Below, one piece after another: positions 1-64,000 of a stretch of DNA of 64,000 nucleotides. The stretch is from contig CAMNXF010000001.1 in NCBI GenBank assembly GCA_946567425.1, forward strand, positions 62,001-126,000, given 5' to 3'. A program made the position numbers and the translations under genes. Below the pieces are notes generated by a model that made no database searches, was not told the origin of the DNA, and worked only from the letters and a program-made list of their open reading frames with translations. Positions within the stretch are counted from its first letter, which is position 1, and each line of letters begins with the position of its first letter. This stretch comes from an uncultured Clostridia bacterium. GTDB lineage: Bacteria > Bacillota > Clostridia > Oscillospirales > Ruminococcaceae.

Positions 1-1
1 A

Positions 2-1627
2 GGACTTGGAGCGGCTGCTGTCGGAATGCTGCTCTCGATACGCTACAAATCGCAGGGACTACTTATCGTCACGACGCTTTTTTCCGTGCTGCCGATATTC
101 GTCGGAATGAATATGACCTCGCTTTGCGCCTCAGCCGTGTATTTTACTATCGTACACTGTGCCGCAGCAATAATCGCGCGTAAAAACAGCTATAACGCCG
201 CATACGTCATCGGCATAATAACGGCGGTCATCGAAACTTTGCTCCTCGACGCAGCCTCGGGAAGTCTGGATACGGTCTACAGCTGGGCGAGAGCGTTCGT
301 TATCGTTCTGTTTATTATATGCTGCTCAATGTGCTATGTCGGAGGTCTGATACTGAACGCTGTCCAAGAAAACGGAAAGCTCACATCCGCAGAAATTGTG
401 ATCATCTGCATTATGCTCGGCTTTACCGTGCTTTTCGGGAACTCGTGCTTAAGCAATAACGCGTCGGAGCTTACCGCGGGTATCGCCATGCTCACCTTAG
501 CCGTGATCTTTACTATAATCGTTATCGGCATATCTCTGCGCTTCGGTGACGACTGCGTGGCGGCGAACGTTTTGTTCAACTTTATATTTATAACGGTATT
601 TTTCTCGCTGTTCAGCTTCTTCGGCGAGCTTGTAATACGGTACGCGGCTATTCATATTTTCGGTGCGGCGGCGCTTATCGCGGGACTTATATATAACCGC
701 AGACTTTTTAACGGCTGGGGAACAGCGATCACCGCTTTTGCGGAATGTATGTTTCTCGGCGTGCTGTTCACAGTCGAACTTTCGGGCGGCGGACTGTTCG
801 CAATAATCGTAAATCTTATACTGTGGTTCGGGATTATGGCTGTGTATATCGCAAAAAAGAAGCACGACACCTCGTTTTTCCGAGCATACACATTCGCAGT
901 GCTGCTTAATACTGGAATAGTCTGTTCAAATCTGATAACTCGTTACATCACCAATCTTATTATAGTGAGAGAATTATGGAATAACGCGGCTGAACGCATT
1001 GCATTTTCCTCGCTGCTGTGTACAGTGCCTTGGCTCATTCTCGGATTTGTCGCGGGTAAGCTGAGATATATGAAAAAGCTTGCAATGATATCGTCGTTTA
1101 TTTTTTACGGAATAGGTTTTATTTGCCTTTTAACCGCAAACAACGTAAATTATATTAACGGAATGGTCGGCAAATACGAGCTTGGACTTGCCGCTGTTAT
1201 CGCAACAATCGCTGTAAACGCCGCTTCGGTGCTGCCGGTACTGGATATGGCGCTTCAAATTCAGAAAAGGGCTCCGAAATTTACAAAGGCGGTCGGGCTT
1301 ATCGTTTCGGGATACGCGCTTATGTCGCTCACCACTATACTCGGCACAAACGATTTTGTAACGTTCACCAGCTTTATCATCAGCATAATTTATATCGTCA
1401 CTGCGGCAGTCTGGATAATTATCGGCTTTAAACGGCTTAACGCGCTGCTGCGGTACTTCGGTCTGGCGCTCGCGCTGCTCTCCTCGGCTAAGCTGTTTCT
1501 GTTCGACTTCTCCAATATCAACGATATGGGCAGAACGCTGCTGTTTATCGGTTTCGGTATAACGCTGCTCTGTATTGCGTTCGGTTACGGTATTGCGGAA
1601 AAGAAGCTGAAAGAAAACAACAAATAA
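2..1627 (+). CDS. DUF2339-type polytopic membrane protein, 5' end outside window
   Basis: The frame is open from the first bases of the window through a Met at position 26, and the residues before that Met continue in the same hydrophobic Gly/Ala-rich style, so the gene very likely starts upstream and only the C-terminal part (about 541 residues) is seen. It consists almost entirely of membrane helices, about 15 or more, separated by very short loops. The last 60 residues (an R-x-x-G-L-x-L segment, a K-L-F-L-F-D-F motif, then R-x-L-L-F-I-G-F-G and a charged tail) match what is remembered of the C-terminus of DUF2339 proteins. Function is unknown for the family. A bidirectional terminator follows at once. 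It is convergent with the origin operon. The family call is from memory of conserved features, not a search. Confidence 0.65.
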   Translation, partial: GLGAAAVGMLLSIRYKSQGLLIVTTLFSVLPIFVGMNMTSLCASAVYFTIVHCAAAIIARKNSYNAAYVIGIITAVIETLLLDAASGSLDTVYSWARAFVIVLFIICCSMCYVGGLILNAVQENGKLTSAEIVIICIMLGFTVLFGNSCLSNNASELTAGIAMLTLAVIFTIIVIGISLRFGDDCVAANVLFNFIFITVFFSLFSFFGELVIRYAAIHIFGAAALIAGLIYNRRLFNGWGTAITAFAECMFLGVLFTVELSGGGLFAIIVNLILWFGIMAVYIAKKKHDTSFFRAYTFAVLLNTGIVCSNLITRYITNLIIVRELWNNAAERIAFSSLLCTVPWLILGFVAGKLRYMKKLAMISSFIFYGIGFICLLTANNVNYINGMVGKYELGLAAVIATIAVNAASVLPVLDMALQIQKRAPKFTKAVGLIVSGYALMSLTTILGTNDFVTFTSFIISIIYIVTAAVWIIIGFKRLNALLRYFGLALALLSSAKLFLFDFSNINDMGRTLLFIGFGITLLCIAFGYGIAEKKLKENNK

Positions 1628-1633
1628 TAAAAT

Positions 1634-1657
1634 CCCGAAAGGCATTCACCTTTCGGG
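1634..1657. terminator. bidirectional intrinsic terminator between DUF2339 gene and origin operon
   Basis: A 9-bp perfect stem (CCCGAAAGG / CCTTTCGGG) with a 6-nt loop lies between the two convergent stop codons. It is followed by a run of T on the plus strand and by TTTTATTATT on the minus strand, so it can end transcription from both sides. Confidence 0.85.
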
Positions 1658-1662
1658 AATTT

Positions 1663-2694
1663 TTATACAGTAATATAATCATGGATAGCCTCAAATATTA
1701 TCTCGTCTATCCCGCTGACGCGTTTTATATCATGAATGTTGACAAAATCGCCGTAACGCTCGCGGTATTCGATTATCGCCGCAGCTTTGTCCTCGCCTAT
1801 TCCCCAGAGAGTTTGCAGTTCCTCCGAGGACGCCGTGTTTATGTTGACAATATCGGGCTCGTCCGGTTCGATAAGCGGCGCGTCATTGGTTGATACGTCA
1901 GTCGATTGTACGGGCGGCTCGGACGTTGACGAAGATAAGGGTGCGCTTGTTGAAGTTGAGGATACGGTCGAACTCGACGAAGATATTGAAGAACTTACTG
2001 TACTTGTTACAACACTTGACGGGGGCTTGGACATACTTGTCGAGGTTGTTGATTTGCTCGAACTTGACGAAGATGTAGAAGAATTTGTCACAATACTTGA
2101 CGAATGTTCTGTCGTACTTGTTGAGGTTGAGGATTTTGTAGAACTTGATGAAAATACCGAAGAATGTGCCGTACTCGGTTTAAAACTTGACGAGGATTCG
2201 GGTACGCTTGTTTCGGAGGTTGACGATACGATTGGATTTGACGAAGATACGGACGTGTTTGTCGAGGTCGTTAAAGTGTTTGCGGAAACAATGCTTGTCC
2301 GTTCACCGGAGAAAGTTGACAAGCTTGCCGACTTGCTCTCGGACGATAATTGCGAAAAGTACGGAGGTTCTGTTTCGGAGCTCTGTTGTTCTACAGAAAG
2401 AGCGGTCTGCGTTTCGGAGGACATCGGAGGTTCGGCACTAGTTTCTGTCGACGCAGAGCAGCTCGACTGCAACGAACTTTGATCAGGATATGCTGCCGAA
2501 GTTTTGTTATCACTTTCCAACGGAATATCTGAGGTACTCTCCGAGACCACGGCGTTTGTTTTCGGAACAGAACCCACAAAAGTTTCGACACTTCTCTCCA
2601 AGGACAGATTTTCCGCCGCGACCAATACCACAGCCAAGCCGCCGACAACAAAAACACCGGCTTTGACTATTGAGCCTATCACCTTTAATTTCAT
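1663..2694 (-). CDS. ComEA-like helix-hairpin-helix protein with long Ser/Thr-rich stalk
   Basis: The 343-residue product has a short N-terminal tail, one membrane helix (about residues 8-26), a low-complexity stalk of some 230 residues made mainly of Ser and Thr, and a C-terminal helix-hairpin-helix region of about 65 residues (IVNINTAS, LWGIGEDKAAAII, IKRVSGIDE). That C-terminus is typical of ComEA, the membrane-anchored DNA receptor for competence, and of other HhH proteins. A signal-anchor with the HhH domain outside is the simplest topology. The start at 2694 is preferred over 2709 because GGTGG stands 5 bases before it. It lies 16 bases after the RemB-like gene and closes the origin operon. 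The stalk is far longer than in Bacillus ComEA. No comEC is visible nearby, so a DNA-uptake role is inference. Confidence 0.75.
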   Translation of the reverse strand: MKLKVIGSIVKAGVFVVGGLAVVLVAAENLSLERSVETFVGSVPKTNAVVSESTSDIPLESDNKTSAAYPDQSSLQSSCSASTETSAEPPMSSETQTALSVEQQSSETEPPYFSQLSSESKSASLSTFSGERTSIVSANTLTTSTNTSVSSSNPIVSSTSETSVPESSSSFKPSTAHSSVFSSSSTKSSTSTSTTEHSSSIVTNSSTSSSSSSKSTTSTSMSKPPSSVVTSTVSSSISSSSSTVSSTSTSAPLSSSTSEPPVQSTDVSTNDAPLIEPDEPDIVNINTASSEELQTLWGIGEDKAAAIIEYRERYGDFVNIHDIKRVSGIDEIIFEAIHDYITV

Positions 2695-2710
2695 ATATCC
2701 ACCAAACATA

Positions 2711-2950
2711 CTATACTTTTTTGTTCCGCTTCACTATTGTACTGTGCGAAACGTTAGAAATATAAGTTTTATTTTCCGTTACAATAAAACTTTTCGGCAT
2801 ATCCTCCGAAACATTGACTACCCGTCCGTTTTTCTGACAGGCGTTAAGGAAGTCGGCGGTTATTCGGCTGACCGAACATTCCTCAATATCGAATATCCCG
2901 ACAATCTCGTCGGAGCGCACCGAAATATCCCCGCCCAAAAAAAGAAACAT
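2711..2950 (-). CDS. remB: RemB/YaaB-like DUF370 protein
   Basis: A 79-residue protein that begins MFLFLGGDISV and contains PKSFIVT and YISNVS, the conserved positions of the DUF370 family (extracellular matrix regulatory protein RemB, formerly YaaB). In Bacillus the same gene sits directly after recF in the dnaA region, which is the arrangement here: the start is 4 bases past the recF stop. The family includes RemA, a DNA-binding regulator of biofilm matrix genes; RemB function is less clear. Length is normal for the family. The assignment rests on motif plus synteny. Confidence 0.85.
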   Translation of the reverse strand: MFLFLGGDISVRSDEIVGIFDIEECSVSRITADFLNACQKNGRVVNVSEDMPKSFIVTENKTYISNVSHSTIVKRNKKV

Positions 2951-2954
2951 ATCT

Positions 2955-4082
2955 TCATCTCACTTCCGTAAACGTACCCTTGTCGGCAGTCCAGACCTTT
3001 CCGCCGTTCAATGACGAGAGGTCATCTATATTACAGCAAGTAATAAAAACCTGTGATTTTTCAATATTGTGAATTACAAAATCCCGTCTTACACAGTCCA
3101 GCTCACTTAAAATATCATCTAGGATAATGACCGGATAGGTCTTGTTTTTGCGGCGGATTATCTCAGCTTCGGATAATTTCAGCGCCAGTGCAATACTCCT
3201 CACTTGCCCTTGTGACGCGAAATCCCTCGCCGCCATTCCGTTAATAAAGAAGTTCACGTCGTCGCGGTGAACTCCTGAAAGTGTGTAGTGCAGCTTCATT
3301 TCTGCTTCAAGATTGTTTTCCAGAGCAGAGATATATTGTTTATACAAGTTGTCTATATCATTAAAATTTATACTGTCCGTCTTAAAAATAGAGCTTATAT
3401 ACTCCATTGTGAGCTTTTCCAAACCGTTTGAAAGCTCCGAATATATTCCCGCGGCGCACTTTTTCAGAAATGAAAAGTACTTCAGCCGTCCATAGGTCAC
3501 GTTAATCCCCTCTGCGGCAAGCACCTCGTTCCAAGCCGCAAGCTGCGCCGAAACGCTTTGCTTTTCGCTGTTGTTGAATGACAGTATATTATTCCGCTGC
3601 TTTAATCCCTTATTATAACGCGACAGCTTTTTCAAATGCGTTTTCGTCTGCATAAGCGCAACGTCGTCCAGATAATCGCGCCGCAGTTCGGGAGAACCCT
3701 TTATCAGATTAAGATGTTCCGGTATAAAAACCACATATTTTAACACTCCGTATAATTCTGCAGCGTCTTTCATTTTAATACCGTTGTACTTTACCGATAC
3801 ATTATTTTTACTGATAGTATAATCAATAACATTCTCACGGTCTGTAATATCATCACGGAAAAACAGCTTTACCGCGACTTCGGCTTTCGGATCGTCGGCG
3901 GGAATATACTGTGAAAAACGAACGCGCCGGAAGCTGCCGCCCAGACAAACCGAAACAGCCTCGCAGAGGTTGGTTTTGCCTTGGGCATTGCGTCCGACGA
4001 AAATATTCAGATTTTTGTCAAGATCAAGCTCGGTTTCCTTTATATTGCGGAAATTTCGTATATACAGCTTTGTGATATACAT
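2955..4082 (-). CDS. recF: DNA replication/repair protein RecF
   Basis: This 375-residue SMC-like ATPase loads RecA at single-strand gaps together with RecO and RecR. All expected elements are visible: Walker A GRNAQGKTNL near residue 31, the ABC signature ASQGQVRSIALALKLSEAE near 287, and Walker B VIILDDILSELD near 320. The start codon overlaps the stop of the upstream S4-domain gene by one base (TAATG), which points to translational coupling. Length and position in the dnaA-dnaN-yaaA-recF order are standard for Bacillota. Confidence 0.97.
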   Translation of the reverse strand: MYITKLYIRNFRNIKETELDLDKNLNIFVGRNAQGKTNLCEAVSVCLGGSFRRVRFSQYIPADDPKAEVAVKLFFRDDITDRENVIDYTISKNNVSVKYNGIKMKDAAELYGVLKYVVFIPEHLNLIKGSPELRRDYLDDVALMQTKTHLKKLSRYNKGLKQRNNILSFNNSEKQSVSAQLAAWNEVLAAEGINVTYGRLKYFSFLKKCAAGIYSELSNGLEKLTMEYISSIFKTDSINFNDIDNLYKQYISALENNLEAEMKLHYTLSGVHRDDVNFFINGMAARDFASQGQVRSIALALKLSEAEIIRRKNKTYPVIILDDILSELDCVRRDFVIHNIEKSQVFITCCNIDDLSSLNGGKVWTADKGTFTEVR

Positions 4083-4348
4083 TATTCCTTGTCGACATCC
4101 GCCGCTTTTTCTGCTTCGAGCGCCGCGGCAGTTTCCTCATCAAATACTACCTTGTACTTTTTGTTTTTAAATTCAATAACGTCTCCCGGCTTAATCTTTT
4201 TGCCGCGCTTGGTGCAGCATTCGCCGTTTACGCTGAACTCGCCGAGATCTATCAAAATTTTAGCTTTTGCTCCCGTCTCGGTAAATCCCGAAAACTTTAC
4301 GAGCTGATCCAGCTTTATCGAGGGGGTAGTTATCTTTAATTCTTCCAT
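4082..4348 (-). CDS. yaaA: S4-domain RNA-binding protein YaaA (RlbA)
   Basis: An 88-residue S4-fold protein (IKLDQLVKFSGFTETGAKAK, then FSVNGE and the KIKPGDVIEF strand). The small S4 protein between dnaN and recF is a constant of Gram-positive origins and has been linked to ribosome or 50S assembly. The C-terminus carries an acidic and Ala-rich tail of about 20 residues beyond the S4 fold. Its stop overlaps the recF start by one base. Confidence 0.93.
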   Translation of the reverse strand: MEELKITTPSIKLDQLVKFSGFTETGAKAKILIDLGEFSVNGECCTKRGKKIKPGDVIEFKNKKYKVVFDEETAAALEAEKAADVDKE

Positions 4349-4387
4349 AATTATCTCCTATCTTATATAGTTATTGACAAAATTATG

Positions 4388-5488
4388 TTACTTTAAACGC
4401 ATGGGAAGCAGCAGGAACGTAAATTCCTTGCCCTCCATGGGAGCGATTATTACAGGCGACACAGCCGAACCCGTAAGTATCAGCTTTACGCTGTCCGAAT
4501 CGGAAGCCTTGAAAGCGTCCAAAAGAAACTTAGCGTTAAAACCTATTGTGATTGGTTCTCCGTTATACTTAATGTTTATTTTATCGTTTATTTTACCAAG
4601 AGACGTAGAACAGCTCACGGTAAGCGAATCGCCGTTGAACTCGCAACGAACAGGTGACTTATTCTTCTCGTTGATGAACAGCATCGTGCGGTCAAGAACT
4701 TCAATTATCTCACGGCATTTGATCTCCGCAAAAACGCTCTCCTCACACTGAAAATGCTTTTTGTATTCCATAAACTCGCCGTTAATAAGACGCGAAATCA
4801 TGGTATAGCTGCCTATCTCAAAGGAAATCTGATTTTTCTCTATGCTTACGGTAACGTTTTTGTCATTCTCGTCCGAAAGCAAATGAACCAGCTCGTCAAG
4901 CGTTCTCGCGGGAACAATGAATTTTGTGCCCTCATAAGTCATAGGCTCGCGGCGAAGCGCTATTCTTATGCCGTCTACCGCGACAACATTCAAAACGTTC
5001 TCTGAGATTTCAAACAGACAACCCGTAAGCGCGGGTTTTGTATCAGTCACAGCGCACGCGTATTTTGTCTGGGTTATCATACTCTTGAGCGTTTTCTGCG
5101 GCATAGTAAAGCCCTGTTCCACATTCGCCTGCGGAACGGGCGGATATTCGTCCGATCTCATACACATAACAGAAAGCTCCGACGCTCCGTTTACAATAGT
5201 TGCCATATTATTTTCGCCAATATCAAAATTGAGAGTACCCGATGGCATTCTTCTTATAATATCGGAGAGCATTCTGGCATTGATGACTGTGCTGCCGTTT
5301 TCGCCGTTCTCTACCGTTATCTCCGTTCTTATACCTATTTCAAGGTTATAACCCGTAATTGACAGAACGTTATTATCAAGCTCCATTAAAACACCCTCAA
5401 GCGCCGCGATCGTCGATTTGGACGACGCTGCCTTTGAAGTAGTCGTTACAGCTTCAAGAATAACATCTTTAGCGCAGCTGAATTTCAT
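4388..5488 (-). CDS. dnaN: DNA polymerase III sliding clamp (beta subunit)
   Basis: The 366-residue beta clamp tethers DNA polymerase III to the template. The start at 5488 (MKFSCAKD) is chosen because AAGGAG lies upstream and the protein then begins like other DnaN; the longer frame to 5560 adds 24 residues unlike the family. It shows three repeated clamp folds and ends in FLLLPMRLK, close to the usual C-terminal LPVR strand. It lies downstream of dnaA with a 357-nt gap and upstream of yaaA, and is probably transcribed both from dnaA and from a promoter in that gap. Confidence 0.97.
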   Translation of the reverse strand: MKFSCAKDVILEAVTTTSKAASSKSTIAALEGVLMELDNNVLSITGYNLEIGIRTEITVENGENGSTVINARMLSDIIRRMPSGTLNFDIGENNMATIVNGASELSVMCMRSDEYPPVPQANVEQGFTMPQKTLKSMITQTKYACAVTDTKPALTGCLFEISENVLNVVAVDGIRIALRREPMTYEGTKFIVPARTLDELVHLLSDENDKNVTVSIEKNQISFEIGSYTMISRLINGEFMEYKKHFQCEESVFAEIKCREIIEVLDRTMLFINEKNKSPVRCEFNGDSLTVSCSTSLGKINDKINIKYNGEPITIGFNAKFLLDAFKASDSDSVKLILTGSAVSPVIIAPMEGKEFTFLLLPMRLK

Positions 5489-5845
5489 AATTGAAATTCT
5501 CCTTTCCTTTTGCAGGCAATAATACAGACCGCGTATCCGTAGTCCGTCGGTAAACGTCAAATGGCAAACGGCAAGTCACGCTTTTGTTCGGCATTGACGG
5601 CTCTTTCCGGACGACGGCACTTTGCCGCCTTTTTTATCGCAGAAAAAAACAAAAAAGTAATTTTTATATTTTAATAATAATAATAAGGGCGGTTGAAACG
5701 GTGGAAAATATCCCAAGTCCTTGTCCCGTAAGCCCTCGGGTACTCAAAATTTTTAACGCGGCTTTGTAGAGAATTTCTTAAAAGGTTAAAATCTTTTTCT
5801 CTGTTGTTAAGTCTGTTAAATAACGTTGAATACTCCGTTAAAAAG
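5489..5845. other. dnaA-dnaN intergenic region
   Basis: This 357-base gap has no convincing gene. It holds AT-rich stretches near 5650-5690 (TTATTATTATTATTAAAATATAAAA on the minus strand, in two parts) that could carry the dnaN promoter, but no clear -35/-10 pair was found. A short hairpin-like CCCG..CGGG element lies near 5729-5746. Further oriC elements in this spacer, as in bipartite Bacillus-type origins, are possible but no DnaA box was recognised. Confidence 0.4.
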
Positions 5846-7198
5846 CTATTGGTTTGTCTTGATATTTTTAATGATATCCTCAACTATCGAGCGGAAACCG
5901 CTGTCGCGTTCCATTTCCTCCTTGACGGACTTTATAGCGTATACGACGGTGGAATGATCTCGTCCGTTAAACTCCTGACCTATCGCCTCATATGGCAGAC
6001 CGGTGACCTCCTGTATCACATAAATAGCGACCTTGCGCGCCTGCGATATATTCGCGGTGCGGCGCTGGGAGCGCATTTCGTCCGGTTCAACGTTGTATAT
6101 TTTGGCGACCTCTCCGATTATCTTGTCAACGGTCACGGGGATAGGCTGATGATCGGTGACTATGTCCTTAATGACGTTCTGCGCAACCGCAATCGTCGGC
6201 TTAACTTGGGAAACCGTATACAAAGCGTTCAGCTTTGTTACCACTCCCTCTATTTGACGGATATTGGATTTGAGCTTTGTCGCAATGTAATCAATAACGT
6301 CCTCGGAGATATTGAAATGCAACAGCTCCGCCTTGCGCTGAATAATTGCGAGCCTTGTTTCGTACTCCGGAGGCTTTACGTCGGCGGCGAGACCGCTCGA
6401 GAAACGTGTCCTCAATCTGTCCGAAATAGACTTGATCTCTTTTGCGGGTCTATCCGAGGTGAGCACGATGACCTTATTCTGGTTATACAGCTCGTTGAAT
6501 ATGTGGAAGAATTTTTCCTCGGTCTGCTCTTTACCCGCGATAAACTGTATATCGTCAATAAGCAGAGCGTCCGCACTTCTGTATTTCTCGTCAAATACCT
6601 CCACATTGTTTGCGGAAATGGAATGTAGAAACTCATTTGTAAAGGTCTCGGCGGGTATATATATAATGTTGATCCCGGGAAAGTTGGATTTCATTTCGCT
6701 TTCGATAGCTGAGAGCAGATGCGTCTTTCCAAGTCCCGAATCGCCGTAGATAAACAGCGGATTATATTTTTCGTGCTGCTTTTTTGAAACAGCCTTTGCC
6801 GCGGCGAACGCCAGATTATTCGACGGACCGACGATAAAGTTGTCAAATGTATAAGTCATTTTTTTGTCGATAATACTTACAGGTTCTGAATTAGATATGA
6901 TAGTATCGGGTATCGTAGGCTTCTGAACCGATAAACCTTCGTCAATTATGATCTCGACGTTCATAGGCACACCGAGAATGACTTTCAGCTGCTCTTCAAT
7001 ATGTGTCGAAAAAAGGGAATTGAAAGTTTCCTTTCTGAATTCGTTATCTGTTGCAAGCACAAAAGTATTGCCCTCCATTTTAACGGGCAAAAACCTATCC
7101 AGCCACAGAGAGCGCGCCGAATCGGATATATCATATTCCCTTACGCAGTTATCAACCACTGCCTGATAAATATCCGATAAAGAAGTCAAAGGGTTCAT
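5846..7198 (-). CDS. dnaA: Chromosomal replication initiator DnaA
   Basis: The 450-residue AAA+ initiator binds DnaA boxes, melts oriC and loads the helicase. Visible parts: N-terminal domain I, a short linker, Walker A GDSGLGKTHLL near residue 150, Walker B ALLIDDIQF near 213, and the domain IV helix-turn-helix with the signature GRDHSTVVYA near 420. Start 7198 (MNPLTSL) fits the family and has GGTG upstream; the frame to 7219 adds seven residues. A sigma-A promoter lies at 7269-7297. The intact GRDHSTV signature predicts recognition of normal TTATNCACA-type boxes. Confidence 0.98.
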   Translation of the reverse strand: MNPLTSLSDIYQAVVDNCVREYDISDSARSLWLDRFLPVKMEGNTFVLATDNEFRKETFNSLFSTHIEEQLKVILGVPMNVEIIIDEGLSVQKPTIPDTIISNSEPVSIIDKKMTYTFDNFIVGPSNNLAFAAAKAVSKKQHEKYNPLFIYGDSGLGKTHLLSAIESEMKSNFPGINIIYIPAETFTNEFLHSISANNVEVFDEKYRSADALLIDDIQFIAGKEQTEEKFFHIFNELYNQNKVIVLTSDRPAKEIKSISDRLRTRFSSGLAADVKPPEYETRLAIIQRKAELLHFNISEDVIDYIATKLKSNIRQIEGVVTKLNALYTVSQVKPTIAVAQNVIKDIVTDHQPIPVTVDKIIGEVAKIYNVEPDEMRSQRRTANISQARKVAIYVIQEVTGLPYEAIGQEFNGRDHSTVVYAIKSVKEEMERDSGFRSIVEDIIKNIKTNQ

Positions 7199-7268
7199 TA
7201 TTTTTTCACCATTCCACAAAAATTAAAATATCAAAAAAATTCACAATCAAACAGAATTTCATATAATA

Positions 7269-7297
7269 ATTATACCATAACCGACAAATTTTTTCAA
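7269..7297 (-). promoter_or_regulatory. sigma-A promoter of dnaA
   Basis: On the minus strand TTGAAA and TATAAT are separated by exactly 17 bases. The -10 box lies about 70 bases upstream of the dnaA start, next to possible DnaA-binding sites, so autoregulation is plausible. Confidence 0.8.
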
Positions 7298-7940
7298 GCA
7301 GAAATAACGCCATAAAAAATCGAATAAACTGTACATAATAAACAAATGAGAAATGTTTTTTATTAAAAATTTTTGAATATATTGAGTTTAAAAAAAAAAT
7401 TCACAGGATTTTAACTCTTTTCTGTTCAAAACCGAAATATTCAATTATACGGGTTGGATATTCTCCGTTAATTGTTGAAAACTCTGTTGAAAGTGTGAAA
7501 AAGTCCCTTACCTATTTGATTTGTTTTTTCAGTATTTATTCAATCATGTCAAGATCTGTGAAAAAAATACATTTTTATCCTGAAAAATATACAGATCGTT
7601 ATTTTATTTTTCTCATTATTTTAATTAAATATCATTTTTTTAAACATTATCTCCTAAAAACTATTTAACAATTTCTTTTAAACAGCTTTTCCTGATGATT
7701 AATCAACATTCAAAATGTGGAAAGATGGGCAGTTTGGTTGAAAACTCTGTTGAAAATGTTAAAAAACGTTATTCCTAACGCATAATTCTTTTTTGTGGAC
7801 AAGTTATAAGTCAAGTTGAATGTCGGTTGATTTTTTGAGGATAACTTTTTTGTTAACTTTACTCTGTTGATTGTTAAAAGTTTGGAGAACATTTTATCAT
7901 AAATTAGCGTATTAAAGCTGTTGTTGGAGTTATCTTTTTT

Positions 7941-8001
7941 GTTTCCGCACGGTTGCGAGAGGAAATAAAGAAAAAAAACGAAACCACTGGTGACAACAAA
8001 A
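7941..8001 (-). repeat. dispersed intergenic repeat, copy A
   Basis: Contains the block CCGCACGGTTGCGAGAGGA followed by AACGAAACCACTGGTGACAA. The same two blocks, in either orientation and with few changes, recur at 26920-27004, 35792-35859 and 40020-40047, always between genes. No coding potential is seen. Confidence 0.65.
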
Positions 8002-8041
8002 AAAAGCATATCTCTTATAACAACAGTGCGTCAACAAAAAA

Positions 8042-8070
8042 ACCCCGTTCAACAATATGCCAAACGGGGT
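8042..8070 (-). terminator. terminator of the cheA-cheW-cheR-cheB operon
   Basis: An 8-bp stem, ACCCCGTT / AACGGGGT, is followed on the minus strand by seven T. It lies just past the cheB stop and separates the chemotaxis operon from oriC. Confidence 0.88.
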
Positions 8071-8093
8071 ATACCTATTATAATATTATATGC

Positions 8094-9320
8094 TTAATAC
8101 AAATTATTAAGAATAATGTCCGCGATTTTGTACAGCGGAGCCTGAACTTCTACTGCGCCACAATTATACGCCTCCATAGGCATACCGTAAACAACGCAAG
8201 TTTCTTTATCTTGTCCGATAGTGAACGCTCCCGCCTGCCGCATTTTAAGCAGACCGTCCGCGCCGTCACGACCCATTCCCGTAAGAATAGCGCCGATAGC
8301 CAACGGACCTGCTACTTCTGCAACGGATGTAAACATTACGTCGACAGATGGACAATGCCCTGAAACCTTTTCGCCGGGTTTTGAGGAAACGTACCAGCCT
8401 TGTCTGTCCTTGCATAAACGGAGATGATGTTCGCCAGCACCGACTATTATAAGTCCGCTGTGCAGACGTTCGCCGTCAACGGCTTCTTTTACCTCCATTT
8501 TACAGGAACGGTTAAGACGCTCTGAATATAGCTTAGTAAAGCCCGCCGGCATGTGCTGCACGATAATAACGGGGGGCGTATCCGCGGGGAAAAATCTGAT
8601 AACCTGTTCGAGAGCCTCCGTGCCGCCCGTTGAAGCGCCCAACGCGATTATCGCTTCGGACTTCTTCAGCTTGGAATGTTTCGGAGCGTTTGAAACCGCA
8701 GCTATAGCCGATCTGTCTCTGCTCTCGGATATGGTCTGTATTCCTGAATTTGAAATATTCTGTGCTGTCTTCGATACGGCTTTTTCCGCCATTGCTGCAG
8801 CTCTAGCAATTTCGCTCATATTACTTTTCGGCGGTGCTGCGGTAACCGAGGATTTTATGGCAGACTGAGGTGCGGATTGACTGACGATCGGAGTAATTAA
8901 AGATTTGGTTTCTATATTTACATTCGGATGATTGGATTTATATGCGCGGCGAATAGCGGCGCAAAGCTCCTCAGCGAACTTTGCCATATCGTTATTGGTG
9001 CGCGCTGCGGGTTTTGCGAGAAACTCGACAGCTCCCGCTTCTTTGCAGGCAGCCTTGCGCGCGTCAGAGCTTGAAACCACGATCGTAGAAATGTAATACT
9101 GCGGCAGCAGCTTCTTCAGGAACGCTGCGCCGTCCATACGCGGCATTTCCAGATCGAGAGTCATAACGTCCGGCTCGTATTGAAGAATCATATCGCGCGC
9201 AGAATAAGCGTCGCCCGCTTTTCCGACAATATCGATCATATCGTCCTGCTGAATATAGCGGGAGAGCACTTCTCTGAAAAGTATAGAATCATCTACAACC
9301 AACAGTTTAATTCTATCCAT
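8094..9320 (-). CDS. cheB: Chemotaxis response regulator protein-glutamate methylesterase CheB
   Basis: CheB removes methyl groups from receptor glutamates (and deamidates some glutamines) to reset receptor signalling. The 408 residues comprise a receiver domain (1-120; DDSILFR, phospho-Asp in VMTLDLEMPRMDG), a long Ala/Ser-rich linker (about 125-225) and a methylesterase domain with the serine motif GASTGGTEAL, the histidine region VQHMPAGFT and the aspartate motif GMGRDGADG. All catalytic residues are present. The linker is longer than in enteric CheB. Last gene of the che operon, 42 bases after cheR. Confidence 0.96.
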   Translation of the reverse strand: MDRIKLLVVDDSILFREVLSRYIQQDDMIDIVGKAGDAYSARDMILQYEPDVMTLDLEMPRMDGAAFLKKLLPQYYISTIVVSSSDARKAACKEAGAVEFLAKPAARTNNDMAKFAEELCAAIRRAYKSNHPNVNIETKSLITPIVSQSAPQSAIKSSVTAAPPKSNMSEIARAAAMAEKAVSKTAQNISNSGIQTISESRDRSAIAAVSNAPKHSKLKKSEAIIALGASTGGTEALEQVIRFFPADTPPVIIVQHMPAGFTKLYSERLNRSCKMEVKEAVDGERLHSGLIIVGAGEHHLRLCKDRQGWYVSSKPGEKVSGHCPSVDVMFTSVAEVAGPLAIGAILTGMGRDGADGLLKMRQAGAFTIGQDKETCVVYGMPMEAYNCGAVEVQAPLYKIADIILNNLY

Positions 9321-9362
9321 AAATTTCTCCTAATTTGTTCTGCACGCCGTTATACACGCCGT

Positions 9363-10190
9363 TTATCCCTTTTCCGGACGGCGGTATATTGCGGGTTTTA
9401 TATAATCGAATTGAGTATCCGCGCGGTTTACACTTTCGGCGTGACCGATGAAGAAATAGCCGCCGGGTTTTACAACGTCGTAAAATCTGTTTACAAGAGC
9501 CTGTTTTGTCGGCTGATCAAAGTAGATCATAACATTGCGGCAGAAGATCAGATCAAACGGCTTCATTTTGTACTTATCCGGCATGGGATCCATGAGGTTG
9601 AACGTCTTGAAAATTACCTCGTCTTTTATTCCCTGACATATTTCGTATTTGCCGTTGCCGAGGTTGTTGAAGTAGCGTGCTTTCCAGTCGTTGGAAAGTC
9701 CTTTCATTCCGTCCTCCTGATAGATGCCCGCCTTTGCCTTTGAAATAACGCTCTGCGAAATATCCGTAGCAAGGATACGGGTATCCCATTTAGCCTTTTC
9801 CGCACCGAAGTACTGATCCATAAGCATGGCAGTGGTATAACACTCTTCACCTGAGGAACATGCTGCGCTCCATATTCTGAGAACATGATCCTTGCTGCAG
9901 GTTTCTACCATATACGGCAGAATAGTTTCCTTTAAGAACGTATAGTGTTCCGGTTCACGCATAAAGAATGTATGATTTGTGGTCAGCTTATTTAATATAG
10001 TAGTGACCTCCGCGCCGGTGGTGTCCTTTAAAACGGTGTCGATATAATCGTTATAGTTAGTAAATCCGCGCTCTCTGAGCATATTTCCGAGTCTGCCCTG
10101 TACGAGAACCTTTTTTGCGGAAAGATTTATTCCGAAGTTGTCGTACATAAATTTAACAAGTCGTTGAAATTCGGCCTCGGTTATATCCAT
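9363..10190 (-). CDS. cheR: Chemotaxis protein methyltransferase CheR
   Basis: CheR uses S-adenosylmethionine to methylate glutamates of chemoreceptors. The 275-residue protein has the N-terminal helical domain and a Rossmann-type domain with RIWSAACSSGEECYT (SAM binding, around residue 106) and DLIFCRNVMIYFD near 213. Length is normal. It starts 3 bases after the cheW stop and is paired with cheB, giving a full adaptation system. Confidence 0.97.
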   Translation of the reverse strand: MDITEAEFQRLVKFMYDNFGINLSAKKVLVQGRLGNMLRERGFTNYNDYIDTVLKDTTGAEVTTILNKLTTNHTFFMREPEHYTFLKETILPYMVETCSKDHVLRIWSAACSSGEECYTTAMLMDQYFGAEKAKWDTRILATDISQSVISKAKAGIYQEDGMKGLSNDWKARYFNNLGNGKYEICQGIKDEVIFKTFNLMDPMPDKYKMKPFDLIFCRNVMIYFDQPTKQALVNRFYDVVKPGGYFFIGHAESVNRADTQFDYIKPAIYRRPEKG

Positions 10191-10193
10191 AAT

Positions 10194-10700
10194 TTAAGCC
10201 TCCTGTTCGTCAAGCAGCTTTGCAACGTCAAGTATGAGTTTTGTAGTGTCATTTTCACCGCGGATCATATATTGAATGAAATCGTTGGTGTTTACATTTT
10301 TGTTTTCCGGAGCAGCCGAAATATCGCCTGTATGGATATCCTCGACGTCTGCGACGCTGTCAACGATGATACCGACAGCAATGTCGTTAAAATCAAGCGT
10401 TATAATGCAGGTGTGGTTTGTATAGGGTATTTCGGGTTTTCCGAAACGAATTCTTATATCAATTATCGGAACGACCTTGGAACGCACGTTGATTATGCCT
10501 TTTATATAATTCGGAACGTGCGGAACTTTGGTGATATGCGACACGCCTATGATCTCTGTGATATACTGGATTTCAATACCGTAGACCTGTTCGCCGATAT
10601 TAAAAGTCATTACCTTACCGAGAATACTGTTATCGGCAGCCAGCTTTCTATCGCCTGATTGCTGTTTGGCAACCGCTTCCTTTATTACATCGTTAGTCAT
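10194..10700 (-). CDS. cheW: Chemotaxis coupling protein CheW
   Basis: A 168-residue CheW-fold adaptor that links chemoreceptors to CheA. Recognisable strands include MTFNIGEQVYGIEIQYITEI, VPNYIKGIINVRSKVVPIID and the GIIVDSVADV segment. It carries about 25 extra N-terminal residues before the fold, rich in Lys, Gln and Ala. It follows cheA by 15 bases. Confidence 0.96.
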   Translation of the reverse strand: MTNDVIKEAVAKQQSGDRKLAADNSILGKVMTFNIGEQVYGIEIQYITEIIGVSHITKVPHVPNYIKGIINVRSKVVPIIDIRIRFGKPEIPYTNHTCIITLDFNDIAVGIIVDSVADVEDIHTGDISAAPENKNVNTNDFIQYMIRGENDTTKLILDVAKLLDEQEA

Positions 10701-10715
10701 GTAAATTTATCCTCC

Positions 10716-12854
10716 TTAACCGATAAGCGTATTTGTGTCGATGATAAGCGAAATGCTTCCGTCGCCCATTATCGTACAGCCCGACAGTCCCTCGCTCTTG
10801 ATGTTGTAACGCGACAGGTATTTCGGGAACGGCTTTACAACGACTTGCTGCTCTCCAATCAGCTTGTCAGCGAAAATGCAGACAGATTTGTTATTCGATT
10901 CGACCAAAAGCAGTATGCCGTCCTGAAGATCGGTAATCTCCGTATCTATGCCGAATTTTTCATGCATACGCAGTATGGGATAGCATACTCCTCTTATCAT
11001 AATCATTTCGTTGCCGCTCGTATCGCGGAGTATCTGCTCCGGCTCTACCTTAAAGCTCTCGTGGATAGTAGATATCGGCACTGTGAATACCAGATCGCCG
11101 ACCGTGATCTCCATACCGTCGATGATAGCCAGCGTAAGCGGTATTTTAATAATGAAGTTGGTGCCGACGCCTTTCTTGGAGTCAACTATAATAGTACCGT
11201 TGCACTTTTCAACGTTCGCCTTTACGACGTCCATGCCGACGCCTCTGCCGCTGAACTCGGTAACTTGCTCGTTTGTTGAGAAACCGGGCAACAGAATGAG
11301 ATTCTGAATTTCCTTTTCGGAATATTCGCTCTCGGGCTTTGTTAAGAGATTCATTCTCTTTGCTTTATCCATGATCTTGTCGGGATCAATACCCGCACCG
11401 TCGTCGGAGATCGTTATAATAACCTCTCCCGATGAGTTCTGAGCAGAAAGACGCAGCGTGCCTTTTTCGGGTTTGCCCGCGTAAATTCTGTCCTGAACGT
11501 CGTCCTCTATACCGTGGTCCATACAGTTGCGGACAAGGTGCATAATGGGATCCTGAAGACTGTCGACGATAGACTTGTCGGCCTCGATGTCCTCGCCCTC
11601 CATAACAAACTCAACGTCCTTATTGAGCTTCTTGCGCATATCGCGTACAATTCTGTTCATCTTCTGGAACACGCCTGCCAGCGGAACCATTCGGATAGAC
11701 ATAACGGTATCCTGAAGTTCGCTTGTGAGCTTTTTCAGATCGCGCGCAGCCTTGGTAAAACTTTCAAGCTCCAGACCCTCAAGGTCGGGGTTGGAGATAA
11801 CCATAGACTCGGTGGTGATGATCTCGCCGACAATGTCATGCAGCGCGTCCAATTTTGCCAGATTTACGCTGATAAGGCTCTGTTTCTGAGCACCACCCGA
11901 AGCAGCCTGCTGTGCGTTTGCGTTCGCGACGGCAGCCTGTGCCTTTTCAATAGACTGATCGGTCGGCTTGGATTTTTCGGGAGCTTTCGGCGCGGGAGAG
12001 GTTTTTTCGGTCTTGATCTCTTTTACAGGCTCGGGGGGTATTTCTGCCTTGGGAGCGGCAGCCTCAGTCCCGGCGGGCTTTGCCTCGTCGCCGGAAACAA
12101 CCTCGTAAGACTGAACGTTAAGCGCGGTCTCAATCTGCTTAAGTATATAATCACGGTCATCGTTAGCGGAGAACGTGATAAGGAAACCGTGATCAACTAT
12201 CTCCTTTGAGGACTCGGCGTTAGTCTCAACATCAGCAGGCGAAAACTCCAAGAAAGAGCACTCTTCGCGGATAGTATTTATAAGCAAGAAAGCGCGCAGA
12301 TTTTCCATCTGGCAGCCTTCCTCGAAGAACACGCGCACGGATATCTTGTCGCTGCCTCCGGCAGCAGCCGGCGCTGTTGAACTTGCCGCAGAAGCCGCCT
12401 CAGTATCTGCAGGCGCAGCATCTCCTGAAGCTTCGGAGTTAAGCTTGTCGCGTGCCTTGATGAGCTTGCTTGTAAGCTCATCAAAGTCCATCTGCTCGTA
12501 TTCGCCGCCGATGTTATTCTGGATTGCCTCGATCTGTGCCTTATACGAGTCGGAAACCTGGAATACAAGATCATAAACGAAACTTACGTCCGTGATTACG
12601 TCAGGGTTCTCGCGGATAACAAAGAACATATCCTCCGCTTTATGCGCGAGAACCGAAAGATTGTCAAAGCCCATCATTGCCGAAGAGCCCTTTATCGTAT
12701 GCATGATACGGAATATTTCTTTAATGTCGTCGCTTTCAAAGGCGTTTGCCTGCTCTGTGCGGAGCAAAATTTCGTCAAGCTGCTCCAGCAAGGAGTTCGT
12801 CTCGAAGAAATACATATCAAGCATAGCTTCCATGCCGGGTTCAATTTTTGCCAT
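10716..12854 (-). CDS. cheA: Chemotaxis histidine kinase CheA
   Basis: The 712-residue kinase phosphorylates CheY and CheB in response to receptors. Order: P1 Hpt domain with the phospho-His in FRIMHTIKGSSAMMGF near residue 51; a P2-like region and an Ala/Pro/Lys-rich linker; P3 dimerisation (NLAKLDALHDIVGEI); P4 kinase with the N box HLVRNCMDHGIED, G1 DDGAGID and G2 GRGVGMDVV; and the C-terminal P5 CheW-like domain. Start 12854 (MAKIEPG) has AAGGA upstream; the longer frame to 12965 adds 37 residues without family support. First gene of the operon; its promoter must lie in the divergent gap to 13037 but no clear boxes were found. Confidence 0.97.
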   Translation of the reverse strand: MAKIEPGMEAMLDMYFFETNSLLEQLDEILLRTEQANAFESDDIKEIFRIMHTIKGSSAMMGFDNLSVLAHKAEDMFFVIRENPDVITDVSFVYDLVFQVSDSYKAQIEAIQNNIGGEYEQMDFDELTSKLIKARDKLNSEASGDAAPADTEAASAASSTAPAAAGGSDKISVRVFFEEGCQMENLRAFLLINTIREECSFLEFSPADVETNAESSKEIVDHGFLITFSANDDRDYILKQIETALNVQSYEVVSGDEAKPAGTEAAAPKAEIPPEPVKEIKTEKTSPAPKAPEKSKPTDQSIEKAQAAVANANAQQAASGGAQKQSLISVNLAKLDALHDIVGEIITTESMVISNPDLEGLELESFTKAARDLKKLTSELQDTVMSIRMVPLAGVFQKMNRIVRDMRKKLNKDVEFVMEGEDIEADKSIVDSLQDPIMHLVRNCMDHGIEDDVQDRIYAGKPEKGTLRLSAQNSSGEVIITISDDGAGIDPDKIMDKAKRMNLLTKPESEYSEKEIQNLILLPGFSTNEQVTEFSGRGVGMDVVKANVEKCNGTIIVDSKKGVGTNFIIKIPLTLAIIDGMEITVGDLVFTVPISTIHESFKVEPEQILRDTSGNEMIMIRGVCYPILRMHEKFGIDTEITDLQDGILLLVESNNKSVCIFADKLIGEQQVVVKPFPKYLSRYNIKSEGLSGCTIMGDGSISLIIDTNTLIG

Positions 12855-13036
12855 AATATCAATTCCTTTCCGAATACGCACAAGGCGTTTATTTTTAAAG
12901 AAATATATATCAAAGAACCGCTGCGGGGAACCCCCCGATTTTCCGATTCTAAAATTTTTTTTCAAAAAGCCCTTTTATATTCTGTCAAAATGTGCTACAA
13001 TAAAGTAAGAGCCAATATATTTAGGAGGGAAACCAA

Positions 13037-15394
13037 ATGGCGCAGATTCCACAGATAAATAACCCCATAACGTCCAAGAACTATAACTACAGCCCTCGTC
13101 AGCAGGACGCTAACACCGAACCGTTTGACATTGTCAAGCTCACCGGCGTGGGTGGCGCGGGTGTGGACAGCGATGCGGCTGCTAAAAGCCGTCTCGAAAT
13201 GGGGAATCGCGAGCTTATCCCGCTCAGGGTAGCCGTCGCCAAAGACCCTACACTTGCCGTCGAGATGCTCAAAGACCTGCTCAACGTCGAGGTTTTAAAT
13301 CAAGCGCTTATCACGGGTCACACTGAGCTATACGGCAGTCTGGAAAACCTTGCCAAGGAAATTTACATCACGCCTGAGCAGCTTGTTCAGGAGATCGTCA
13401 ATCAAGAGCAACAGAACACCATGTTCTCGGGTCACGAGTTTTATGACGTTCTCCGCGAGGTCGCTCAGACGACCACCGATCCCGGAACAAAGGAGATAAT
13501 CGGAAATCTTCTGAAATCCATAAACTTTGCTCAGAACCGCGATGAAATACTCGGAGCGCTCCGCGCAAACCTCAAATTTCTGTCGGACTATTATTCGCCA
13601 AATGAGAAGCTCTCGGAAAAGCTGCTTAACCTTTCAAAGGAATGGGGTGCGGACGACTCGGAAAAATATTTCGACTACTTAAAGGGCGAGACGCTCGCGA
13701 TACTCAAGGACGTGAGCGGCAGTCTGCTGAACGACGATAAAACGCAAATGCTCATCCCGCTTATCACGCACAATCTTTCTCGCTACAACAACAGTCCTTA
13801 TATGTGCAAGGAGTACTTCAATCTGTTGCTTACTCAGATTTCCTCGGGAACTCTGCGCGAGTCCCTTAAGAATTCTTTCAACCGCCTTTACTCGGCTATT
13901 TTCGACAAGAAACCGATGCAGGACCCCAATAACGTCAAGACGATGGAGCAGGTCGGTTCAATGTCGGAGGACGGCAGACAAGTCTCTACAGATAATTATA
14001 CTACAAACTTAACACAAAATCAACCACTTTCGGCGAATTCGGGGGATAAAAATTTAACTTTTGTTGAGGAAAATAATGAAATTCAGCAAAATATCAAAAA
14101 TTTTGGTGATGATTTTGTTGAAAATGCAGATAACTTTCAACCAATTTTTGACAGCAAGGGAAATTTCATCGGAATGCAGCCGAAAGAACCTGTCTTTGAC
14201 AGCAACGGAAATCAGGTCGGGTTTCAGACTCAGCCGTTCTTATTTGACGACGACGGCAATCCTGTGGAAATTTCTTCCAATACTGTATTGTATAACGAGT
14301 ACGGAGATGCCATTGATCTGAAACATTCTCTTTACGATGAAGACGGTGCTCCGATATACGAGCAGACGGAGCTATATAATAAGGAAGGAGATCCTGTTTC
14401 TGAAAAAATTTCCGAACAGATATCAGGAAAAGTCTCGGAATATGCTTCGGAAAACGTCTCAGAGGAGACCGCACCGCAAGAGATCACGGGTTGGCATAAG
14501 GCTTTGAACGAAATGATGTCCGACCGCGGATATATGCAGGAACTGAAGTCCTCGGGATTTAACATCGAGCATATTATGTCCGCCTACAACCGAGGGCGTA
14601 TGAGCGGTACGGACGCGCTGAAAATGATAATCGAGGGGCTTTTTGTTCCGAACTCGGGAAGTGCGGAAAATATCAATATTGCCGAGCAGTTAAATCTTAT
14701 GGCACAGGATTTCTCGAAGATAAACACCATGCAGGAGCTAATCGACAATCTGAACTCGCTGCTGCGCGATATGCCCGATATTCCGCTGCGTGAACGGCTG
14801 TACGGCGTTTTTGTTGACGTAATCGACAAGATGTCAGTAAAGAACGAGCTGCCGCAGCACGGTATACGTCCGCCCGTAAGCTCGACGCTCGACAATCTCA
14901 CCGAGTTCATTCAGAACAATATAAACAACCCCGCGCTTAAATCCCTTGACAGCTTTAACGCCGCAAATCTGCTGCAAAGTCTGCTCAATGCTCCGGGAGT
15001 ATTTACGCCGCTTGCGCACTATATTTTGCCGCTTCAGGTCGATAATACCCGCGCGTTCGGCGAGCTGTGGGTGGACAACGACGAAAACAATCCCAACAAC
15101 ACTCCCGGAACTCAAAGGAACTACCACCTGTTCCTCACCTTTGATGTGGAGAGTATCGGACGCTTTGAGGTGGATATGTACGCTCTCGGCGAGGAGGTCA
15201 ATCTTTCGCTGCTCTATCCGCCGCGCTTTGAAAAAGAGATCGAGCCGATGAAGGACAGAGTTACCAAAATAATCAGAAACAGCGGCTATCAGGCGAGAAC
15301 GTTCGAGACCGCGCCGCTCAAAAAGCCGCATAACCTTGTTGAGGTATTCCCGAAGATAACTGATAAGAGAACAAGTCTCAACAAGAGAATATAA
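13037..15394 (+). CDS. FliK-like protein with internal tandem repeats (YlqG-like position)
   Basis: A 785-residue soluble protein without signal peptide or membrane helix. An N-terminal half (40-330) is mainly helical; residues about 366-480 hold four to six degenerate copies of a 17-18 residue unit of the form 'hhaDxxGxxh' followed by Ser/Glu-rich repeats; residues about 665-770 resemble the C-terminal hook-length domain of FliK (LPLQVDN..FGELWVD, FDVESIGRFEVDMY, then a helix-strand end). It is followed 17 bases later by an FlhB C-domain-like gene, as in the Bacillus ylqG-ylqH pair. A role in export-substrate control is inferred from this pairing. The repeat region is more AT-rich than its flanks. 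Confidence 0.55.
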   Translation: MAQIPQINNPITSKNYNYSPRQQDANTEPFDIVKLTGVGGAGVDSDAAAKSRLEMGNRELIPLRVAVAKDPTLAVEMLKDLLNVEVLNQALITGHTELYGSLENLAKEIYITPEQLVQEIVNQEQQNTMFSGHEFYDVLREVAQTTTDPGTKEIIGNLLKSINFAQNRDEILGALRANLKFLSDYYSPNEKLSEKLLNLSKEWGADDSEKYFDYLKGETLAILKDVSGSLLNDDKTQMLIPLITHNLSRYNNSPYMCKEYFNLLLTQISSGTLRESLKNSFNRLYSAIFDKKPMQDPNNVKTMEQVGSMSEDGRQVSTDNYTTNLTQNQPLSANSGDKNLTFVEENNEIQQNIKNFGDDFVENADNFQPIFDSKGNFIGMQPKEPVFDSNGNQVGFQTQPFLFDDDGNPVEISSNTVLYNEYGDAIDLKHSLYDEDGAPIYEQTELYNKEGDPVSEKISEQISGKVSEYASENVSEETAPQEITGWHKALNEMMSDRGYMQELKSSGFNIEHIMSAYNRGRMSGTDALKMIIEGLFVPNSGSAENINIAEQLNLMAQDFSKINTMQELIDNLNSLLRDMPDIPLRERLYGVFVDVIDKMSVKNELPQHGIRPPVSSTLDNLTEFIQNNINNPALKSLDSFNAANLLQSLLNAPGVFTPLAHYILPLQVDNTRAFGELWVDNDENNPNNTPGTQRNYHLFLTFDVESIGRFEVDMYALGEEVNLSLLYPPRFEKEIEPMKDRVTKIIRNSGYQARTFETAPLKKPHNLVEVFPKITDKRTSLNKRI

Positions 15395-15411
15395 CACGGA
15401 GGAAATATATT

Positions 15412-15723
15412 ATGCCGAAACAAAAACACCCTATGCCGCCTGCAAACAATAAGCGGCTTTACGGACAGAACGCGGCAGTCGCCTTGAAATACAATCCCGA
15501 TATGAATTATGCGCCGGTTGTGGTGGCGTCAGGCCTTGGCGAGTTGGCGCAGAGGATCGTCAACATAGCGGACGAGGCGGGAGTTCCCATTTACCGTGAC
15601 GACAGCGTTGCGGCGCTGTTGGTAATGCTCAACGCGGGAGAAACTATCCCGAAAGAGCTGTATCAGATAGTTGCGGCGATTTACGCCGAGGTTGTTTATA
15701 CATCTAATAATATGCGCAAATAA
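15412..15723 (+). CDS. FlhB C-terminal-domain-like protein lacking the NPTH cleavage site (YlqH-like)
   Basis: The 103 residues match the cytoplasmic domain of FlhB/EscU (AAVALKYNP, APVVVASGLGELAQRIVNIA, GVPIYRDDSVAALL). In true FlhB this domain begins with NPTH, where the switch protein cleaves itself; here the corresponding place reads LYGQNAAVAL, so self-cleavage is not expected. Membrane helices are absent. Such stand-alone FlhB-C proteins (YlqH in Bacillus) are known but poorly understood. It is in an operon with the FliK-like gene and ends at a strong terminator. Confidence 0.88.
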   Translation: MPKQKHPMPPANNKRLYGQNAAVALKYNPDMNYAPVVVASGLGELAQRIVNIADEAGVPIYRDDSVAALLVMLNAGETIPKELYQIVAAIYAEVVYTSNNMRK

Positions 15724-15741
15724 AAGCAATTTTAATTATGT

Positions 15742-15773
15742 AACGCCCCCTTATCGGAATGTTCGGGGGCGTT
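15742..15773 (+). terminator. intrinsic terminator after FlhB-C-like gene
   Basis: A 9-bp stem AACGCCCCC / GGGGGCGTT is followed by TTTTTT. It lies 18 bases past the stop codon and just before the convergent alarmone synthetase gene. Confidence 0.9.
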
Positions 15774-15787
15774 TTTTGTATGTCGTT

Positions 15788-16498
15788 TTAATCGATCTCT
15801 TTCAGTGTCTGATAGATCTGTTGCATTTTTGCGTCTGTCGCCGCAATCGTCTCCGCGCAGTCCTTAAGCTGAGCGGCAAGCTCCGCTGAGACCTCGGTAT
15901 CGGTTTTGTATTTCAATTCGTGCTCAAGGCTCGCCCAGAAGTCCATTGCGATTGTGCGTATCTGGACTTCAACGTGAACAAGTTCCTTTTTATCCGACAA
16001 ATAGACGGGAGTTTCGATAACGAGGTGCAGACTTCGGTAGCCGTTGGGTTTGGGCTCTTTAATATAGTCCTTGCGCTTTATAAGCGAAACGTCGTCCTGT
16101 GCCGTAAGCAGATCGGCGACGGTGTAGATATCTTCAATATAGTTGCATATAACGCGCACTCCCGCAATATCGTTAAGATTAGCACGCGCCGCTTCGACAT
16201 TGAACGGCATATTCTTGCGCTGAAGCTTTTCAAAAATGCTCTGCGGAGATTTCAGACGATCCTCAATATGATGAATGGGATTGTATGAAAATTTGGTGCG
16301 GAACTCGCTGTCAAGAATTTCCAGTTTGGTCTTTACTTCGCGGATAGCCGATTCGTATAAATGCTCCAATTCAATGAATTTGAACAACTGCCCCATAAGC
16401 TGCTGCTGCGCGTCCTCTGGAAAGAGCTGTTTGACAGGCTCCAACTCGCTTGGGGGATTTTCTATAATTTTTTTCGTTCTTTTGAGATTCATTTTCAA
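15788..16498 (-). CDS. small alarmone synthetase (RelA/SpoT synthetase domain, YjbM/RelQ type)
   Basis: The 236-residue protein holds only the (p)ppGpp synthetase domain, with no hydrolase, TGS or ACT domains. Motifs: DIAGVRVICNYIEDIY, KDYIKEPKPNGYRSLHL, VHVEVQIRTIAMDFWASLEH. These match the small alarmone synthetases of Bacillota that transfer pyrophosphate from ATP to GDP or GTP. Flanking helices at both ends are also usual. It lies alone on the minus strand, convergent with the FlhB-C-like gene. Confidence 0.92.
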   Translation of the reverse strand: MKMNLKRTKKIIENPPSELEPVKQLFPEDAQQQLMGQLFKFIELEHLYESAIREVKTKLEILDSEFRTKFSYNPIHHIEDRLKSPQSIFEKLQRKNMPFNVEAARANLNDIAGVRVICNYIEDIYTVADLLTAQDDVSLIKRKDYIKEPKPNGYRSLHLVIETPVYLSDKKELVHVEVQIRTIAMDFWASLEHELKYKTDTEVSAELAAQLKDCAETIAATDAKMQQIYQTLKEID

Positions 16499-16587
16499 AA
16501 CCTTTCACAAAATATCTGTCGGTTTTATTATACTTAAAGAAATAAAATTCTGTGTTATAATATAATGAATATTTTGTGAAATCGCGT

Positions 16588-18060
16588 TTAGGTAGACGCG
16601 TCCTCTTTCATACCGTTAAGAAGCGCTTCGATATCCGCTTCCGACATTTTACCGCCGGAAACGGCGTCCTCGGGTGCGGTGTCCTCAAGCGTTTCCTGAA
16701 CTGTTTCGGCAGTTTCGCCGACTGCGCCGCTAGCCGCCGCGAGCATAGCTTCAATGTCTTCTTGACTCATCTTGCCGCCCGAGGGCTTTTTCTCAACGGG
16801 AGCAGTCTCAACAACGGTCTCGGTAGCGGCTTGTTCGGCGGAATTATCCTCTTGTTCGCCGCTAGCCGCTGCGAGCATAGCTTCGATATCCTCCTGGCTC
16901 ATCTTGCCGCCCGAGGGCTTTTTCTCAACGGGAGCAGTCTCAACAACGGTCTCGGTAGCGGCTTGTTCGGCGGAATTATCCTCTTGTTCGCCGCTAGCCG
17001 CTGCGAGCATAGCTTCGATATCCTCCTGGCTCATCTTGCCGCCCGAGGGCTTTTCCTCAACGGGAGCGGTCTCAACAACGGTCTCGGTAGCGGCTTGTTC
17101 GGCAGAATTATCCTCTTGTTCGCCGCTAGCCGCTGCGAGCATGGCTTCTATATCCTCCTGGCTCATCTTGCCGCCCGAGGGCTTTTCCTCGACGGGAGCA
17201 GTCTCAACAGCGTCAAGAATAGCACCTATATCCTCGCCTATGTCGGAAACAGCGGTCTCAGCCGTAGCGGTTTCTTCCGCTCCGACACCGACTGCCGCAA
17301 GCATTGCCGCAATTTCGTCCTCGTTCATCATGCCGCCCGAAGATTTCTCTTCGGCAGCCAACTCGGGTTTTTCGGGAGCTTCATCTGGCTGCGCAAGATC
17401 AGTAAGACCCGATTTTATCAGAAGAGCCTCGATCTCGTCCGCAGACATAGTATTGTTTGTAACGTGCTCCGGTTCGTTCGGTTCTTCTTTGGTAATTTCT
17501 TCCTTTTGCGCGAATTTTGCCGCAACGTCAACCTTATGTTGGTTGAGTATCTCGCCGACGTCCGCGTCGGACTTGGGAGCGGGCGGTTCGGAGGTTTCGT
17601 GCGTTTCCGCAGCTTTTTTAGCACCAGGAGTGCCGACGTGCTGCATAAGATCGTCCCAGACGCCGCGCGCGGTCTCGTAATCGCAGTCATCGCCGTCAAA
17701 GCGCAGCCAGTATGTATCGTAAGGCGTAACGCCCCTTGTTTTGCGGATAATGTCGTATACGTTATATTTTTCCAGCCCCAGCAGCGACAACTCCGTCATC
17801 GTAAACGGAGTTCTGTCCTGAAACACGCGGCAGGAAAAGAAATAGTAAACGTCGGAAATATCCAGCGGACGATATATCGGAGTTATCATATCTTCCTTGT
17901 ACTTGGTGATGATACGGTAGCTTACCTTTTCGTCCATTGATATCTCGTATTCGGCGATCGGACTGTCCTCTTTAAGCAATTCATATTTTAAAGGCAGCGG
18001 CAGTTCAAACGAACGATTGTCCACCAGCCTGTATCTGTTACCCTTCAGCACACTTCCCAT
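16588..18060 (-). CDS. protein with seven FliM/FliN-like 'SQxDIEALL' motifs and 44-residue tandem repeats
   Basis: A 490-residue acidic protein of unrecognised family. Residues 1-145 form a folded domain (aromatic-rich, ends near WDDLMQHVG). The rest is low-complexity and contains seven short motifs: SADEIEALL, NEDEIAAML, four identical SQEDIEAML and the C-terminal SEADIEALLNGM. The middle copies sit in 44-residue repeats, identical at protein level apart from one E/K. The motif closely resembles the N-terminal segment of FliM and FliN/FliY (SQxEIDALL) that binds phospho-CheY. Start 18060 has AAAGGAAG upstream; an alternative at 18108 lacks one. A promoter is at 18107-18135. Function unknown. 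Confidence 0.7.
   Translation of the reverse strand: MGSVLKGNRYRLVDNRSFELPLPLKYELLKEDSPIAEYEISMDEKVSYRIITKYKEDMITPIYRPLDISDVYYFFSCRVFQDRTPFTMTELSLLGLEKYNVYDIIRKTRGVTPYDTYWLRFDGDDCDYETARGVWDDLMQHVGTPGAKKAAETHETSEPPAPKSDADVGEILNQHKVDVAAKFAQKEEITKEEPNEPEHVTNNTMSADEIEALLIKSGLTDLAQPDEAPEKPELAAEEKSSGGMMNEDEIAAMLAAVGVGAEETATAETAVSDIGEDIGAILDAVETAPVEEKPSGGKMSQEDIEAMLAAASGEQEDNSAEQAATETVVETAPVEEKPSGGKMSQEDIEAMLAAASGEQEDNSAEQAATETVVETAPVEKKPSGGKMSQEDIEAMLAAASGEQEDNSAEQAATETVVETAPVEKKPSGGKMSQEDIEAMLAAASGAVGETAETVQETLEDTAPEDAVSGGKMSEADIEALLNGMKEDAST
16729..17206 (-). repeat. 132-bp tandem repeat inside the FliM-motif protein gene
   Basis: Three complete copies (starting at 16729, 16861 and 16993) and a partial fourth from 17125 follow one another at exactly 132 bases, encoding 44 residues each. 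The second and third copies are almost identical in DNA, a sign of recent duplication or gene conversion. Confidence 0.92.
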
Positions 18061-18106
18061 AAATACCCGTCTTCCTTTCAAAGGATTGCGTAAACCGCTT
18101 AAAATC

Positions 18107-18135
18107 ATTATAGCACAATTCTAAATTATAATCAA
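18107..18135 (-). promoter_or_regulatory. sigma-A promoter for the FliM-motif protein
   Basis: TTGATT and TATAAT on the minus strand, 17 bases apart, about 45 bases upstream of the start at 18060. Confidence 0.78.
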
Positions 18136-18259
18136 TAGTTTATGAAAAGTATTTTTATATTTTTTAATTAACTATGATAACTTTTACAAAATCAAATTTA
18201 CTGTTTTGTTGAAAATTCATAAAATTTTAAAAAAGACCGAGAAGAATATTGGTTAAGTG

Positions 18260-18288
18260 TTTACAGATTTGTTTTTTTGTGATATAAT
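18260..18288 (+). promoter_or_regulatory. sigma-A promoter for the GGDEF receptor gene
   Basis: TTTACA and TATAAT with a 17-base spacer, ending 55 bases before the start codon at 18344. Confidence 0.78.
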
Positions 18289-18343
18289 GAATTATAGCTC
18301 TACTTGTGCGGAAAAACTATGAGCAGAAATGGGGAGAACATAT

Positions 18344-20251
18344 ATGAAAGTCAAAACGATGATTATGATCGCGGCAATCTGTTTCGCGGTCATTCCGATG
18401 GTGGTCTACGGCATACTTACAAATTATCTCGTCGGTCAGGACGCGGACGCGATGTTCCGCAATGAATTGAGAAGTATGGCGCAGAATCAAACCACATCTC
18501 TGCACACGCTTATCGACGGCGCAAAGACTGACCTTGAGACACTCTCGGCATTTCCCGAATTAAGGGCGGCATGCACGGACGGATATCCTCAGGCAAAAGC
18601 GCAGGATTTTATTGTCAGATTTATGGGGGATAATCCCTCTATAAGCGATATCGTTGTTGTTGACGATAAGGGAAATATTGTTCACGGCAAAGATGCGGGC
18701 AGTACGTTCGAGAATTTTGACAAATACGGCGAGTACAAGAATGACGTTCTGTATTTTGACGACGTTTCAGGAACTACGGGGGCGAACGCGAAAATGTTCA
18801 TCAAGCGCAAATTTGAGACTTGCACGATGTTCGTGTTCTACGATATCGTGACTGTCGCGAGATTTGCGGAGAATACCGTGTTCTACGGTCAAGGCAGAAT
18901 AGTTGTCGTGGATTCCAGATTGAACTATTCGGGCGGCTCTAACGTAAACAACAATCTTGTCAACCGCTATACAAATTCGGTCACCGACAGAATAGGATCG
19001 CTTACCGAGGGTACACCCACTGAGGTATTTGAATATACTGACAACAGCGGACGCAACCTTGGCTGCATGATAAATGTCGGCGGTGCGGACGGTCTTACCG
19101 CAATAGTAAACTGCCCCGCCAACAGAGGCGGCACGTTCTCGACAGGCGCGCTTACTCCTATCATTGCCGTAGCGGTGCTGCTTTCCGTTGTCTCTATCGT
19201 TGTTGTTATCTTTGTGTCCAAAGCGGTCACAAGCCCGCTCAGAAAGATTGAGGAAACTCTCGACAAAATACGCCGCGGCGACCACGAGGCTCGTATCGGC
19301 ACGGTAAGCACCAACGAGTACGGACAGATGTCCCGCGCGTTCAACAATCTGGTTGATGAGATCGTTGTCAGCGAGGACAGATACAGAACCATCTCAGATA
19401 TGTCGGATAATATCATCTTTGAGTGGAACTTCAAGACCAATGAAGTAATGTTCTCCAACAACTTTAATAAGAAGTTCAGCTATCGCGCTCCGTCCGACCA
19501 CTTCGGCGACAGCTTCCTGCTCAAGGCGAAGATCCACCCCGACGACGCGGACAGATACAGGTCAGACCTTGACGCTCTCGAAAAGGGAACGAACTTCGAG
19601 CGCAACGAGTATCGTATTAAGAACATTTACGGCGACTTCATCTGGGTGCTGATGAGAACGGCTACTCTTAAGGATAAGGACGGCAAGCCGCTGAAGGTAG
19701 TGGGCGTTATGGTCGACATCGACCGCGCGAAGAAGTCCGAGCAGCAGCTCACCGAGCGCGCAAGCTATGACGCGCTTACCGAGCTGTACAACCGTGAGAC
19801 TATCGAGTCGCAGATCGACAACGAAATTTCGCTGTCCGAAATGCGCAAGTCCGAAATGGCGGTTCTGTTTATCGACGTTGATGATTTCAAGCACTACAAC
19901 GACAACTACTCGCACGCAACGGGCGACCAGGTTCTAAAATTTGTTGCAAAGACGCTCAGAGACGTTACGGACGGCATAGGTTTTGCGGGAAGATACGGTG
20001 GAGACGAGTTTATCGTAATGGTGAGAAACGCGGAGACAAACGCACCCGCGCAAGTTGCGCAGAACATAATCGACAAGCTCGACGCGGGCTTTGACGCGGA
20101 CGTAGGCGAACATTTGGGTGTAAGCGTTTCGATAGGTATAGCGGTCATCAAGGACGACTACAATACCCGCGTTGAATACCTTATCGGTAAAGCGGACGAT
20201 GCGATGTACTCCGTTAAGAAGAGCGGTAAGTCCAATTACGCGTTTATCTGA
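18344..20251 (+). CDS. membrane-bound PAS-GGDEF diguanylate cyclase
   Basis: A 635-residue receptor likely to make cyclic di-GMP from two GTP. Order: N-terminal membrane helix (8-28), an extracellular sensor domain of about 230 residues (Cache-like by position), a second helix near 268-292, a HAMP segment, a PAS domain (about 345-465; FEWNFKTNEVMFS and a PAC-type end VVGVMVDIDRAKKSE) and a GGDEF domain whose active site reads RYGGDEF. No RxxD inhibitory site is evident before the active site. Start 18344 is preferred over 18329 because GGGGAG stands before it. Cyclic di-GMP commonly switches flagella and type IV pili, both encoded here. Confidence 0.93.
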   Translation: MKVKTMIMIAAICFAVIPMVVYGILTNYLVGQDADAMFRNELRSMAQNQTTSLHTLIDGAKTDLETLSAFPELRAACTDGYPQAKAQDFIVRFMGDNPSISDIVVVDDKGNIVHGKDAGSTFENFDKYGEYKNDVLYFDDVSGTTGANAKMFIKRKFETCTMFVFYDIVTVARFAENTVFYGQGRIVVVDSRLNYSGGSNVNNNLVNRYTNSVTDRIGSLTEGTPTEVFEYTDNSGRNLGCMINVGGADGLTAIVNCPANRGGTFSTGALTPIIAVAVLLSVVSIVVVIFVSKAVTSPLRKIEETLDKIRRGDHEARIGTVSTNEYGQMSRAFNNLVDEIVVSEDRYRTISDMSDNIIFEWNFKTNEVMFSNNFNKKFSYRAPSDHFGDSFLLKAKIHPDDADRYRSDLDALEKGTNFERNEYRIKNIYGDFIWVLMRTATLKDKDGKPLKVVGVMVDIDRAKKSEQQLTERASYDALTELYNRETIESQIDNEISLSEMRKSEMAVLFIDVDDFKHYNDNYSHATGDQVLKFVAKTLRDVTDGIGFAGRYGGDEFIVMVRNAETNAPAQVAQNIIDKLDAGFDADVGEHLGVSVSIGIAVIKDDYNTRVEYLIGKADDAMYSVKKSGKSNYAFI

Positions 20252-20270
20252 CAGATAACTACATAATAAA

Positions 20271-20292
20271 ACGCCCCTTTGTCGGGGGGCGT
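20271..20292. terminator. bidirectional terminator between GGDEF and cytidylate kinase-like genes
   Basis: ACGCCCC pairs with GGGGCGT around a short loop, with TTTTTG on the plus strand and TTTTATTAT on the minus strand. It separates convergent genes. Confidence 0.85.
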
Positions 20293-20307
20293 TTTTGTAT
20301 TAAACCG

Positions 20308-20904
20308 TTACTTGTAAAAATCTCCCATAAACTGCTTAAGAAGCACCACGGAGCCGTCAACGCCCAACGCGGAGCTGTCAAGGCAGAGATGATAATTTTG
20401 AGGAGTTCCCCAGCGTTTATCCGTATAATAATTATAATAGGAGGTGCGCTGCTTGTCTATGCGTTTTACATAGTCTGCGGCGTGCTTTTCGTCTATGCCG
20501 TAAACCTTTATGGCGCGCTTTACTCTGTCCTCAAACGGCGCGCAAATAAAGATGTTGACAACTCCCGAAAAATCGCGCAGAGCGTAATCGGCGCAGCGAC
20601 CGATAATTACGCACGAGTGCTCGGACGCAATCTTCTGAATAGCGTTGAGCTGCGCGAAAAACAGCGCGTCATCAAACGGAACGCCGCCCTGACCGTAGGT
20701 CGTCGAGAGCAGATAGAGAAAGCTGTTCGAGCGCTTTTCGTCGTTTTCCTCGAAGTGCGATTTGTGGATACCGCTGTCACCCGCTGCCACGTCAAGCAGC
20801 TTGTTGTCGTAAAATTCGATACCCATATCCTCGGCGAGCTTTTGTCCGATCTCCCGACCGCCGCTGCCGTATTGCCTTGTAATGGTGATAACCTTGTTTG
20901 TCAT
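20308..20904 (-). CDS. cytidylate kinase-like P-loop protein
   Basis: A 198-residue protein of the 'cytidylate kinase-like' family, common in Clostridia and distinct from Cmk. It starts ITITRQYGSGGREIGQKLA, where GSGGREIG replaces a classical GxxGxGKS loop, and has CVIIGRCADYAL and a lid-like region with Arg/Lys (RVKRAIKVYGI, KRIDKQRTSYY). Substrate is not established for the family. It is a single gene; a possible promoter with TATAAT at 20940-20945 on the minus strand has a poor -35. Confidence 0.85.
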   Translation of the reverse strand: MTNKVITITRQYGSGGREIGQKLAEDMGIEFYDNKLLDVAAGDSGIHKSHFEENDEKRSNSFLYLLSTTYGQGGVPFDDALFFAQLNAIQKIASEHSCVIIGRCADYALRDFSGVVNIFICAPFEDRVKRAIKVYGIDEKHAADYVKRIDKQRTSYYNYYTDKRWGTPQNYHLCLDSSALGVDGSVVLLKQFMGDFYK

Positions 20905-21074
20905 AGTAACCGCCTCGCTTTCGCTGTTTTATTGTATATATTATAACACAAATCAAAAGAAAAGTCTACATTTTCAACAAACTTTCTACTGTGATATGTC
21001 AAATTTTGTTGGATTTTTACAAAATGGCGGTTGCCTTTTTAGAATAAAAGTGGGTGAAACCAATTTAGATAAAG

Positions 21075-21386
21075 TTATAGCTCAAACATCTTTTTGAGCG
21101 CAAAAACGTTACTTGCGGTGATATAGCTTCTGTTTCCGTACTCCAGCATCTCGCCGACATATTCCTGCAGCATATAAAGCTCACAGTCGGAAAGTTTTCT
21201 CAGCCGTTTCATAAAGGCTACGGAGCACCCGATTATTCTGTCCAGATCGTTTTTGCTGCGCGTGATGATATAATTCTCGCTTAGTCGTGCAAGTTTATCG
21301 CAAAGCCACCATGCGGACTTTCCACGATATTTTTCAAAAGTCTTTTCCTCTATATCGGAAAAGGTTGTGTAATATTGTTCTTCCAT
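21075..21386 (-). CDS. hypothetical protein divergent from XRE regulator
   Basis: A 103-residue soluble, helical protein with no recognised family. It has aromatic and charged stretches (KYRGKSAWWLCDKLARL) and a Leu-rich centre. Its promoter (21445-21473) overlaps that of the divergent XRE gene in the -35 region, so it is probably controlled by that regulator. The region is more AT-rich than its surroundings, which hints at acquired DNA. Confidence 0.7.
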   Translation of the reverse strand: MEEQYYTTFSDIEEKTFEKYRGKSAWWLCDKLARLSENYIITRSKNDLDRIIGCSVAFMKRLRKLSDCELYMLQEYVGEMLEYGNRSYITASNVFALKKMFEL

Positions 21387-21444
21387 ATCCTACTCCTTTC
21401 CAAATCTAATAAGGTTTATTAAAATTGAATAATATTTAAATACA

Positions 21445-21473
21445 ATTATAACATCTTTTCAGGAAATTGTCAA
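21445..21473 (-). promoter_or_regulatory. promoter of hypothetical gene at 21386
   Basis: TTGACA and TATAAT on the minus strand at a 17-base spacing, both perfect consensus. The -35 box shares bases with the plus-strand promoter at 21467-21495. Confidence 0.88.
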
Positions 21474-21495
21474 TACTCTTCTTTAGATGTAAAAT
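21467..21495 (+). promoter_or_regulatory. promoter of XRE regulator gene
   Basis: TTGTCA and TAAAAT with 17 bases between, on the plus strand. The -35 hexamers of the two divergent promoters overlap, so a single bound repressor could block both. Confidence 0.7.
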
Positions 21496-21533
21496 ATTTT
21501 TATAAGAGATATTAACATTGTAAAGGAGTTTGT

Positions 21534-21794
21534 ATGAAAATAAATACTATTCCGCTTATACTAAAATATGTACGAAATCAACATGGCTACACTCAAAAGC
21601 AGATAGGCGAGATATTGAATACTACCCAACAGCAGGTTTGGAAATACGAAAGTGAAAACCCTAAAACCAACCAAGAAATACCCGTGCGCCATATAATCAC
21701 ACTGGCAAAGCTCTACAACGTAAGCGCGGACTATCTTCTCGGATTGACCGACGTTCCCGAACCGTATCCCCGTTCAAAAGATGTAAACGATTAA
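21534..21794 (+). CDS. XRE-family helix-turn-helix regulator
   Basis: An 86-residue DNA-binding protein made of one Cro/C1-type domain: YVRNQHGYTQKQIGEILNT (helices 1-2), TQQQVWKYESE (recognition helix) and LAKLYNVSADYLLGLTD at the end. AAAGGAG precedes the start. It is divergent from the hypothetical gene at 21386 with overlapping promoters and probably represses itself and that neighbour. Similar small regulators are often found beside mobile or toxin-antitoxin genes, but no such partner is proven here. Confidence 0.9.
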   Translation: MKINTIPLILKYVRNQHGYTQKQIGEILNTTQQQVWKYESENPKTNQEIPVRHIITLAKLYNVSADYLLGLTDVPEPYPRSKDVND

Positions 21795-21828
21795 AATTGA
21801 AAAAATCTTGAAAATCCTAAAAAACCCC

Positions 21829-21857
21829 TGTACAATTCCGAAAAAATCCTGTATAAT
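21829..21857 (+). promoter_or_regulatory. probable promoter of Na/Pi cotransporter gene
   Basis: TGTACA and TATAAT with a 17-base spacer, about 95 bases upstream of the start codon. The leader after it contains an imperfect GGC-rich stem. Confidence 0.6.
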
Positions 21858-21950
21858 AAATATGTACGGAAAAATTTTGACGAAACGGCGATAAAGAAAG
21901 ATCGCCAAAGATCGGCTGCAGCCGTTCTTTAATACAACAGGAGTTTTGAT

Positions 21951-23708
21951 ATGACTGTTCAGGACCTTTTGACAATGCTCGGCGGACTTGCCGTGTTTAT
22001 GTTCGGAATGCACACTCTGTCCGCGTCACTGGAAAAATTCGCGGGCGGCAAGCTTGAAAACTGGCTTGAAAAGATGACCTCAAATCCCATTAAGGGTGTG
22101 GCTCTCGGAGCGGGTGTTACAGCGCTAATTCAGTCCTCAGCGGCTACCACCGTTATGCTGGTCGGCTTTGTAAACTCGGGGATAATGAAGCTCTCGCAGG
22201 CTATCGGCGTTATAATGGGCGCTAATATCGGTACTACCGCGACGGGTTGGATACTCAGCCTTTCGGGGCTTAAGGGTAACGGCATAATGGCGCTTCTCAG
22301 CCCCGACTGCTTTACTCCCGTGCTTGCTATTATCGGCGTCGTGCTTATTATGTTCACAAAATCCGACCGCAAGAGAACTTTTGGCACTATTCTTATCGGG
22401 TTTTCACTGTTAATGTTTGGCATGAATATGATGTCGGGTGCGGCAGAGGGCTTAAAGGACAACGCGGCTTTCCGCGACTTTATGGTAATGTTTACCAATC
22501 CGTTTCTGGGAGTGCTTGTCGGCGCGCTGCTGACGGCGGTCTTGCAGTCGTCGTCCGTGTCTATCGGTATTCTGCAGACCTTGGCTCGCGAAACGGGAAC
22601 CATCACCTATCAGATTGCTTTGCCGATAATCCTCGGTCAGAATATCGGCTCGTGCGTAACGGCGCTTATTTCGGCTATCGGTGCGAACAAGTCCGCAAAG
22701 CGCGTTGCTATCGTTCACCTGTACTTTAATATTATTGGTACGATCGTGTTCCTTTCGCTGTTCTATCTGGTGAACGCGCTTATCGACCTGCCGTTTATGG
22801 AGCAGCAGCTCGAGGCAACGGGAGTGGCGGTTATCCATACCAGCTTTAACGTTATCGTAACGCTGTTGTTCCTGCCGTTTACCAAGCAGCTCGAAAAGCT
22901 CGCCTGTCTGACTATCCGCGACAAGCCCGGCGACGAAGACAGTGAGGTTCCGCTGCTGGACAAGCGTTTTCTGAACACTCCATCCGTCGCTATCGAGCAG
23001 TGCAAGAACGTTGCTTTTAAAATGGCGAAGCTCACGCGCAAAACGCTGCTAAAGTCGCTCGGACTGGTGACGAAGTACGATAAGGAGATCGCCCAGGAGG
23101 TCGCCGACAACGAAAACGCGATAGACATTTACGAAGACAATATCGGCTCGTATATTTTGCAGATATCGTCGAAGGACTTGTCCGTGAGCGACAGCCAGCT
23201 GGTATCAAATCTGCTGCATACTATCGGGGATCTGGAGCGCATTTCCGACCATGCGGTGAATATTATGGAAGCCGCCGAGGAAATGCACACCAAAAAGGTA
23301 CGTTTTTCACCCGCCGCCGAGGAAGAGGTCGGCATTATGGTAAAGGCAGTCACGGAAATTCTGGAAATGTCAATAAACTCGTTTACAACGTTCGACGTTG
23401 CTCTCGCAAAGGAAGTCGAGCCGCTTGAGGACGTTATCGACGGCTTGCGCACCGAGCTTAAAAACCGTCATGTAAAGCGTCTGCGCGACGGAATATGCAC
23501 GATAGAGCTTGGCTTTATCCTGCAAGACTTGCTGACAAATTTCGAGCGCGTTGCCGACCATTGCTCAAATATCGCGGTCTGCCTTATCCAGATAAAGGAA
23601 AATTCGCTCGACACGCACGAGTATATGACCGAGCTGAAGCGTCTAGACAAGTCCGAGTTTATGGACGAGTTCAACCAGTATAAAAACAAATACGCGCTGC
23701 CCGAGTAA
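21951..23708 (+). CDS. Na/Pi-cotransporter family protein with PhoU-like domain
   Basis: A 585-residue membrane protein of the NptA/PF02690 family, expected to import phosphate with sodium. The membrane part (1-310) contains the two inverted family repeats: GAGVTALIQSSAATTVMLVG followed by GANIGTT, and GALLTAVLQSSSVSIGIL followed by GQNIGS. The C-terminal 230 residues are helical and resemble PhoU (ISSKDLSVSDSQLVSNLLHT, IGDLERISDHAVNIMEAA). This fusion is common in Bacillota. It is monocistronic, ending at the terminator at 23730. Confidence 0.94.
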   Translation: MTVQDLLTMLGGLAVFMFGMHTLSASLEKFAGGKLENWLEKMTSNPIKGVALGAGVTALIQSSAATTVMLVGFVNSGIMKLSQAIGVIMGANIGTTATGWILSLSGLKGNGIMALLSPDCFTPVLAIIGVVLIMFTKSDRKRTFGTILIGFSLLMFGMNMMSGAAEGLKDNAAFRDFMVMFTNPFLGVLVGALLTAVLQSSSVSIGILQTLARETGTITYQIALPIILGQNIGSCVTALISAIGANKSAKRVAIVHLYFNIIGTIVFLSLFYLVNALIDLPFMEQQLEATGVAVIHTSFNVIVTLLFLPFTKQLEKLACLTIRDKPGDEDSEVPLLDKRFLNTPSVAIEQCKNVAFKMAKLTRKTLLKSLGLVTKYDKEIAQEVADNENAIDIYEDNIGSYILQISSKDLSVSDSQLVSNLLHTIGDLERISDHAVNIMEAAEEMHTKKVRFSPAAEEEVGIMVKAVTEILEMSINSFTTFDVALAKEVEPLEDVIDGLRTELKNRHVKRLRDGICTIELGFILQDLLTNFERVADHCSNIAVCLIQIKENSLDTHEYMTELKRLDKSEFMDEFNQYKNKYALPE

Positions 23709-23729
23709 AAACCAAATAATCAGAGAAAT

Positions 23730-23751
23730 TCCGCAAAAAATATTTGCGGGA
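23730..23751 (+). terminator. terminator after Na/Pi cotransporter
   Basis: CCGCAAA pairs with TTTGCGG across a 6-base loop and is followed by ATTTTTTG. Confidence 0.8.
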
Positions 23752-23767
23752 TTTTTTGTTTACCCCC

Positions 23768-23796
23768 TTGACAAATACCCCAGTAGGGTATATAAT
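23768..23796 (+). promoter_or_regulatory. copper-responsive promoter with CsoR operator in the spacer
   Basis: Perfect TTGACA and TATAAT boxes are 17 bases apart. Between them, at 23775-23791, lies the palindrome ATACCC-N5-GGGTAT, the pattern of copper CsoR operators. Binding of the repressor there would cover the RNA polymerase site directly. Confidence 0.92.
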
Positions 23797-23817
23797 ATAA
23801 ACAAGAGGTGAAAAATT

Positions 23818-24120
23818 ATGGAAAAGGAATGTCCGCACTGCCAAAAGAAAAAAGAGCGCTCAGACGGCGAATATAAGAAGCTGATAAATCGTCTGAACCG
23901 CATTTCGGGGCAGATAAACGGCATAAAGAAAATGGTGGAAAACAGCGCGTACTGCACGGATATTCTCGTTCAGGTAGCCGCCGCGAACGCCGCGCTCAAT
24001 TCGTTCAGCAAGGAGCTTCTCGCGGAGCATATACGGACGTGCGTTGCAGATAATATTAAGAGCGGCAATGACGAGGTTATTGACGAGTTGGTGACTACTT
24101 TACAGAAACTGATGAAATAA
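23818..24120 (+). CDS. csoR: copper-sensing repressor CsoR
   Basis: A 100-residue four-helix DUF156/CsoR protein. The copper ligand set of CsoR is present: Cys in AYCTDIL, then His and Cys in EHIRTC, the C-H-C arrangement of Cu(I) sensors. It also has an extra N-terminal CPHC pair. It probably represses its own promoter and the downstream copA. GAGGTG precedes the start. Confidence 0.93.
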   Translation: MEKECPHCQKKKERSDGEYKKLINRLNRISGQINGIKKMVENSAYCTDILVQVAAANAALNSFSKELLAEHIRTCVADNIKSGNDEVIDELVTTLQKLMK

Positions 24121-24151
24121 AATGTTGGCGGCTGTTTGCGGCAAACAAAAC

Positions 24152-24180
24152 GCGCGGTTAAGGAAACCTATTCACCGCGC
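24152..24180 (+). other. GC-rich hairpin after csoR
   Basis: GCGCGGT pairs with ACCGCGC over a 15-base loop, followed by ACTCTT rather than a clear T tract. It may be a weak terminator or processing site that lowers copA relative to csoR. Confidence 0.4.
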
Positions 24181-24224
24181 ACTCTTAGCAGTAAAGCCAA
24201 ATTGCGACCAACAGTTACCGTAGC

Positions 24225-24333
24225 GGCAAAAGTCGCAAGCGAGCAGTATTGCCGCAGTGCAGCGAGCAAAGCGAGCGGAGCGGAGGCAATACTGCTCGGC
24301 TAGTGAGCGAAGCGAACGGTGCGAGCTTTTGCT
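24225..24333. repeat. long imperfect inverted repeat between csoR and copA
   Basis: A perfect 14-base arm CGAGCAGTATTGCC (24240-24253) is repeated inverted at 24285-24298. Outer flanks also pair in part (GCAAAAG.CGCA with TGCGAGCTTTTGC). The loop is built from GCGAGC/GCGGAG-type units. It looks like a REP or small palindromic element rather than a gene. Confidence 0.6.
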
Positions 24334-24352
24334 ATTTAAATAAGGAGAAAAT

Positions 24353-26863
24353 ATGCAGCAATATAACGTTACCGGCATGAGCTGTGCGGCTTGCTCAGCT
24401 CGTGTGGAAAAGGCGGTGAGCACCGTCGCGGGAGTTACGTCCTGTTCGGTGAGCCTGCTTACAAATTCAATGGGTGTCGAGGGCGGCGAAACCTCGGCAA
24501 TAATAAAGGCGGTCACGGAGGCGGGCTACGGTGCGTCGCTCAAGGGCGCGGAGAAGTCCGCGGGCGAAGAAGAGCTCGCCGACAAGGAAACGCCGAAAAT
24601 GAAGCTGCGGCTGTTCTGGTCGCTGGGATTTCTGGCTGTGCTTATGTACATCTCCATGGGCGGAATGATGTGGGGGTGGCCGTTACCGCCGTTTCTCGCA
24701 AACGATCATGTGGCAATGGCGCTGGCGCAGCTACTGCTGACGGGGATAATTATGGTGATAAACCAAAAGTTCTTCGTAAGCGGCTTTAAAGGGCTGATAC
24801 ACCGCGCCCCGAATATGGATACGCTGGTTGCTCTCGGAGCGGCGGCGGCTTTCGGATATTCGGTGTACGCTATGTTCGTGATGAGCGGCGCGCAAGCGGT
24901 CGGCGACCATGAAACCGTGATGACGTATATGCACGAGCTGTATTTCGAGAGCGCGGGCATGATACTCACGCTGATAACTCTCGGCAAGCTGCTCGAATCC
25001 TACTCCAAGGGTCGGACTACCTCGGCGCTGAAAAGCCTTATGAAGCTCGCGCCGAAAACGGCGGTGCTTATTCGAGACGGCGAGGAAGTGACCGTTCCCG
25101 TTGAACAGGTGAAGATCGGGGATATTTTCGCTGTCAAGGTTGGCGGCAGTATTCCGGTGGACGGCGTTATCATCGAAGGCGAGACGGCGATAAACGAAAG
25201 TGCGCTCACGGGCGAGAGTATTCCCGTGGACAAAATTGTCGGCGACGAGGTCTCGGCGGCGACGATAAATCAGTCGGGGTATATCCGTTGCAAAGCGTCG
25301 CGCGTCGGCGAGGATACTTCCCTGTCGCAGATAATCAAAATGGTGAGCGACGCGGCGGCAACCAAAGCGCCTATCGCGAAAATTGCCGACAAAGTGTCGG
25401 GAGTATTCGTGCCAGCCGTTATCGCGATAGCGCTGGTGACTATCGCGGTATGGCTGCTCGTGGGGAACGGCGTCGGGTACGCTCTGGAGCGCGGAATTTC
25501 GGTGCTCGTCATTTCCTGTCCGTGCGCTCTGGGATTGGCAACTCCCGTCGCGATAATGGTCGGCAACGGTATCGGCGCGAAAAACGGCATACTGTTCAAG
25601 ACCGCCGTTTCACTGGAGGAAACGGGCAAAACGGAGATAGTCGTACTTGACAAAACTGGCACGATCACAAGCGGCGAACCGACGGTCTACGACGTTATAC
25701 CCGTCGGGGTATCGGAGGAGGAGCTGCTGAAAAGCGCGTTCGCGATAGAGCGGCGCAGCGAGCACCCGTTGGCTAAGGCGATAATCTCCTATGGCAAGTC
25801 GTTCAACTTTGAGGTCGAAGAGCCGAGCGCGTTTCAGGTGCTGCGAGGAAACGGCGTTTCTGCGGTGCTGAACGGTCGGCAGTATATCGCGGGCAATCTT
25901 CGGCTTTGCGAGACCTACTGTGATGTTTCCCGTGAAATGCGTGAGACTGCCGAGCGGCTGTCCGACGAGGGCAAAACGCCGCTGTTCTTCTGCCGAGATC
26001 AGCTCCTTATCGGAATAATCGCTGTCGCGGACGCGGTCAAGGAGGACAGCCCCGAGGCGATAGCGCAGCTCAAAAATATGGGCATACGCACGGTAATGCT
26101 CACGGGCGACAATAAGCGAACCGCCGAAGCGGTCGGGCGTATCGCGGGAGTTGACGAGGTCATTGCGGGAGTTCTCCCGGGCGGCAAGGAGGACGTCATC
26201 AAGGAGCTGAAAACGCGCGGCAAGACGGCAATGGTCGGCGACGGCATAAACGACGCGCCCGCTCTCACGCGCGCGGATATAGGAATTGCGATAGGCGCGG
26301 GGTCGGATATCGCACTGGACGCGGCGGACGTTGTGCTGATGAAGTCAAGGCTTTCGGACGTTCCTGCGGCAATAAGGCTTTCGCGGAGCACGCTGCTCAA
26401 CATCAAGGAGAACCTGTTCTGGGCGTTCATCTACAACGTTATCGGCATACCGCTTGCAGCGGGTATCTGGATACCGATTTTCGGCTGGCGGCTGAACCCG
26501 ATGTTCGGTGCGGCGGCTATGAGCTTGTCAAGCTTCTGCGTCGTGACAAATGCGCTGAGGTTGAATTTTACGAAAATTTACAGCGCAAAGCACGACCACA
26601 AGCTGCGCAAAAAGGTCAACAAAAGCGTGAAACCGCTTAATAATAAGGAGGACATTACTATGGAAATCACCATGAAAATTGAGGGTATGATGTGCGCTCA
26701 CTGCGAGGCTGCCGTTAAAAAGGCGCTTGAGGAGCTGCCGACGGTTGAGAGCGCCGAGGTGTCTCACGAAAAAGGCACAGCGGTCGTAAGGCTGAACGCC
26801 GAAACGGACTTCGCGGTGCTGAAAAAAGCAGTTGAAGATAAGGATTACAAGGTAATCGGTTAA
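24353..26863 (+). CDS. copA: copper-exporting P1B-type ATPase CopA fused in frame to a CopZ-like domain
   Basis: An 836-residue Cu(I) exporter. Order: N-terminal metal-binding domain (GMSCAACSARVEKAV), eight membrane helices with the ion motif SCPCALGLATP, actuator LTGESIPVDK, phosphorylation site DKTGTIT, the conserved SEHPLAKAI, TGDN, and GDGINDAP. The ordinary CopA end is reached near residue 760. The frame then runs without a stop into a second metal-binding domain (GMMCAHCEAAVKKAL), which looks like the chaperone CopZ. AAGGAGG and ATG at 26660 remain at the join, so CopZ can also be made alone. It belongs to the csoR regulon. Confidence 0.93.
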   Translation: MQQYNVTGMSCAACSARVEKAVSTVAGVTSCSVSLLTNSMGVEGGETSAIIKAVTEAGYGASLKGAEKSAGEEELADKETPKMKLRLFWSLGFLAVLMYISMGGMMWGWPLPPFLANDHVAMALAQLLLTGIIMVINQKFFVSGFKGLIHRAPNMDTLVALGAAAAFGYSVYAMFVMSGAQAVGDHETVMTYMHELYFESAGMILTLITLGKLLESYSKGRTTSALKSLMKLAPKTAVLIRDGEEVTVPVEQVKIGDIFAVKVGGSIPVDGVIIEGETAINESALTGESIPVDKIVGDEVSAATINQSGYIRCKASRVGEDTSLSQIIKMVSDAAATKAPIAKIADKVSGVFVPAVIAIALVTIAVWLLVGNGVGYALERGISVLVISCPCALGLATPVAIMVGNGIGAKNGILFKTAVSLEETGKTEIVVLDKTGTITSGEPTVYDVIPVGVSEEELLKSAFAIERRSEHPLAKAIISYGKSFNFEVEEPSAFQVLRGNGVSAVLNGRQYIAGNLRLCETYCDVSREMRETAERLSDEGKTPLFFCRDQLLIGIIAVADAVKEDSPEAIAQLKNMGIRTVMLTGDNKRTAEAVGRIAGVDEVIAGVLPGGKEDVIKELKTRGKTAMVGDGINDAPALTRADIGIAIGAGSDIALDAADVVLMKSRLSDVPAAIRLSRSTLLNIKENLFWAFIYNVIGIPLAAGIWIPIFGWRLNPMFGAAAMSLSSFCVVTNALRLNFTKIYSAKHDHKLRKKVNKSVKPLNNKEDITMEITMKIEGMMCAHCEAAVKKALEELPTVESAEVSHEKGTAVVRLNAETDFAVLKKAVEDKDYKVIG
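26660..26863 (+). CDS. copZ: possible separately translated copper chaperone CopZ
   Basis: Within the end of copA an internal ATG at 26660 is preceded by AAGGAGG at optimal spacing. Translation from it gives a 67-residue heavy-metal-associated domain with MxCxxC (GMMCAHCEAAV), the size and shape of free CopZ, which hands Cu(I) to CopA. It is in the same frame as copA; no copA stop intervenes. In the neighbouring frame three TAA codons occur in a row at 26638-26646, just before the ribosome binding site. Confidence 0.6.
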   Translation: MEITMKIEGMMCAHCEAAVKKALEELPTVESAEVSHEKGTAVVRLNAETDFAVLKKAVEDKDYKVIG

Positions 26864-26866
26864 ATG

Positions 26867-26899
26867 AAAATGCTCGGAGTTGTTGCTCTGAGCATTTTT
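26867..26899 (+). terminator. terminator of the copper operon
   Basis: AAAATGCTC and GAGCATTTT pair, extended by an imperfect inner GGAG/CTCT, followed by TTTTTG. Confidence 0.85.
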
Positions 26900-26919
26900 G
26901 TTTGATTTTATGTTTTCTC

Positions 26920-27004
26920 TTTTGTCACTTGTGGTTTTGTTGTTGTCTCATGGTTGCGACAGAACACAAAAAATTAAAGAAACAAAACCACAGGTGACAA
27001 CAAA
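26920..27004. repeat. dispersed intergenic repeat, copy B (palindromic form)
   Basis: A 22-base block (TTTTGTCACTTGTGGTTTTG and continuation) is repeated inverted at 26981-27004 (AACAAAACCACAGGTGACAA). The centre contains TCATGGTTGCGACAGAACAC, the second block shared with the other copies. Confidence 0.65.
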
Positions 27005-27167
27005 TAAAACAAAAAATCAAGAGCACACAGTATCTTCTTACTTTGTGCGGCAGCACATTAAATCACAATTAACCATTTACGCCATAAAATTATAATCTAT
27101 AAAACCGCCAGAATTTCCCATTACAAGAAATTTTCTTAAAAATGCCAAATTTTTTTGACTATTTCAC
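27005..27167. other. gene-free AT-rich spacer upstream of rny promoter
   Basis: No gene, RNA or clear repeat was recognised here. It lies between repeat copy B and the rny promoter. Confidence 0.5.
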
Positions 27168-27196
27168 TTGACAATTTAGTTAATATGTAGTAAAAT
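27168..27196 (+). promoter_or_regulatory. sigma-A promoter of rny
   Basis: TTGACA and TAAAAT with a 17-base spacer. It implies an unusually long leader of about 375 bases before the rny start. Confidence 0.8.
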
Positions 27197-27459
27197 ATAA
27201 ATAGGCTATTTTTAAAGGCAGAACTTTGAAAATTGCTTTGACGTTTATGATACTGTTTTTATATAACGTTGTGGCGGGAAATGTACGATTTAAGGGGAAA
27301 TCCTTTATTTTACATCCTTATCTTTACTCTGCGCGTATGCGCTTTATTTTATTGGCACGGCGGCTTAAACGGATTCGCGGGCAGATTGCGGCGGATCTTC
27401 AGACACACATTTTTCCGCCGATTCCGGAAATATATCATTGAACATCATTAGGGGGTAGA

Positions 27460-27506
27460 ATGACAGAATGGGGAGAGCATTGCTCTGCCCTGTTTACGGC
27501 TGTCAT
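27460..27506 (+). ncRNA. structured element in the rny leader
   Basis: A nested hairpin: outer ATGACAG / CTGTCAT encloses an inner GGGGAGAGC / GCTCTGCCC stem with one bulge. It lies 74 bases before the rny start. No T tract follows, so it is not a terminator. RNase Y could regulate its own mRNA through such a structure; that is inference. Confidence 0.45.
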
Positions 27507-27579
27507 CGGAATTGTATAATTTTCCGCCGAATTATTGCCGTGCGTCAGAGCACGAGTGAATAAGGAGGGGAAAGCGACA

Positions 27580-29178
27580 ATGGAATTATACGTCGCAATA
27601 ATCGGCATGATTTCATCGCTGATTCTCGGCGCGGTCGTAAGCGGCTACTTCTGCTTTCAGCAAGGCATAAAGCACCGCATGAAGACCGCCGAGGCGCAGT
27701 TTGAGTCAGCCGAAAAAGAGGCGGCACGTATTGTTGAGGAAGCGGGCGAAAAAGCCGAGGCGCTGAAAAAGACTGCGCTTGTCGAGGCAAAGGACGAAAT
27801 ATACGCTATGCGTACCGGTGCCGAAAAGGACATTCAGCGGCTGAAAAACGACGCCGAAAAAGAGCTTAAAGAACGCAGAAGCGAGGTTTCGCGTTCGGAG
27901 CGGAGAATTGCTCAGAAAGAAGAAAATCTCGACAAAAAAACCGACAAAATGGAGAAGCTTGAGGAGCAGCTCCACCAGAAACATAAGCGCGCCGACGAGA
28001 AGATTGCCGAAGCGGAACAGCTTAAAGCGGGACAAATGGATATTCTTGAAAGAATATCGGGATTTACTCAGGAACAGGCAAAGGAGCATTTGCTTGATAT
28101 GCTCGACAGCGAGCTGAACCACGAAAAGGCGCTGAAGATCAGCAGTTACGAGCAGAAGCTCAAGGACGAGTGCGACGAAAAGGCGAGAGAATACGTTTCG
28201 CTCGCGATTGCAAGATTGGCGGCTGATACCGTTTCCGAAATGGCTGTTTCGGTAGTGGCTATTCCGAACGACGAGATGAAAGGGCGCATTATCGGGCGCG
28301 AGGGAAGAAATATCCGCGCTCTCGAAACGCTTACGGGAGTCGATCTCATTATCGACGATACTCCCGAGGCTATCACGCTGTCTTGCTTCGATCACGTCCG
28401 CAGAGAGATCGCTCGTATCGCGCTGGAGCGTCTTATTCAAGACGGACGTATCCATCCGGCAAGGATCGAGGAGACCGTTGAAAAAGCGCGTAAGGAGGTC
28501 GAACTCCGCATTAAACAGGAGGGCGAAAGAGCCGTTCTCGAGACCAACGTCAACGGTCTTAACCACGAGTTGGTACGCCTTATCGGTCGGCTGAAGTACA
28601 GAACATCGTTCAGACAGAACGTTCTCAACCATTCTATCGAGGTTGCGCATCTGGCGGGAATTATGGCGAGCGAGCTCGGCGTAGATCCTGCACTGGCAAG
28701 ACGCGCAGGTTTGCTGCACGATATAGGAAAGGCGCTCGATCATGAGATCGAAGGCTCGCATGTTCAGATAGGCGTTGACGTGTGCAAAAAGTACAAGGAG
28801 AACTCCGAGGTCATTCACGCTATCGAGGCTCACCACGGCGATGTGGAGTGCCGTACCGTTATCGCGTGTCTGGTACAGGCGGCGGACGCTATCAGCGCGG
28901 CGAGACCCGCGGCGCGTTCCGAAAACTACGAGAACTACATCAAGCGTCTTGAAAAGCTGGAGGAGATATGCAACTCGTACAGCGGCGTTGAAAAGTCGTA
29001 TGCTATCCAAGCGGGGCGCGAGGTTCGCATTATGGTCAAGCCCGAGCACATTAACGATGACGATATGAAGGTTCTCGCACGCGATATCGCGAAACGCATC
29101 GAGAATGAAATGGATTATCCCGGACAGATCAAGGTTAACCTTATTCGCGAAAGCAGAACTATTGACTACGCAAAATAA
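27580..29178 (+). CDS. rny: endoribonuclease RNase Y
   Basis: A 532-residue membrane-anchored endoribonuclease that starts mRNA decay in Bacillota. Order: one N-terminal membrane helix (4-24), a long charged coiled coil (30-200), a KH domain ([20 protein letters not shown]) and an HD domain with the metal-binding pair in [13 protein letters not shown]. Start 27580 (MELYVAII) has AGGAGG upstream; the frame to 27535 adds 15 residues of no family type. Length is normal. It precedes the hydrogenase-MCP gene, with a hairpin between. Confidence 0.97.
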
Positions 29179-29188
29179 AACAAAAGTT

Positions 29189-29217
29189 AACCGCACAGAT
29201 GATCTTTCTGTGCGGTT
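29189..29217 (+). terminator. strong hairpin after rny
   Basis: A perfect 11-bp stem AACCGCACAGA / TCTGTGCGGTT with a 7-base loop directly follows the stop. The T tract is poor (AGTTATAGG), so it may end transcription only in part or protect the mRNA 3' end. Confidence 0.65.
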
Positions 29218-29291
29218 AGTTATAGGAAAAGGGAATTTTATGCTATCCACTGTTTAAATGGAGATTAGCATTAGGGTATAGGAGAATTGAA

Positions 29292-31214
29292 ATGATCACT
29301 TTTGACGGAACGAAATGCGTTGCATGCAACAACTGCATAAGAGTTTGCCCATCTATCGAGGCAAATACCGTTGAACACGACGAAAACGGAAACGTCCGCT
29401 TTAACATAAATCCGGACAAATGCATACGCTGCGGCGCGTGCGTTAAGATATGCAACCATAACGCGCGCAGCTACGAGGACGACACGGAGCGCTTCTGGGC
29501 GGATCTGAAGAGCGGGCAGAAAATAATTGCCATCTGCGCGCCAGCCGTCAAGGTGTCGTTTGACGGTTGCTGGCGGAACGTTCTTGACATATTGAAAAAG
29601 AGCGGCGTGGAGAAGATATACGACGTGGCATTCGGCGCGGATATATGCACGTGGGGTCATATACGCTATCTGGAGCAGCACCCCAAGACGAAACTCATTT
29701 CGGCGCCTTGCCCCGCTATCGTCAACTACATAAAGAAGTTTTGCCATGACGCGCTGAAAAGCCTTTCGCCCGTTCATTCGCCTATGCTCTGCACCGCGAT
29801 ATATCTTAAAAAATATCTCGGTGAAAACGCAAAGATCGCGGCGCTGTCGCCATGTATCGCGAAAATGGACGAGTTTCGTGAGACGGGGCTGGTCGACTAC
29901 AACGTTACGTTTGAGCGTCTGGGACAGCTTTTGAAAAAGAACGGCACAAATTTCGACTCGCTGAGAAAGGTTCGCTCCAATTTTGAGTTCTCGGGAATGC
30001 AAGGCAGCATGGGGGCTGTCTACCCGCGCCCGGGCGGACTTAAGGCTTGTCTGGAGCTTGAAAACCCGAACCTCAACATTATCACCTCCGAGGGCACGGG
30101 AAAGGTGTACAAAGATCTTGATATGTACACGAGCGTAGGCGCGCGCGACCTTCCGGACGTGTTCGACGTACTGTCGTGCGACAACGGCTGCGGCAGCGGT
30201 CCGGCTATCGGTCAGGAAATGTCGATTTACCGTATGAGCGGCATTATGAACGGCATTGAGAAGTACAACCGCACAAAGCGCGTCAAATTTGACCGCAAGC
30301 ACCGCGATAAGCAGTTTTTGCAATTTGACAAACAGCTCAGGCTGTCCGATTTTATCCGCCAGTACATGCCCGAGGATATCAGGCAGATACATGTTACCGA
30401 GGAGCAGATTGACGATATGCTCACACAAATGGGCAAGAACACCGAGACAGAGCGGAACTATAACTGCCACTCCTGTGGATTTTCTACTTGCCGCGAAATG
30501 GCAGAGGCTATAATAAAAGGAGTTTCAGCGGTAACAAGCTGCGCGCAGTATATGCAGCACGAAGCGGATATCCGCCGCAGTCATATTGAGGAGACAAACA
30601 CCGCTATCGGTGAGGTAACAAACGAGCTTAATCAGGTCGTTTCGCAGCTTACGCAGAACATTGGCGAGGTCAAGGAGGCTGTGGGAGATATTTCCGAGCT
30701 GAACAACACCAATCACTCGCAGATACTCGGGCTGTCGGAAATTCTTGACGAGCTTCTTCACCAGAGCGAGGAGATCAACACGGCAATGGAGTCGATAAAC
30801 GGCAGCGTCGCGGGATTTTCCGATACGACGCGCGACATCAGCGACATTGCGCGGCAGATAAATATTCTTTCGATAAACGCGAGCATAGAGGCGGCTCGCG
30901 CGGGCGACGCGGGCAAGGGCTTCGCGGTAGTTGCACAGGAGGTCGGCAAGCTTGCCAACCATTCACAGGAGGCGGTCGCTGAAGCGGAAAAGAGCAATGC
31001 ACTCGTATTCGGCGATATAAAGACCGTAAACGATATCGTTGAAAGCATCAACAAGAAAATGGTCGATATACAGAAGATGATGAACGACGTCCGCGATAAT
31101 ATTTCCGCTACCATGGGCAAGGGCAACGACATAAGCGCTGCCATGGCGGAGGTTTCCGAGATAAACGATCACGTCGACGGATTGGTTTCCAAGGCGGAAA
31201 GTATGCTCGAATAA
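29292..31214 (+). CDS. cytoplasmic chemoreceptor with [FeFe]-hydrogenase sensory module
   Basis: A 640-residue fusion. Residues 1-60: two [4Fe-4S] ferredoxin motifs ([22 protein letters not shown]). Residues about 70-370: hydrogenase large-subunit C-terminal domain with H-cluster-type cysteines in [10 protein letters not shown] (136), [10 protein letters not shown] (185) and [11 protein letters not shown] (293). Residues about 388-420: a further Fe-S domain ([15 protein letters not shown]). Residues about 430-640: methyl-accepting signalling domain with the tip [16 protein letters not shown] and [13 protein letters not shown]. There is no membrane helix. Known sensory [FeFe] hydrogenases have altered motifs such as these. 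It probably signals H2 or redox state to CheA through CheW. AGGAGA precedes the start. Confidence 0.9.
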
Positions 31215-31238
31215 ACGAACGCGCGTAATGGAGGATAT

Positions 31239-31970
31239 ATGCTGTGGAATCCGTGGCACGGCTGCCACAAGTGCAGCCCCGGCTGTATGAACTGCTATGT
31301 TTACTATCAGGATTCGTTCCGCGATAAAAACTCAAGCGTAGTGGTGAGGAATAAGACGAATTTCGATCTTCCGCTGAAAAAGAACCGTCAAGGCGAATAT
31401 AAGGTGCCATCGGGCACCACGCTCGGCTCGTGCTTCACATCGGATTTCTTTATCGAGGAGGCAGACGAGTGGCGCGGCGAGGCCTGGGATATGATACGCA
31501 GACGGAGCGACGTTACTTTCCTTATACCGACGAAGCGGATAGCGAGGTTTTCGCGTTGCGTTCCCGAGGATTGGGGCGACGGCTGGGATAACGTCGTTAT
31601 CGCGGTAAGCTGCGAAAATCAGGCTATGGCGGACAAGCGTATTCCGTTTTTGCTGGATGCGGTGATAATGCACAAGGTACTCTTTATTTCGCCGATACTG
31701 GAGTATGTGGAGCTGGACAAATATCTGAAAAGCGGACTGATCGAGCAAGTCTCGGTTGGCGGCGAGAGCTACGCGAACGCCCGCACTTGCGATTTCGACT
31801 GGGTAAAGCGCATACGCGAAACGTGTCTGCGGTACGGCGTTGTGTTTGATTTTCATCAGACAGGCTCGAATTTCGTCAAGGACGGAAAACGCTACCGTAT
31901 AAAGCATCGCGACGAGCATGAGCAGGCGCGAAAGGGTATGGCATATCTTGAACGAAACGATAAACGCTGA
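31239..31970 (+). CDS. DUF5131 (phage Gp37/Gp68-like) protein
   Basis: A 243-residue protein that begins MLWNPWHGCHKCSPGCMNCY; this N-terminal WNP...GC...GCxxCY motif with clustered cysteines is typical of the Gp37/Gp68 (DUF5131) family, suspected to bind an iron-sulfur cluster. Later conserved-looking parts are GTTLGSCFTSDFF, FLIPTKR and VSVGGES. The family is found in phages and bacteria; its reaction is unknown. GGAGG lies upstream, 25 bases after the hydrogenase-receptor stop, so co-transcription is likely. No phage genes lie nearby. Confidence 0.8.
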   Translation: MLWNPWHGCHKCSPGCMNCYVYYQDSFRDKNSSVVVRNKTNFDLPLKKNRQGEYKVPSGTTLGSCFTSDFFIEEADEWRGEAWDMIRRRSDVTFLIPTKRIARFSRCVPEDWGDGWDNVVIAVSCENQAMADKRIPFLLDAVIMHKVLFISPILEYVELDKYLKSGLIEQVSVGGESYANARTCDFDWVKRIRETCLRYGVVFDFHQTGSNFVKDGKRYRIKHRDEHEQARKGMAYLERNDKR

Positions 31971-32020
31971 AACAATTCACAGGTTATTTAAAAATTTTAC
32001 AAATTACGGGAGAATGAATT

Positions 32021-33205
32021 ATGAAAAAGGTCATTGCATTATTTACGTTTGCTGCGGTGTGCGTTATGTCGGGCTGCGAAAGAGCTCCGCAGGTTTCGAA
32101 AGCGCCGCCGGACAGCTTGGCGGAGATTGAGAGCTCTGCGTCCGAAATCGGCACGCGTGGTACTTCCGCAGAGGAAAGCGTCCCCGGCATATCCGAAGAA
32201 GCTGCCTTTGAATTCCCTGATGATTTCAAGGTTTCCGATTACATAACCGATTTTGACGAAATGGAGCTTACAAGTTGTTCCTATGTCAGCGATACCACGT
32301 TTCCGCAAGCGGATTCGGCGGCTGTCGCAAAGGCTGTCGAAGTCTACAAATGCTCCGAAATGTATATGGAGACAGTTGACGAGTTAAATAAAATTTTTCG
32401 TTACGAGGACGGCGCGTTTGTACGGAACGAGGGATACGAACAGTCATTTTACGCCGAACAGGTGGAAAAATATTATCTTGACAAGAGCCACGCTCCCGAA
32501 CCGGACATTATTGTTACAGCGGTTAAGTCGTTCAGCGGAAAACTTGACGGAAAAAATACCGGAAGTGTTATCCTGTTGGAAACGGCGCTGCCTCAGTGGT
32601 CGTGGGCGGAATACTCGGGGAATGTCAATTTTCATGTTCCGATATTTGTGAATTCTGCCGGCGAGGGTCAAATTCTCAACGAGGCGTGTTCTCAAGCCTA
32701 CGGCACATTTGAACTGTTGGACTGTTCCGGCACCTTTCACGCGTTGTTTAATTTCGGTCACAATGAAGGAGGACAAAGGAGCGCGATTTATTCGTTCAAA
32801 GATGACGCTGCCGAACTTTCATTTTCGGGCGGTCCCGTCGACGTGTATGAATGGATATTGCTGGGCGGCTACGGCTGGTACAGCTTTGAGCCGTTTATGT
32901 TCGACAAAGAAAACGGCGGATTCTGCGGCATAAAGGGCGTTTCGCCGAGCGAGGAGCTTGCGGAGATAATATGCTCCGACAAAATCGTATTAGCATATGT
33001 TCCCGACGCACGGGAAAGATATCGGGACGGAAGCCTGCAGATCGTCGGCGGTAAATATATCACATTCGGCTCGGGTATTCCATGGGATGCGGTCACGTTT
33101 GTTTACAATAAAAGCTATAAGGTCTTTGAGCGTATTGAGCAGTCTGTTATGTCCACCGAAACATTTGAATTAGAAAAATATTATAACGTAAAGCTGAAAG
33201 GTTGA
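32021..33205 (+). CDS. lipoprotein of unknown function
   Basis: A 394-residue secreted lipoprotein. The signal peptide ends in the lipobox VMSGC (Cys at residue 19), followed by a Ser/Glu/Ala-rich spacer to about residue 60 and a globular domain rich in aromatic residues and Gly (LLGGYGWYSFEPFMFD near 285). No family was recognised. It is 7 bases upstream of a second lipoprotein gene and the two probably form one transcript. Confidence 0.75.
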   Translation: MKKVIALFTFAAVCVMSGCERAPQVSKAPPDSLAEIESSASEIGTRGTSAEESVPGISEEAAFEFPDDFKVSDYITDFDEMELTSCSYVSDTTFPQADSAAVAKAVEVYKCSEMYMETVDELNKIFRYEDGAFVRNEGYEQSFYAEQVEKYYLDKSHAPEPDIIVTAVKSFSGKLDGKNTGSVILLETALPQWSWAEYSGNVNFHVPIFVNSAGEGQILNEACSQAYGTFELLDCSGTFHALFNFGHNEGGQRSAIYSFKDDAAELSFSGGPVDVYEWILLGGYGWYSFEPFMFDKENGGFCGIKGVSPSEELAEIICSDKIVLAYVPDARERYRDGSLQIVGGKYITFGSGIPWDAVTFVYNKSYKVFERIEQSVMSTETFELEKYYNVKLKG

Positions 33206-33212
33206 TCTCGGA

Positions 33213-34385
33213 ATGAGACGTATTAAAGCTATCCTTTCATTATTTGCCCTCGCGGCGGTGTGCTGTCCGGCGGGCTGCACGAACGTCACGAATATTTTCG
33301 AGACCGACGAAAGGCTGCACGCTCAGACCTTATCGGGCTTGGAGGAGCAGTTCATCACGCTTGACGCGAGGGCTGCCGTTTACAACGGCGGGTATGAGCG
33401 CTTTGAAATTCCCGTGGAGCTGAATATATCGGAAATAATAGCTCCGATAGGAGAAAACCGCTTTGTTGTGCATAGGGGAGATGTTCGTTATGCAAGCATT
33501 GGCGGTTCTTGGGAGGATAACAAAAGCGAATACGGAATTTACACGCTCGGCGGCGAGTATCGGTCGTTATTGCCGGAATATTCAACGGACGATTCGAGCA
33601 GCTTCAGAACGGTAATTTTGTACTGCACCGACGAATACATTCTGTATGAAAAGTTCGTTCTCAATCAATTCGGCTCAATCGCTGCAGCCGAGCTTTCGGA
33701 TCTGTATTTGTTGAAGCTTGACGATATGACGGAAAAAAGAATATACAGATTTATGCAGGATCATGTGCCGCATGCGGCTATCTGCGATAATATCGTATAT
33801 TGGGATAAATTTGACAATTCTTCGGGAGACGAAAATTTTACAATAGTAAAATACGACATAGAGACGGGAGAGAGTAAGGATTTCTGTAAAGACGTGTACC
33901 GACCAATAATTTACAAAAACAAGCCCGCCTTTTATGTCGGTGACGAAACGTTTGTAAGCTGCGCTGAGCCGCTGTTTGTTTCCGAGGAATACGGACTTAC
34001 CGCGAAATCGCTCGAGATATTCCCGACAGGAGAAATGGCATATTCATATTTCGGCAGCACCGACGGCAAAGACTATACGATAATGGGATATATCAAGGAC
34101 GGAAAGCCGTTCAATATCTTCAAAACAAACGGTCTTGTCAGCGTGTACAGCGTTGATTTTGCGGACGGGTGTGCCGTGTGGAGCTGCAGTTTTCCCCATT
34201 GGAACTGCTATATGTATCCGATGTTTTACAGCGACAAGAAAAAGTCCGTTATCGTTATCGAGGACAAACGCGGGCTGTACGAGGGTTGTATACACGACGG
34301 AAAGATATACTTTATCAAAAGGAGCAATGAATTATATTCCCAATATGAGTACGTTCTCGTTCTGGATATCGACAATATAAGATGA
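33213..34385 (+). CDS. lipoprotein, possible beta-propeller
   Basis: A 390-residue product with signal peptide and lipobox CPAGC (Cys at residue 24). The body has repeated strand-turn units of the type 'xxxxYDIETGESKD', 'LYLLKLDDMTEKRIY' and 'SVYSVDFADGCAVW', which suggest a beta-propeller, but no family was recognised. It follows the preceding lipoprotein by 7 bases and ends at a bidirectional terminator. Confidence 0.72.
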   Translation: MRRIKAILSLFALAAVCCPAGCTNVTNIFETDERLHAQTLSGLEEQFITLDARAAVYNGGYERFEIPVELNISEIIAPIGENRFVVHRGDVRYASIGGSWEDNKSEYGIYTLGGEYRSLLPEYSTDDSSSFRTVILYCTDEYILYEKFVLNQFGSIAAAELSDLYLLKLDDMTEKRIYRFMQDHVPHAAICDNIVYWDKFDNSSGDENFTIVKYDIETGESKDFCKDVYRPIIYKNKPAFYVGDETFVSCAEPLFVSEEYGLTAKSLEIFPTGEMAYSYFGSTDGKDYTIMGYIKDGKPFNIFKTNGLVSVYSVDFADGCAVWSCSFPHWNCYMYPMFYSDKKKSVIVIEDKRGLYEGCIHDGKIYFIKRSNELYSQYEYVLVLDIDNIR

Positions 34386-34390
34386 CATAA

Positions 34391-34418
34391 AAAAGCCGCG
34401 ACCAAAATCGCGGCTTTT
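34391..34418. terminator. bidirectional terminator
   Basis: A perfect 11-bp stem AAAAGCCGCGA / TCGCGGCTTTT with a 6-base loop sits between the convergent lipoprotein and rpsR genes and has T-rich ends on both strands. Confidence 0.9.
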
Positions 34419-34436
34419 GCTTTAATTGACCAATAA

Positions 34437-34685
34437 TCAATCCGCAGCATACGGAATGAGCGCGAGTTGTCTTGCTCTCTTGATCGCGGTCGTCAGCTCT
34501 CTCTGGTGATATGCGCAGCAGCCTGTAACTCTGCGGGGCAGAATTTTAGCGCGCTCGGTCATATACTTCTTGAGCTTTGCGACGTCCTTGTAATCAATAA
34601 ACTCGGTTCTGTCAGCGCAAAACATACAAACCTTTTTGCGTGTGCGCTTAACGGGGTGAGCCGATCTTTCGATCCTATCAGCCAT
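34437..34685 (-). CDS. rpsR: ribosomal protein bS18
   Basis: An 82-residue small-subunit protein that pairs with bS6 in the platform. Recognised by [19 protein letters not shown], the [21 protein letters not shown] segment and LALIPY. A CxxC pair and CC at TGCC are retained, the zinc-type form. It is the third gene of rpsF-ssb-rpsR. Confidence 0.97.
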
Positions 34686-34758
34686 GATACCTTACCTCCT
34701 GTAAAATTTCGGAAATTTCGTTTCGTTTTGTGCGGCGCAAACGCCGCCGTGTTCTCAA

Positions 34759-35241
34759 TCAGAACGGATAATCGTCGGAATCCGCGCTTGAAAAATCGGG
34801 TGCGGGGGTCTGAGGCGTTTGCTGAGCGGGAGCGCTCTGCGGCGCGGAGTAACCGTAGTTCCCCGCGGGTTCTTCGGGCGGCGGCGCGTATCCTCCGCCA
34901 TAGCCGCCGTTTCCGTTTGTCGCCTTTTCGCCAGTAAAGCTGAGCCTGTCGGCAACTATCTCATACCATGTGTTCGGGTTTCCGTTTTTATCGGTGTACT
35001 GTCTGGTGGTCATTTCTCCCTCAACGAGTATCATTTTGCCCTTGGAGAAAAATCTTGTCAGAAATTCCGCTTGCTGCCGCCATGCGACAACATTGAAAAA
35101 GTCCGATTTTCTTTCCTCGCCTTTTGTCTGAAAACGTCTGTCTACCGCAATTCGGAACGAGCATACGCTCACGCCCGTAGGGGTAGTCTTGAGTTCGAGT
35201 TCATTGACAATACGACCCATCATAATAACCTTATTATACAT
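34759..35241 (-). CDS. ssb: single-stranded DNA-binding protein
   Basis: A 160-residue SSB with the OB fold in residues 1-105 (MGRIVNELELKTTPTG, FFNVVAWRQQAEF), a Gly/Pro/Gln-rich linker and the acidic tip DSDDYPF, by which SSB recruits repair and replication partners. Start 35241 (MYNKVIMMG) has GGAGGTG upstream; the frame to 35268 adds nine unrelated residues. Placement between rpsF and rpsR is standard. Confidence 0.97.
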   Translation of the reverse strand: MYNKVIMMGRIVNELELKTTPTGVSVCSFRIAVDRRFQTKGEERKSDFFNVVAWRQQAEFLTRFFSKGKMILVEGEMTTRQYTDKNGNPNTWYEIVADRLSFTGEKATNGNGGYGGGYAPPPEEPAGNYGYSAPQSAPAQQTPQTPAPDFSSADSDDYPF

Positions 35242-35305
35242 GGAAACACCTCCATAACAACCATTCAATAAATCTTCATCTTAAATTCCGACAAAAAACT
35301 ATTCA

Positions 35306-35599
35306 TCACTTCGCGAGAACAACGACCGAGCGCAGAACGCCATCGGTAATGTTGATGATACGCTCCAGCTCTGCGGGGAAATCGGGCTTGGACTCAAAAT
35401 TATAGAGAACGTAGTAGCCCTCGCTCTCATAATTGATCTCGTAAGCCAGCTTTCTCTTGCCCCACTCGTCTACGTTGGTAAGAGTACCGTTAGCCTTGAT
35501 CAAGTCCGAGAATTTCTCGGTGAGCGCCTTGATCTGCTCCTCATCCTTTTTCAGGGAGAACACGATCACTGCCTCGTACTTTTCACTGAGCTTTGCCAT
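35306..35599 (-). CDS. rpsF: ribosomal protein bS6
   Basis: A 97-residue bS6 (YEAVIVFSLKKDEEQIKALT, EWGKRKLAYEINYESEGYYVLYNFES, ELERIINITDGVLRSVVV). AAGGAGGTG precedes the start. First gene of rpsF-ssb-rpsR, driven by the promoter at 35685-35713. Confidence 0.97.
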   Translation of the reverse strand: MAKLSEKYEAVIVFSLKKDEEQIKALTEKFSDLIKANGTLTNVDEWGKRKLAYEINYESEGYYVLYNFESKPDFPAELERIINITDGVLRSVVVLAK

Positions 35600-35684
35600 T
35601 TATAAGCACCTCCTTATGGATATATATCCCGCATTTTCTCATACGGGAAAGGGGTTATCGTCGTTATTAACGATTAACTAAATT

Positions 35685-35713
35685 ATTATAACAGATTTTT
35701 CCGTGGTTGTCAA
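35685..35713 (-). promoter_or_regulatory. sigma-A promoter of rpsF-ssb-rpsR
   Basis: Perfect TTGACA and TATAAT on the minus strand with a 17-base spacer, about 85 bases before rpsF. Confidence 0.92.
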
Positions 35714-36080
35714 GCGGTTTTTTAAAGAATTTTTTGTTTATGTATTTTATTTTAGAGCTGACGCACAGGGTTAGGGCTGCGCCGCAGGTTTCTTTTGTTG
35801 TAGCCTGTGGTTTCGTTTATTTTAATTTTCTGTGTTGCCGCATGGTTGCGAGAGGACACCCATCGGGAGAGAGGGCGCTGAACACGTTGAAAAGCAGCGG
35901 ACACACCACATAGCGCTCCTCCTCCCTACTGGTTTCCTCTCGCGCTCTCTAGGGTTGACGCAAATGCGCATCAACACATAAAAATTTAAAAAGCCAAGCG
36001 CAGCGTTATACTCCGTGGGTTACACCGATATATTTGCTTTGCGGTAATAAATAAACGGCAAAAATATCCCTCTCATTCCC
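35714..36080. repeat. intergenic region with dispersed repeat copy C
   Basis: The clear repeat is at 35792-35859 (TAGCCTGTGGTTTCGTTT, then TTGCCGCATGGTTGCGAGAGG). Flanking DNA has further palindromic pieces: CTGACGCACAGGG and GCTGCGCCGCAGG near 35758-35788, and TTGACGC...GCATCAA near 35954-35973. No gene was found. The whole stretch looks like degenerate or nested small repeats. Confidence 0.6.
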
Positions 36081-36109
36081 TTGACATTTTTTCCGGAATA
36101 TGTTATAAT
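36081..36109 (+). promoter_or_regulatory. sigma-A promoter of hemerythrin gene
   Basis: Perfect TTGACA and TATAAT with a 17-base spacer, 33 bases before the start codon. Confidence 0.92.
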
Positions 36110-36142
36110 AAGTTTAAATAATTATAGCGAAGGGTGACCGTT

Positions 36143-37039
36143 ATGGAGCAAGATGTTTTTGAGTGGAAGGACGAATACAATATCGGCGTTGATACAATCG
36201 ACAGGGCACATAAGCAGCTTTTTTCGATTGTAAACCGTGTTATCAATAATTTTATGGATATGGACTTTGAGAAAAACAAGATGACCTGTATTGAGGCTAT
36301 CAAGTATCTTAAAAGCTATACAATAAAGCACTTCGCCGAAGAAGAGGCATATCAGCACTCAATCAATTACGCGGGCTATAAAGTACATAAGAAAATACAC
36401 GACAATATGCGCGATGTGGTTATTCCCGCGCTTGAAAAGGAAGTTAATGCCAAAAGCTACTCAAAGGAATCGCTGGAGCATTTTATCGGCGTATGCGCAG
36501 GTTGGCTGGCGGCTCATGTGCTTATTGAGGATCAGGCGATAACGGGCAAGACCAGGAGCAAGTGGACCGCAATCGTCGCGGACGACGAAGACAGGACCAA
36601 TGCCCTTGACAGCATAGTAAGAACCTATATCAGGGGGCTTTTCGGTATGAAAGCCGATCTTGTCAGCAGGAATTACGCGGGTTTTGCTTTGACCAAGCCG
36701 TTCTGTTACAACGATGTATATAAAACCGAGGACGGAAAGACGTATTCGGTCGTATCGGTCGTTGAGGAGAGCGTTCTGGAAATGATCGCGCTGAAATTTC
36801 TTGACGCAAAGGTTTTCGAGATGAACGCGGTTATGTCCTCCATATTGTCGGAAATGCTGAAGTCCTTTAATATGGAAGTGATGATGGCGTTCCTGAACGG
36901 CTCGTTGAACAATATCAAGAGCAGAATAATGCCGAGCAGCGAATTTTACGCAAGCTACGAAAAGTCGTACCCCAGTTATACCATGCTGTGGCGAACTTCG
37001 TGCGGATATATCGCGTTCGGGATCAAAATTGTTGAGTGA
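36143..37039 (+). CDS. hemerythrin domain fused to a possible CheX-like domain
   Basis: A 298-residue cytoplasmic protein. Residues 1-140 are a bacteriohemerythrin with the expected iron ligands (H in DRAHKQLF, HFAEEEAY, H in YKVHKKIH, H in AAHVLIED), which binds O2 or senses it through a di-iron centre. Residues about 150-298 form a second domain (EMNAVMSSILSEML, and strands near FGIKI at the end) that in helix pattern resembles CheX/CheC phosphatases, but catalytic residues are not certain. Start 36143 follows AGGGTG; a GTG at 36134 is possible. Monocistronic, with its own promoter and terminator. It could tune CheY-P by oxygen; that is inference. Confidence 0.8.
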   Translation: MEQDVFEWKDEYNIGVDTIDRAHKQLFSIVNRVINNFMDMDFEKNKMTCIEAIKYLKSYTIKHFAEEEAYQHSINYAGYKVHKKIHDNMRDVVIPALEKEVNAKSYSKESLEHFIGVCAGWLAAHVLIEDQAITGKTRSKWTAIVADDEDRTNALDSIVRTYIRGLFGMKADLVSRNYAGFALTKPFCYNDVYKTEDGKTYSVVSVVEESVLEMIALKFLDAKVFEMNAVMSSILSEMLKSFNMEVMMAFLNGSLNNIKSRIMPSSEFYASYEKSYPSYTMLWRTSCGYIAFGIKIVE

Positions 37040-37068
37040 GCGCGGGTCGCGTCTTAAAAAAGTTATAA

Positions 37069-37093
37069 GCGGTATCGGGTTTTCCGGTACCGC
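37069..37093 (+). terminator. terminator after hemerythrin gene
   Basis: GCGGTATCGG pairs with CCGGTACCGC (one G-T wobble) and is followed by GTTTTTATT. Confidence 0.87.
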
Positions 37094-37110
37094 GTTTTTA
37101 TTCGTACCGC

Positions 37111-37139
37111 TTGACAACACGGCAAAAAAAATGTATAAT
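37111..37139 (+). promoter_or_regulatory. sigma-A promoter of the cobalamin-riboswitch operon
   Basis: Perfect TTGACA and TATAAT with a 17-base spacer, directly upstream of the riboswitch. Confidence 0.92.
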
Positions 37140-37149
37140 ATAGTTTGGC

Positions 37150-37340
37150 GGCATATTCGGCGCGGCAATGATATATTTTATCTCGGAACACGGTGTAAAT
37201 CCGTGACAGTCCCCGCTGCCGTGAATCGGTTGCGATTTTGTCGAAGAATGAAAATTTGGGTCACTGGCATTTGTTGGGAAGGCTTGGCAAAATTGCGTTA
37301 ACCGTAAGTCGGAAGACCTGTCAGCCGAAGCCGCACAAAA
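37150..37340 (+). ncRNA. cobalamin riboswitch
   Basis: The core of the B12-sensing aptamer is recognisable: a GGTGTAAATCCGTGAC block with the following CAGTCCCCGCTGCCGTGA at 37192-37224, a CACTGG element at 37262-37267 and the AAGTCGGAAGACCTG block at 37307-37321. These correspond to the conserved 'GGGAA..GGTG..AAATCC..GAC.G.CCCGC..CTGTGA' and 'AGTCAGGAGACCTGCC' parts of the family. The ribosome binding site (about 37347-37352) follows the last conserved block at once, which favours translational control, with B12 lowering expression. Confidence 0.92.
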
Positions 37341-37360
37341 ATTATCGGAGGAATAATACG

Positions 37361-38185
37361 ATGAAAGCAAGAAAATTATTGGCAGTGATCGCCGCGCTCG
37401 GTGCGTCGGCGGCATTTTCGCTGAACGCGTTCGCCGAGCCTGCGGCAAAAGGCACGGTGTATTTCGCGGCAGTGAAGTCGACTATCGGACAGGGCGTTTG
37501 CGTTGAGCCGACGGCTGTTCCCTTTTACGAGGGAGACGGCGGGATTGACGTTGTGAAACGCGCGGCTGAGGTCACGGTTCAGGAGAGCGAATATGGTGAT
37601 TATATCACCGCGTTCAAGGACGAGGACAACGGAGCGGCAGTTCCCGACGAGATCAAGGCGGCATGCACCGATATGTCGGGCAGAAATACACAGGGTCAGC
37701 TTTCCGCGCTCGATTACACTCCCGAAAGCGGTTGGAGCTACTTCCTTAACGGCGAATACGCGCAAGTCGGAATAAGCGATTACACGCCCGACGACGGCGA
37801 CGTTCTGGAATACAGATTTACCGTTTACGGCTACGGCGCCGATCTCGGACAGGATAACTCAAGTTGGGGCGGCGCGGCGGCTATCGTACCCGCAGTCAAC
37901 GCAAAGGAGCTGATCAAAGCGGCTGCCTTAGCGGATAAAACTTCCGACGAATATAAGGCGGCGATTGAGGCGCTCGGCAAATTCGGCGCGCCGCAGAGCG
38001 AGCTTGACGCTGCCGCAAAGGCTCTTTCAAACGCGTCGGAAACGTCCTCGGCAGCGGAAAGCTCAGAGCAGACAAGCGTTCCCGATACAAACAGCGTAGA
38101 TACCGGTGTTGAGAGCGTCGCGGCGGTATTTGGCGCGGCAGCGCTGGCGCTCGGAATTATCGCGGTTTCGCGTAAGCGTTCATGA
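37361..38185 (+). CDS. secreted DUF4430 (transcobalamin C-terminal-like) protein with C-terminal anchor
   Basis: A 274-residue surface protein: signal peptide cleaved after AFA near residue 25, one DUF4430 domain (30-165; SGWSYFLNGEYAQVGISDYT, DDGDVLEYRFTVYG), a helical Ala/Ser/Glu-rich stalk and a C-terminal membrane helix ending RKRS. DUF4430 is the domain named for its likeness to the C-terminal half of transcobalamin and intrinsic factor. Because the gene is under a cobalamin riboswitch, a role in corrinoid capture is strongly suggested. The anchor resembles sorting signals (VDTG before the helix) but has no LPxTG. Its stop overlaps the next start (ATGA). Confidence 0.85.
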   Translation: MKARKLLAVIAALGASAAFSLNAFAEPAAKGTVYFAAVKSTIGQGVCVEPTAVPFYEGDGGIDVVKRAAEVTVQESEYGDYITAFKDEDNGAAVPDEIKAACTDMSGRNTQGQLSALDYTPESGWSYFLNGEYAQVGISDYTPDDGDVLEYRFTVYGYGADLGQDNSSWGGAAAIVPAVNAKELIKAAALADKTSDEYKAAIEALGKFGAPQSELDAAAKALSNASETSSAAESSEQTSVPDTNSVDTGVESVAAVFGAAALALGIIAVSRKRS

Positions 38186-39954
38186 TGAAAACGTTCAGAA
38201 CCTGTACCGATAGCCTGAAACGTTTGGATTGCGAGCATAATTTTGCCGCTTTCAAGGAAAAGCGACGCAGGCGCACTGTGTGTGAGCCAAGGAGCTTTGA
38301 CGCAGAAAGCGGTATAATTTGCCGCAAGACAGGCGTTGAGCGGCTATTGGCACAGGTTCTTATTACAGCGGTTTGCATTGCGTTGATTATCGCGGTGCAA
38401 ACCGTATTCTGTATTGCCTCGGCGGATACCTCGGATATTATCGGGGAGCTTTTCGCGCTAAATATGAAAGAACGCGGCACAGACGATTTTTACGATGAGC
38501 TTCACCTCGGAGACGCGGACTGGACGGCGTTCTGCCGCGCTCGGCTGTACGGCGCGGAAAATTCGGCGGCGTTTGTCGAGAGCGCGAAACATTCTGCGAA
38601 GGAGCTTGCCGGCGCGGAGGGATTTGTCACGCCTACCGAGCTTCAGCGCGCGGCCGTGGTGCTGTCGGCTTATGGGGAATGTCCGCGCGGGCTGATAAAC
38701 GCCGCCGCCTACCGCAATACGAACTTGGACAAACAGGGAGTAAACGCTTGGATATGGGCGCTCATCGCGGCAAATTGCAGCGGTCTCGAAGCCGAAAACG
38801 GCTCTCCTCATACCCGAACCGAACTTGCGGAGACGCTGATTGCAAAGCAGCTTCCCGACGGCGGCTTTGCCTTGCGCGGAGACGGAGCAGACGCGGATGT
38901 TACCGCGGCGGCGATCTGCGCTCTTGCTCCGCTTGACAAAAACGAAAGCGTCAAGGCGGCTCTGGATAAAGCGGTTTCCGCGCTGTCGGGACTTCAACAG
39001 GAAAACGGCGGTTTTCTTTCGCTCGGGAACGAGGTCTCGGAGAGCACGGCTCAGGCAATAATTGCGTTTACGGCTGTCGGCGTTGACGACGGACGGCTTG
39101 AGCGTGCCGTTTCGGCGCTGATGAATTTTCGCTGCGACGGAGGATTTGCTCATACCGTCGGTGGAAAGTTAAATAAAATGGCGGCGGCGCAAGCGTTACA
39201 GGCGTTTACGGCAGTGGAGCTTGCGGAACGCGGAGAACGTCTGTTCGATCTGTCCGCAATTCGGGACGAACCGCAAGACGAATTGAGCGTGGAAAGCAAT
39301 TCAAACGGAAACGCCGAAAGCAGTTCCGAACCTCCGCAAAACGAAAGCTCTTTTGACAACGGCGAAAGCGTCGGCTTTACGGGTTTTCACATTAAGCTGA
39401 TAATTTCGGCGGCGCTTGGCGCGGTTGGCGCTGTTGTGCTGATCGTCAGTATCGCTAAGCGCGGAAAAAAGAGCGTTGTTATCGGTATTGCGGCGCTGGC
39501 GCTTGCAGGAGGCGTTTGGTTGCTCGATATCCGAACGCCCGAAGAGATCACTGCTGAAGTAACGGAAAACGGCATAACGGTGCGCGTTGGCGCAGAATGC
39601 ACAAGCGTGCTCTCACGTATTGACGGCATTGACGAGGACATAAATCCGTACTCGGCAATCCCCTCGGACGGCATAATTTTGCCGCTCGTCGATGTAACTC
39701 TGCCCGAGGGCGCGACTGCATTCGACGCGCTTGATACGGCGGCGCGCGCTAAAAAAATACCCGTTGACCGCGTCGGTTCGACGTTCGGAGTTTATGTGCG
39801 CGGCATAGGCAACGTATATGAGTTCGGATTTGGCGGTGAAAGCGGTTGGACTTACCGCGTAAACGGTATTTCGCCACATATCTCGGCAGGCACATACAAA
39901 CTGTCTGAGGGGGATATAGTGGAGTTTGTCTATGTTTGTGAACTTGAACGATAA
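38182..39954 (+). CDS. membrane protein with alpha/alpha-barrel and C-terminal DUF4430 domain (intrinsic factor-like layout)
   Basis: A 590-residue protein. Residues 54-77: membrane helix. Residues about 150-345: repeated helical pairs of the prenyltransferase/squalene-cyclase alpha-alpha barrel type (IAKQLPDGGFALRGDG, GLQQENGGFLSLG, MNFRCDGGFAHTVGG). Residues about 402-421 and 427-444: a membrane hairpin with a basic turn KRGKK. Residues 455-590: DUF4430 with ESGWTYRVNG, LSEGDIVEFVYV. The positive turn places barrel and DUF4430 both outside. Animal transcobalamin and intrinsic factor also combine an alpha6/alpha6 barrel with this kind of beta domain to clamp B12. It overlaps the previous gene by 4 bases. 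A corrinoid-binding role is inferred. Confidence 0.8.
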   Translation: MMKTFRTCTDSLKRLDCEHNFAAFKEKRRRRTVCEPRSFDAESGIICRKTGVERLLAQVLITAVCIALIIAVQTVFCIASADTSDIIGELFALNMKERGTDDFYDELHLGDADWTAFCRARLYGAENSAAFVESAKHSAKELAGAEGFVTPTELQRAAVVLSAYGECPRGLINAAAYRNTNLDKQGVNAWIWALIAANCSGLEAENGSPHTRTELAETLIAKQLPDGGFALRGDGADADVTAAAICALAPLDKNESVKAALDKAVSALSGLQQENGGFLSLGNEVSESTAQAIIAFTAVGVDDGRLERAVSALMNFRCDGGFAHTVGGKLNKMAAAQALQAFTAVELAERGERLFDLSAIRDEPQDELSVESNSNGNAESSSEPPQNESSFDNGESVGFTGFHIKLIISAALGAVGAVVLIVSIAKRGKKSVVIGIAALALAGGVWLLDIRTPEEITAEVTENGITVRVGAECTSVLSRIDGIDEDINPYSAIPSDGIILPLVDVTLPEGATAFDALDTAARAKKIPVDRVGSTFGVYVRGIGNVYEFGFGGESGWTYRVNGISPHISAGTYKLSEGDIVEFVYVCELER

Positions 39955-40019
39955 TTTATTTTAACACTAAAGGCGACACCGCACAAAGAGCGCCTAACGG
40001 CTTTGTACGGTATTGCTTT

Positions 40020-40047
40020 AAAGAAACGAAACCACCGGTGACGACAG
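40020..40047 (+). repeat. dispersed intergenic repeat, copy D (partial)
   Basis: AACGAAACCACCGGTGACGA is the shared core of the repeat family seen at 7941, 26920 and 35792. Just upstream (39978-40011) is an imperfect hairpin ACCGCACAAAG / CTTTGTACGGT that could help end the riboswitch operon. Confidence 0.6.
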
Positions 40048-40132
40048 AAAAAATCAACGGCGCAGCCCTCCGGTCCCGTGTGTCAGCAACAATGAACTAT
40101 AAGCCGAGTGCAGCGCCAAATATCTTATTAAA

Positions 40133-40166
40133 AAATTTCTCCCGTTTTTTGCAACGGGAGAAATTT
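40133..40166. terminator. terminator of glgP (bidirectional)
   Basis: A 14-bp perfect stem AAATTTCTCCCGTT / AACGGGAGAAATTT with a 6-base loop, T-rich on both sides, lies 12 bases past the glgP stop on the minus strand. Confidence 0.9.
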
Positions 40167-40178
40167 TTTGAAAATCTA

Positions 40179-42548
40179 TTATATATTCTTGTCATCTGCG
40201 GGAGCGATCTTCCATATTTCGTTTGCGTAGTCCGCAATGGTGCGGTCGGAGCTGAACTTGCCCGCGCTCGACATATTCAGCCAACACTTCTTGATAAATT
40301 CGTCGTGGTTGAAACAGAAATCGCTGTTCGCCTTGAGCTTAGCCTGAACGTAATTTTCGAGGTCGCCAAGCAGATAGTAGTGGTCGGGTCTGTGCCACGA
40401 CGCGCCGTCAAGCAGCGAATAGTACAACTCTCTGAACGAGCCGTTCCCGCCGTCCGAGAAAGTGCCGTCTATCAGCGTATTAAGCACGCGCGCGATACGC
40501 GTGTTCTCGGAGTATAGCTTTCTCGGGTCGTAGGTCGGCATTCTCTGCGCGAGATCCTCGACGCGCGCGCCGAAGATGTAGTTGTTCTCCTCGCCCGCTT
40601 CTTCGCATATTTCGACATTCGCGCCGTCGTAGGTGCCGAGGGTCATCGTGCCGTTGAGCATAAACTTCATATTGCCCGTACCCGAAGCCTCCGTGCCTGC
40701 CGTGGATATCTGCTCGGAAATATCCGCCGCGACAACCAGCTTTTCCGCGTAAGATACGTTGTAGTTCTGAACGTAAACGACCTTGATCGCGCCGTTTATG
40801 GTCTCGTCATTATTCACAAGGTTCGCAATCTCGTTGATATACTTGATTATCGCCTTTGCCCGCGCGTATCCGGGAGCCGCCTTTGCACCGAAAATAAACG
40901 TAGTCGGAGCGAAATTCGCGATGCTGCCGTCCTTTATACCATAATAAATATACAGTATGCTGAATGCATTGAGCAGCTGGCGCTTGTATTCGTGCAGACG
41001 CTTTGCCTGAATGTCGAACATGGAGTTCGGGTTGATCTCAATGCCCTCATGTTCCTTGATATACTTTGCCAGTATTGTTTTGTTAAGATATTTGATGTCG
41101 TTGAATTTTTCGAGGATTTCCCTGTCGTCCGCATACTTGCGGAGGTCTTTCAGGCGCGAAAGGTCGGTTATCCATTCCTCGCCGCCGAGCAGCTTCGTTA
41201 TCAGATCGGAGAGCTTCGGGTTGCAGAGCGCGATCCAGCGGCGCGGCGTAATGCCGTTCGTCTTATTCTGAAAACGCTCGGGGAACAGCTCATACCACTC
41301 GGGCAGAGCGTCCTTTTTGAGTATCTCGGTGTGTATCTTTGCAACGCCGTTGATGTGCTGCGAGCAGTAGATCGCCATTTTCGCCATGTGGACAACGCCA
41401 CCCGAAACAGGCTGCATAGTCTCTATCTTGTCGCGCGTAATGCCGCGGCGGTACATATCCGAGATAAACTCGTCGTTAATGCGCAGTATGATCGCGTAAA
41501 CCTCGGGCAGCAGCTCCTCGACAATGCCGCAGTCCCACTTTTCGAGAGCCTCCGCCATAATGGTGTGGTTGGTGTAGTTGAACGTCTTTTCGGCGATCTC
41601 GAGCGCTTTCGCAAAGGGAACGTTCCGCTCTGTGACAAGTATGCGGATAAGCTCGGGGATAGCGATAACGGGATGAGTGTCGTTCAGCTGAACGGTATTG
41701 TACTCCGCGAACGAGTAAATGTCGCGCCCCGCCGCAAGATGTTTTCTAACCAGATCCGCCATGGACGCCGCGCTGAAGAAGTATTCCTGTTTCAGCCGCA
41801 GAATTTTTCCGGGACGCGCGTCGTCGTTGGGGTAGAGTGTTCCGGAGATGTTTTCCGCCTCGATCTGCCCCTTTGCAGCCGCAAAATAGTCATGACGGTT
41901 GAACGCGTCAAAATCGAAGGCGTTTATCGGTTCTGCCTGCCACAGACGCAGAGTGCCCGCGAAGTCGTTCTTGTAGCCGAATATCGGCATATCGTAGGGC
42001 ACTGCCTTAACATCGCCCGACGAATAATGAACTATCACCGTATCGTCGTCGACGCGTCTGCTCCACGGGTCGCCGAAGCGCGTCCAGTCGTCCGCGTATT
42101 CGCGCTGAAAACCGCTCTCGATAGTCTGCTTGAACAGACCGTACTTGTAGCGTATGCCGTAGCCGTTCAGCGGGAGCTTCATTGTCGCCGCGCTGTCGAG
42201 GAAACACGCCGCGAGTCTGCCCAAACCGCCGTTTCCGAGAGCCGCGTCCTCGATCTCCTCCAGATCGTTAAGACTGCCGCCCGCGCTGTTGAGCAGCTCC
42301 TCCGCATAGTCGTGCAGCCCCAGGCATAAGATGTTGTTATACACCGCGCGTCCCACCAAAAACTCCATAGAGAGGTACGAGGCGCTTCTGCCGCGCGGAG
42401 CGGAGCAACTCATCATCGGCACAGCCTGTTTCATTATCGCGCGTGAAAGTGCGTCATGAAGCTGTGCGGGCGTGCGCATTTTTCCCTGAATATGGGAATC
42501 GCGCAGAATGTCCTCAAAGTCGTTCTTCAATAAAGTCTTGTCGATCAT
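40179..42548 (-). CDS. glgP: glycogen/alpha-glucan phosphorylase
   Basis: A 789-residue GT35 phosphorylase that releases glucose-1-phosphate from glycogen or maltodextrin. The substrate and cofactor motifs are present: GNGGLGRLAACFLDS, NGYGIRYKYGLF, QLNDTHP, GITPRRW, and the pyridoxal-phosphate lysine region EASGTGNMKFMLNG with LGTYDGANVEI. Length fits the family (about 750-850). AGGAGA precedes the start. It is monocistronic, with promoter at 42638-42666 and its own terminator. Confidence 0.97.
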   Translation of the reverse strand: MIDKTLLKNDFEDILRDSHIQGKMRTPAQLHDALSRAIMKQAVPMMSCSAPRGRSASYLSMEFLVGRAVYNNILCLGLHDYAEELLNSAGGSLNDLEEIEDAALGNGGLGRLAACFLDSAATMKLPLNGYGIRYKYGLFKQTIESGFQREYADDWTRFGDPWSRRVDDDTVIVHYSSGDVKAVPYDMPIFGYKNDFAGTLRLWQAEPINAFDFDAFNRHDYFAAAKGQIEAENISGTLYPNDDARPGKILRLKQEYFFSAASMADLVRKHLAAGRDIYSFAEYNTVQLNDTHPVIAIPELIRILVTERNVPFAKALEIAEKTFNYTNHTIMAEALEKWDCGIVEELLPEVYAIILRINDEFISDMYRRGITRDKIETMQPVSGGVVHMAKMAIYCSQHINGVAKIHTEILKKDALPEWYELFPERFQNKTNGITPRRWIALCNPKLSDLITKLLGGEEWITDLSRLKDLRKYADDREILEKFNDIKYLNKTILAKYIKEHEGIEINPNSMFDIQAKRLHEYKRQLLNAFSILYIYYGIKDGSIANFAPTTFIFGAKAAPGYARAKAIIKYINEIANLVNNDETINGAIKVVYVQNYNVSYAEKLVVAADISEQISTAGTEASGTGNMKFMLNGTMTLGTYDGANVEICEEAGEENNYIFGARVEDLAQRMPTYDPRKLYSENTRIARVLNTLIDGTFSDGGNGSFRELYYSLLDGASWHRPDHYYLLGDLENYVQAKLKANSDFCFNHDEFIKKCWLNMSSAGKFSSDRTIADYANEIWKIAPADDKNI

Positions 42549-42637
42549 ACTTTTCTCCTATCTTATTCTTCGTATCTTAAAAGCAGGTTCCGCAGAGGAA
42601 CGCTGCGTTTCGTTTTGAAAAACTCTATACACTTATA

Positions 42638-42666
42638 ATTATACCACAATATTCCGATAAAATCAA
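42638..42666 (-). promoter_or_regulatory. sigma-A promoter of glgP
   Basis: TTGATT and TATAAT on the minus strand with a 17-base spacer, about 90 bases upstream of the start. Confidence 0.8.
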
Positions 42667-42862
42667 TAGATTTTTTTCACGGAAATTAAGCCACACTTGC
42701 GTATAAACGCGATTGCAGAGCCGCTTATATCGTCATTCTCAAAAAGTTTTTCAACCAAAAACAAAAGCTATTTGTCTAAATTGCACATAAGTGTCGGTTG
42801 AAATTCTACATTAAAAAGGGGGAGTTTTAAGCAATAATTTGAAAAAAATCGTTTACAAGCGC

Positions 42863-42891
42863 TTGAAAAAAGATTGTATTTATGGTATAAT
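42863..42891 (+). promoter_or_regulatory. sigma-A promoter of the type IV pilus operon
   Basis: TTGAAA and TATAAT with a 17-base spacer, giving a leader of about 90 bases before pilC. The DNA at 42667-42862, between this and the glgP promoter, shows no gene. Confidence 0.82.
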
Positions 42892-42901
42892 TTATTTATT
42901 A

Positions 42902-42953
42902 AGTAGGCGGCTATGGGTTAGTTGCGCCCAAAATTCGAAGCCGATCCGCCTAT
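42902..42953 (+). ncRNA. structured leader of the pilus operon
   Basis: TAGGCGG (42903-42909) pairs with CCGCCTA near 42946-42952, enclosing the small hairpin TGGGTTAGTTGCGCCCA (42914-42930), and is followed by TATTTTTC. A nearly identical small hairpin occurs at 59229-59245 in the flagellar leader. It could act as an attenuator or a protein-binding site. Confidence 0.5.
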
Positions 42954-42989
42954 ATTTTTCAACAGATGTTGGGGAACGGAGGTTTTCAG

Positions 42990-44180
42990 GTGAACAAATA
43001 CTCTTATGTCGCCACTGATATCAACGGTCGTACCATCAGAGGACAGGAACTTGCAGAGGACAGCAAGGATCTTCAGGCAAAACTCAAAGAGCGTAAGATC
43101 TACCTCACAAGCTACCGCGAACTTGGCGGGGGCGTTGTTGATGTCAAGTACAAATTCAAAACCAAGGAGGTATCCTTCATCAGCCGTCAGCTCGCTTCCA
43201 TGACTTCTGCGGGTCTGTCGCTTGTAAGAGCGCTACACATTCTGCAGGAGCAGCAGGAGAACAAAAAGGCGAAAGCGGTGCTTCTGGATATCTACGAGGA
43301 GGTCCAAAAGGGTAAATCTTTCTCCGACGTTCTTGCGTCAAAGCCGGGCGTTTTCCCGGGAATGTTCGTAAGTATGGTGGCAGCCGGCGAGGCTTCGGGT
43401 ACTCTCGATCAGATGCTGAACAGATTGTCTGACCACTACGCAAACGCAAACAAGACCGCCAACAAGGCGAAATCTGCAATGGTCTACCCTATGGTTCTGC
43501 TGGTTTTGCTGCTGGTTGTTATCGTATTCCTTTTTGCGGCGATCCTGCCGAGCTTCGCGGGATTGGGCGATCCGAGTACATATTCCGCGCTTACAAAGGC
43601 GTTGCTGGCGTTCTCCGATTCGCTGGTAAACCAATGGTATGTATACATTATTGCGATAGTCGCGATAATCGTTGTTATTTTTGTGTGTCTGCGCACTCCG
43701 TCGATAAGGTTGAAGATGGACGAGATGCTTTTGAAGGTCCCGAAAGTCGGCAAGCTGATGGCGACGATCTACACGGGCAGCTTCGCGAGAAATATGTCGA
43801 ACCTCTACGGCGCGGGTCTGCAGATGGTCGACTGTATCGAAAAGTCGGTATCGGTTGTAAACAACTCCTATGTTCAGAAGCGGTTTGAGGATGTCGTCAA
43901 CGACATAAAGCTCGGTGAGAGTATGTCGAAGGCAATCGAGAAAACGGGAATATTTGAGGGTATGTTTACCTCGATTATATTTGTCGGAGAGGAATCCGGT
44001 ACGCTGGATACGATCCTTAACAAAGCGGCGGATTATTACGAGGAAGAGGCGGATTCCGCTATCACAAAGCTGGTAGGCTTGATGGAGCCTTTGATGATCA
44101 TTATCATGGGTATCGCGATAGGCTTGTTCCTTGCCGGTATGTTCCCGTTGCTCTACGGCAGCATGACCAATATCACTTGA
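42990..44180 (+). CDS. pilC: type IV pilus inner-membrane platform protein PilC
   Basis: A 396-residue GspF/PilC protein that couples motor ATPases to pilin assembly. Two homologous halves are visible (FISRQLASMTSAGLSLVRAL and FARNMSNLYGAGLQMVDCI), each with the GEASGTLD / GEESGTLD motif, and membrane segments near 170-195, 215-240 and 365-390. Start is the GTG at 42990, with GGAGG 7 bases upstream; an ATG at 42966 lacks such a site. First gene of the cluster. Confidence 0.95.
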   Translation: MNKYSYVATDINGRTIRGQELAEDSKDLQAKLKERKIYLTSYRELGGGVVDVKYKFKTKEVSFISRQLASMTSAGLSLVRALHILQEQQENKKAKAVLLDIYEEVQKGKSFSDVLASKPGVFPGMFVSMVAAGEASGTLDQMLNRLSDHYANANKTANKAKSAMVYPMVLLVLLLVVIVFLFAAILPSFAGLGDPSTYSALTKALLAFSDSLVNQWYVYIIAIVAIIVVIFVCLRTPSIRLKMDEMLLKVPKVGKLMATIYTGSFARNMSNLYGAGLQMVDCIEKSVSVVNNSYVQKRFEDVVNDIKLGESMSKAIEKTGIFEGMFTSIIFVGEESGTLDTILNKAADYYEEEADSAITKLVGLMEPLMIIIMGIAIGLFLAGMFPLLYGSMTNIT

Positions 44181-44220
44181 TCCGGAAGCGTTTCGGACAA
44201 ACAAACCCGGCAAAATCAAA

Positions 44221-44488
44221 ACGGAGCGCAGTTGTCAAAAAGTGAAGCAGAGGAACAAAGTAACAGTTGCGAACTTTTTTGAAAAGCGTTGCTGCGCGAC
44301 AAAAATAAAACGGAGCGCAGCAGCCAAAAAAGTGAAGCAGAGGAGCGAAGTGACGGTTGCGAACTTTTTTGAAAAGCGTTGCTGCGCGACAAAAATAAAA
44401 CGGAGCGCAGCAGCCAAAAAAGTGAAGCAGAGGAGCGAAGTGACGGTTGCGAACTTTTTTGAAAAGCGTTGCTGCGCGACAAAATCTA
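44221..44488 (+). repeat. three tandem ~90-bp palindromic repeats between pilC and pilM
   Basis: Units begin with CGGAGCGCAG at 44222, 44311 and 44401 (periods 89 and 90). The second and third are nearly identical; the first has diverged. Each unit can fold into a long hairpin: GCGCAGCA with TGCTGCGC, and AAAAAAGT with ACTTTTTT. Both strands stay open to translation, but no gene is likely. Confidence 0.9.
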
Positions 44489-44505
44489 AATTATGAGGTG
44501 AAGAT

Positions 44506-46158
44506 ATGCTTTCAATAGACATTACCGACAGACAAATCAAGCTCGTAAGAGGCGTTCACAGCGGTAACAAGATAAGAGTACAGGACGCGGATATGCGCGA
44601 ATTGTCACTCGGCATGGTTTCAAACGGTTATGTTACCGACGTTCCCATGGTAGCGGCAGAACTTAACGACATCATCAAGAGCAAGGATATTAAGGAGAAA
44701 GAGGCAATAGTTTCCATTACCTCGAGTTCGATCGTCTACAAGGAAATGATCGTCGCAAAGCCGAAGAATATGAAGAACCCGGCTATCATCGAGGCGATGA
44801 TCCAGTCAAATATGAACGTCTCCAACGACTTCAACATATCCTTTACTATAGCGGGCGAGACCGAGGACGCAGAGAAGAACAAGATGCTCAAGGTCATCGC
44901 GGCGGCTTGTCCTCAGAGACTGGTTGACGGATATGTAAGACTGTTCTCGCACATCGGACTGCAGCTTAAGGGCGTAAACATCTCCAACAACTCCGTAACG
45001 CGCCTTATCCTCAATACCCCGAAGCTGGTAGAGAGAATGCCGATCTTGCTTATTCAGATCGACAAGAGCTTCCTCAACATGAACCTGTATGAGGAGGGTC
45101 AGCTCGCGTTCTCGCGTTTCTTCAACATTGACCCGAACGATTACGAAAACGCCCCCGACTATGTAAGCCGCGCGGTTTACGATAATCTGTTCAGAATGCT
45201 TCAGTTCATCAGATCGCGCAAAACTGAAAAGCCGCTTCAGGAAATTTTGTTCTACGGCGACATTGAGAGCTTCTCGGAAATTACCAACGCGATCTCGCAG
45301 TTCAACGTTCCGGCGAGCGTATTTAAGATGCCGAGCTCGATCATCTCAGGCACAGAACAGGATCTTGTGAAGTTCGCGAACGCTGTTGGCGCGCTCTACC
45401 GCCGCAACAAGGAGCTTGAGCATATCAACCTGCTGGAGGCTACCTCCGCGAAAGAATCCAAGGGCGCGAATTCGTTCCTGCTGGCGCTTGTGGGAGGCAT
45501 CGTCGCTTCCGCGGCGGTAGTCGGCGGCGCTGTTCTGGTATGCGATTTTATTAACAACAACATTAAAAAGGAAATAAGCTCGCTCGACGCAAAGATCAAT
45601 GACCCGGGTATGCAGAACGATCTGAAGATCGTTGCCGAAAGAGACGCCATGCTTGCGGGCTTTAACAGCTATAACGATACCGTCAACAAGACAGGTTTGC
45701 TGTTCGATTATCAGCCCAAGGTACAGAAATATGTGTTCGACAAGGTGAGCGAGCCGCTTACCAACACCGAGGATAAGCTTCTTCAGACTAATGAACAGCT
45801 TGAGATTGAAAATGTTTCCGTTTCCAATTACGATGTTACGGTCACGTTCAGAGGTCTATCACAGGGCGATCCGTCCTCTATTCCGTCCAGATACGCGGAC
45901 TACCTTACAAACAAGGTTCTCGACAAATACGGCGACCCGTATTTCGTGAACGTTTCGTACACGGGCTTTACGAAAGACAATGTTACCGAATGGGGTACAT
46001 ACGCTATCATCTCCGCGGACGGCAAAAGAACGTATGATACGATTTTCTCGTTCAGCATGACAATGCAGCTCAAAATGGGCAGCGACGAGGAGAACGCAAC
46101 GATCGATCTTAACGCGTCAGAGCCGGAGAGCGAAGGAAATCAGGAGGTGACTGAATAA
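44506..46158 (+). CDS. pilM: PilM-PilN fusion protein
   Basis: A 550-residue protein in which an actin-like PilM domain (1-300; MLSIDITDRQIKLVRG, later LLIQIDKSFLNMNLYEEG) is joined to a PilN-like part: the INLLE peptide near 305, a membrane helix (about 318-345), coiled coil and a small alpha/beta domain to the end. In most species PilM binds the cytoplasmic INLLP peptide of a separate PilN; here the two are one chain. The product links the cytoplasmic and membrane parts of the pilus machine. GAGGTG precedes the start. Its stop overlaps the next gene (TAATG). Confidence 0.85.
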   Translation: MLSIDITDRQIKLVRGVHSGNKIRVQDADMRELSLGMVSNGYVTDVPMVAAELNDIIKSKDIKEKEAIVSITSSSIVYKEMIVAKPKNMKNPAIIEAMIQSNMNVSNDFNISFTIAGETEDAEKNKMLKVIAAACPQRLVDGYVRLFSHIGLQLKGVNISNNSVTRLILNTPKLVERMPILLIQIDKSFLNMNLYEEGQLAFSRFFNIDPNDYENAPDYVSRAVYDNLFRMLQFIRSRKTEKPLQEILFYGDIESFSEITNAISQFNVPASVFKMPSSIISGTEQDLVKFANAVGALYRRNKELEHINLLEATSAKESKGANSFLLALVGGIVASAAVVGGAVLVCDFINNNIKKEISSLDAKINDPGMQNDLKIVAERDAMLAGFNSYNDTVNKTGLLFDYQPKVQKYVFDKVSEPLTNTEDKLLQTNEQLEIENVSVSNYDVTVTFRGLSQGDPSSIPSRYADYLTNKVLDKYGDPYFVNVSYTGFTKDNVTEWGTYAIISADGKRTYDTIFSFSMTMQLKMGSDEENATIDLNASEPESEGNQEVTE

Positions 46159-47084
46159 TGAAACTGAGTAAACAAGAGCGCATAGGCGCACTGATAATCA
46201 TAATCATTGTAATACTCGGACTTGGCGCATGGCTGCTTGTAAAGCCTAAAATTGAGGATATCGGCACCTCGACAAAATCCCTTGACGCAAAACAGGCGGA
46301 ATACAATAAGGCTGTTGAGGAGCAACAGAGAAAAGCTCCGCTCAGAGACCAGATAATCGAGGCATACCAGAACGGCGAGCACATGGCGGATATGTTCTTC
46401 CCTGAAATGACCTCTTATGAGGCAGATGCGGCGTTCAGAGAATTTCTGAGTCAGTGCACCGCAAAGGTCGTTGTACAGGATCTGACCGTCGGCGAGCCCG
46501 GCACGGCTACTCTCGGCACACAGTTCTTTACCCCGACAGAGGTTTCTTACGATCTGAAAACCTACGCTACGCAGGGGCTTGAGATAGACGAAAAGACCGC
46601 CGCGAAAAACGCGCGCCGCGATCTTCTTCAGTCGACGCTCGGCAGCGCGCAGACTATCGGCGCGAGTACGGTGGACTTCACGGTTACAGCTATAGACCGA
46701 GAGGAGCTTGTTAAGTTTATGGACGAGGTAAATTCCTACTTTAAGGACGAAAACGGCAATTCCGTGAGAAAAGCAATGAAAGTAAACGGTCTGACGCTTG
46801 ATTATTGGGAAGTCACCGACAAGTACGACAAGCTTGTCGAGGAACTCAACAAGACAATGGAAGAAGCCGGCAGAGCTGCTTTGACGGCGGCGACGGGTCT
46901 TCCCACCCAGGATACGAACCAGACGACCCCGACGGTCAACGAGCCCGGCGCTCAGGATAACAAGGAGATCGCCGGCATAACCGATTACATCTACTCGTGG
47001 TCGGATACCATGACGTTCTACTGTATAGAGCGTATGCAGGATCCTACTGCTCAGCTCAACGCTCAGGACGGAATTTCTGCTTAA
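46158..47084 (+). CDS. PilO-like type IV pilus alignment protein
   Basis: A 308-residue protein with one membrane helix (13-32), a coiled-coil stretch (35-70) and a globular extracellular region, the layout of PilO. It overlaps the PilM-PilN gene by one base, the place where pilO normally lies. The C-terminal part is longer than in Gram-negative PilO. Sequence likeness alone is weak; synteny carries the call. Confidence 0.75.
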   Translation: MKLSKQERIGALIIIIIVILGLGAWLLVKPKIEDIGTSTKSLDAKQAEYNKAVEEQQRKAPLRDQIIEAYQNGEHMADMFFPEMTSYEADAAFREFLSQCTAKVVVQDLTVGEPGTATLGTQFFTPTEVSYDLKTYATQGLEIDEKTAAKNARRDLLQSTLGSAQTIGASTVDFTVTAIDREELVKFMDEVNSYFKDENGNSVRKAMKVNGLTLDYWEVTDKYDKLVEELNKTMEEAGRAALTAATGLPTQDTNQTTPTVNEPGAQDNKEIAGITDYIYSWSDTMTFYCIERMQDPTAQLNAQDGISA

Positions 47085-47165
47085 TTTCAGCGGCATAGGT
47101 GCGGATTTTTATTCGCACCGACTGTTGCATAACGGAAAACTGTGAATACTTGAAAGGAGGACATT

Positions 47166-49613
47166 ATGACACACGCATTGAGAAGATATACCAGCAACCG
47201 CGGAAGCGCGCTGTTTATGGTTATCAGTACGATGACTGCGCTTATGATCGCGTGCGTGGCAATGTATTTCTCGGTGATTTCGTCGCGGACGACACAATAT
47301 GCGACGTTCTTTCAGCATCAGTCGTATCAGTCCGCGTCGTCTATAACGGAAATGCTTTTTGCGGGTCTGAACGATTCGTCAAGCTCTTTCCGCGAGGGAT
47401 TGTCTAAGGCAATGTTTGAACTCAACGAAGGTGAAACGCTTACAACTGGATTGAACGACTTTACCGGCAGCTTTACTCCCGGCGCAGAGATGAGTGCAGA
47501 CGAGGCGGAGAGGCTTGCGCAGCTTGGCGCATACTCCGTTGATATAACCCGTCTGCCCAATGAAAAGGTAGGCGGCAAGGATTGTTGGACATTCGATATT
47601 GCGACAACGTCCGTTGTAAACGGGCAGAGCGAGATACTGCATACTTATGTTCACCTTGAAGCGGGCGATACTCCCGCAGTACCGAGCAGCGACGGCGGCG
47701 TTTTCGCGGCGACGGGCTACGTTCCGAATGACGCGTATCTTGACGGAGGTTACTTCCTTACGGACGTGTTCTTCGATACCGAGTTTACGTTCACAAATAT
47801 GTACGGAAGCAAGGCGAACTTTATGTCGGGCAACCTTGCAACAGGCGGCTCGCTGACGCTGCAGGAGTACATTCAGCCAATCGGCAGTGCCGGCGGTGAT
47901 TACGCATCGGCGTCCTTTTTGACCAGACCGACGACGTGGGCCATAAGAGGCGATCTTACAAACAACGGGAACAACAACATCAAGCTCCTCGGAGACAGTA
48001 GCATTTACGTCGGACGCGATGTGTCGTTGGCTCAATACGGCAGTACATTTGCGTCCGTAGACGGAGGAAAATATGACGTTTATGTATTGGGTGATGTGTA
48101 TGTAAGAAGCGGCGCTTCTCTTGAAGCTGTAAATATGTATGTGGACGGAAATATCTATCTTCAGGGCGGATGGTCAAGCATTGGCACATTGTATATAAAC
48201 GGCTCTGTTGTTAAGGATGGAGGAGATGCAACGCTGCCGGATTCGTTCCCCAAATGGGACGATTCCGTACCCGGTCTTACTTACGATGAGGTTGTGGGTC
48301 AGCTTGAAGAAAAGACCAGCTCGGATTCCTACTATAAATGGAAGATCAAGGATTCCGACGTTGCGGGTGATTTTAAGATCAAACTGAACGGCGACGGCGA
48401 CGGAACTTATCAAGCCGACAAGATGAAGCACACATTTACAATTGCGTATCCCGGCTCGGAATCCGCAAACGACACAACGATAACCAATAAGATTGTGACC
48501 CGCAAGGGTACTATCACCGGCTTTGAGGGGAGCGATCCGGGCAATGGCGAACCGCTTACGATAGTTTTCGATACGGGAAACGACCCCAACAACGTAATAA
48601 CTTTGAGAGTAAAGGCGTATCTTGACGTTGACGGCGACGGAACGCCGGAGACCTTTGCGTGGTTCCCCGGAAATCACGGCGAGAGCACGGGCTTTAATCT
48701 AAGCACGGGCAAATCCAAAACCATTCTTGTAAAAGGTAAGGGCTCGGTTGTAATTGATATTCCCGAGGGTGTAACATATCAGGATGCGTTTGCGCAGCAG
48801 TTTATGCATTACAGCTGGTTTGTAATGCTGGGCGGTCAGGAAACGACCGCAGCGGACGGCAGGGTTTACAACAGTACAAACCTTAACAGCGGAACGTCGT
48901 TTAACGGGCTGAAGCCTGCGGTAAACGCAGCACAGTTCATTCACAGAGACTGCCACGACGGCGACGGCTGCGATTATAAAATAGAGTCGAAGATCAACGA
49001 TAAGGAAAAGGAATGTGTATATTGCGGCAAGCCTGCAAAGTTTGTATTCTGCGAAACGCACGGCAAGGTCTGCACATTCTGCCCCAATCCCGACTGCGAA
49101 TCCAATGACGGCAAAAAATCTGATGAAGTAGACCCGGATATCGAGTACTTCAAGGAAAAGTCGCTGTGCAACAACAGAATTCACAAGCCATCTATTGACA
49201 CATATCTCAACAGCCACGCCGATTTAAAAGAGCGCGTAAGCATTACCAACTCGGAGGGAGTAAAGGAGGTCGTTTACCCAACTACCAACATCTTCCTTGT
49301 AAACTCCAACGAAAGTTCGGAGATACGCTTCTCGCAGACCGCAAAGAAAGACGGCGGAGCGATCATGCAGAACAGCTTCTACGGCTACGTTTACGCACCA
49401 TATATGACGTTTAAGGCAATGGGAAGTTCCGGTACCGCAATCAACAGATTCTTCGGCGGTCTTACCGTCTCGGATTACGTTCTTGACGACGGTTATGCGT
49501 TTACAGGCTGCTACCCCGAAGTAATGCCCACGGATCTTATGAGCAAGGACAGCCTTGAAAGTCCTATCGACGGTGTTCCTAAAAACTGGAAGATTACCTT
49601 CGGTTCAAACTAA
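47166..49613 (+). CDS. large pilin-like surface protein with beta-solenoid and Cys-rich insert
   Basis: An 815-residue protein with an N-terminal membrane helix after a short basic leader (RRYTSNRGSALFMVISTMTAL), similar to PilX-type minor pilins. Residues about 210-345 contain repeating short strands (VYVLGDVYVRSGASLE, MYVDGNIYLQGG, LYINGSVV), suggesting a beta-solenoid. Residues about 592-650 hold ten or so Cys and His in CxxC-type groups (CVYC, VCTFC), likely a zinc site or disulfide cluster. It may be a tip adhesin or initiator of the pilus. GAAAGGAGG precedes the start. Confidence 0.7.
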   Translation: MTHALRRYTSNRGSALFMVISTMTALMIACVAMYFSVISSRTTQYATFFQHQSYQSASSITEMLFAGLNDSSSSFREGLSKAMFELNEGETLTTGLNDFTGSFTPGAEMSADEAERLAQLGAYSVDITRLPNEKVGGKDCWTFDIATTSVVNGQSEILHTYVHLEAGDTPAVPSSDGGVFAATGYVPNDAYLDGGYFLTDVFFDTEFTFTNMYGSKANFMSGNLATGGSLTLQEYIQPIGSAGGDYASASFLTRPTTWAIRGDLTNNGNNNIKLLGDSSIYVGRDVSLAQYGSTFASVDGGKYDVYVLGDVYVRSGASLEAVNMYVDGNIYLQGGWSSIGTLYINGSVVKDGGDATLPDSFPKWDDSVPGLTYDEVVGQLEEKTSSDSYYKWKIKDSDVAGDFKIKLNGDGDGTYQADKMKHTFTIAYPGSESANDTTITNKIVTRKGTITGFEGSDPGNGEPLTIVFDTGNDPNNVITLRVKAYLDVDGDGTPETFAWFPGNHGESTGFNLSTGKSKTILVKGKGSVVIDIPEGVTYQDAFAQQFMHYSWFVMLGGQETTAADGRVYNSTNLNSGTSFNGLKPAVNAAQFIHRDCHDGDGCDYKIESKINDKEKECVYCGKPAKFVFCETHGKVCTFCPNPDCESNDGKKSDEVDPDIEYFKEKSLCNNRIHKPSIDTYLNSHADLKERVSITNSEGVKEVVYPTTNIFLVNSNESSEIRFSQTAKKDGGAIMQNSFYGYVYAPYMTFKAMGSSGTAINRFFGGLTVSDYVLDDGYAFTGCYPEVMPTDLMSKDSLESPIDGVPKNWKITFGSN

Positions 49614-49629
49614 AGGAGGCGCTTTAATT

Positions 49630-50988
49630 ATGATGAAACGAATATTCTCAAAAAGAAGCGGCTTTACGCTGGTGGAAATAATCGTCGCGTTCGCGATCTT
49701 TGCTATCATGATGTCGATGATTATGCAGATACTCCAGCTCTCCGTTAATCAGCGCAGGGCAAACAACGAATTTGCCAAGGATACGGCAACCCAAAGAGAG
49801 GCTCTCATCGTCAATAAAAAGGACACTACGTTTGATGAAAAAACGGGCGATGTTACTTTGAAGTTCGGCAAGAACGGCGACACGTCGTTTTCGCTCGATG
49901 TTGGTATGGAATACCAGATGAAAAACGCGAACGAAGACGCTGAAACTGTCGGCGAGGGACTTAACTACTTTATCGCGGACGTTAACTACGACGGCGAGGG
50001 CATGGAAGTTCCGCCCGGCGGCGATGAGGACGATACGCTGACCGGCGCGCAAATGGCAAGATTTGACACCCGTCTGACGGGTATCAAGAAACTTGACAAG
50101 ATCAATGTCGACGTTGTATCCAAAGGCGAAGTAGACGGGAAATACCGCTACGTATTTACGGTTTCTTCCGACTCAGCCCCCATGGTATATGACGATAAGA
50201 TGTATTCTCAATTCAGAATGTACTTCTATGATACCACAAGCTATTACAGTGCGATAGCAAAGACAGAGGGCGAAGATATCAAGTCCTACAAAAAGTGCTA
50301 TGTTCCGGTAAACGTTCTTGAGGTAGGGTTCGGTGACGGAAGAAGTACGTCATTTGAATACTCGACCGATAAATACTATGTCGAGAAAGCCGGAAACGCG
50401 ACAAGAGCACTGTTTTACGATGACGGCACGATCGCTAAAAACGATAAGGACGGCATAATCTACGAGCAAGTGCAGAACGCCGTAAGAGTCAGCATTTACA
50501 GAAACGACACCGACAAGGCAAACGGCTTTGTTAAGGACAGGACTGTACAGTTCTATGTTGACTTTGACAGAGACCCGCATCTTGATGAAAATTCATTTGG
50601 CAAAAACGCTTTAAGCGGTACCTATGAGAAGTGCCCTGTATATGATGATGACGGTAACATATCAAAGGATTCCGACGGAAACGAAATGTACCATGTAAAC
50701 ATTTACGGCTGTTTCCCCTACGAAACCAGCAGTTCCTCGTTCGGCGGCTCAAAGTGGGTTGAGGACAAGGAGCCGATAAGCGTTTACAGACCCGGTCATC
50801 CCGTTTACGGTTATCCCGTTAAGGACGGTCTCCCTGATGACGGAGAAAAGCCGCCCGTTACATCTACCGAGAGCGGCGAGAGCACTACCCCGAGCACACC
50901 TGAAAGCACCCCTGAGGGCAATCCGGAACCTCCCGTTGAGGGCGGCGACGACGCAACGCACACCCCCAGCGAAGGCGGTGAAACATAA
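49630..50988 (+). CDS. minor prepilin with long C-terminal tail
   Basis: A 452-residue type IV prepilin: basic leader MMKRIFSKRSG, cleavage site before FTLVEIIVAFAIFAIM, then a large extracellular domain and a final 50 residues rich in Ser, Thr, Pro and Glu. Start at 49630 follows AGGAGG; a longer frame from 49555 overlaps the previous gene and adds 25 residues with no pilin character. It is much larger than a structural pilin, so a minor or tip role is likely. Stop overlaps the next start (TAATG). Confidence 0.85.
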   Translation: MMKRIFSKRSGFTLVEIIVAFAIFAIMMSMIMQILQLSVNQRRANNEFAKDTATQREALIVNKKDTTFDEKTGDVTLKFGKNGDTSFSLDVGMEYQMKNANEDAETVGEGLNYFIADVNYDGEGMEVPPGGDEDDTLTGAQMARFDTRLTGIKKLDKINVDVVSKGEVDGKYRYVFTVSSDSAPMVYDDKMYSQFRMYFYDTTSYYSAIAKTEGEDIKSYKKCYVPVNVLEVGFGDGRSTSFEYSTDKYYVEKAGNATRALFYDDGTIAKNDKDGIIYEQVQNAVRVSIYRNDTDKANGFVKDRTVQFYVDFDRDPHLDENSFGKNALSGTYEKCPVYDDDGNISKDSDGNEMYHVNIYGCFPYETSSSSFGGSKWVEDKEPISVYRPGHPVYGYPVKDGLPDDGEKPPVTSTESGESTTPSTPESTPEGNPEPPVEGGDDATHTPSEGGET

Positions 50989-51944
50989 TGAAACTTCTTC
51001 GCCTACTTAAAAAGCGCGGCAAAAGCGGCTTTACGCTGGTCGAGGTCGTTATTTCCTGCGTGCTGCTGGGAATATTGATACTCGGCGTATTCAGCGTTGT
51101 AACACCTATCATCTCGGGCGTCAAGTCCCGTGAGCAGAGCGCTAACGCGCTTATGCTCGGTGAAGCCGCCGACGCGTACATTAACAGGAGCATTAAAAAC
51201 TCCGTTTTTGTCGCCATCTTCGAAAACGCCAAGCCCGACGACATGAAAGCTGACAGCACGATCCCCAAGTCCAAGCAAATGGAGGAAATGCTTGCGTTCA
51301 TCAACAACGCCGACAACAAGGATGCGGCGGGCAAGGACATTTATGAGCTGAAATGCATTGGCATACGTTGGAAGTACGATGCTAAGTCGCAGCAATACAA
51401 GTATATGATAACGAGCGAGCTTGTCGATAAGACGACCGGTGCAGTTGATATTTCATCGACCTCGAAGTCGTATGACGTGTTCGAGTCGTGTTTTTATGAG
51501 AACCTCTTTCCGGCGTTTACCTTTAACATTATGGAAACGCCCGTGCTTGGCGAGGATGGTAATCCGACAACCGACCCGCCTACTATGCAGGAAGTTCCCG
51601 CGATAAAAACCACGATCAATGTGTACAGAGACGCGGATATGGATGAGATGGCATTCTCGGGAGACGGTTATGCCGATTTCACCAACATCAAGCGCCAGCA
51701 AGCGACGGGCTATTATAAGCTCTTCTCCAAAAAAGGAATACTTGCTGCGGACGGTACTTCTTACGTCGACGGCACCGGAACGGTGCTCCGTGAAGCCCCC
51801 GACCCCGACGACGAGAGTTTATCCGACGCGGAGAAGCACCTCGAGACCTACATCTACTATGTAACCAGAAAGCTTAAGGCGACGACTTCGCCCACCCCTT
51901 CTTCGACACCACCGTCATCGACGACTACAACTACGACACCTTAA
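50988..51944 (+). CDS. minor prepilin
   Basis: A 318-residue prepilin with leader MKLLRLLKKRGKSG and the methylated-Phe helix FTLVEVVISCVLLGILI. The C-terminal 15 residues are Thr/Ser/Pro repeats. It is translationally coupled to the previous prepilin and ends the pilC-side transcript at the hairpin at 51967. Confidence 0.87.
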   Translation: MKLLRLLKKRGKSGFTLVEVVISCVLLGILILGVFSVVTPIISGVKSREQSANALMLGEAADAYINRSIKNSVFVAIFENAKPDDMKADSTIPKSKQMEEMLAFINNADNKDAAGKDIYELKCIGIRWKYDAKSQQYKYMITSELVDKTTGAVDISSTSKSYDVFESCFYENLFPAFTFNIMETPVLGEDGNPTTDPPTMQEVPAIKTTINVYRDADMDEMAFSGDGYADFTNIKRQQATGYYKLFSKKGILAADGTSYVDGTGTVLREAPDPDDESLSDAEKHLETYIYYVTRKLKATTSPTPSSTPPSSTTTTTTP

Positions 51945-51966
51945 AGAGTAAATACTGCAAACAAAA

Positions 51967-51989
51967 TCGGGGCGATACGCTCGCCCCGA
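51967..51989. terminator. terminator between minor prepilin and prepilin peptidase
   Basis: A perfect 9-bp stem TCGGGGCGA / TCGCCCCGA with a 5-base loop. The minus strand continues TTTTGTTT, so it best serves the prepilin peptidase gene; on the plus strand the T tract is weak. Confidence 0.8.
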
Positions 51990-52006
51990 GATGTTTGTAA
52001 GCTATG

Positions 52007-53044
52007 TTAAAGCAGACCCATATACCAGTTCAGCAGATAATTTCCCACAAGCCAGGCAGCGGCAATTCCGACCGCAAGAAATGGTCCGAAAACCATTCGT
52101 CGGGAATACTTCACCTTTTCGACAAGATCCTCCTTTATGAAGATCTTGAAACCGCCCTCACGCTCGTTCGTGATATTCTCACGCAGCGTTTGACTGAGTG
52201 CCGCCTTATCGGGCAAGCCTTTCCAGGCTTTTTCTTCGAGGAACTCCCATTCGATATCGGGATCGCCCTCGCTTATACTTCCGACAATAATATCCTCCTG
52301 ACCGTCCAGAACATATCCCACGTCACGGTCAAGCTGATTTTGATACCATTCCGTCACAAGCTCTTTGATCTTCTCGGAAACCTCCTTTTCGGCGTTTTTA
52401 TCGCGAACCTTCTTGATAACGCCGTATATAGCACCGGAGAGAATGCCGATAAAGAGCGCGATGAAAACCTTGTAGCCGAGCAGCAGCGACGCGCCGATCA
52501 TAAGCTGAAGATCGCCGCCGCCCATGCCGCCGACGAGCACAAGGATAAAGAACAGTACCGCGATAACGCCGAGAGCGATAAGCCTTTCGTACCACGGCGT
52601 CGCGGTAAATACGAAAAACGACGCAATTCCCAGCACGGCAGTCACAATACTGCACCAATAAGGGATCTCAAAATGGTCAATGTCTATCCCGCTGAGTGAA
52701 ACAAGCACGGCGAACAGCACAACGGAAAACGCAAGCTCCCATTTAAAGCCGAAGATAAGATACGCGAGACAGTAGCTCACCGCAGTCACAGCTTCGATTA
52801 TCATGTACCTCGGCGATATCTTCGCCTTGCAGTAGCGGCACTTTCCGCGCAGAAACAGCCAGCTGAATATCGGGAACATATCGTACCACGCAAGCCTGTG
52901 ACCACAGGAAAAGCAGTGCGACGGCTCGGTGATTATCGACTGCTTAAGCGGAGTTCGCAGTATAACGACGTTCAGAAAGCTGCCGATAACAGAACCAAAA
53001 ATGAACGCGAATACCGCGTATACTATGTTTAAAATAACGGGCAT
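52007..53044 (-). CDS. pilD: prepilin peptidase / N-methyltransferase PilD
   Basis: A 345-residue membrane aspartyl protease that cleaves prepilin leaders and methylates the new N-terminus. It has the N-terminal GSFLNVVILR segment, four Cys in two CxxC pairs (CFSCG, CRYCK), and both catalytic Asp motifs, GIDIDHFEIP and GGGDLQLM. About 100 residues beyond the catalytic core form a cytoplasmic domain and a final membrane helix (near 320-340), longer than usual. It is the only gene of the cluster on the minus strand and is divergent from pilB. Confidence 0.94.
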   Translation of the reverse strand: MPVILNIVYAVFAFIFGSVIGSFLNVVILRTPLKQSIITEPSHCFSCGHRLAWYDMFPIFSWLFLRGKCRYCKAKISPRYMIIEAVTAVSYCLAYLIFGFKWELAFSVVLFAVLVSLSGIDIDHFEIPYWCSIVTAVLGIASFFVFTATPWYERLIALGVIAVLFFILVLVGGMGGGDLQLMIGASLLLGYKVFIALFIGILSGAIYGVIKKVRDKNAEKEVSEKIKELVTEWYQNQLDRDVGYVLDGQEDIIVGSISEGDPDIEWEFLEEKAWKGLPDKAALSQTLRENITNEREGGFKIFIKEDLVEKVKYSRRMVFGPFLAVGIAAAWLVGNYLLNWYMGLL

Positions 53045-53179
53045 ATTACCCCTCCTTGAAATAGATTAACTCTATTTTACCACAAAAAAAAAATTATTGC
53101 AAGTAATTTAACAGCAAAGCAATATTTTTTATACAGTTCCGAGGATTCGGAAAGTTTACCCCGAAAGGAAGAATTCATA

Positions 53180-54886
53180 ATGGCGGGACCGATTAAGAAC
53201 GTACGAATTGGCGATGTACTTCTCAGTAGCGGATTTATCAGTCAGGATCAGTTGAAAGACGCGCTGGCGAAACAGCAGGGCAGCGGGAAAATGCTCGGCG
53301 AGATCGTGCTTGAAATGGGCTTGGTTTCGGAGACGCAGCTGGCTCAGGCGCTTTCGATAAACCTTAAAGTGCCTTTTGTCGATCTTTCCGCAGTCAAGGT
53401 CAACACCGAGGCAGTATCCAAGATACCTGAGGCGATCGCTAAAGAGAAAACGGTTTTTGCCTACGCAATAAACCACAACCGGCTTATGGTCGCAACGAAC
53501 GACCCCGTAAACTTTTACATCTTTGAGGATCTCAAAGTAACAACGGGAATGGAGGTCGTTCCGCAGATATCGACCAAGACCCAAATCGAAGCGGCGATCA
53601 ACAAATTCTACTCCACACAGGCGATCGACAGCACGATGTCGGAGCTGGAAAGCGAGGGCGGCGACAAGAACGACATTGCCCAGAATCTCGCTCAGGCAGA
53701 GTCGGAGGGAAGAATAGACAACGCCCCGATCGTAAAGCTGGTCAATATGATGATCGAGACCGCTTTCAGAATGCAGGTAACGGATATACATATCGAGCCT
53801 TTCAAGGACAGAACGCGTATCCGTTTCAGAATAGACGGCGAGTTGGTCGAGCAGGATATGAAAATTCCGCCCTCGTTCCACAATTCGCTTATAACACGTA
53901 TTAAAATTCTGGGCGGCATGAACATCGCCGAAAGACGAATCCCGCTTGACGGACGTTTCGGAACGCGCATCGACGGCATCAACCTCGATATGCGTGTGTC
54001 GACTATCCCTTGCGTATATGGCGAAAAGTGCGTTATCCGTCTGCTGTCGACGGCGGACGAAAAAACGCGCAAGATCACCGACCTCGGCATGACCGACTAC
54101 AACTACCAGATGTTCAAACAAATAATCCGCTGCCCGAACGGAGTTATGCTGGTTACGGGACCTACGGGTTCGGGAAAATCCACAACATTGTACGCGACGC
54201 TCGGCGAGCTTTCTCAGCCTAACGTAAACATAGTAACGGTCGAAGACCCTGTCGAGAAAAAAATCGACGGCGTAAACCAGTGCCAGATCAATGCGAAAGC
54301 GGGCATGACGTTCGCGGCAGCGCTGCGTTCTATACTGCGTCAGGATCCCGACATCATAATGGTCGGCGAGATACGCGACGGCGAGACTGCCGACATCGCG
54401 ATACGCGCGGCTATTACGGGACACTTCGTGCTCTCGACGCTGCACACGAACGACGCGGCTTCCACGATCGTTCGTCTGGTGGATATGGGCGTCGCGCCCT
54501 ACATGGTCGCTTCTTCGCTCGTCGGGATCATCGCACAGCGGCTTGTTAAGCTGCTTTGCAATTCCTGTAAGGAAACGTTCACGCTCGACGATCCCGAGGA
54601 GCTCAAGCTCATGAACAAAACCACTCCCGTGCAGATCTGCCGACCACACCCGGGCGGCTGCAGAGCTTGCCGCGGCACGGGCTACACGGGAAGAACGGCT
54701 ATCCACGAGATAATTGTCACTACGCCCAAGATAAAGGAGCTTATCTCCGCAGGCGGAACAGCCGAGGAAATCGGCGCTCTGGCGACCAAGAGCGGAACGC
54801 TGCTGTTGCGCGACAACGTAACGCAGATGGTTCTCGCGGGAAAAACCTCAATGGACGAACTTGTAAAGGCAACGTACACGGTATAA
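53180..54886 (+). CDS. pilB: type IV pilus extension ATPase PilB
   Basis: A 568-residue motor ATPase with the N-terminal MshE-type domain (IGDVLLSSGFISQDQLKDAL), Walker A GPTGSGKSTTLYATL near 325, the Asp and His boxes (GEIRDGETADIA, STLHTNDAAST), and a tetracysteine zinc motif (CNSCKETF and CRACRGTGYTGR). Length and order are standard. It is 19 bases upstream of pilT. Confidence 0.97.
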   Translation: MAGPIKNVRIGDVLLSSGFISQDQLKDALAKQQGSGKMLGEIVLEMGLVSETQLAQALSINLKVPFVDLSAVKVNTEAVSKIPEAIAKEKTVFAYAINHNRLMVATNDPVNFYIFEDLKVTTGMEVVPQISTKTQIEAAINKFYSTQAIDSTMSELESEGGDKNDIAQNLAQAESEGRIDNAPIVKLVNMMIETAFRMQVTDIHIEPFKDRTRIRFRIDGELVEQDMKIPPSFHNSLITRIKILGGMNIAERRIPLDGRFGTRIDGINLDMRVSTIPCVYGEKCVIRLLSTADEKTRKITDLGMTDYNYQMFKQIIRCPNGVMLVTGPTGSGKSTTLYATLGELSQPNVNIVTVEDPVEKKIDGVNQCQINAKAGMTFAAALRSILRQDPDIIMVGEIRDGETADIAIRAAITGHFVLSTLHTNDAASTIVRLVDMGVAPYMVASSLVGIIAQRLVKLLCNSCKETFTLDDPEELKLMNKTTPVQICRPHPGGCRACRGTGYTGRTAIHEIIVTTPKIKELISAGGTAEEIGALATKSGTLLLRDNVTQMVLAGKTSMDELVKATYTV

Positions 54887-54905
54887 AGTATAAAGGGGAA
54901 ATATA

Positions 54906-55991
54906 ATGGAACACACAAACAACATAATGGACATTAACAGAATTCTGGACGAGTCACGCGACCTCGGCTGCTCGGACTTGCATTTTACTGCGGGTCTGCC
55001 GCCCATTGTACGTCTGCATGGTTCTATCAGAAAGCTTTCGGGATACCCCGACTGCACCGAGCCCATAATCGTCAACATAATCAACCAGATAACCTCAATA
55101 AAGCACAAGTCGCAGATATCTAAAGGACTTGACACCGACTTTTCGTACACGTCGGCGACGGGCTTCCGTCACAGAGTTAACGTGTACAGACAGCGCGGTT
55201 ATCATGCCGTTGCCATTCGTCTGTTGCGCGACGATATCCCCACGCTCTCCGACCTGAACCTCCCCGCCACGCTCGGAGAATTTGCGCTTGCGCCGCGCGG
55301 ACTGGTGCTTGTAACAGGCCCTACTGGCTCGGGTAAATCGACGACCCTCGCGGCGATGATCGACCACATCAACCGCCAGAAGAACTGCCACATAATCACA
55401 GTCGAGGATCCTATCGAGTACGTTCACACGCACAAGCAGTCAATGGTAAATCAGCGCGAGATCGGACAGGACGTCGATTCGTTTGCGGGCTCGCTGCGTG
55501 CGGCTCTCCGTGAAGACCCAGACGTTATCCTCGTCGGAGAAATGCGTGACTTCGAGACTATCAACGCGGCAGTAACCGCCGCAGAAACAGGTCACCTGGT
55601 ACTTTCGACGCTGCACACCACGGGCGCGGCGGAAACTATCGACCGTATAATCGACGTTTATCCCCCGCATTCACAGGGGCAGATACGTTCGCAGCTTGCG
55701 AACTCGATCGTCGGCATCATCTCGCAGACCCTCGTTCCGACCTCGGACGGCAAGGGCAGATGCGCGGCATTGGAAATTCTCTGCGCGACGGACGCTATCT
55801 GCGCTATGATACGAGAGGGCAAGATATTCCAAGTGCCGACGGCTATCGCAACGGGAAAGAAAAACGGAATGTTCACGCTTGACCAGGACTTGGCGCGCCT
55901 TGTACGCATGGGCAAGGTGGACGACGCGGTCGCGAGAAGCCGCTGCCAGGACATCGCCGAGTACAAGCGTTATCTGGAAATGGGTGTATAA
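54906..55991 (+). CDS. pilT: type IV pilus retraction ATPase PilT
   Basis: A 361-residue retraction motor: DLHFTAGLPPIVRLHG at the start, Walker A GPTGSGKSTTLAAM, GEMRDFETI, STLHTTGAAETIDR and the retraction-type AIRNLIREGK-like segment read here as AICAMIREGK. PilT presence implies twitching motility or DNA uptake by retracting pili. Confidence 0.97.
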   Translation: MEHTNNIMDINRILDESRDLGCSDLHFTAGLPPIVRLHGSIRKLSGYPDCTEPIIVNIINQITSIKHKSQISKGLDTDFSYTSATGFRHRVNVYRQRGYHAVAIRLLRDDIPTLSDLNLPATLGEFALAPRGLVLVTGPTGSGKSTTLAAMIDHINRQKNCHIITVEDPIEYVHTHKQSMVNQREIGQDVDSFAGSLRAALREDPDVILVGEMRDFETINAAVTAAETGHLVLSTLHTTGAAETIDRIIDVYPPHSQGQIRSQLANSIVGIISQTLVPTSDGKGRCAALEILCATDAICAMIREGKIFQVPTAIATGKKNGMFTLDQDLARLVRMGKVDDAVARSRCQDIAEYKRYLEMGV

Positions 55992-56047
55992 TAAAATCAA
56001 AACAAGTTCTTACAGCTTACAACACATTTCTGCAAAGGGTGATTATC

Positions 56048-56698
56048 ATGATCAAAAAATTGCAGTCAATGAGGGCGCGCAAGGGCTTTACATTGGTGGA
56101 GCTTATTGTTGTTATCGCGATAATCGGCGTGCTTGCGGCGATACTTGTGCCGACGATGATGGGCATTGTCGTAAAGGCGCGCGTCTCCTCAGCGAACTCT
56201 ACCGCCGCGAACATACAAAAACTTGTCAACCTGTTTATGCTGCAGGCTGACGGCAACGGCGACCGTATGAGCGGCAATTCGACGGTGCTTAAAATAAGCA
56301 TAAAATCGAGCGGCAGCTCTGCGGCTGTCTGGGAGAGCACTGCCGCGGCGGCGGGTTCTTTCCCCGATTGGCGCGGCGGCACGGTAACGTGGGGCACGGG
56401 CGGCTCGTACACCGAAAACACGGACACGAAAAGCATTACAAAGGGCGAGGCTCTGCTTTGCGCGGCGCTCTGCGATGAATTTTCAAATATTCGCAGCGGC
56501 TCGATAGTCGTTGCGCTCAAAGGAAATAAGTGCACGTTTGCCGCGTTTACGACAAGCGTCAACAGCGTGCTTGACGACGCGGAATTTCCGACGCTTACCG
56601 ACGGCGAACCTCCGCAGTCGTTTGCGTGGAACAAAGAGACGGGCATTTCCGCGAGCGGTTTTATTATCGGAACTGCTCCGCAGATACCACTCGCCTGA
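56048..56698 (+). CDS. type IV pilin (first of three)
   Basis: A 216-residue prepilin with leader MIKKLQSMRARKG and the helix FTLVELIVVIAIIGVLAAIL. It begins 56 bases after pilT. Start 56048 follows AAGGGTG; a GTG at 56039 is less likely. The C-terminal 60 residues (CTFAAFTTSVNSVL..GTAPQI) resemble those of the pilin at 57121, so the two arose by duplication. Codon use is like the surrounding genes, unlike 57121. Confidence 0.92.
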   Translation: MIKKLQSMRARKGFTLVELIVVIAIIGVLAAILVPTMMGIVVKARVSSANSTAANIQKLVNLFMLQADGNGDRMSGNSTVLKISIKSSGSSAAVWESTAAAAGSFPDWRGGTVTWGTGGSYTENTDTKSITKGEALLCAALCDEFSNIRSGSIVVALKGNKCTFAAFTTSVNSVLDDAEFPTLTDGEPPQSFAWNKETGISASGFIIGTAPQIPLA

Positions 56699-56833
56699 CG
56701 CGAGGAAATGTAACTATGCGGCTTTTCATGGGTAAAGGCAAATCCGCTTTCGTGAAATTGCACAAGTTTTTTTCGATAAATGAACAATTTTTAACAAACT
56801 TGTGTCTTTTGCAAAAAAGTTTTTAAAAACCCC

Positions 56834-56862
56834 TTGCAATTTTAGGCAACTTGCGTTATAAT
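56834..56862 (+). promoter_or_regulatory. sigma-A promoter of the probable major pilin gene
   Basis: TTGCAA and TATAAT with a 17-base spacer, about 250 bases before the pilin start. Confidence 0.8.
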
Positions 56863-56869
56863 ATGAATA

Positions 56870-57110
56870 CAGTCAAACAGTAAATATCCGAAACGGAGAA
56901 AACGTTTACAAAAACGGATATGCTTGACGACAGTTCTTTTGAAAACAAAATACGTTTCTCATGATGAAGAATATCATAAGATGATCTTTTCATACTTTTT
57001 TGTCTCTCGATGTGCGGCGCTGCCGCTGCGGAGACTTCCCCGACGCGGTCGGGAGTATGTTTTCGGATATAGCCCCGCCGGGGTTATACATAAAAAATTT
57101 TTTCACAGGA
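56870..57110 (+). ncRNA. long structured leader of the major pilin mRNA
   Basis: Several hairpins can form: ATATCCG / CGGATAT (56886-56921), GTCTC..GCGGC / GCCGC..GAGAC (57001-57034) and ATAGCCCCG / CGGGGTTAT (57069-57087), the last followed by an A/T tract directly before the ribosome binding site. This looks like an attenuator or a 5' stabilising structure. It did not match the cyclic di-GMP riboswitch classes that I know. Confidence 0.5.
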
Positions 57111-57120
57111 GGTCTTTACT

Positions 57121-57828
57121 ATGATAAAGAAACTTCAGGCTCTCAGAGCCAAAAAGGGCTTTACGCTCGTTGAGTTGATCGTAGTTATCGCTATCATCGG
57201 CGTACTTGCTGCGATTCTCGTTCCCACCATGATGGGCATGGTAACCAAGTCCAGAGTTACATCTGCTGACCAGACCGCTTCTTCTTTGAGAGATACGGTT
57301 GTTACATGGATGGCTGATTTGGAAGCTAACGGCGGTGTAATCCCCACCAGTGAAACTGCTATTACAATCAGTGGTAGCGGTAGTGCTGCAAGTGGTTGGA
57401 CAATTAGTTTTGTGGGAGCTGCAGCTGGTGGCGGTGCTGGCGGCATGGTTGGTGCTTTTGTAATGTCTGAAAGTGGCACTACTGGTGGTACTAGTGCTGG
57501 TACTGGTACTGCTTTCCAGGCTGCGAATGACAGTACTGGTAACAAAGCTCGTGCAGCTCTTGCAAAGAAGTTTGCTGAAGATTACAACTTCAACAATACT
57601 ATCAATGCTGTTGTAGTAGTAGCTGACAGAAAGGTTGTTGGCGCTGCTTACTGCGATAACACTACTGTTACTACTGATGCACTCAAATCCACATTTACTG
57701 CTGCCGTTCTTCGTTCTGGCGGATATGCATGGGACGGCAAGACCGACGGTATCCACTCTTCCGGTGCTATTATCGGTACTGCTCCCAAGCTGACTATGGA
57801 GAAGGCTACTTCTTCTTCTAGTACCTAA
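57121..57828 (+). CDS. pilA: probable major type IV pilin
   Basis: A 235-residue prepilin with leader MIKKLQALRAKKG and FTLVELIVVIAIIGVLAAIL. The centre is rich in Gly, Ala, Ser and Thr. Codons are strongly biased to GCT, GGT, ACT and GAA, unlike neighbouring genes that favour GCG, GGC and GAG, the mark of very high expression. It has its own promoter, a long leader, the strong ribosome binding site AGGAGG and its own terminator. All of this fits the main structural subunit. Confidence 0.93.
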   Translation: MIKKLQALRAKKGFTLVELIVVIAIIGVLAAILVPTMMGMVTKSRVTSADQTASSLRDTVVTWMADLEANGGVIPTSETAITISGSGSAASGWTISFVGAAAGGGAGGMVGAFVMSESGTTGGTSAGTGTAFQAANDSTGNKARAALAKKFAEDYNFNNTINAVVVVADRKVVGAAYCDNTTVTTDALKSTFTAAVLRSGGYAWDGKTDGIHSSGAIIGTAPKLTMEKATSSSST

Positions 57829-57867
57829 TGGTACATTAATTGAAATCAAGCAATTGATTGACACCTA

Positions 57868-57911
57868 ACACAATATTCCTCGGCGGCTCATACCGCCGGG
57901 GAATTAGTGTT
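57868..57911 (+). terminator. terminator of the major pilin gene
   Basis: CGGCGG / CCGCCG forms a GC-rich top stem over an AACAC..ATTCC / GGAATT..GTGTT lower stem, then ATTTTAAAA. It ends the single-gene transcript. Confidence 0.87.
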
Positions 57912-57990
57912 ATTTTAAAATCAGAACTTTTGTTTGTGCGCAAGCCCCCTTTCGCAGAAACAAGATTTTTGACACTCCAAGGAGGACTTT

Positions 57991-58815
57991 ATGATACGGA
58001 AACTTCAAAGAGCGCGGGGCAAAAAGGGCTTCACCATTATCGAGCTTATCGTCGTTATCGCGATAATCGGCGTTCTTGCCGCGATAATCCTGCCCAACCT
58101 CAACAACCGCCGCGAGCGCATAAACGACGCGCGCTCGGCAGCCCGCGACTTCTACAACGCGGCACAGGCGGTTTTCACCAAGAACGCGATGTACGAAGCG
58201 CCGCTCAACCTCGCCTACAAAACCGACCCCGATCTCGCCAAGAGCCAATACATCTGGTTCTACAGCAACGCGGGAGGTAACTATCCGCGCAACGCCGATG
58301 ATCCTGCGGTTTCCGCACCCGCGGCAGACGCAAAGCCCGAGGAGGTCAAGCTGTACATAGAAGCAGTCGCTAAAAACGGCGAGATCACCAATACTTATAT
58401 GTCCTGCGACTTAACGAAGTTTTTCGGAAAAGCAACGGGAGTTGACACCGATTTCGGCAAAATATTCGCAAGCGATATCGAGACGCGCACCGAGCTGCAC
58501 GACGGGTTCTACTATATTCAAGTAAGCTATGCGCCGATAATTATTGATGCGTCTGACCGCTCCAAGGACGAGCAGGGAATGGTTAAGGTTGACTGTGTTG
58601 CGTTTATGCCGCGCGAGCTGCCCGTATGCTCGGGTGATTTCACGACGTTCACCAACGAGAACCTCTTCTTCGGCGATGATTTTGAGCTCGCCAACGGTGA
58701 CATCTGCGGAACGTTTGGCACATGGGATTCCGCGAACGGCAGCATGATGGGCTTTATGGGCACGACGCTCTTCCAGACGACGGCAGCGCCCTCGACCCCC
58801 GCCCCGACGACGTGA
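57991..58815 (+). CDS. type IV pilin-like protein (third)
   Basis: A 274-residue prepilin with leader MIRKLQRARGKKG and FTIIELIVVIAIIGVLAAII. The extracellular part begins with RSAARDFYNAAQAVFTKNAM and ends with a Thr/Pro tail. It differs from the two preceding pilins after the helix and is probably a minor component. AAGGAGG precedes the start. Its codon use is again GC-rich. Confidence 0.9.
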   Translation: MIRKLQRARGKKGFTIIELIVVIAIIGVLAAIILPNLNNRRERINDARSAARDFYNAAQAVFTKNAMYEAPLNLAYKTDPDLAKSQYIWFYSNAGGNYPRNADDPAVSAPAADAKPEEVKLYIEAVAKNGEITNTYMSCDLTKFFGKATGVDTDFGKIFASDIETRTELHDGFYYIQVSYAPIIIDASDRSKDEQGMVKVDCVAFMPRELPVCSGDFTTFTNENLFFGDDFELANGDICGTFGTWDSANGSMMGFMGTTLFQTTAAPSTPAPTT

Positions 58816-58849
58816 CGCGAAAAACGGTCGGCATTTTTTCAAAAAACAC

Positions 58850-58960
58850 TTGACAAATCTTTTTTATTGTGCTATAACAAAAATGCCAATATATATTTAC
58901 AATGTTCCATGAATTCAAAATTGTCCCCCCGACGTGCCGGTCGAGGGGACGTTTTGTTTT
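58850..58960 (+). ncRNA. candidate short transcript: consensus promoter followed by terminator
   Basis: TTGACA and TATAAC with a 17-base spacer (58850-58878) are followed after about 45 bases by a hairpin GTCCCC..CGAC / GTCG..GGGGAC (58923-58950) and GTTTTGTTTTT. A transcript of about 75 nt would result, with no coding frame. It is either a small RNA or an attenuated leader for the flagellar operon. Confidence 0.6.
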
Positions 58961-59193
58961 TGCGGTACTTCTCCGTCAAGCCACTTGCGGATCAATTCAA
59001 CAAGCAAACCCGCTTCGACGGATAAAGCAACGCTAATATGTTCTCCGTAAATCCCCCCTTTTTGGAAATGCTCGGGGTATAAGTTCGGCAACTACACTAT
59101 GCAAAAAAAATGACGTTTGTCAATAATAACGAAAACCCGCCGCGCAAACGGCGATTTTTTGTAGCGATCAACACGAAAATTATCAAATGAGGC
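58961..59193. other. gene-free spacer before flagellar promoter
   Basis: No gene was recognised in these 233 bases. There is an imperfect palindrome CCCGCCGCGCAAACGGCG near 59137. Confidence 0.5.
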
Positions 59194-59220
59194 TAAAGTT
59201 TCGGCTTTAGCTGCCGATAA
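59194..59220 (+). promoter_or_regulatory. sigma-28 (FliA/SigD) promoter of the flgM operon
   Basis: TAAA at 59194-59197 and GCCGATAA at 59213-59220 are exactly 15 bases apart, the consensus for the flagellar sigma factor. Confidence 0.95.
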
Positions 59221-59228
59221 TATATATG

Positions 59229-59245
59229 TGGGTGAATTGCGCCCA
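59229..59245 (+). other. small hairpin shared with the pilus leader
   Basis: TGGGTGAATTGCGCCCA, at the very start of the flgM mRNA, matches 15 of 17 bases of the element at 42914-42930. TGGG and CCCA pair over a 9-base loop. Confidence 0.5.
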
Positions 59246-59280
59246 TTTACGAAAAACTACCATAAAAGGAGGCAGGCACT

Positions 59281-59547
59281 ATGGAAATAAAGGGAATTAA
59301 CGGAATTATTTCCACCTACAAAACAACAAAGGCACTTACGCCCAAAAAGTCAAGTGCCGCCGTTTCCGCTAAAAATAATACCGACAGAGTTGAGTTTGGA
59401 TTTGAAAAGACACTTGCTGCCGCGAAACTCGCGATTACGCAGGAGATCAACGCCGACGCTTCTCCGAGGGAGCTTGTTGAAGCGCAGAACACGGCAGAAC
59501 AGGGCTTGGCAAGCGCCGAGATTGCAGCGTTGATTTTCATGGGGTGA
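59281..59547 (+). CDS. flgM: anti-sigma-28 factor FlgM
   Basis: An 88-residue FlgM-like protein: disordered N-terminal half, then TDRVEFGFEKTLAAAKLAI and a C-terminal helix SAEIAALIF, the region that holds sigma-28. It is first in a flgM-flgN-flgK-flgL operon read from a sigma-28 promoter, so sigma-28 would control its own inhibitor. AAAGGAGG precedes the start. Confidence 0.85.
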   Translation: MEIKGINGIISTYKTTKALTPKKSSAAVSAKNNTDRVEFGFEKTLAAAKLAITQEINADASPRELVEAQNTAEQGLASAEIAALIFMG

Positions 59548-59551
59548 AATT

Positions 59552-60034
59552 ATGGATAGAATGACCGCAAACGCAGTTGTGAAATGTCTTGAGATCGACG
59601 TCGATTTTTACAGGGAGCTTACCGTCTTCCTGATGAAAAAGCATACTAAGATACTCGCGGACGACCTCGAATGGCTTACCGATTCGCTTAACGACGAACA
59701 GGCTTTCCTTATGAAGAGCCGTTCGCTTGAGGATAAGCGAATGGAGCTTTTCAGAGGGTTGGGCATCGGCGACAGAAAGTTGAAAGAGCTTGTCGACGAA
59801 GCTCCCGACGACTACAAACCGAAAATGTCGATGCTGTATAATCAGCTTACGGAGCTGGTCGACAATATTACCGAACTGAACGCGCAAACAACCGAGGTCG
59901 TCAAGCGCAAGTTGGACAACCAAAAGGAATTCGTGGTTCGGGCGGGCATTCTCGAAAAGCCCGAGACTTACAATAAAAACGCGTCAAAGGTCGCGGGCGG
60001 TCAGTCCGCCGCGCAGGTGATACGTCAAGTATAA
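59552..60034 (+). CDS. flgN: flagellar export chaperone FlgN
   Basis: A 160-residue helical protein with long amphipathic helices (LYNQLTELVDNITELNAQT), the expected C-terminal region that binds FlgK and FlgL. It starts 4 bases after flgM and just before its two clients. Sequence conservation in this family is low; position supports the call. Confidence 0.85.
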   Translation: MDRMTANAVVKCLEIDVDFYRELTVFLMKKHTKILADDLEWLTDSLNDEQAFLMKSRSLEDKRMELFRGLGIGDRKLKELVDEAPDDYKPKMSMLYNQLTELVDNITELNAQTTEVVKRKLDNQKEFVVRAGILEKPETYNKNASKVAGGQSAAQVIRQV

Positions 60035-60053
60035 GACTTTTAGGAGGAAAATT

Positions 60054-61643
60054 ATGCGCCCTACTTTTTTAGGCTTTGAAACTCAGAAGCGCACCTTGCA
60101 GATCGCACAGAAAAATCTTGATGTTACGGGAAACAATATCTCGAACATAAATACGCCGGGTTACACCAGACAACGTGTCGACCTTTATTCGATGTACGTT
60201 TCCGGAAACCGTTCGATGCGCTGGTCGTCTCCGACGAACAATCTCTCCATGCAGGGACAGGGCGTGAACGCCTACGGAGTGAGCCAGCTTCGCGATATCT
60301 TTATCGACAAGCGTTACCGTGAGAACGTCGCGGTCGAGGCGGAGACCACCACAAAAATGAAGATACTCACCGATATCGAAGACGAGCTCGACAATTTTGA
60401 GTCGGACGGACTGCAATACCATGTTCAGCAGTTCTTCAACGCGCTTCAGGATTACTCGGTCGAGAAACCCGACAGCGCGGATGTTGCAAAGATAGTTACC
60501 AACACAGCGGTCAATCTTTGCCGTCTGCTGAACGATTACGATACTCAGCTTAAACAGATCGAAAGCACCTATGTCGGCGAACTTACGGATACGGTGGACT
60601 ACATAAACAAGATCGTCGAGGAGATGAACGTGCTCAACGACAAGATCGCAAAGGAGAAAATTCACTACGCCGAGGAGTACGGTCCGAACGAGCTTTACGA
60701 TCAGATGAACCTTTATATCGACGAGCTGGCGACCTACGGAAACATTGAGTTCTGGCAGAACAGCAACGGCACGTATTCCGTTAAAATGGCGAATGTCGAA
60801 ATACTTAACGGCGAGGAGTTCAAGACAAACCGCCTGATAATGAAGGATTATGAAACAAACGGCAGAGCGGTCGTTTTCTTTGAGAGCGGCGTTGACATGA
60901 ACCTTACCTCCGGCGCGCTCAAGGGTTACATTGATATGATCAACGGAAACGGCGTCTACGCGACAGGTGGTCAGAACAGCACTCATGGTATCGCCTATTT
61001 CAAGACGGCTGTTGACGAGTTCGCGCGGACGATCGCAAACGTGTTCAACACTGCGAACGGCGCAACCGATGACGCGTCGCGTATGATGTTTGCCCCGGAC
61101 GTCGAGGGCGCGCTGATAACCGCGGGAAATATCCACGTTGCCGACGCGTGGCAAGAGGATCCGACAATGATAGGTCAGGTTCGCATATACGACGAGCAAA
61201 GAGGAATTTACAGATACGGATTTGACGAGAAGAAGGACGATGTGTTCACGGGAGAGGGCGACGAGACCGACAAGGATAATACCTCGGAGAACAAAAACCT
61301 CCAAAACACCAACGTGCTTTATCTTATATCGCAGTTTAATAACAAGGCGCTTGAGTTCGGCAACTGCCACGATTTCAACGGCAGCGTATACGAATACATC
61401 TCCTTTATCTCGAACAGACTCGGTCAAACGATCAACTATGAGAACAGCCGCAACGAGACTGCAATGATGACGGTCGACGGTCTGCTGGACGCGCGCGACG
61501 ACATTTCGGGCGTTCAGATGGACGAGGAGGGTATCAATATGCTGAACTATCAGAAATGGTACAACGCATCTTCGAGAATGGTGACGACGCTTGACGATCT
61601 TCTTGACAAGCTCATTAACGGAACCGGCAGAGTCGGTCTGTAA
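60054..61643 (+). CDS. flgK: flagellar hook-filament junction protein FlgK
   Basis: A 529-residue junction protein. The N-terminal D0 region (LGFETQKRTLQIAQKNLDV, TGNNISNINTPGYTRQRVDL) and the C-terminal D0 helix (GINMLNYQKWYNASSRMVTT, LDDLLDKLINGTGRVG) are well conserved. Length is normal. It needs FlgN for export. Confidence 0.96.
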   Translation: MRPTFLGFETQKRTLQIAQKNLDVTGNNISNINTPGYTRQRVDLYSMYVSGNRSMRWSSPTNNLSMQGQGVNAYGVSQLRDIFIDKRYRENVAVEAETTTKMKILTDIEDELDNFESDGLQYHVQQFFNALQDYSVEKPDSADVAKIVTNTAVNLCRLLNDYDTQLKQIESTYVGELTDTVDYINKIVEEMNVLNDKIAKEKIHYAEEYGPNELYDQMNLYIDELATYGNIEFWQNSNGTYSVKMANVEILNGEEFKTNRLIMKDYETNGRAVVFFESGVDMNLTSGALKGYIDMINGNGVYATGGQNSTHGIAYFKTAVDEFARTIANVFNTANGATDDASRMMFAPDVEGALITAGNIHVADAWQEDPTMIGQVRIYDEQRGIYRYGFDEKKDDVFTGEGDETDKDNTSENKNLQNTNVLYLISQFNNKALEFGNCHDFNGSVYEYISFISNRLGQTINYENSRNETAMMTVDGLLDARDDISGVQMDEEGINMLNYQKWYNASSRMVTTLDDLLDKLINGTGRVGL

Positions 61644-61663
61644 GATATGGAGGTAAATGACGT

Positions 61664-63883
61664 ATGAGAATTACAAACCCCACGATACTCAGAGGTTATA
61701 ACCGTGATCTTAACCGCCTGCTGACGCTTAAAAACCGCAGTGAGAAAAGAATCACATCAAACAGGAGTTTTTCGAGAGCCTCCGAGGCGCCCCTTTCGGC
61801 AGCAAAGGCGCTAAACGTAAGAAAGTCGATGTACTTGTCTGAGCAGTATAAGGAAAACCTTAAGACTGCGGATAAGTTCTACACCGAGGCGGAGACCTCG
61901 CTGATACAGGTGTCCGATAAAATGGCGCAGATACGCGAGACGATAATCGCGGCGTGCAACACCACAAAGGATACGCAGGATTACGCGATTTACGCACAGC
62001 AGCTTGAGACAAGCGCAAAGGAGCTGTGCGCGATATTCAACACCGATTCCGCCGAGCGCTCTATCTTCGGCGGAGAGGGCGACGATCCCTCGCCGTTTGA
62101 GATAATCAACGATTCTTCGGGATTTGCTTCGACCGTTCTGTATCACGGCGTTCCCGTAAACGCTATGGACAACTACAGGAATTTCCCGTACTCCAATGAC
62201 GTTCTGATCGACATAGGCATCGGAATGGAAATGGATCAGCAGACGCAGGAGGTCGATCCTCAGTCTACTCTCCGCATTTCCTTTAACGGCGCAAAGGTTT
62301 CGGGCTGCGGCACAGAAAAGGGTGTTGCGGACGTCGACCTTTCCTCTATCAAGCCCAACAGAATATATTGTCTCGACGTGTATGCGGGCAATGTTAAGAA
62401 AACCATCGCGTTTCAGGCGCAGGCAGATCAAAAGGACACAATAGACGTAGTCAACTCCGCACTGGAAAACGCGTTCAAAAAAGAGGTTGACGACGGACTT
62501 ATAAAAATGCCGAAAATGGACGCGCAGGGAGTTATCTCCGTGCAGGACGGAATTTGCTGCGTAGTCAACAATGAGACCAAGAAAACCATCAACAGACTTA
62601 CCGTTATGAAGAACGGCGCGATAACGACCGAAAAGGTAAACCGCACCAACGTTGCGGAGAAGTTGGTGGTCGACAACGATTCGGGTTATACCAATAAGTT
62701 CAAGATAAATTTTGACAATCTTAAAGAGGGACAGCAGTATACGATCGATGTGACTGTTGGCGACAAGGACCCCGTGACTATAGTGTTTACGGCGGGTACA
62801 GGCGACGACGCTGCGGCGCGTGAGGATGCGACGATTAAGAATATTCAAGCGGCGCTTGATAGTGCTTTTGGCGATGATCCAAAGGTTACGATTTCCGAAA
62901 GCGAAGCGACAAGGGGTATTTTCAGCACAGAGGGCAGTACGGTAAAGGTTGCTGTTAAGGGTGAGCCTATCAACTCGGATGATCCCCTCAGTCCTAAGAT
63001 TACAAGTACGAGTACCATGAAGTACAACCCCGATAGCTTTAAGGCGGGTACATACAGCTTTAAAATTCCGGGTGTAGCTAATCCTGTTGAGATAACTCTT
63101 GCCGACGGCGACAAGATTAACGAGAAATTCAACGCGGCTGTCGGCGATTATACAATGAGTACGACGGGAATCATCACAAAAAAAGACGGTTCTTCCGTAA
63201 CGGGGATTGTCTGCACAAACACCGCGGACAATTCGACCGTATCCTCCTCGCACAAGGTCGACTACTCGCTTGATTTGAACGGCATGGTGGACGGCAAAGA
63301 GTACGGTGTCAAGGTGGTTTACGGCAATTCGTCCAAAGACATCGTCTTTACGGCGGGTGCGGATGCCGCAACTACAAAGGCAAATCTTGATACGGCTCTT
63401 GAAAAGGCGTTCGGAGCGGGCGCGATTAAAACCAACGAAGCAAACGGCGTTGTATCCTTTGAAAGCGATAATGACAAGAAGAGCATAGCTATTGCAACAA
63501 AGATCAATTCAAGTGAAAACGAAATCGTCGAGAGAGAACGCATCTACTCCAACAATTACATTCAGTTGACGCTCGACGCGGCAAGAGCGCTGAGAAACGG
63601 CGACATAGATTACGCTAACGGTTGTATAGACAGAATAGTAAGCGCGAACGAAAATCTGTTGGTAGAGATCGCGGATCTCGGCTGCAACGAGGAGTTTATC
63701 AGCTTCAACCTTGACAGAATCACAACGAGAGAAGAAAACCTCGCGGAACGCCAGAACGATCTCGAGGTCGTTGACGCGAAAAAGGAGATAACTCTCTGGA
63801 AAACTTATGAGGCATTGTATAACGCTTGTCTGCAAATGTCCAGCTCGGTGGTACCGAACAGCATTTTCAACTACATAAGCTGA
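61664..63883 (+). CDS. flgL: flagellar hook-filament junction protein FlgL with four repeated inserted domains
   Basis: A 739-residue FlgL, more than twice the usual 300. The ends are typical: RLLTLKNRSEKRITSNRSF and APLSAAKALNVRKSM at the start; NLAERQNDLEVVDAKKEITL and YEALYNACLQMSSSV at the end. Between about residues 231 and 625 there are four related beta-rich units of 80-110 residues: starts near YCLDVYAG, YTIDVTVG, YSFKIPG and YGVKVVYG, mostly with a following FTAG/FQAQ strand and an 'ALExAFG' helix. They replace or extend the exposed middle domains. GGAGG precedes the start. Confidence 0.93.
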   Translation: MRITNPTILRGYNRDLNRLLTLKNRSEKRITSNRSFSRASEAPLSAAKALNVRKSMYLSEQYKENLKTADKFYTEAETSLIQVSDKMAQIRETIIAACNTTKDTQDYAIYAQQLETSAKELCAIFNTDSAERSIFGGEGDDPSPFEIINDSSGFASTVLYHGVPVNAMDNYRNFPYSNDVLIDIGIGMEMDQQTQEVDPQSTLRISFNGAKVSGCGTEKGVADVDLSSIKPNRIYCLDVYAGNVKKTIAFQAQADQKDTIDVVNSALENAFKKEVDDGLIKMPKMDAQGVISVQDGICCVVNNETKKTINRLTVMKNGAITTEKVNRTNVAEKLVVDNDSGYTNKFKINFDNLKEGQQYTIDVTVGDKDPVTIVFTAGTGDDAAAREDATIKNIQAALDSAFGDDPKVTISESEATRGIFSTEGSTVKVAVKGEPINSDDPLSPKITSTSTMKYNPDSFKAGTYSFKIPGVANPVEITLADGDKINEKFNAAVGDYTMSTTGIITKKDGSSVTGIVCTNTADNSTVSSSHKVDYSLDLNGMVDGKEYGVKVVYGNSSKDIVFTAGADAATTKANLDTALEKAFGAGAIKTNEANGVVSFESDNDKKSIAIATKINSSENEIVERERIYSNNYIQLTLDAARALRNGDIDYANGCIDRIVSANENLLVEIADLGCNEEFISFNLDRITTREENLAERQNDLEVVDAKKEITLWKTYEALYNACLQMSSSVVPNSIFNYIS

Positions 63884-63918
63884 GTACAGATAATATTATT
63901 ACACAGGAGGTGTTTTAA

Positions 63919-64000
63919 TTGATTCCGAATTTGCTTCAGATAACGACGATCCCGATAAAAATAGAGATCAAGGTGACAAACGCGAAGTTTGAGCATTCCG
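63919..64000 (+). CDS. DUF6470 (YviE-like) protein, 3' end outside window
   Basis: A TTG start with AGGAGG 8 bases upstream opens a frame, MIPNLLQITTIPIKIEIK and on, that runs off the window after 27 residues. In Bacillus flgL is followed by yviE, a DUF6470 gene, then fliW and csrA; the first residues fit that family (LQITTxPIKIEI). Only the start is visible. Confidence 0.7.
   Translation, partial: MIPNLLQITTIPIKIEIKVTNAKFEHS

What the first reader, a model, noticed from the sequence alone, without database searches (positions are those of the whole stretch)
37111..39954. B12-riboswitch operon for a bacterial intrinsic factor/transcobalamin-like corrinoid capture system
A cobalamin riboswitch controls two coupled genes (ATGA overlap). 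One product is an anchored DUF4430 protein; the other joins an alpha/alpha-barrel to a DUF4430 domain, both predicted outside the membrane. Animal B12 carriers use the same pair of folds (alpha6/alpha6 barrel plus this beta domain) in one chain. DUF4430 is described by its likeness to the transcobalamin C-terminus. No BtuCDF, ECF or cob genes accompany the pair, so it would be a surface B12-trapping module of a Gram-positive cell, passing corrinoid to a transporter elsewhere. The binding role is inference.
Basis: partly seen in the sequence, partly recalled or inferred. Interest (0 to 1): 0.8.

Follow-up and report, generated by a model that had tools for sequence, protein, structure and literature searches.

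The report
Bacterial vitamin B12 trap, riboswitch-controlled
A gut-type bacterium carries a B12-sensing RNA switch in front of two surface proteins related to the carriers animals use to absorb vitamin B12; they most likely trap B12 outside the cell for a B12 importer encoded elsewhere in the genome, a role predicted in 2007 for which I found no experimental test.

Summary
A perfect sigma-70 promoter, a cobalamin riboswitch (RF00174, 61.9 bits, the only one found in the genome) and two genes lie at 37111-39954. Gene 1 is a DUF4430 protein with export and anchor signals. Gene 2 is an alpha/alpha toroid, a two-helix membrane hairpin and a DUF4430 domain. Correction: a 174-bp dispersed repeat (38192-38365) sits in frame at the start of gene 2.

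An ECF T gene follows within 3 kb in 54 of 80 named relatives; 38 of 50 have a cobalamin riboswitch at the locus. Here the ECF module is elsewhere (contig C13). Its S component matches one solved chain at E up to 1: CbrT, a proven B12 S component (6FNP). The genome has a MetH-like B12 protein; CobS and BtuC were not found. In the genus, trap genes and FecCD permeases are nearly exclusive.

It is not a new kind. Burroughs et al. 2007 (PMC1796856) predicted toroid+SLBB surface proteins with CbiO/CbiQ as B12 scavengers and proposed that animals acquired them from Gram-positives. Unusual here: the switch sits only on the trap, and trap and transporter seem to come from different lineages.

The parts
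37111..37139 (+). sigma-70-type promoter, TTGACA-17-TATAAT
   Evidence: (12 of 12 consensus matches; 5 promoter-like sites in the scanned region against a mean of 1.8 in shuffles)
37185..37317 (+). cobalamin riboswitch aptamer (RF00174, model positions 47-167)
   Evidence: 61.9 bits, E 6.5e-13; only one found in the genome
37348..37355 (+). Shine-Dalgarno-like GGAGGAAT before the ORF1 start codon
   Evidence: read from the sequence
37361..38185 (+). ORF1 (P0001, 274 aa): signal-peptide-like N-terminus, DUF4430 domain, C-terminal SVDTG plus hydrophobic tail plus RKR (SPxTG in 8 of 11 aligned relatives)
37712..37819 (+). DUF4430 match in ORF1 (residues 118-153)
   Evidence: E 9.7e-8
38182..39954 (+). 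ORF2 (P0002, 590 aa): alpha/alpha toroid, membrane hairpin, DUF4430; overlaps the ORF1 stop by ATGA
38192..38365 (+). 174-bp dispersed repeat in frame at the start of ORF2; adds about 58 codons before the conserved signal/anchor helix
38422..39336 (+). alpha/alpha toroid region (Prenyltrans match at residues 180-327 inside it)
39397..39531 (+). two hydrophobic helices joined by KRGKKS (residues 406-450) between toroid and DUF4430
   Evidence: 39 of 39 aligned fusion proteins have two or more hydrophobic segments there by a simple scale
39709..39933 (+). DUF4430 / transcobalamin C-terminal-like SLBB domain (residues 510-584)
   Evidence: E 6.9e-13

Best explanation
The two genes encode the extracellular corrinoid-capture part of a CbrT-type ECF vitamin B12 importer. 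When adenosylcobalamin is low the riboswitch lets both genes be expressed. ORF1 is exported and held at the wall or membrane by its C-terminal tail. ORF2 holds an alpha/alpha toroid and a DUF4430 (SLBB) domain outside the membrane on a two-helix hairpin. Toroid and DUF4430 bind a corrinoid between them, as in transcobalamin, and pass it to the ECF transporter encoded on contig C13 (EcfT plus a two-ATPase/CbrT-like S fusion). Shown by computation: riboswitch, domains, hydrophobic segments, conserved linkage to ECF and riboswitch in relatives, CbrT-type S component in the same genome. Inferred: corrinoid binding, the two-domain sandwich, hand-over to the C13 transporter, and repression by B12.
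For: Riboswitch and domains. EcfT less than 3 kb downstream on the same strand in 54 of 80 named loci; 7 more end too soon to tell. Cobalamin riboswitch at the locus in 38 of 50 given. Own ECF locus G000:C13: EcfT, duplicated ATPase, S component; the S component matches only 6fnp_A among solved chains at E up to 1 (5.8e-8), and the family profile gives 6fnp_A 4.6e-22 against 1.2e-4 for the one other chain; 6FNP is ECF-CbrT, shown to import cobalamin and cobinamide (PMC5997447, passages). Trap genes and S component in 61 genomes: 24 with both, 2 trap only, 1 S only, 34 neither, Fisher p 1.3e-13; trap and FecCD in the 37 genus genomes: 1, 19, 11, 6, p 2e-4; relatedness not corrected. MetH-like B12-binding protein present; CobS and FecCD not found. 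Pfam's eukaryotic cobalamin-binding model run on 148 genomes of the class gives 5 matches in 4 genomes, and all 5 lie just behind a cobalamin riboswitch; one is a full riboswitch-toroid-DUF4430-EcfT-ATPase-S operon.
Against: No binding or expression data. In this genome trap and ECF are unlinked, and no Rfam riboswitch was found at the ECF locus. ORF2's toroid does not match PF01122; its best solved matches are squalene-hopene cyclases, and the DUF4430 profile finds no transcobalamin chain up to E 10. L. delbrueckii ECF-CbrT works as reconstituted without such partners (PMC5997447, passages). Two genomes with the trap (G020, G026) show no S gene of this kind, and G027 of the same genus has T, ATPase and S without trap genes or riboswitch found. 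Over all 61 genomes the exclusion with FecCD is weaker: 4, 22, 17, 18, p 0.013, and FecCD is not specific for B12. Six of 20 genus genomes with trap genes have no Rfam-scored riboswitch within 5 kb, in some because contigs end. The repeat insertion might impair export of ORF2.
Confidence: 0.8

Rival explanations
1. The pair captures a related but different ligand, such as cobinamide, another cobamide or a lower-ligand base, rather than complete B12.
For: ECF-CbrT carries cobinamide too (PMC5997447, passages); a reviewer of PMC1796856 warned that the ligand range may be broader.
Against: CobS was not found in this genome, so cobinamide could not be completed by the usual CobS route (pathway recalled); the S component is closest to CbrT.
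Confidence: 0.12
2. The pair feeds a different transporter (shared ECF module with an unseen S component, or an unknown permease), and the C13 ECF module does something else.
For: Trap and C13 ECF are unlinked and of different lineages; most examined genus relatives have a solitary S component, which would have to use a shared module; G027 has a C13-like module without trap genes found.
Against: Relatives of the C13 module with the same ATPase-S fusion lie next to trap genes behind a riboswitch (e.g. L160, L179, L183); the only other EcfT found lies in what looks like the general ECF module; no second S gene of this kind in the genome.
Confidence: 0.12
3. ORF2 is an enzyme (terpene cyclase or prenyltransferase-like) that shares the toroid fold.
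For: Best Pfam and PDB matches of the toroid are prenyltransferase and squalene-hopene cyclase families.
Against: The cyclase motif DxDD (motif recalled) is met by 0 of 39 and 0 of 32 aligned toroids, which mostly read DxD[hydrophobic]TA (one reads AVDDTA); predicted extracellular placement; DUF4430 fusion; B12 riboswitch.
Confidence: 0.03

Closest known systems
Transcobalamin-like SLBB surface proteins of Gram-positive bacteria (Burroughs et al. 2007, PMC1796856; DUF4430 of Pfam)
   Same: alpha/alpha toroid joined to the transcobalamin C-terminal domain, signal peptides and anchors, a second SLBB protein in the operon, CbiO/CbiQ (ECF) partners, hosts usually lacking key B12 synthesis enzymes
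   Different: here the trap genes stand apart from the ECF genes, and the B12 riboswitch (a word not found in that paper's main text) covers only the trap; toroid and SLBB are separated by a membrane hairpin
ECF-CbrT B12 transporter of Lactobacillus delbrueckii (PMC5997447, PDB 6FNP)
   Same: the S component on contig C13 is of this family
   Different: L. delbrueckii CbrT shares a general ECF module, and the passages seen mention no extracellular capture protein; here S is fused to a duplicated ATPase
Animal intrinsic factor / transcobalamin (PF01122 + PF14478; assignment to both models partly recalled)
   Same: same two-domain plan (PMC1796856); relatives of this system in the class match PF01122, 3 of 148 genomes over cut-off, behind B12 riboswitches
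   Different: ORF2 itself does not match PF01122; it is membrane tethered and has a DUF4430 partner, ORF1
Bacteroidetes BtuH and BtuG surface B12-binding proteins (PMC8941943, passages; outer-membrane role recalled)
   Same: surface B12 capture feeding an importer
   Different: not compared by sequence here; [quoted passage not shown]

Membership tests
Cobalamin riboswitch RF00174 | covariance-model score over the gathering cut-off, upstream and same strand | tested here: met
   61.9 against 31.5 bits
Cobalamin riboswitch RF00174 | B12-dependent control of the genes | not testable with these tools
   no expression data; no terminator-like site between aptamer and ATG, so translational control is only a guess
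Transcobalamin-like SLBB surface proteins (Burroughs 2007) | DUF4430/SLBB domain | tested here: met
   both ORFs over the Pfam cut-off, ORF1 by part of the model
Transcobalamin-like SLBB surface proteins (Burroughs 2007) | alpha/alpha toroid in the same chain | tested here: met
   ORF2 PF00432 over cut-off; profile match to squalene-hopene cyclase toroids; by sequence only, no structure model
Transcobalamin-like SLBB surface proteins (Burroughs 2007) | export signal and surface anchor | tested here: inconclusive
   hydrophobic segments by a simple scale; SPxTG tail in 8 of 11 relatives, SVDTG here; NPXTG model below its cut-off
Transcobalamin-like SLBB surface proteins (Burroughs 2007) | operon with CbiO-like ATPase and CbiQ-like protein | tested here: not met
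   no ECF gene by the pair in the window; EcfT within 3 kb in 54 of 80 relatives. The paper says 'generally', so this does not exclude membership
Transcobalamin-like SLBB surface proteins (Burroughs 2007) | B12 binding | not testable with these tools
   no assay; structure prediction switched off
Eukaryotic cobalamin-binding protein PF01122 | match to the PF01122 model | tested here: not met
   no match for ORF2 (E up to 1) or the own genome; 1 of 32 related toroids at E 0.0024
CbrT-type ECF transporter | S component of the CbrT family with EcfT and ATPases | tested here: met
   G000:C13; it is not in the window
BtuFCD importer | FecCD/BtuC permease | tested here: not met
   no PF01032 match in the own genome, 91.7% complete
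Squalene-hopene cyclase-like enzyme | DxDD motif (recalled) | tested here: not met
   0 of 39 and 0 of 32 aligned members

The most novel reading that the evidence does not exclude
Trap and transporter are independently exchangeable modules: in this genus the B12 riboswitch has been kept only on the surface trap, while the transporter half varies freely (solitary CbrT-like S genes in 11 of 15 examined S loci of relatives; a dedicated ATPase-S fusion of another lineage in this genome and in G027). B12 status would then tune capture at the surface rather than transport, and a fused, membrane-hairpin form of the intrinsic-factor plan would serve any CbrT-type S component. (Probability set at 0.35, down from 0.4 in my draft, because G027 carries the fusion type without trap genes found.)
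Probability: 0.35. Interest if true: 0.6.

Novelty: new member of a known kind. Interest (0 to 1): 0.48.

Why it matters
The proposal that animals took their B12 carriers from Gram-positive bacteria, and that the bacterial versions scavenge B12, dates from 2007; my paper searches (listings, in a library of open-licence papers only) showed no test of it. This locus and its relatives join the family to a B12 riboswitch and to CbrT, a B12 S component with a structure and assays, so the prediction can be tested with a known partner. It also names a likely B12 capture route for gut Clostridia; [quoted passage not shown]

Tried and rejected
Structure prediction of ORF1 and ORF2 with alignments A2 and A3: switched off, so no fold search; sequence profiles used instead. 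The DUF4430 profile found no transcobalamin in the PDB up to E 10 and the ORF1 profile found nothing convincing: negative. A regular expression for the B12 box was too insensitive (20 of 30 Rfam-positive loci), so Rfam was used through the genome search. RNA folding of the leader (z -1.81) did not settle an expression platform. Rodionov et al. 2009 (PMC2612444) is not held; beyond what PMC5997447 says of it I have only recall. Cyclase/prenyltransferase reading rejected on motif and context.

Counts: of 33 genomes with a match to ORF2 I dropped 7 before the co-occurrence test (G018, G022, G025, G032, G036 match only the N-terminal repeat; G045 and G052 only weak toroid matches), leaving 26. From the 27 genomes with S matches I dropped G001 and G042 (weak), leaving 25. 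From the 23 genomes with FecCD over cut-off I dropped G030 (47-aa fragment) and G041 (borderline), leaving 21; those below cut-off were not counted. Counting G030 would make the genus table 2, 18, 11, 6. In one search contigs were matched by coordinates only, and 5 of the 38 riboswitches (L126, L128, L131, L140, L180) score below Rfam's cut-off; L180's lies just outside the stored locus and L175's lies 4.8 kb upstream of the first matched domain. Several of the 15 S loci lie on short contigs (3.3-6.9 kb in L195, L201-L204), so 'solitary' is less sure there. The named ATPase-S fusions were fetched through their trap genes, so their sitting beside a trap is partly by selection.
Full report
WHAT IS THERE. 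The window holds a perfect sigma-70 promoter at 37111-37139, a cobalamin riboswitch aptamer at 37185-37317 (RF00174, 61.9 bits, E 6.5e-13), a Shine-Dalgarno-like GGAGGAAT at 37348 and two genes, 37361-38185 and 38182-39954, overlapping as ATGA. It is the only RF00174 match in the 2.9-Mb genome, which is 91.7% complete. ORF1 and ORF2 both carry DUF4430 above Pfam's cut-off and ORF2 also the prenyltransferase-type alpha/alpha toroid. They are the only DUF4430 matches in the genome.

ANATOMY. ORF1 has a signal-peptide-like N-terminus and a C-terminal tail SVDTG-hydrophobic-RKR; in 8 of 11 aligned relatives the tail reads SPxTG, which resembles the NPXTG anchor model, matched below its cut-off. 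ORF2 has one hydrophobic segment before the toroid and two, joined by KRGKKS, between toroid and DUF4430; 39 of 39 aligned fusion proteins have two or more segments there by a simple scale. In some relatives the last part is a separate gene that begins with the same kind of helix and 'LDIKTPEEYY' (L184), so ORF2 looks like a fusion of a toroid protein with a C-terminal anchor and a DUF4430 protein with an N-terminal anchor. That is inference from the alignment.

CORRECTION AT THE START OF ORF2. Orthologues begin a few residues before AVCIA. In the window 174 bases (38192-38365) are a dispersed repeat, 85% identical to a copy in relative G014; translated copies occur at many places of this and related genomes, a good part with stop codons. 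It keeps the frame and adds about 58 residues, rich in basic residues, before the signal/anchor helix. Whether the protein starts at 38182, 38185 or at the TTG at 38347 is not decided. The overlap of the two genes is not constant: among the relatives looked at some have a gap and some overlap.

THE FAMILY ELSEWHERE. One scan of genome contigs with an alignment of 14 orthologues gave 535 confirmed relatives, of which the best 80 are held: gut Clostridia, Ruminococcus, Paenibacillus, Sporosarcina, Lysinibacillus and others. EcfT lies within 3 kb downstream on the same strand in 54 of 80; in 7 the contig or locus ends first, in 1 the ECF genes are on the other strand, in 18 none is seen, 8 of these from the window's own group. 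Typical order: riboswitch, toroid and DUF4430 proteins, EcfT, duplicated ATPase, S component. A cobalamin riboswitch lies at 38 of the 50 loci given, 33 of them above Rfam's cut-off.

THE TRANSPORTER IN THIS GENOME. Two EcfT matches exist. One (C7) looks like the general ECF module, beside a truA-like gene (read from the sequence). The other (C13, locus L086) precedes an 892-aa ORF made of two ATPases and an S component. That S component passes Pfam's ECF S models and, among solved chains, matches only 6fnp_A at E up to 1 (5.8e-8); the family profile gives 6fnp_A 4.6e-22 and one other chain, 4hzu_S, 1.2e-4. 6FNP is ECF-CbrT, shown to import cobalamin and cobinamide (PMC5997447, passages). No Rfam riboswitch was found in the 16 kb around the C13 locus.

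CO-OCCURRENCE. Among 61 genomes (own plus 60 relatives), 24 have trap genes and the S component, 2 trap only, 1 S only, 34 neither (Fisher p 1.3e-13; relatedness not corrected). Within the genus (37 genomes) trap and FecCD permease are nearly exclusive: 1 both, 19 trap only, 11 FecCD only, 6 neither (p 2e-4); over all 61 genomes the exclusion is weaker (4, 22, 17, 18, p 0.013). FecCD also covers other substrates (recalled). The riboswitch is within 5 kb of the trap in 14 of 20 genus genomes with trap, and within 5 kb of FecCD in 9 of 12 with FecCD. So within the genus the same kind of switch mostly stands before one B12 uptake route or the other. The own genome has an 805-codon MetH-like frame with a B12-binding domain and five weaker B12-binding matches; CobS and FecCD were not found.

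LINK TO THE ANIMAL CARRIERS. Pfam's eukaryotic cobalamin-binding model (PF01122) was run on 148 genomes of the class. It gave 5 matches at E <= 0.001 in 4 genomes (3 genomes over cut-off). All 5 places have a cobalamin riboswitch directly upstream on the same strand, and one is a complete riboswitch-toroid-DUF4430-EcfT-ATPase-S operon. The choice of places used no riboswitch or ECF information. ORF2's own toroid does not match PF01122; by the profile of its family it belongs with the second toroid protein of that operon (260 bits in L216 against 70 for the PF01122-type toroid).

HOW IT WORKS. Best reading, 0.8: the pair traps corrinoid at the surface and hands it to the CbrT-type ECF transporter. 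Steps shown and inferred are marked in Best explanation. Direction of control follows from the general behaviour of cobalamin riboswitches as OFF switches (PMC11477304, passages); it was not tested. Repression, binding and hand-over need experiments.

WHAT IS KNOWN. Burroughs et al. 2007 (PMC1796856; abstract, part 1 of section 7, sections 8 and 10, and passages) described bacterial toroid+SLBB surface proteins, a second SLBB protein in the operon, CbiO/CbiQ partners, hosts usually lacking B12 synthesis, a predicted role in B12 scavenging, and transfer to animals. Its main text does not contain the word riboswitch. PMC4350170 (one passage) names DUF4430 as the C-terminal domain of fish transcobalamin-like and TCN proteins. 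[quoted passage not shown] My literature searches (listings) showed no experimental test of the bacterial toroid+DUF4430 proteins; the library holds open-licence papers only.

WHAT IS UNUSUAL HERE. In the own genome and in the genus loci L088-L092 and L094-L100 plus L075 no ECF component was seen in the stretch fetched around the trap, while four genus genomes (L070-L073) and G002 (L210) have the unified operon. Of 15 S loci examined for genus and order relatives (L191-L205), 11 have a solitary S gene without EcfT or ATPase in the stretch, and none of the 15 has an Rfam cobalamin riboswitch (several contigs are short). Those 11 S genes form a clade (support 0.996, with G028 inside), while the own S component lies among ATPase-S fusions (clade of 16, support 0.993), nearest to G027, G053 and two named loci with unified trap operons. 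ORF2's nearest relatives are genus members at 63-65% identity. So trap and transporter seem to have different histories here. Against a simple swap in this genome alone: G027 of the same genus has the fusion type too, without trap genes found. Exchangeable modules remain an inference.

VERDICT. Observation confirmed, interpretation supported in outline, not a new kind; a new member of a system predicted in 2007, with an uncommon split of trap and transporter.

Noticed in passing
window 38192-38365; translated copies in G000, G014, G029 and others: A ~174-bp dispersed repeat, open in one frame in some copies and with stops in others, has entered ORF2 in frame and gives it a ~58-residue basic N-terminal extension.
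   Followed up: partly
L206 6175-7096 (G001); by reading also L207 6601-7522 (G031) and L208 4991-5644 (G016): Genus members without the trap have a cobalamin riboswitch before a small unit: in G001 a ~135-aa DUF4430-like protein with an N-terminal helix (E 0.00065, just under Pfam's cut-off) and a ~180-aa membrane protein weakly like an S component (no Pfam match). Possibly a minimal form of the same system.
   Followed up: partly
L191-L196, L200, L202, L204, relatives: Solitary CbrT-like S genes; in these loci a tRNA gene lies about 1.3-2.6 kb away.
   Followed up: no
G057 / L017 75-149 +: In one order-level relative an AdoCbl-II riboswitch (RF01689) rather than RF00174 was found upstream of the trap operon.
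   Followed up: no
window 44216-44540: Short tandem repeats with the peptide NFFEKRCCATKIKRSAAAKKVKQRSEVTVA in ORFs overlapping on both strands, between a type II secretion/pilus-like gene (42966-44180) and the next ORF (names read from the sequence).
   Followed up: no
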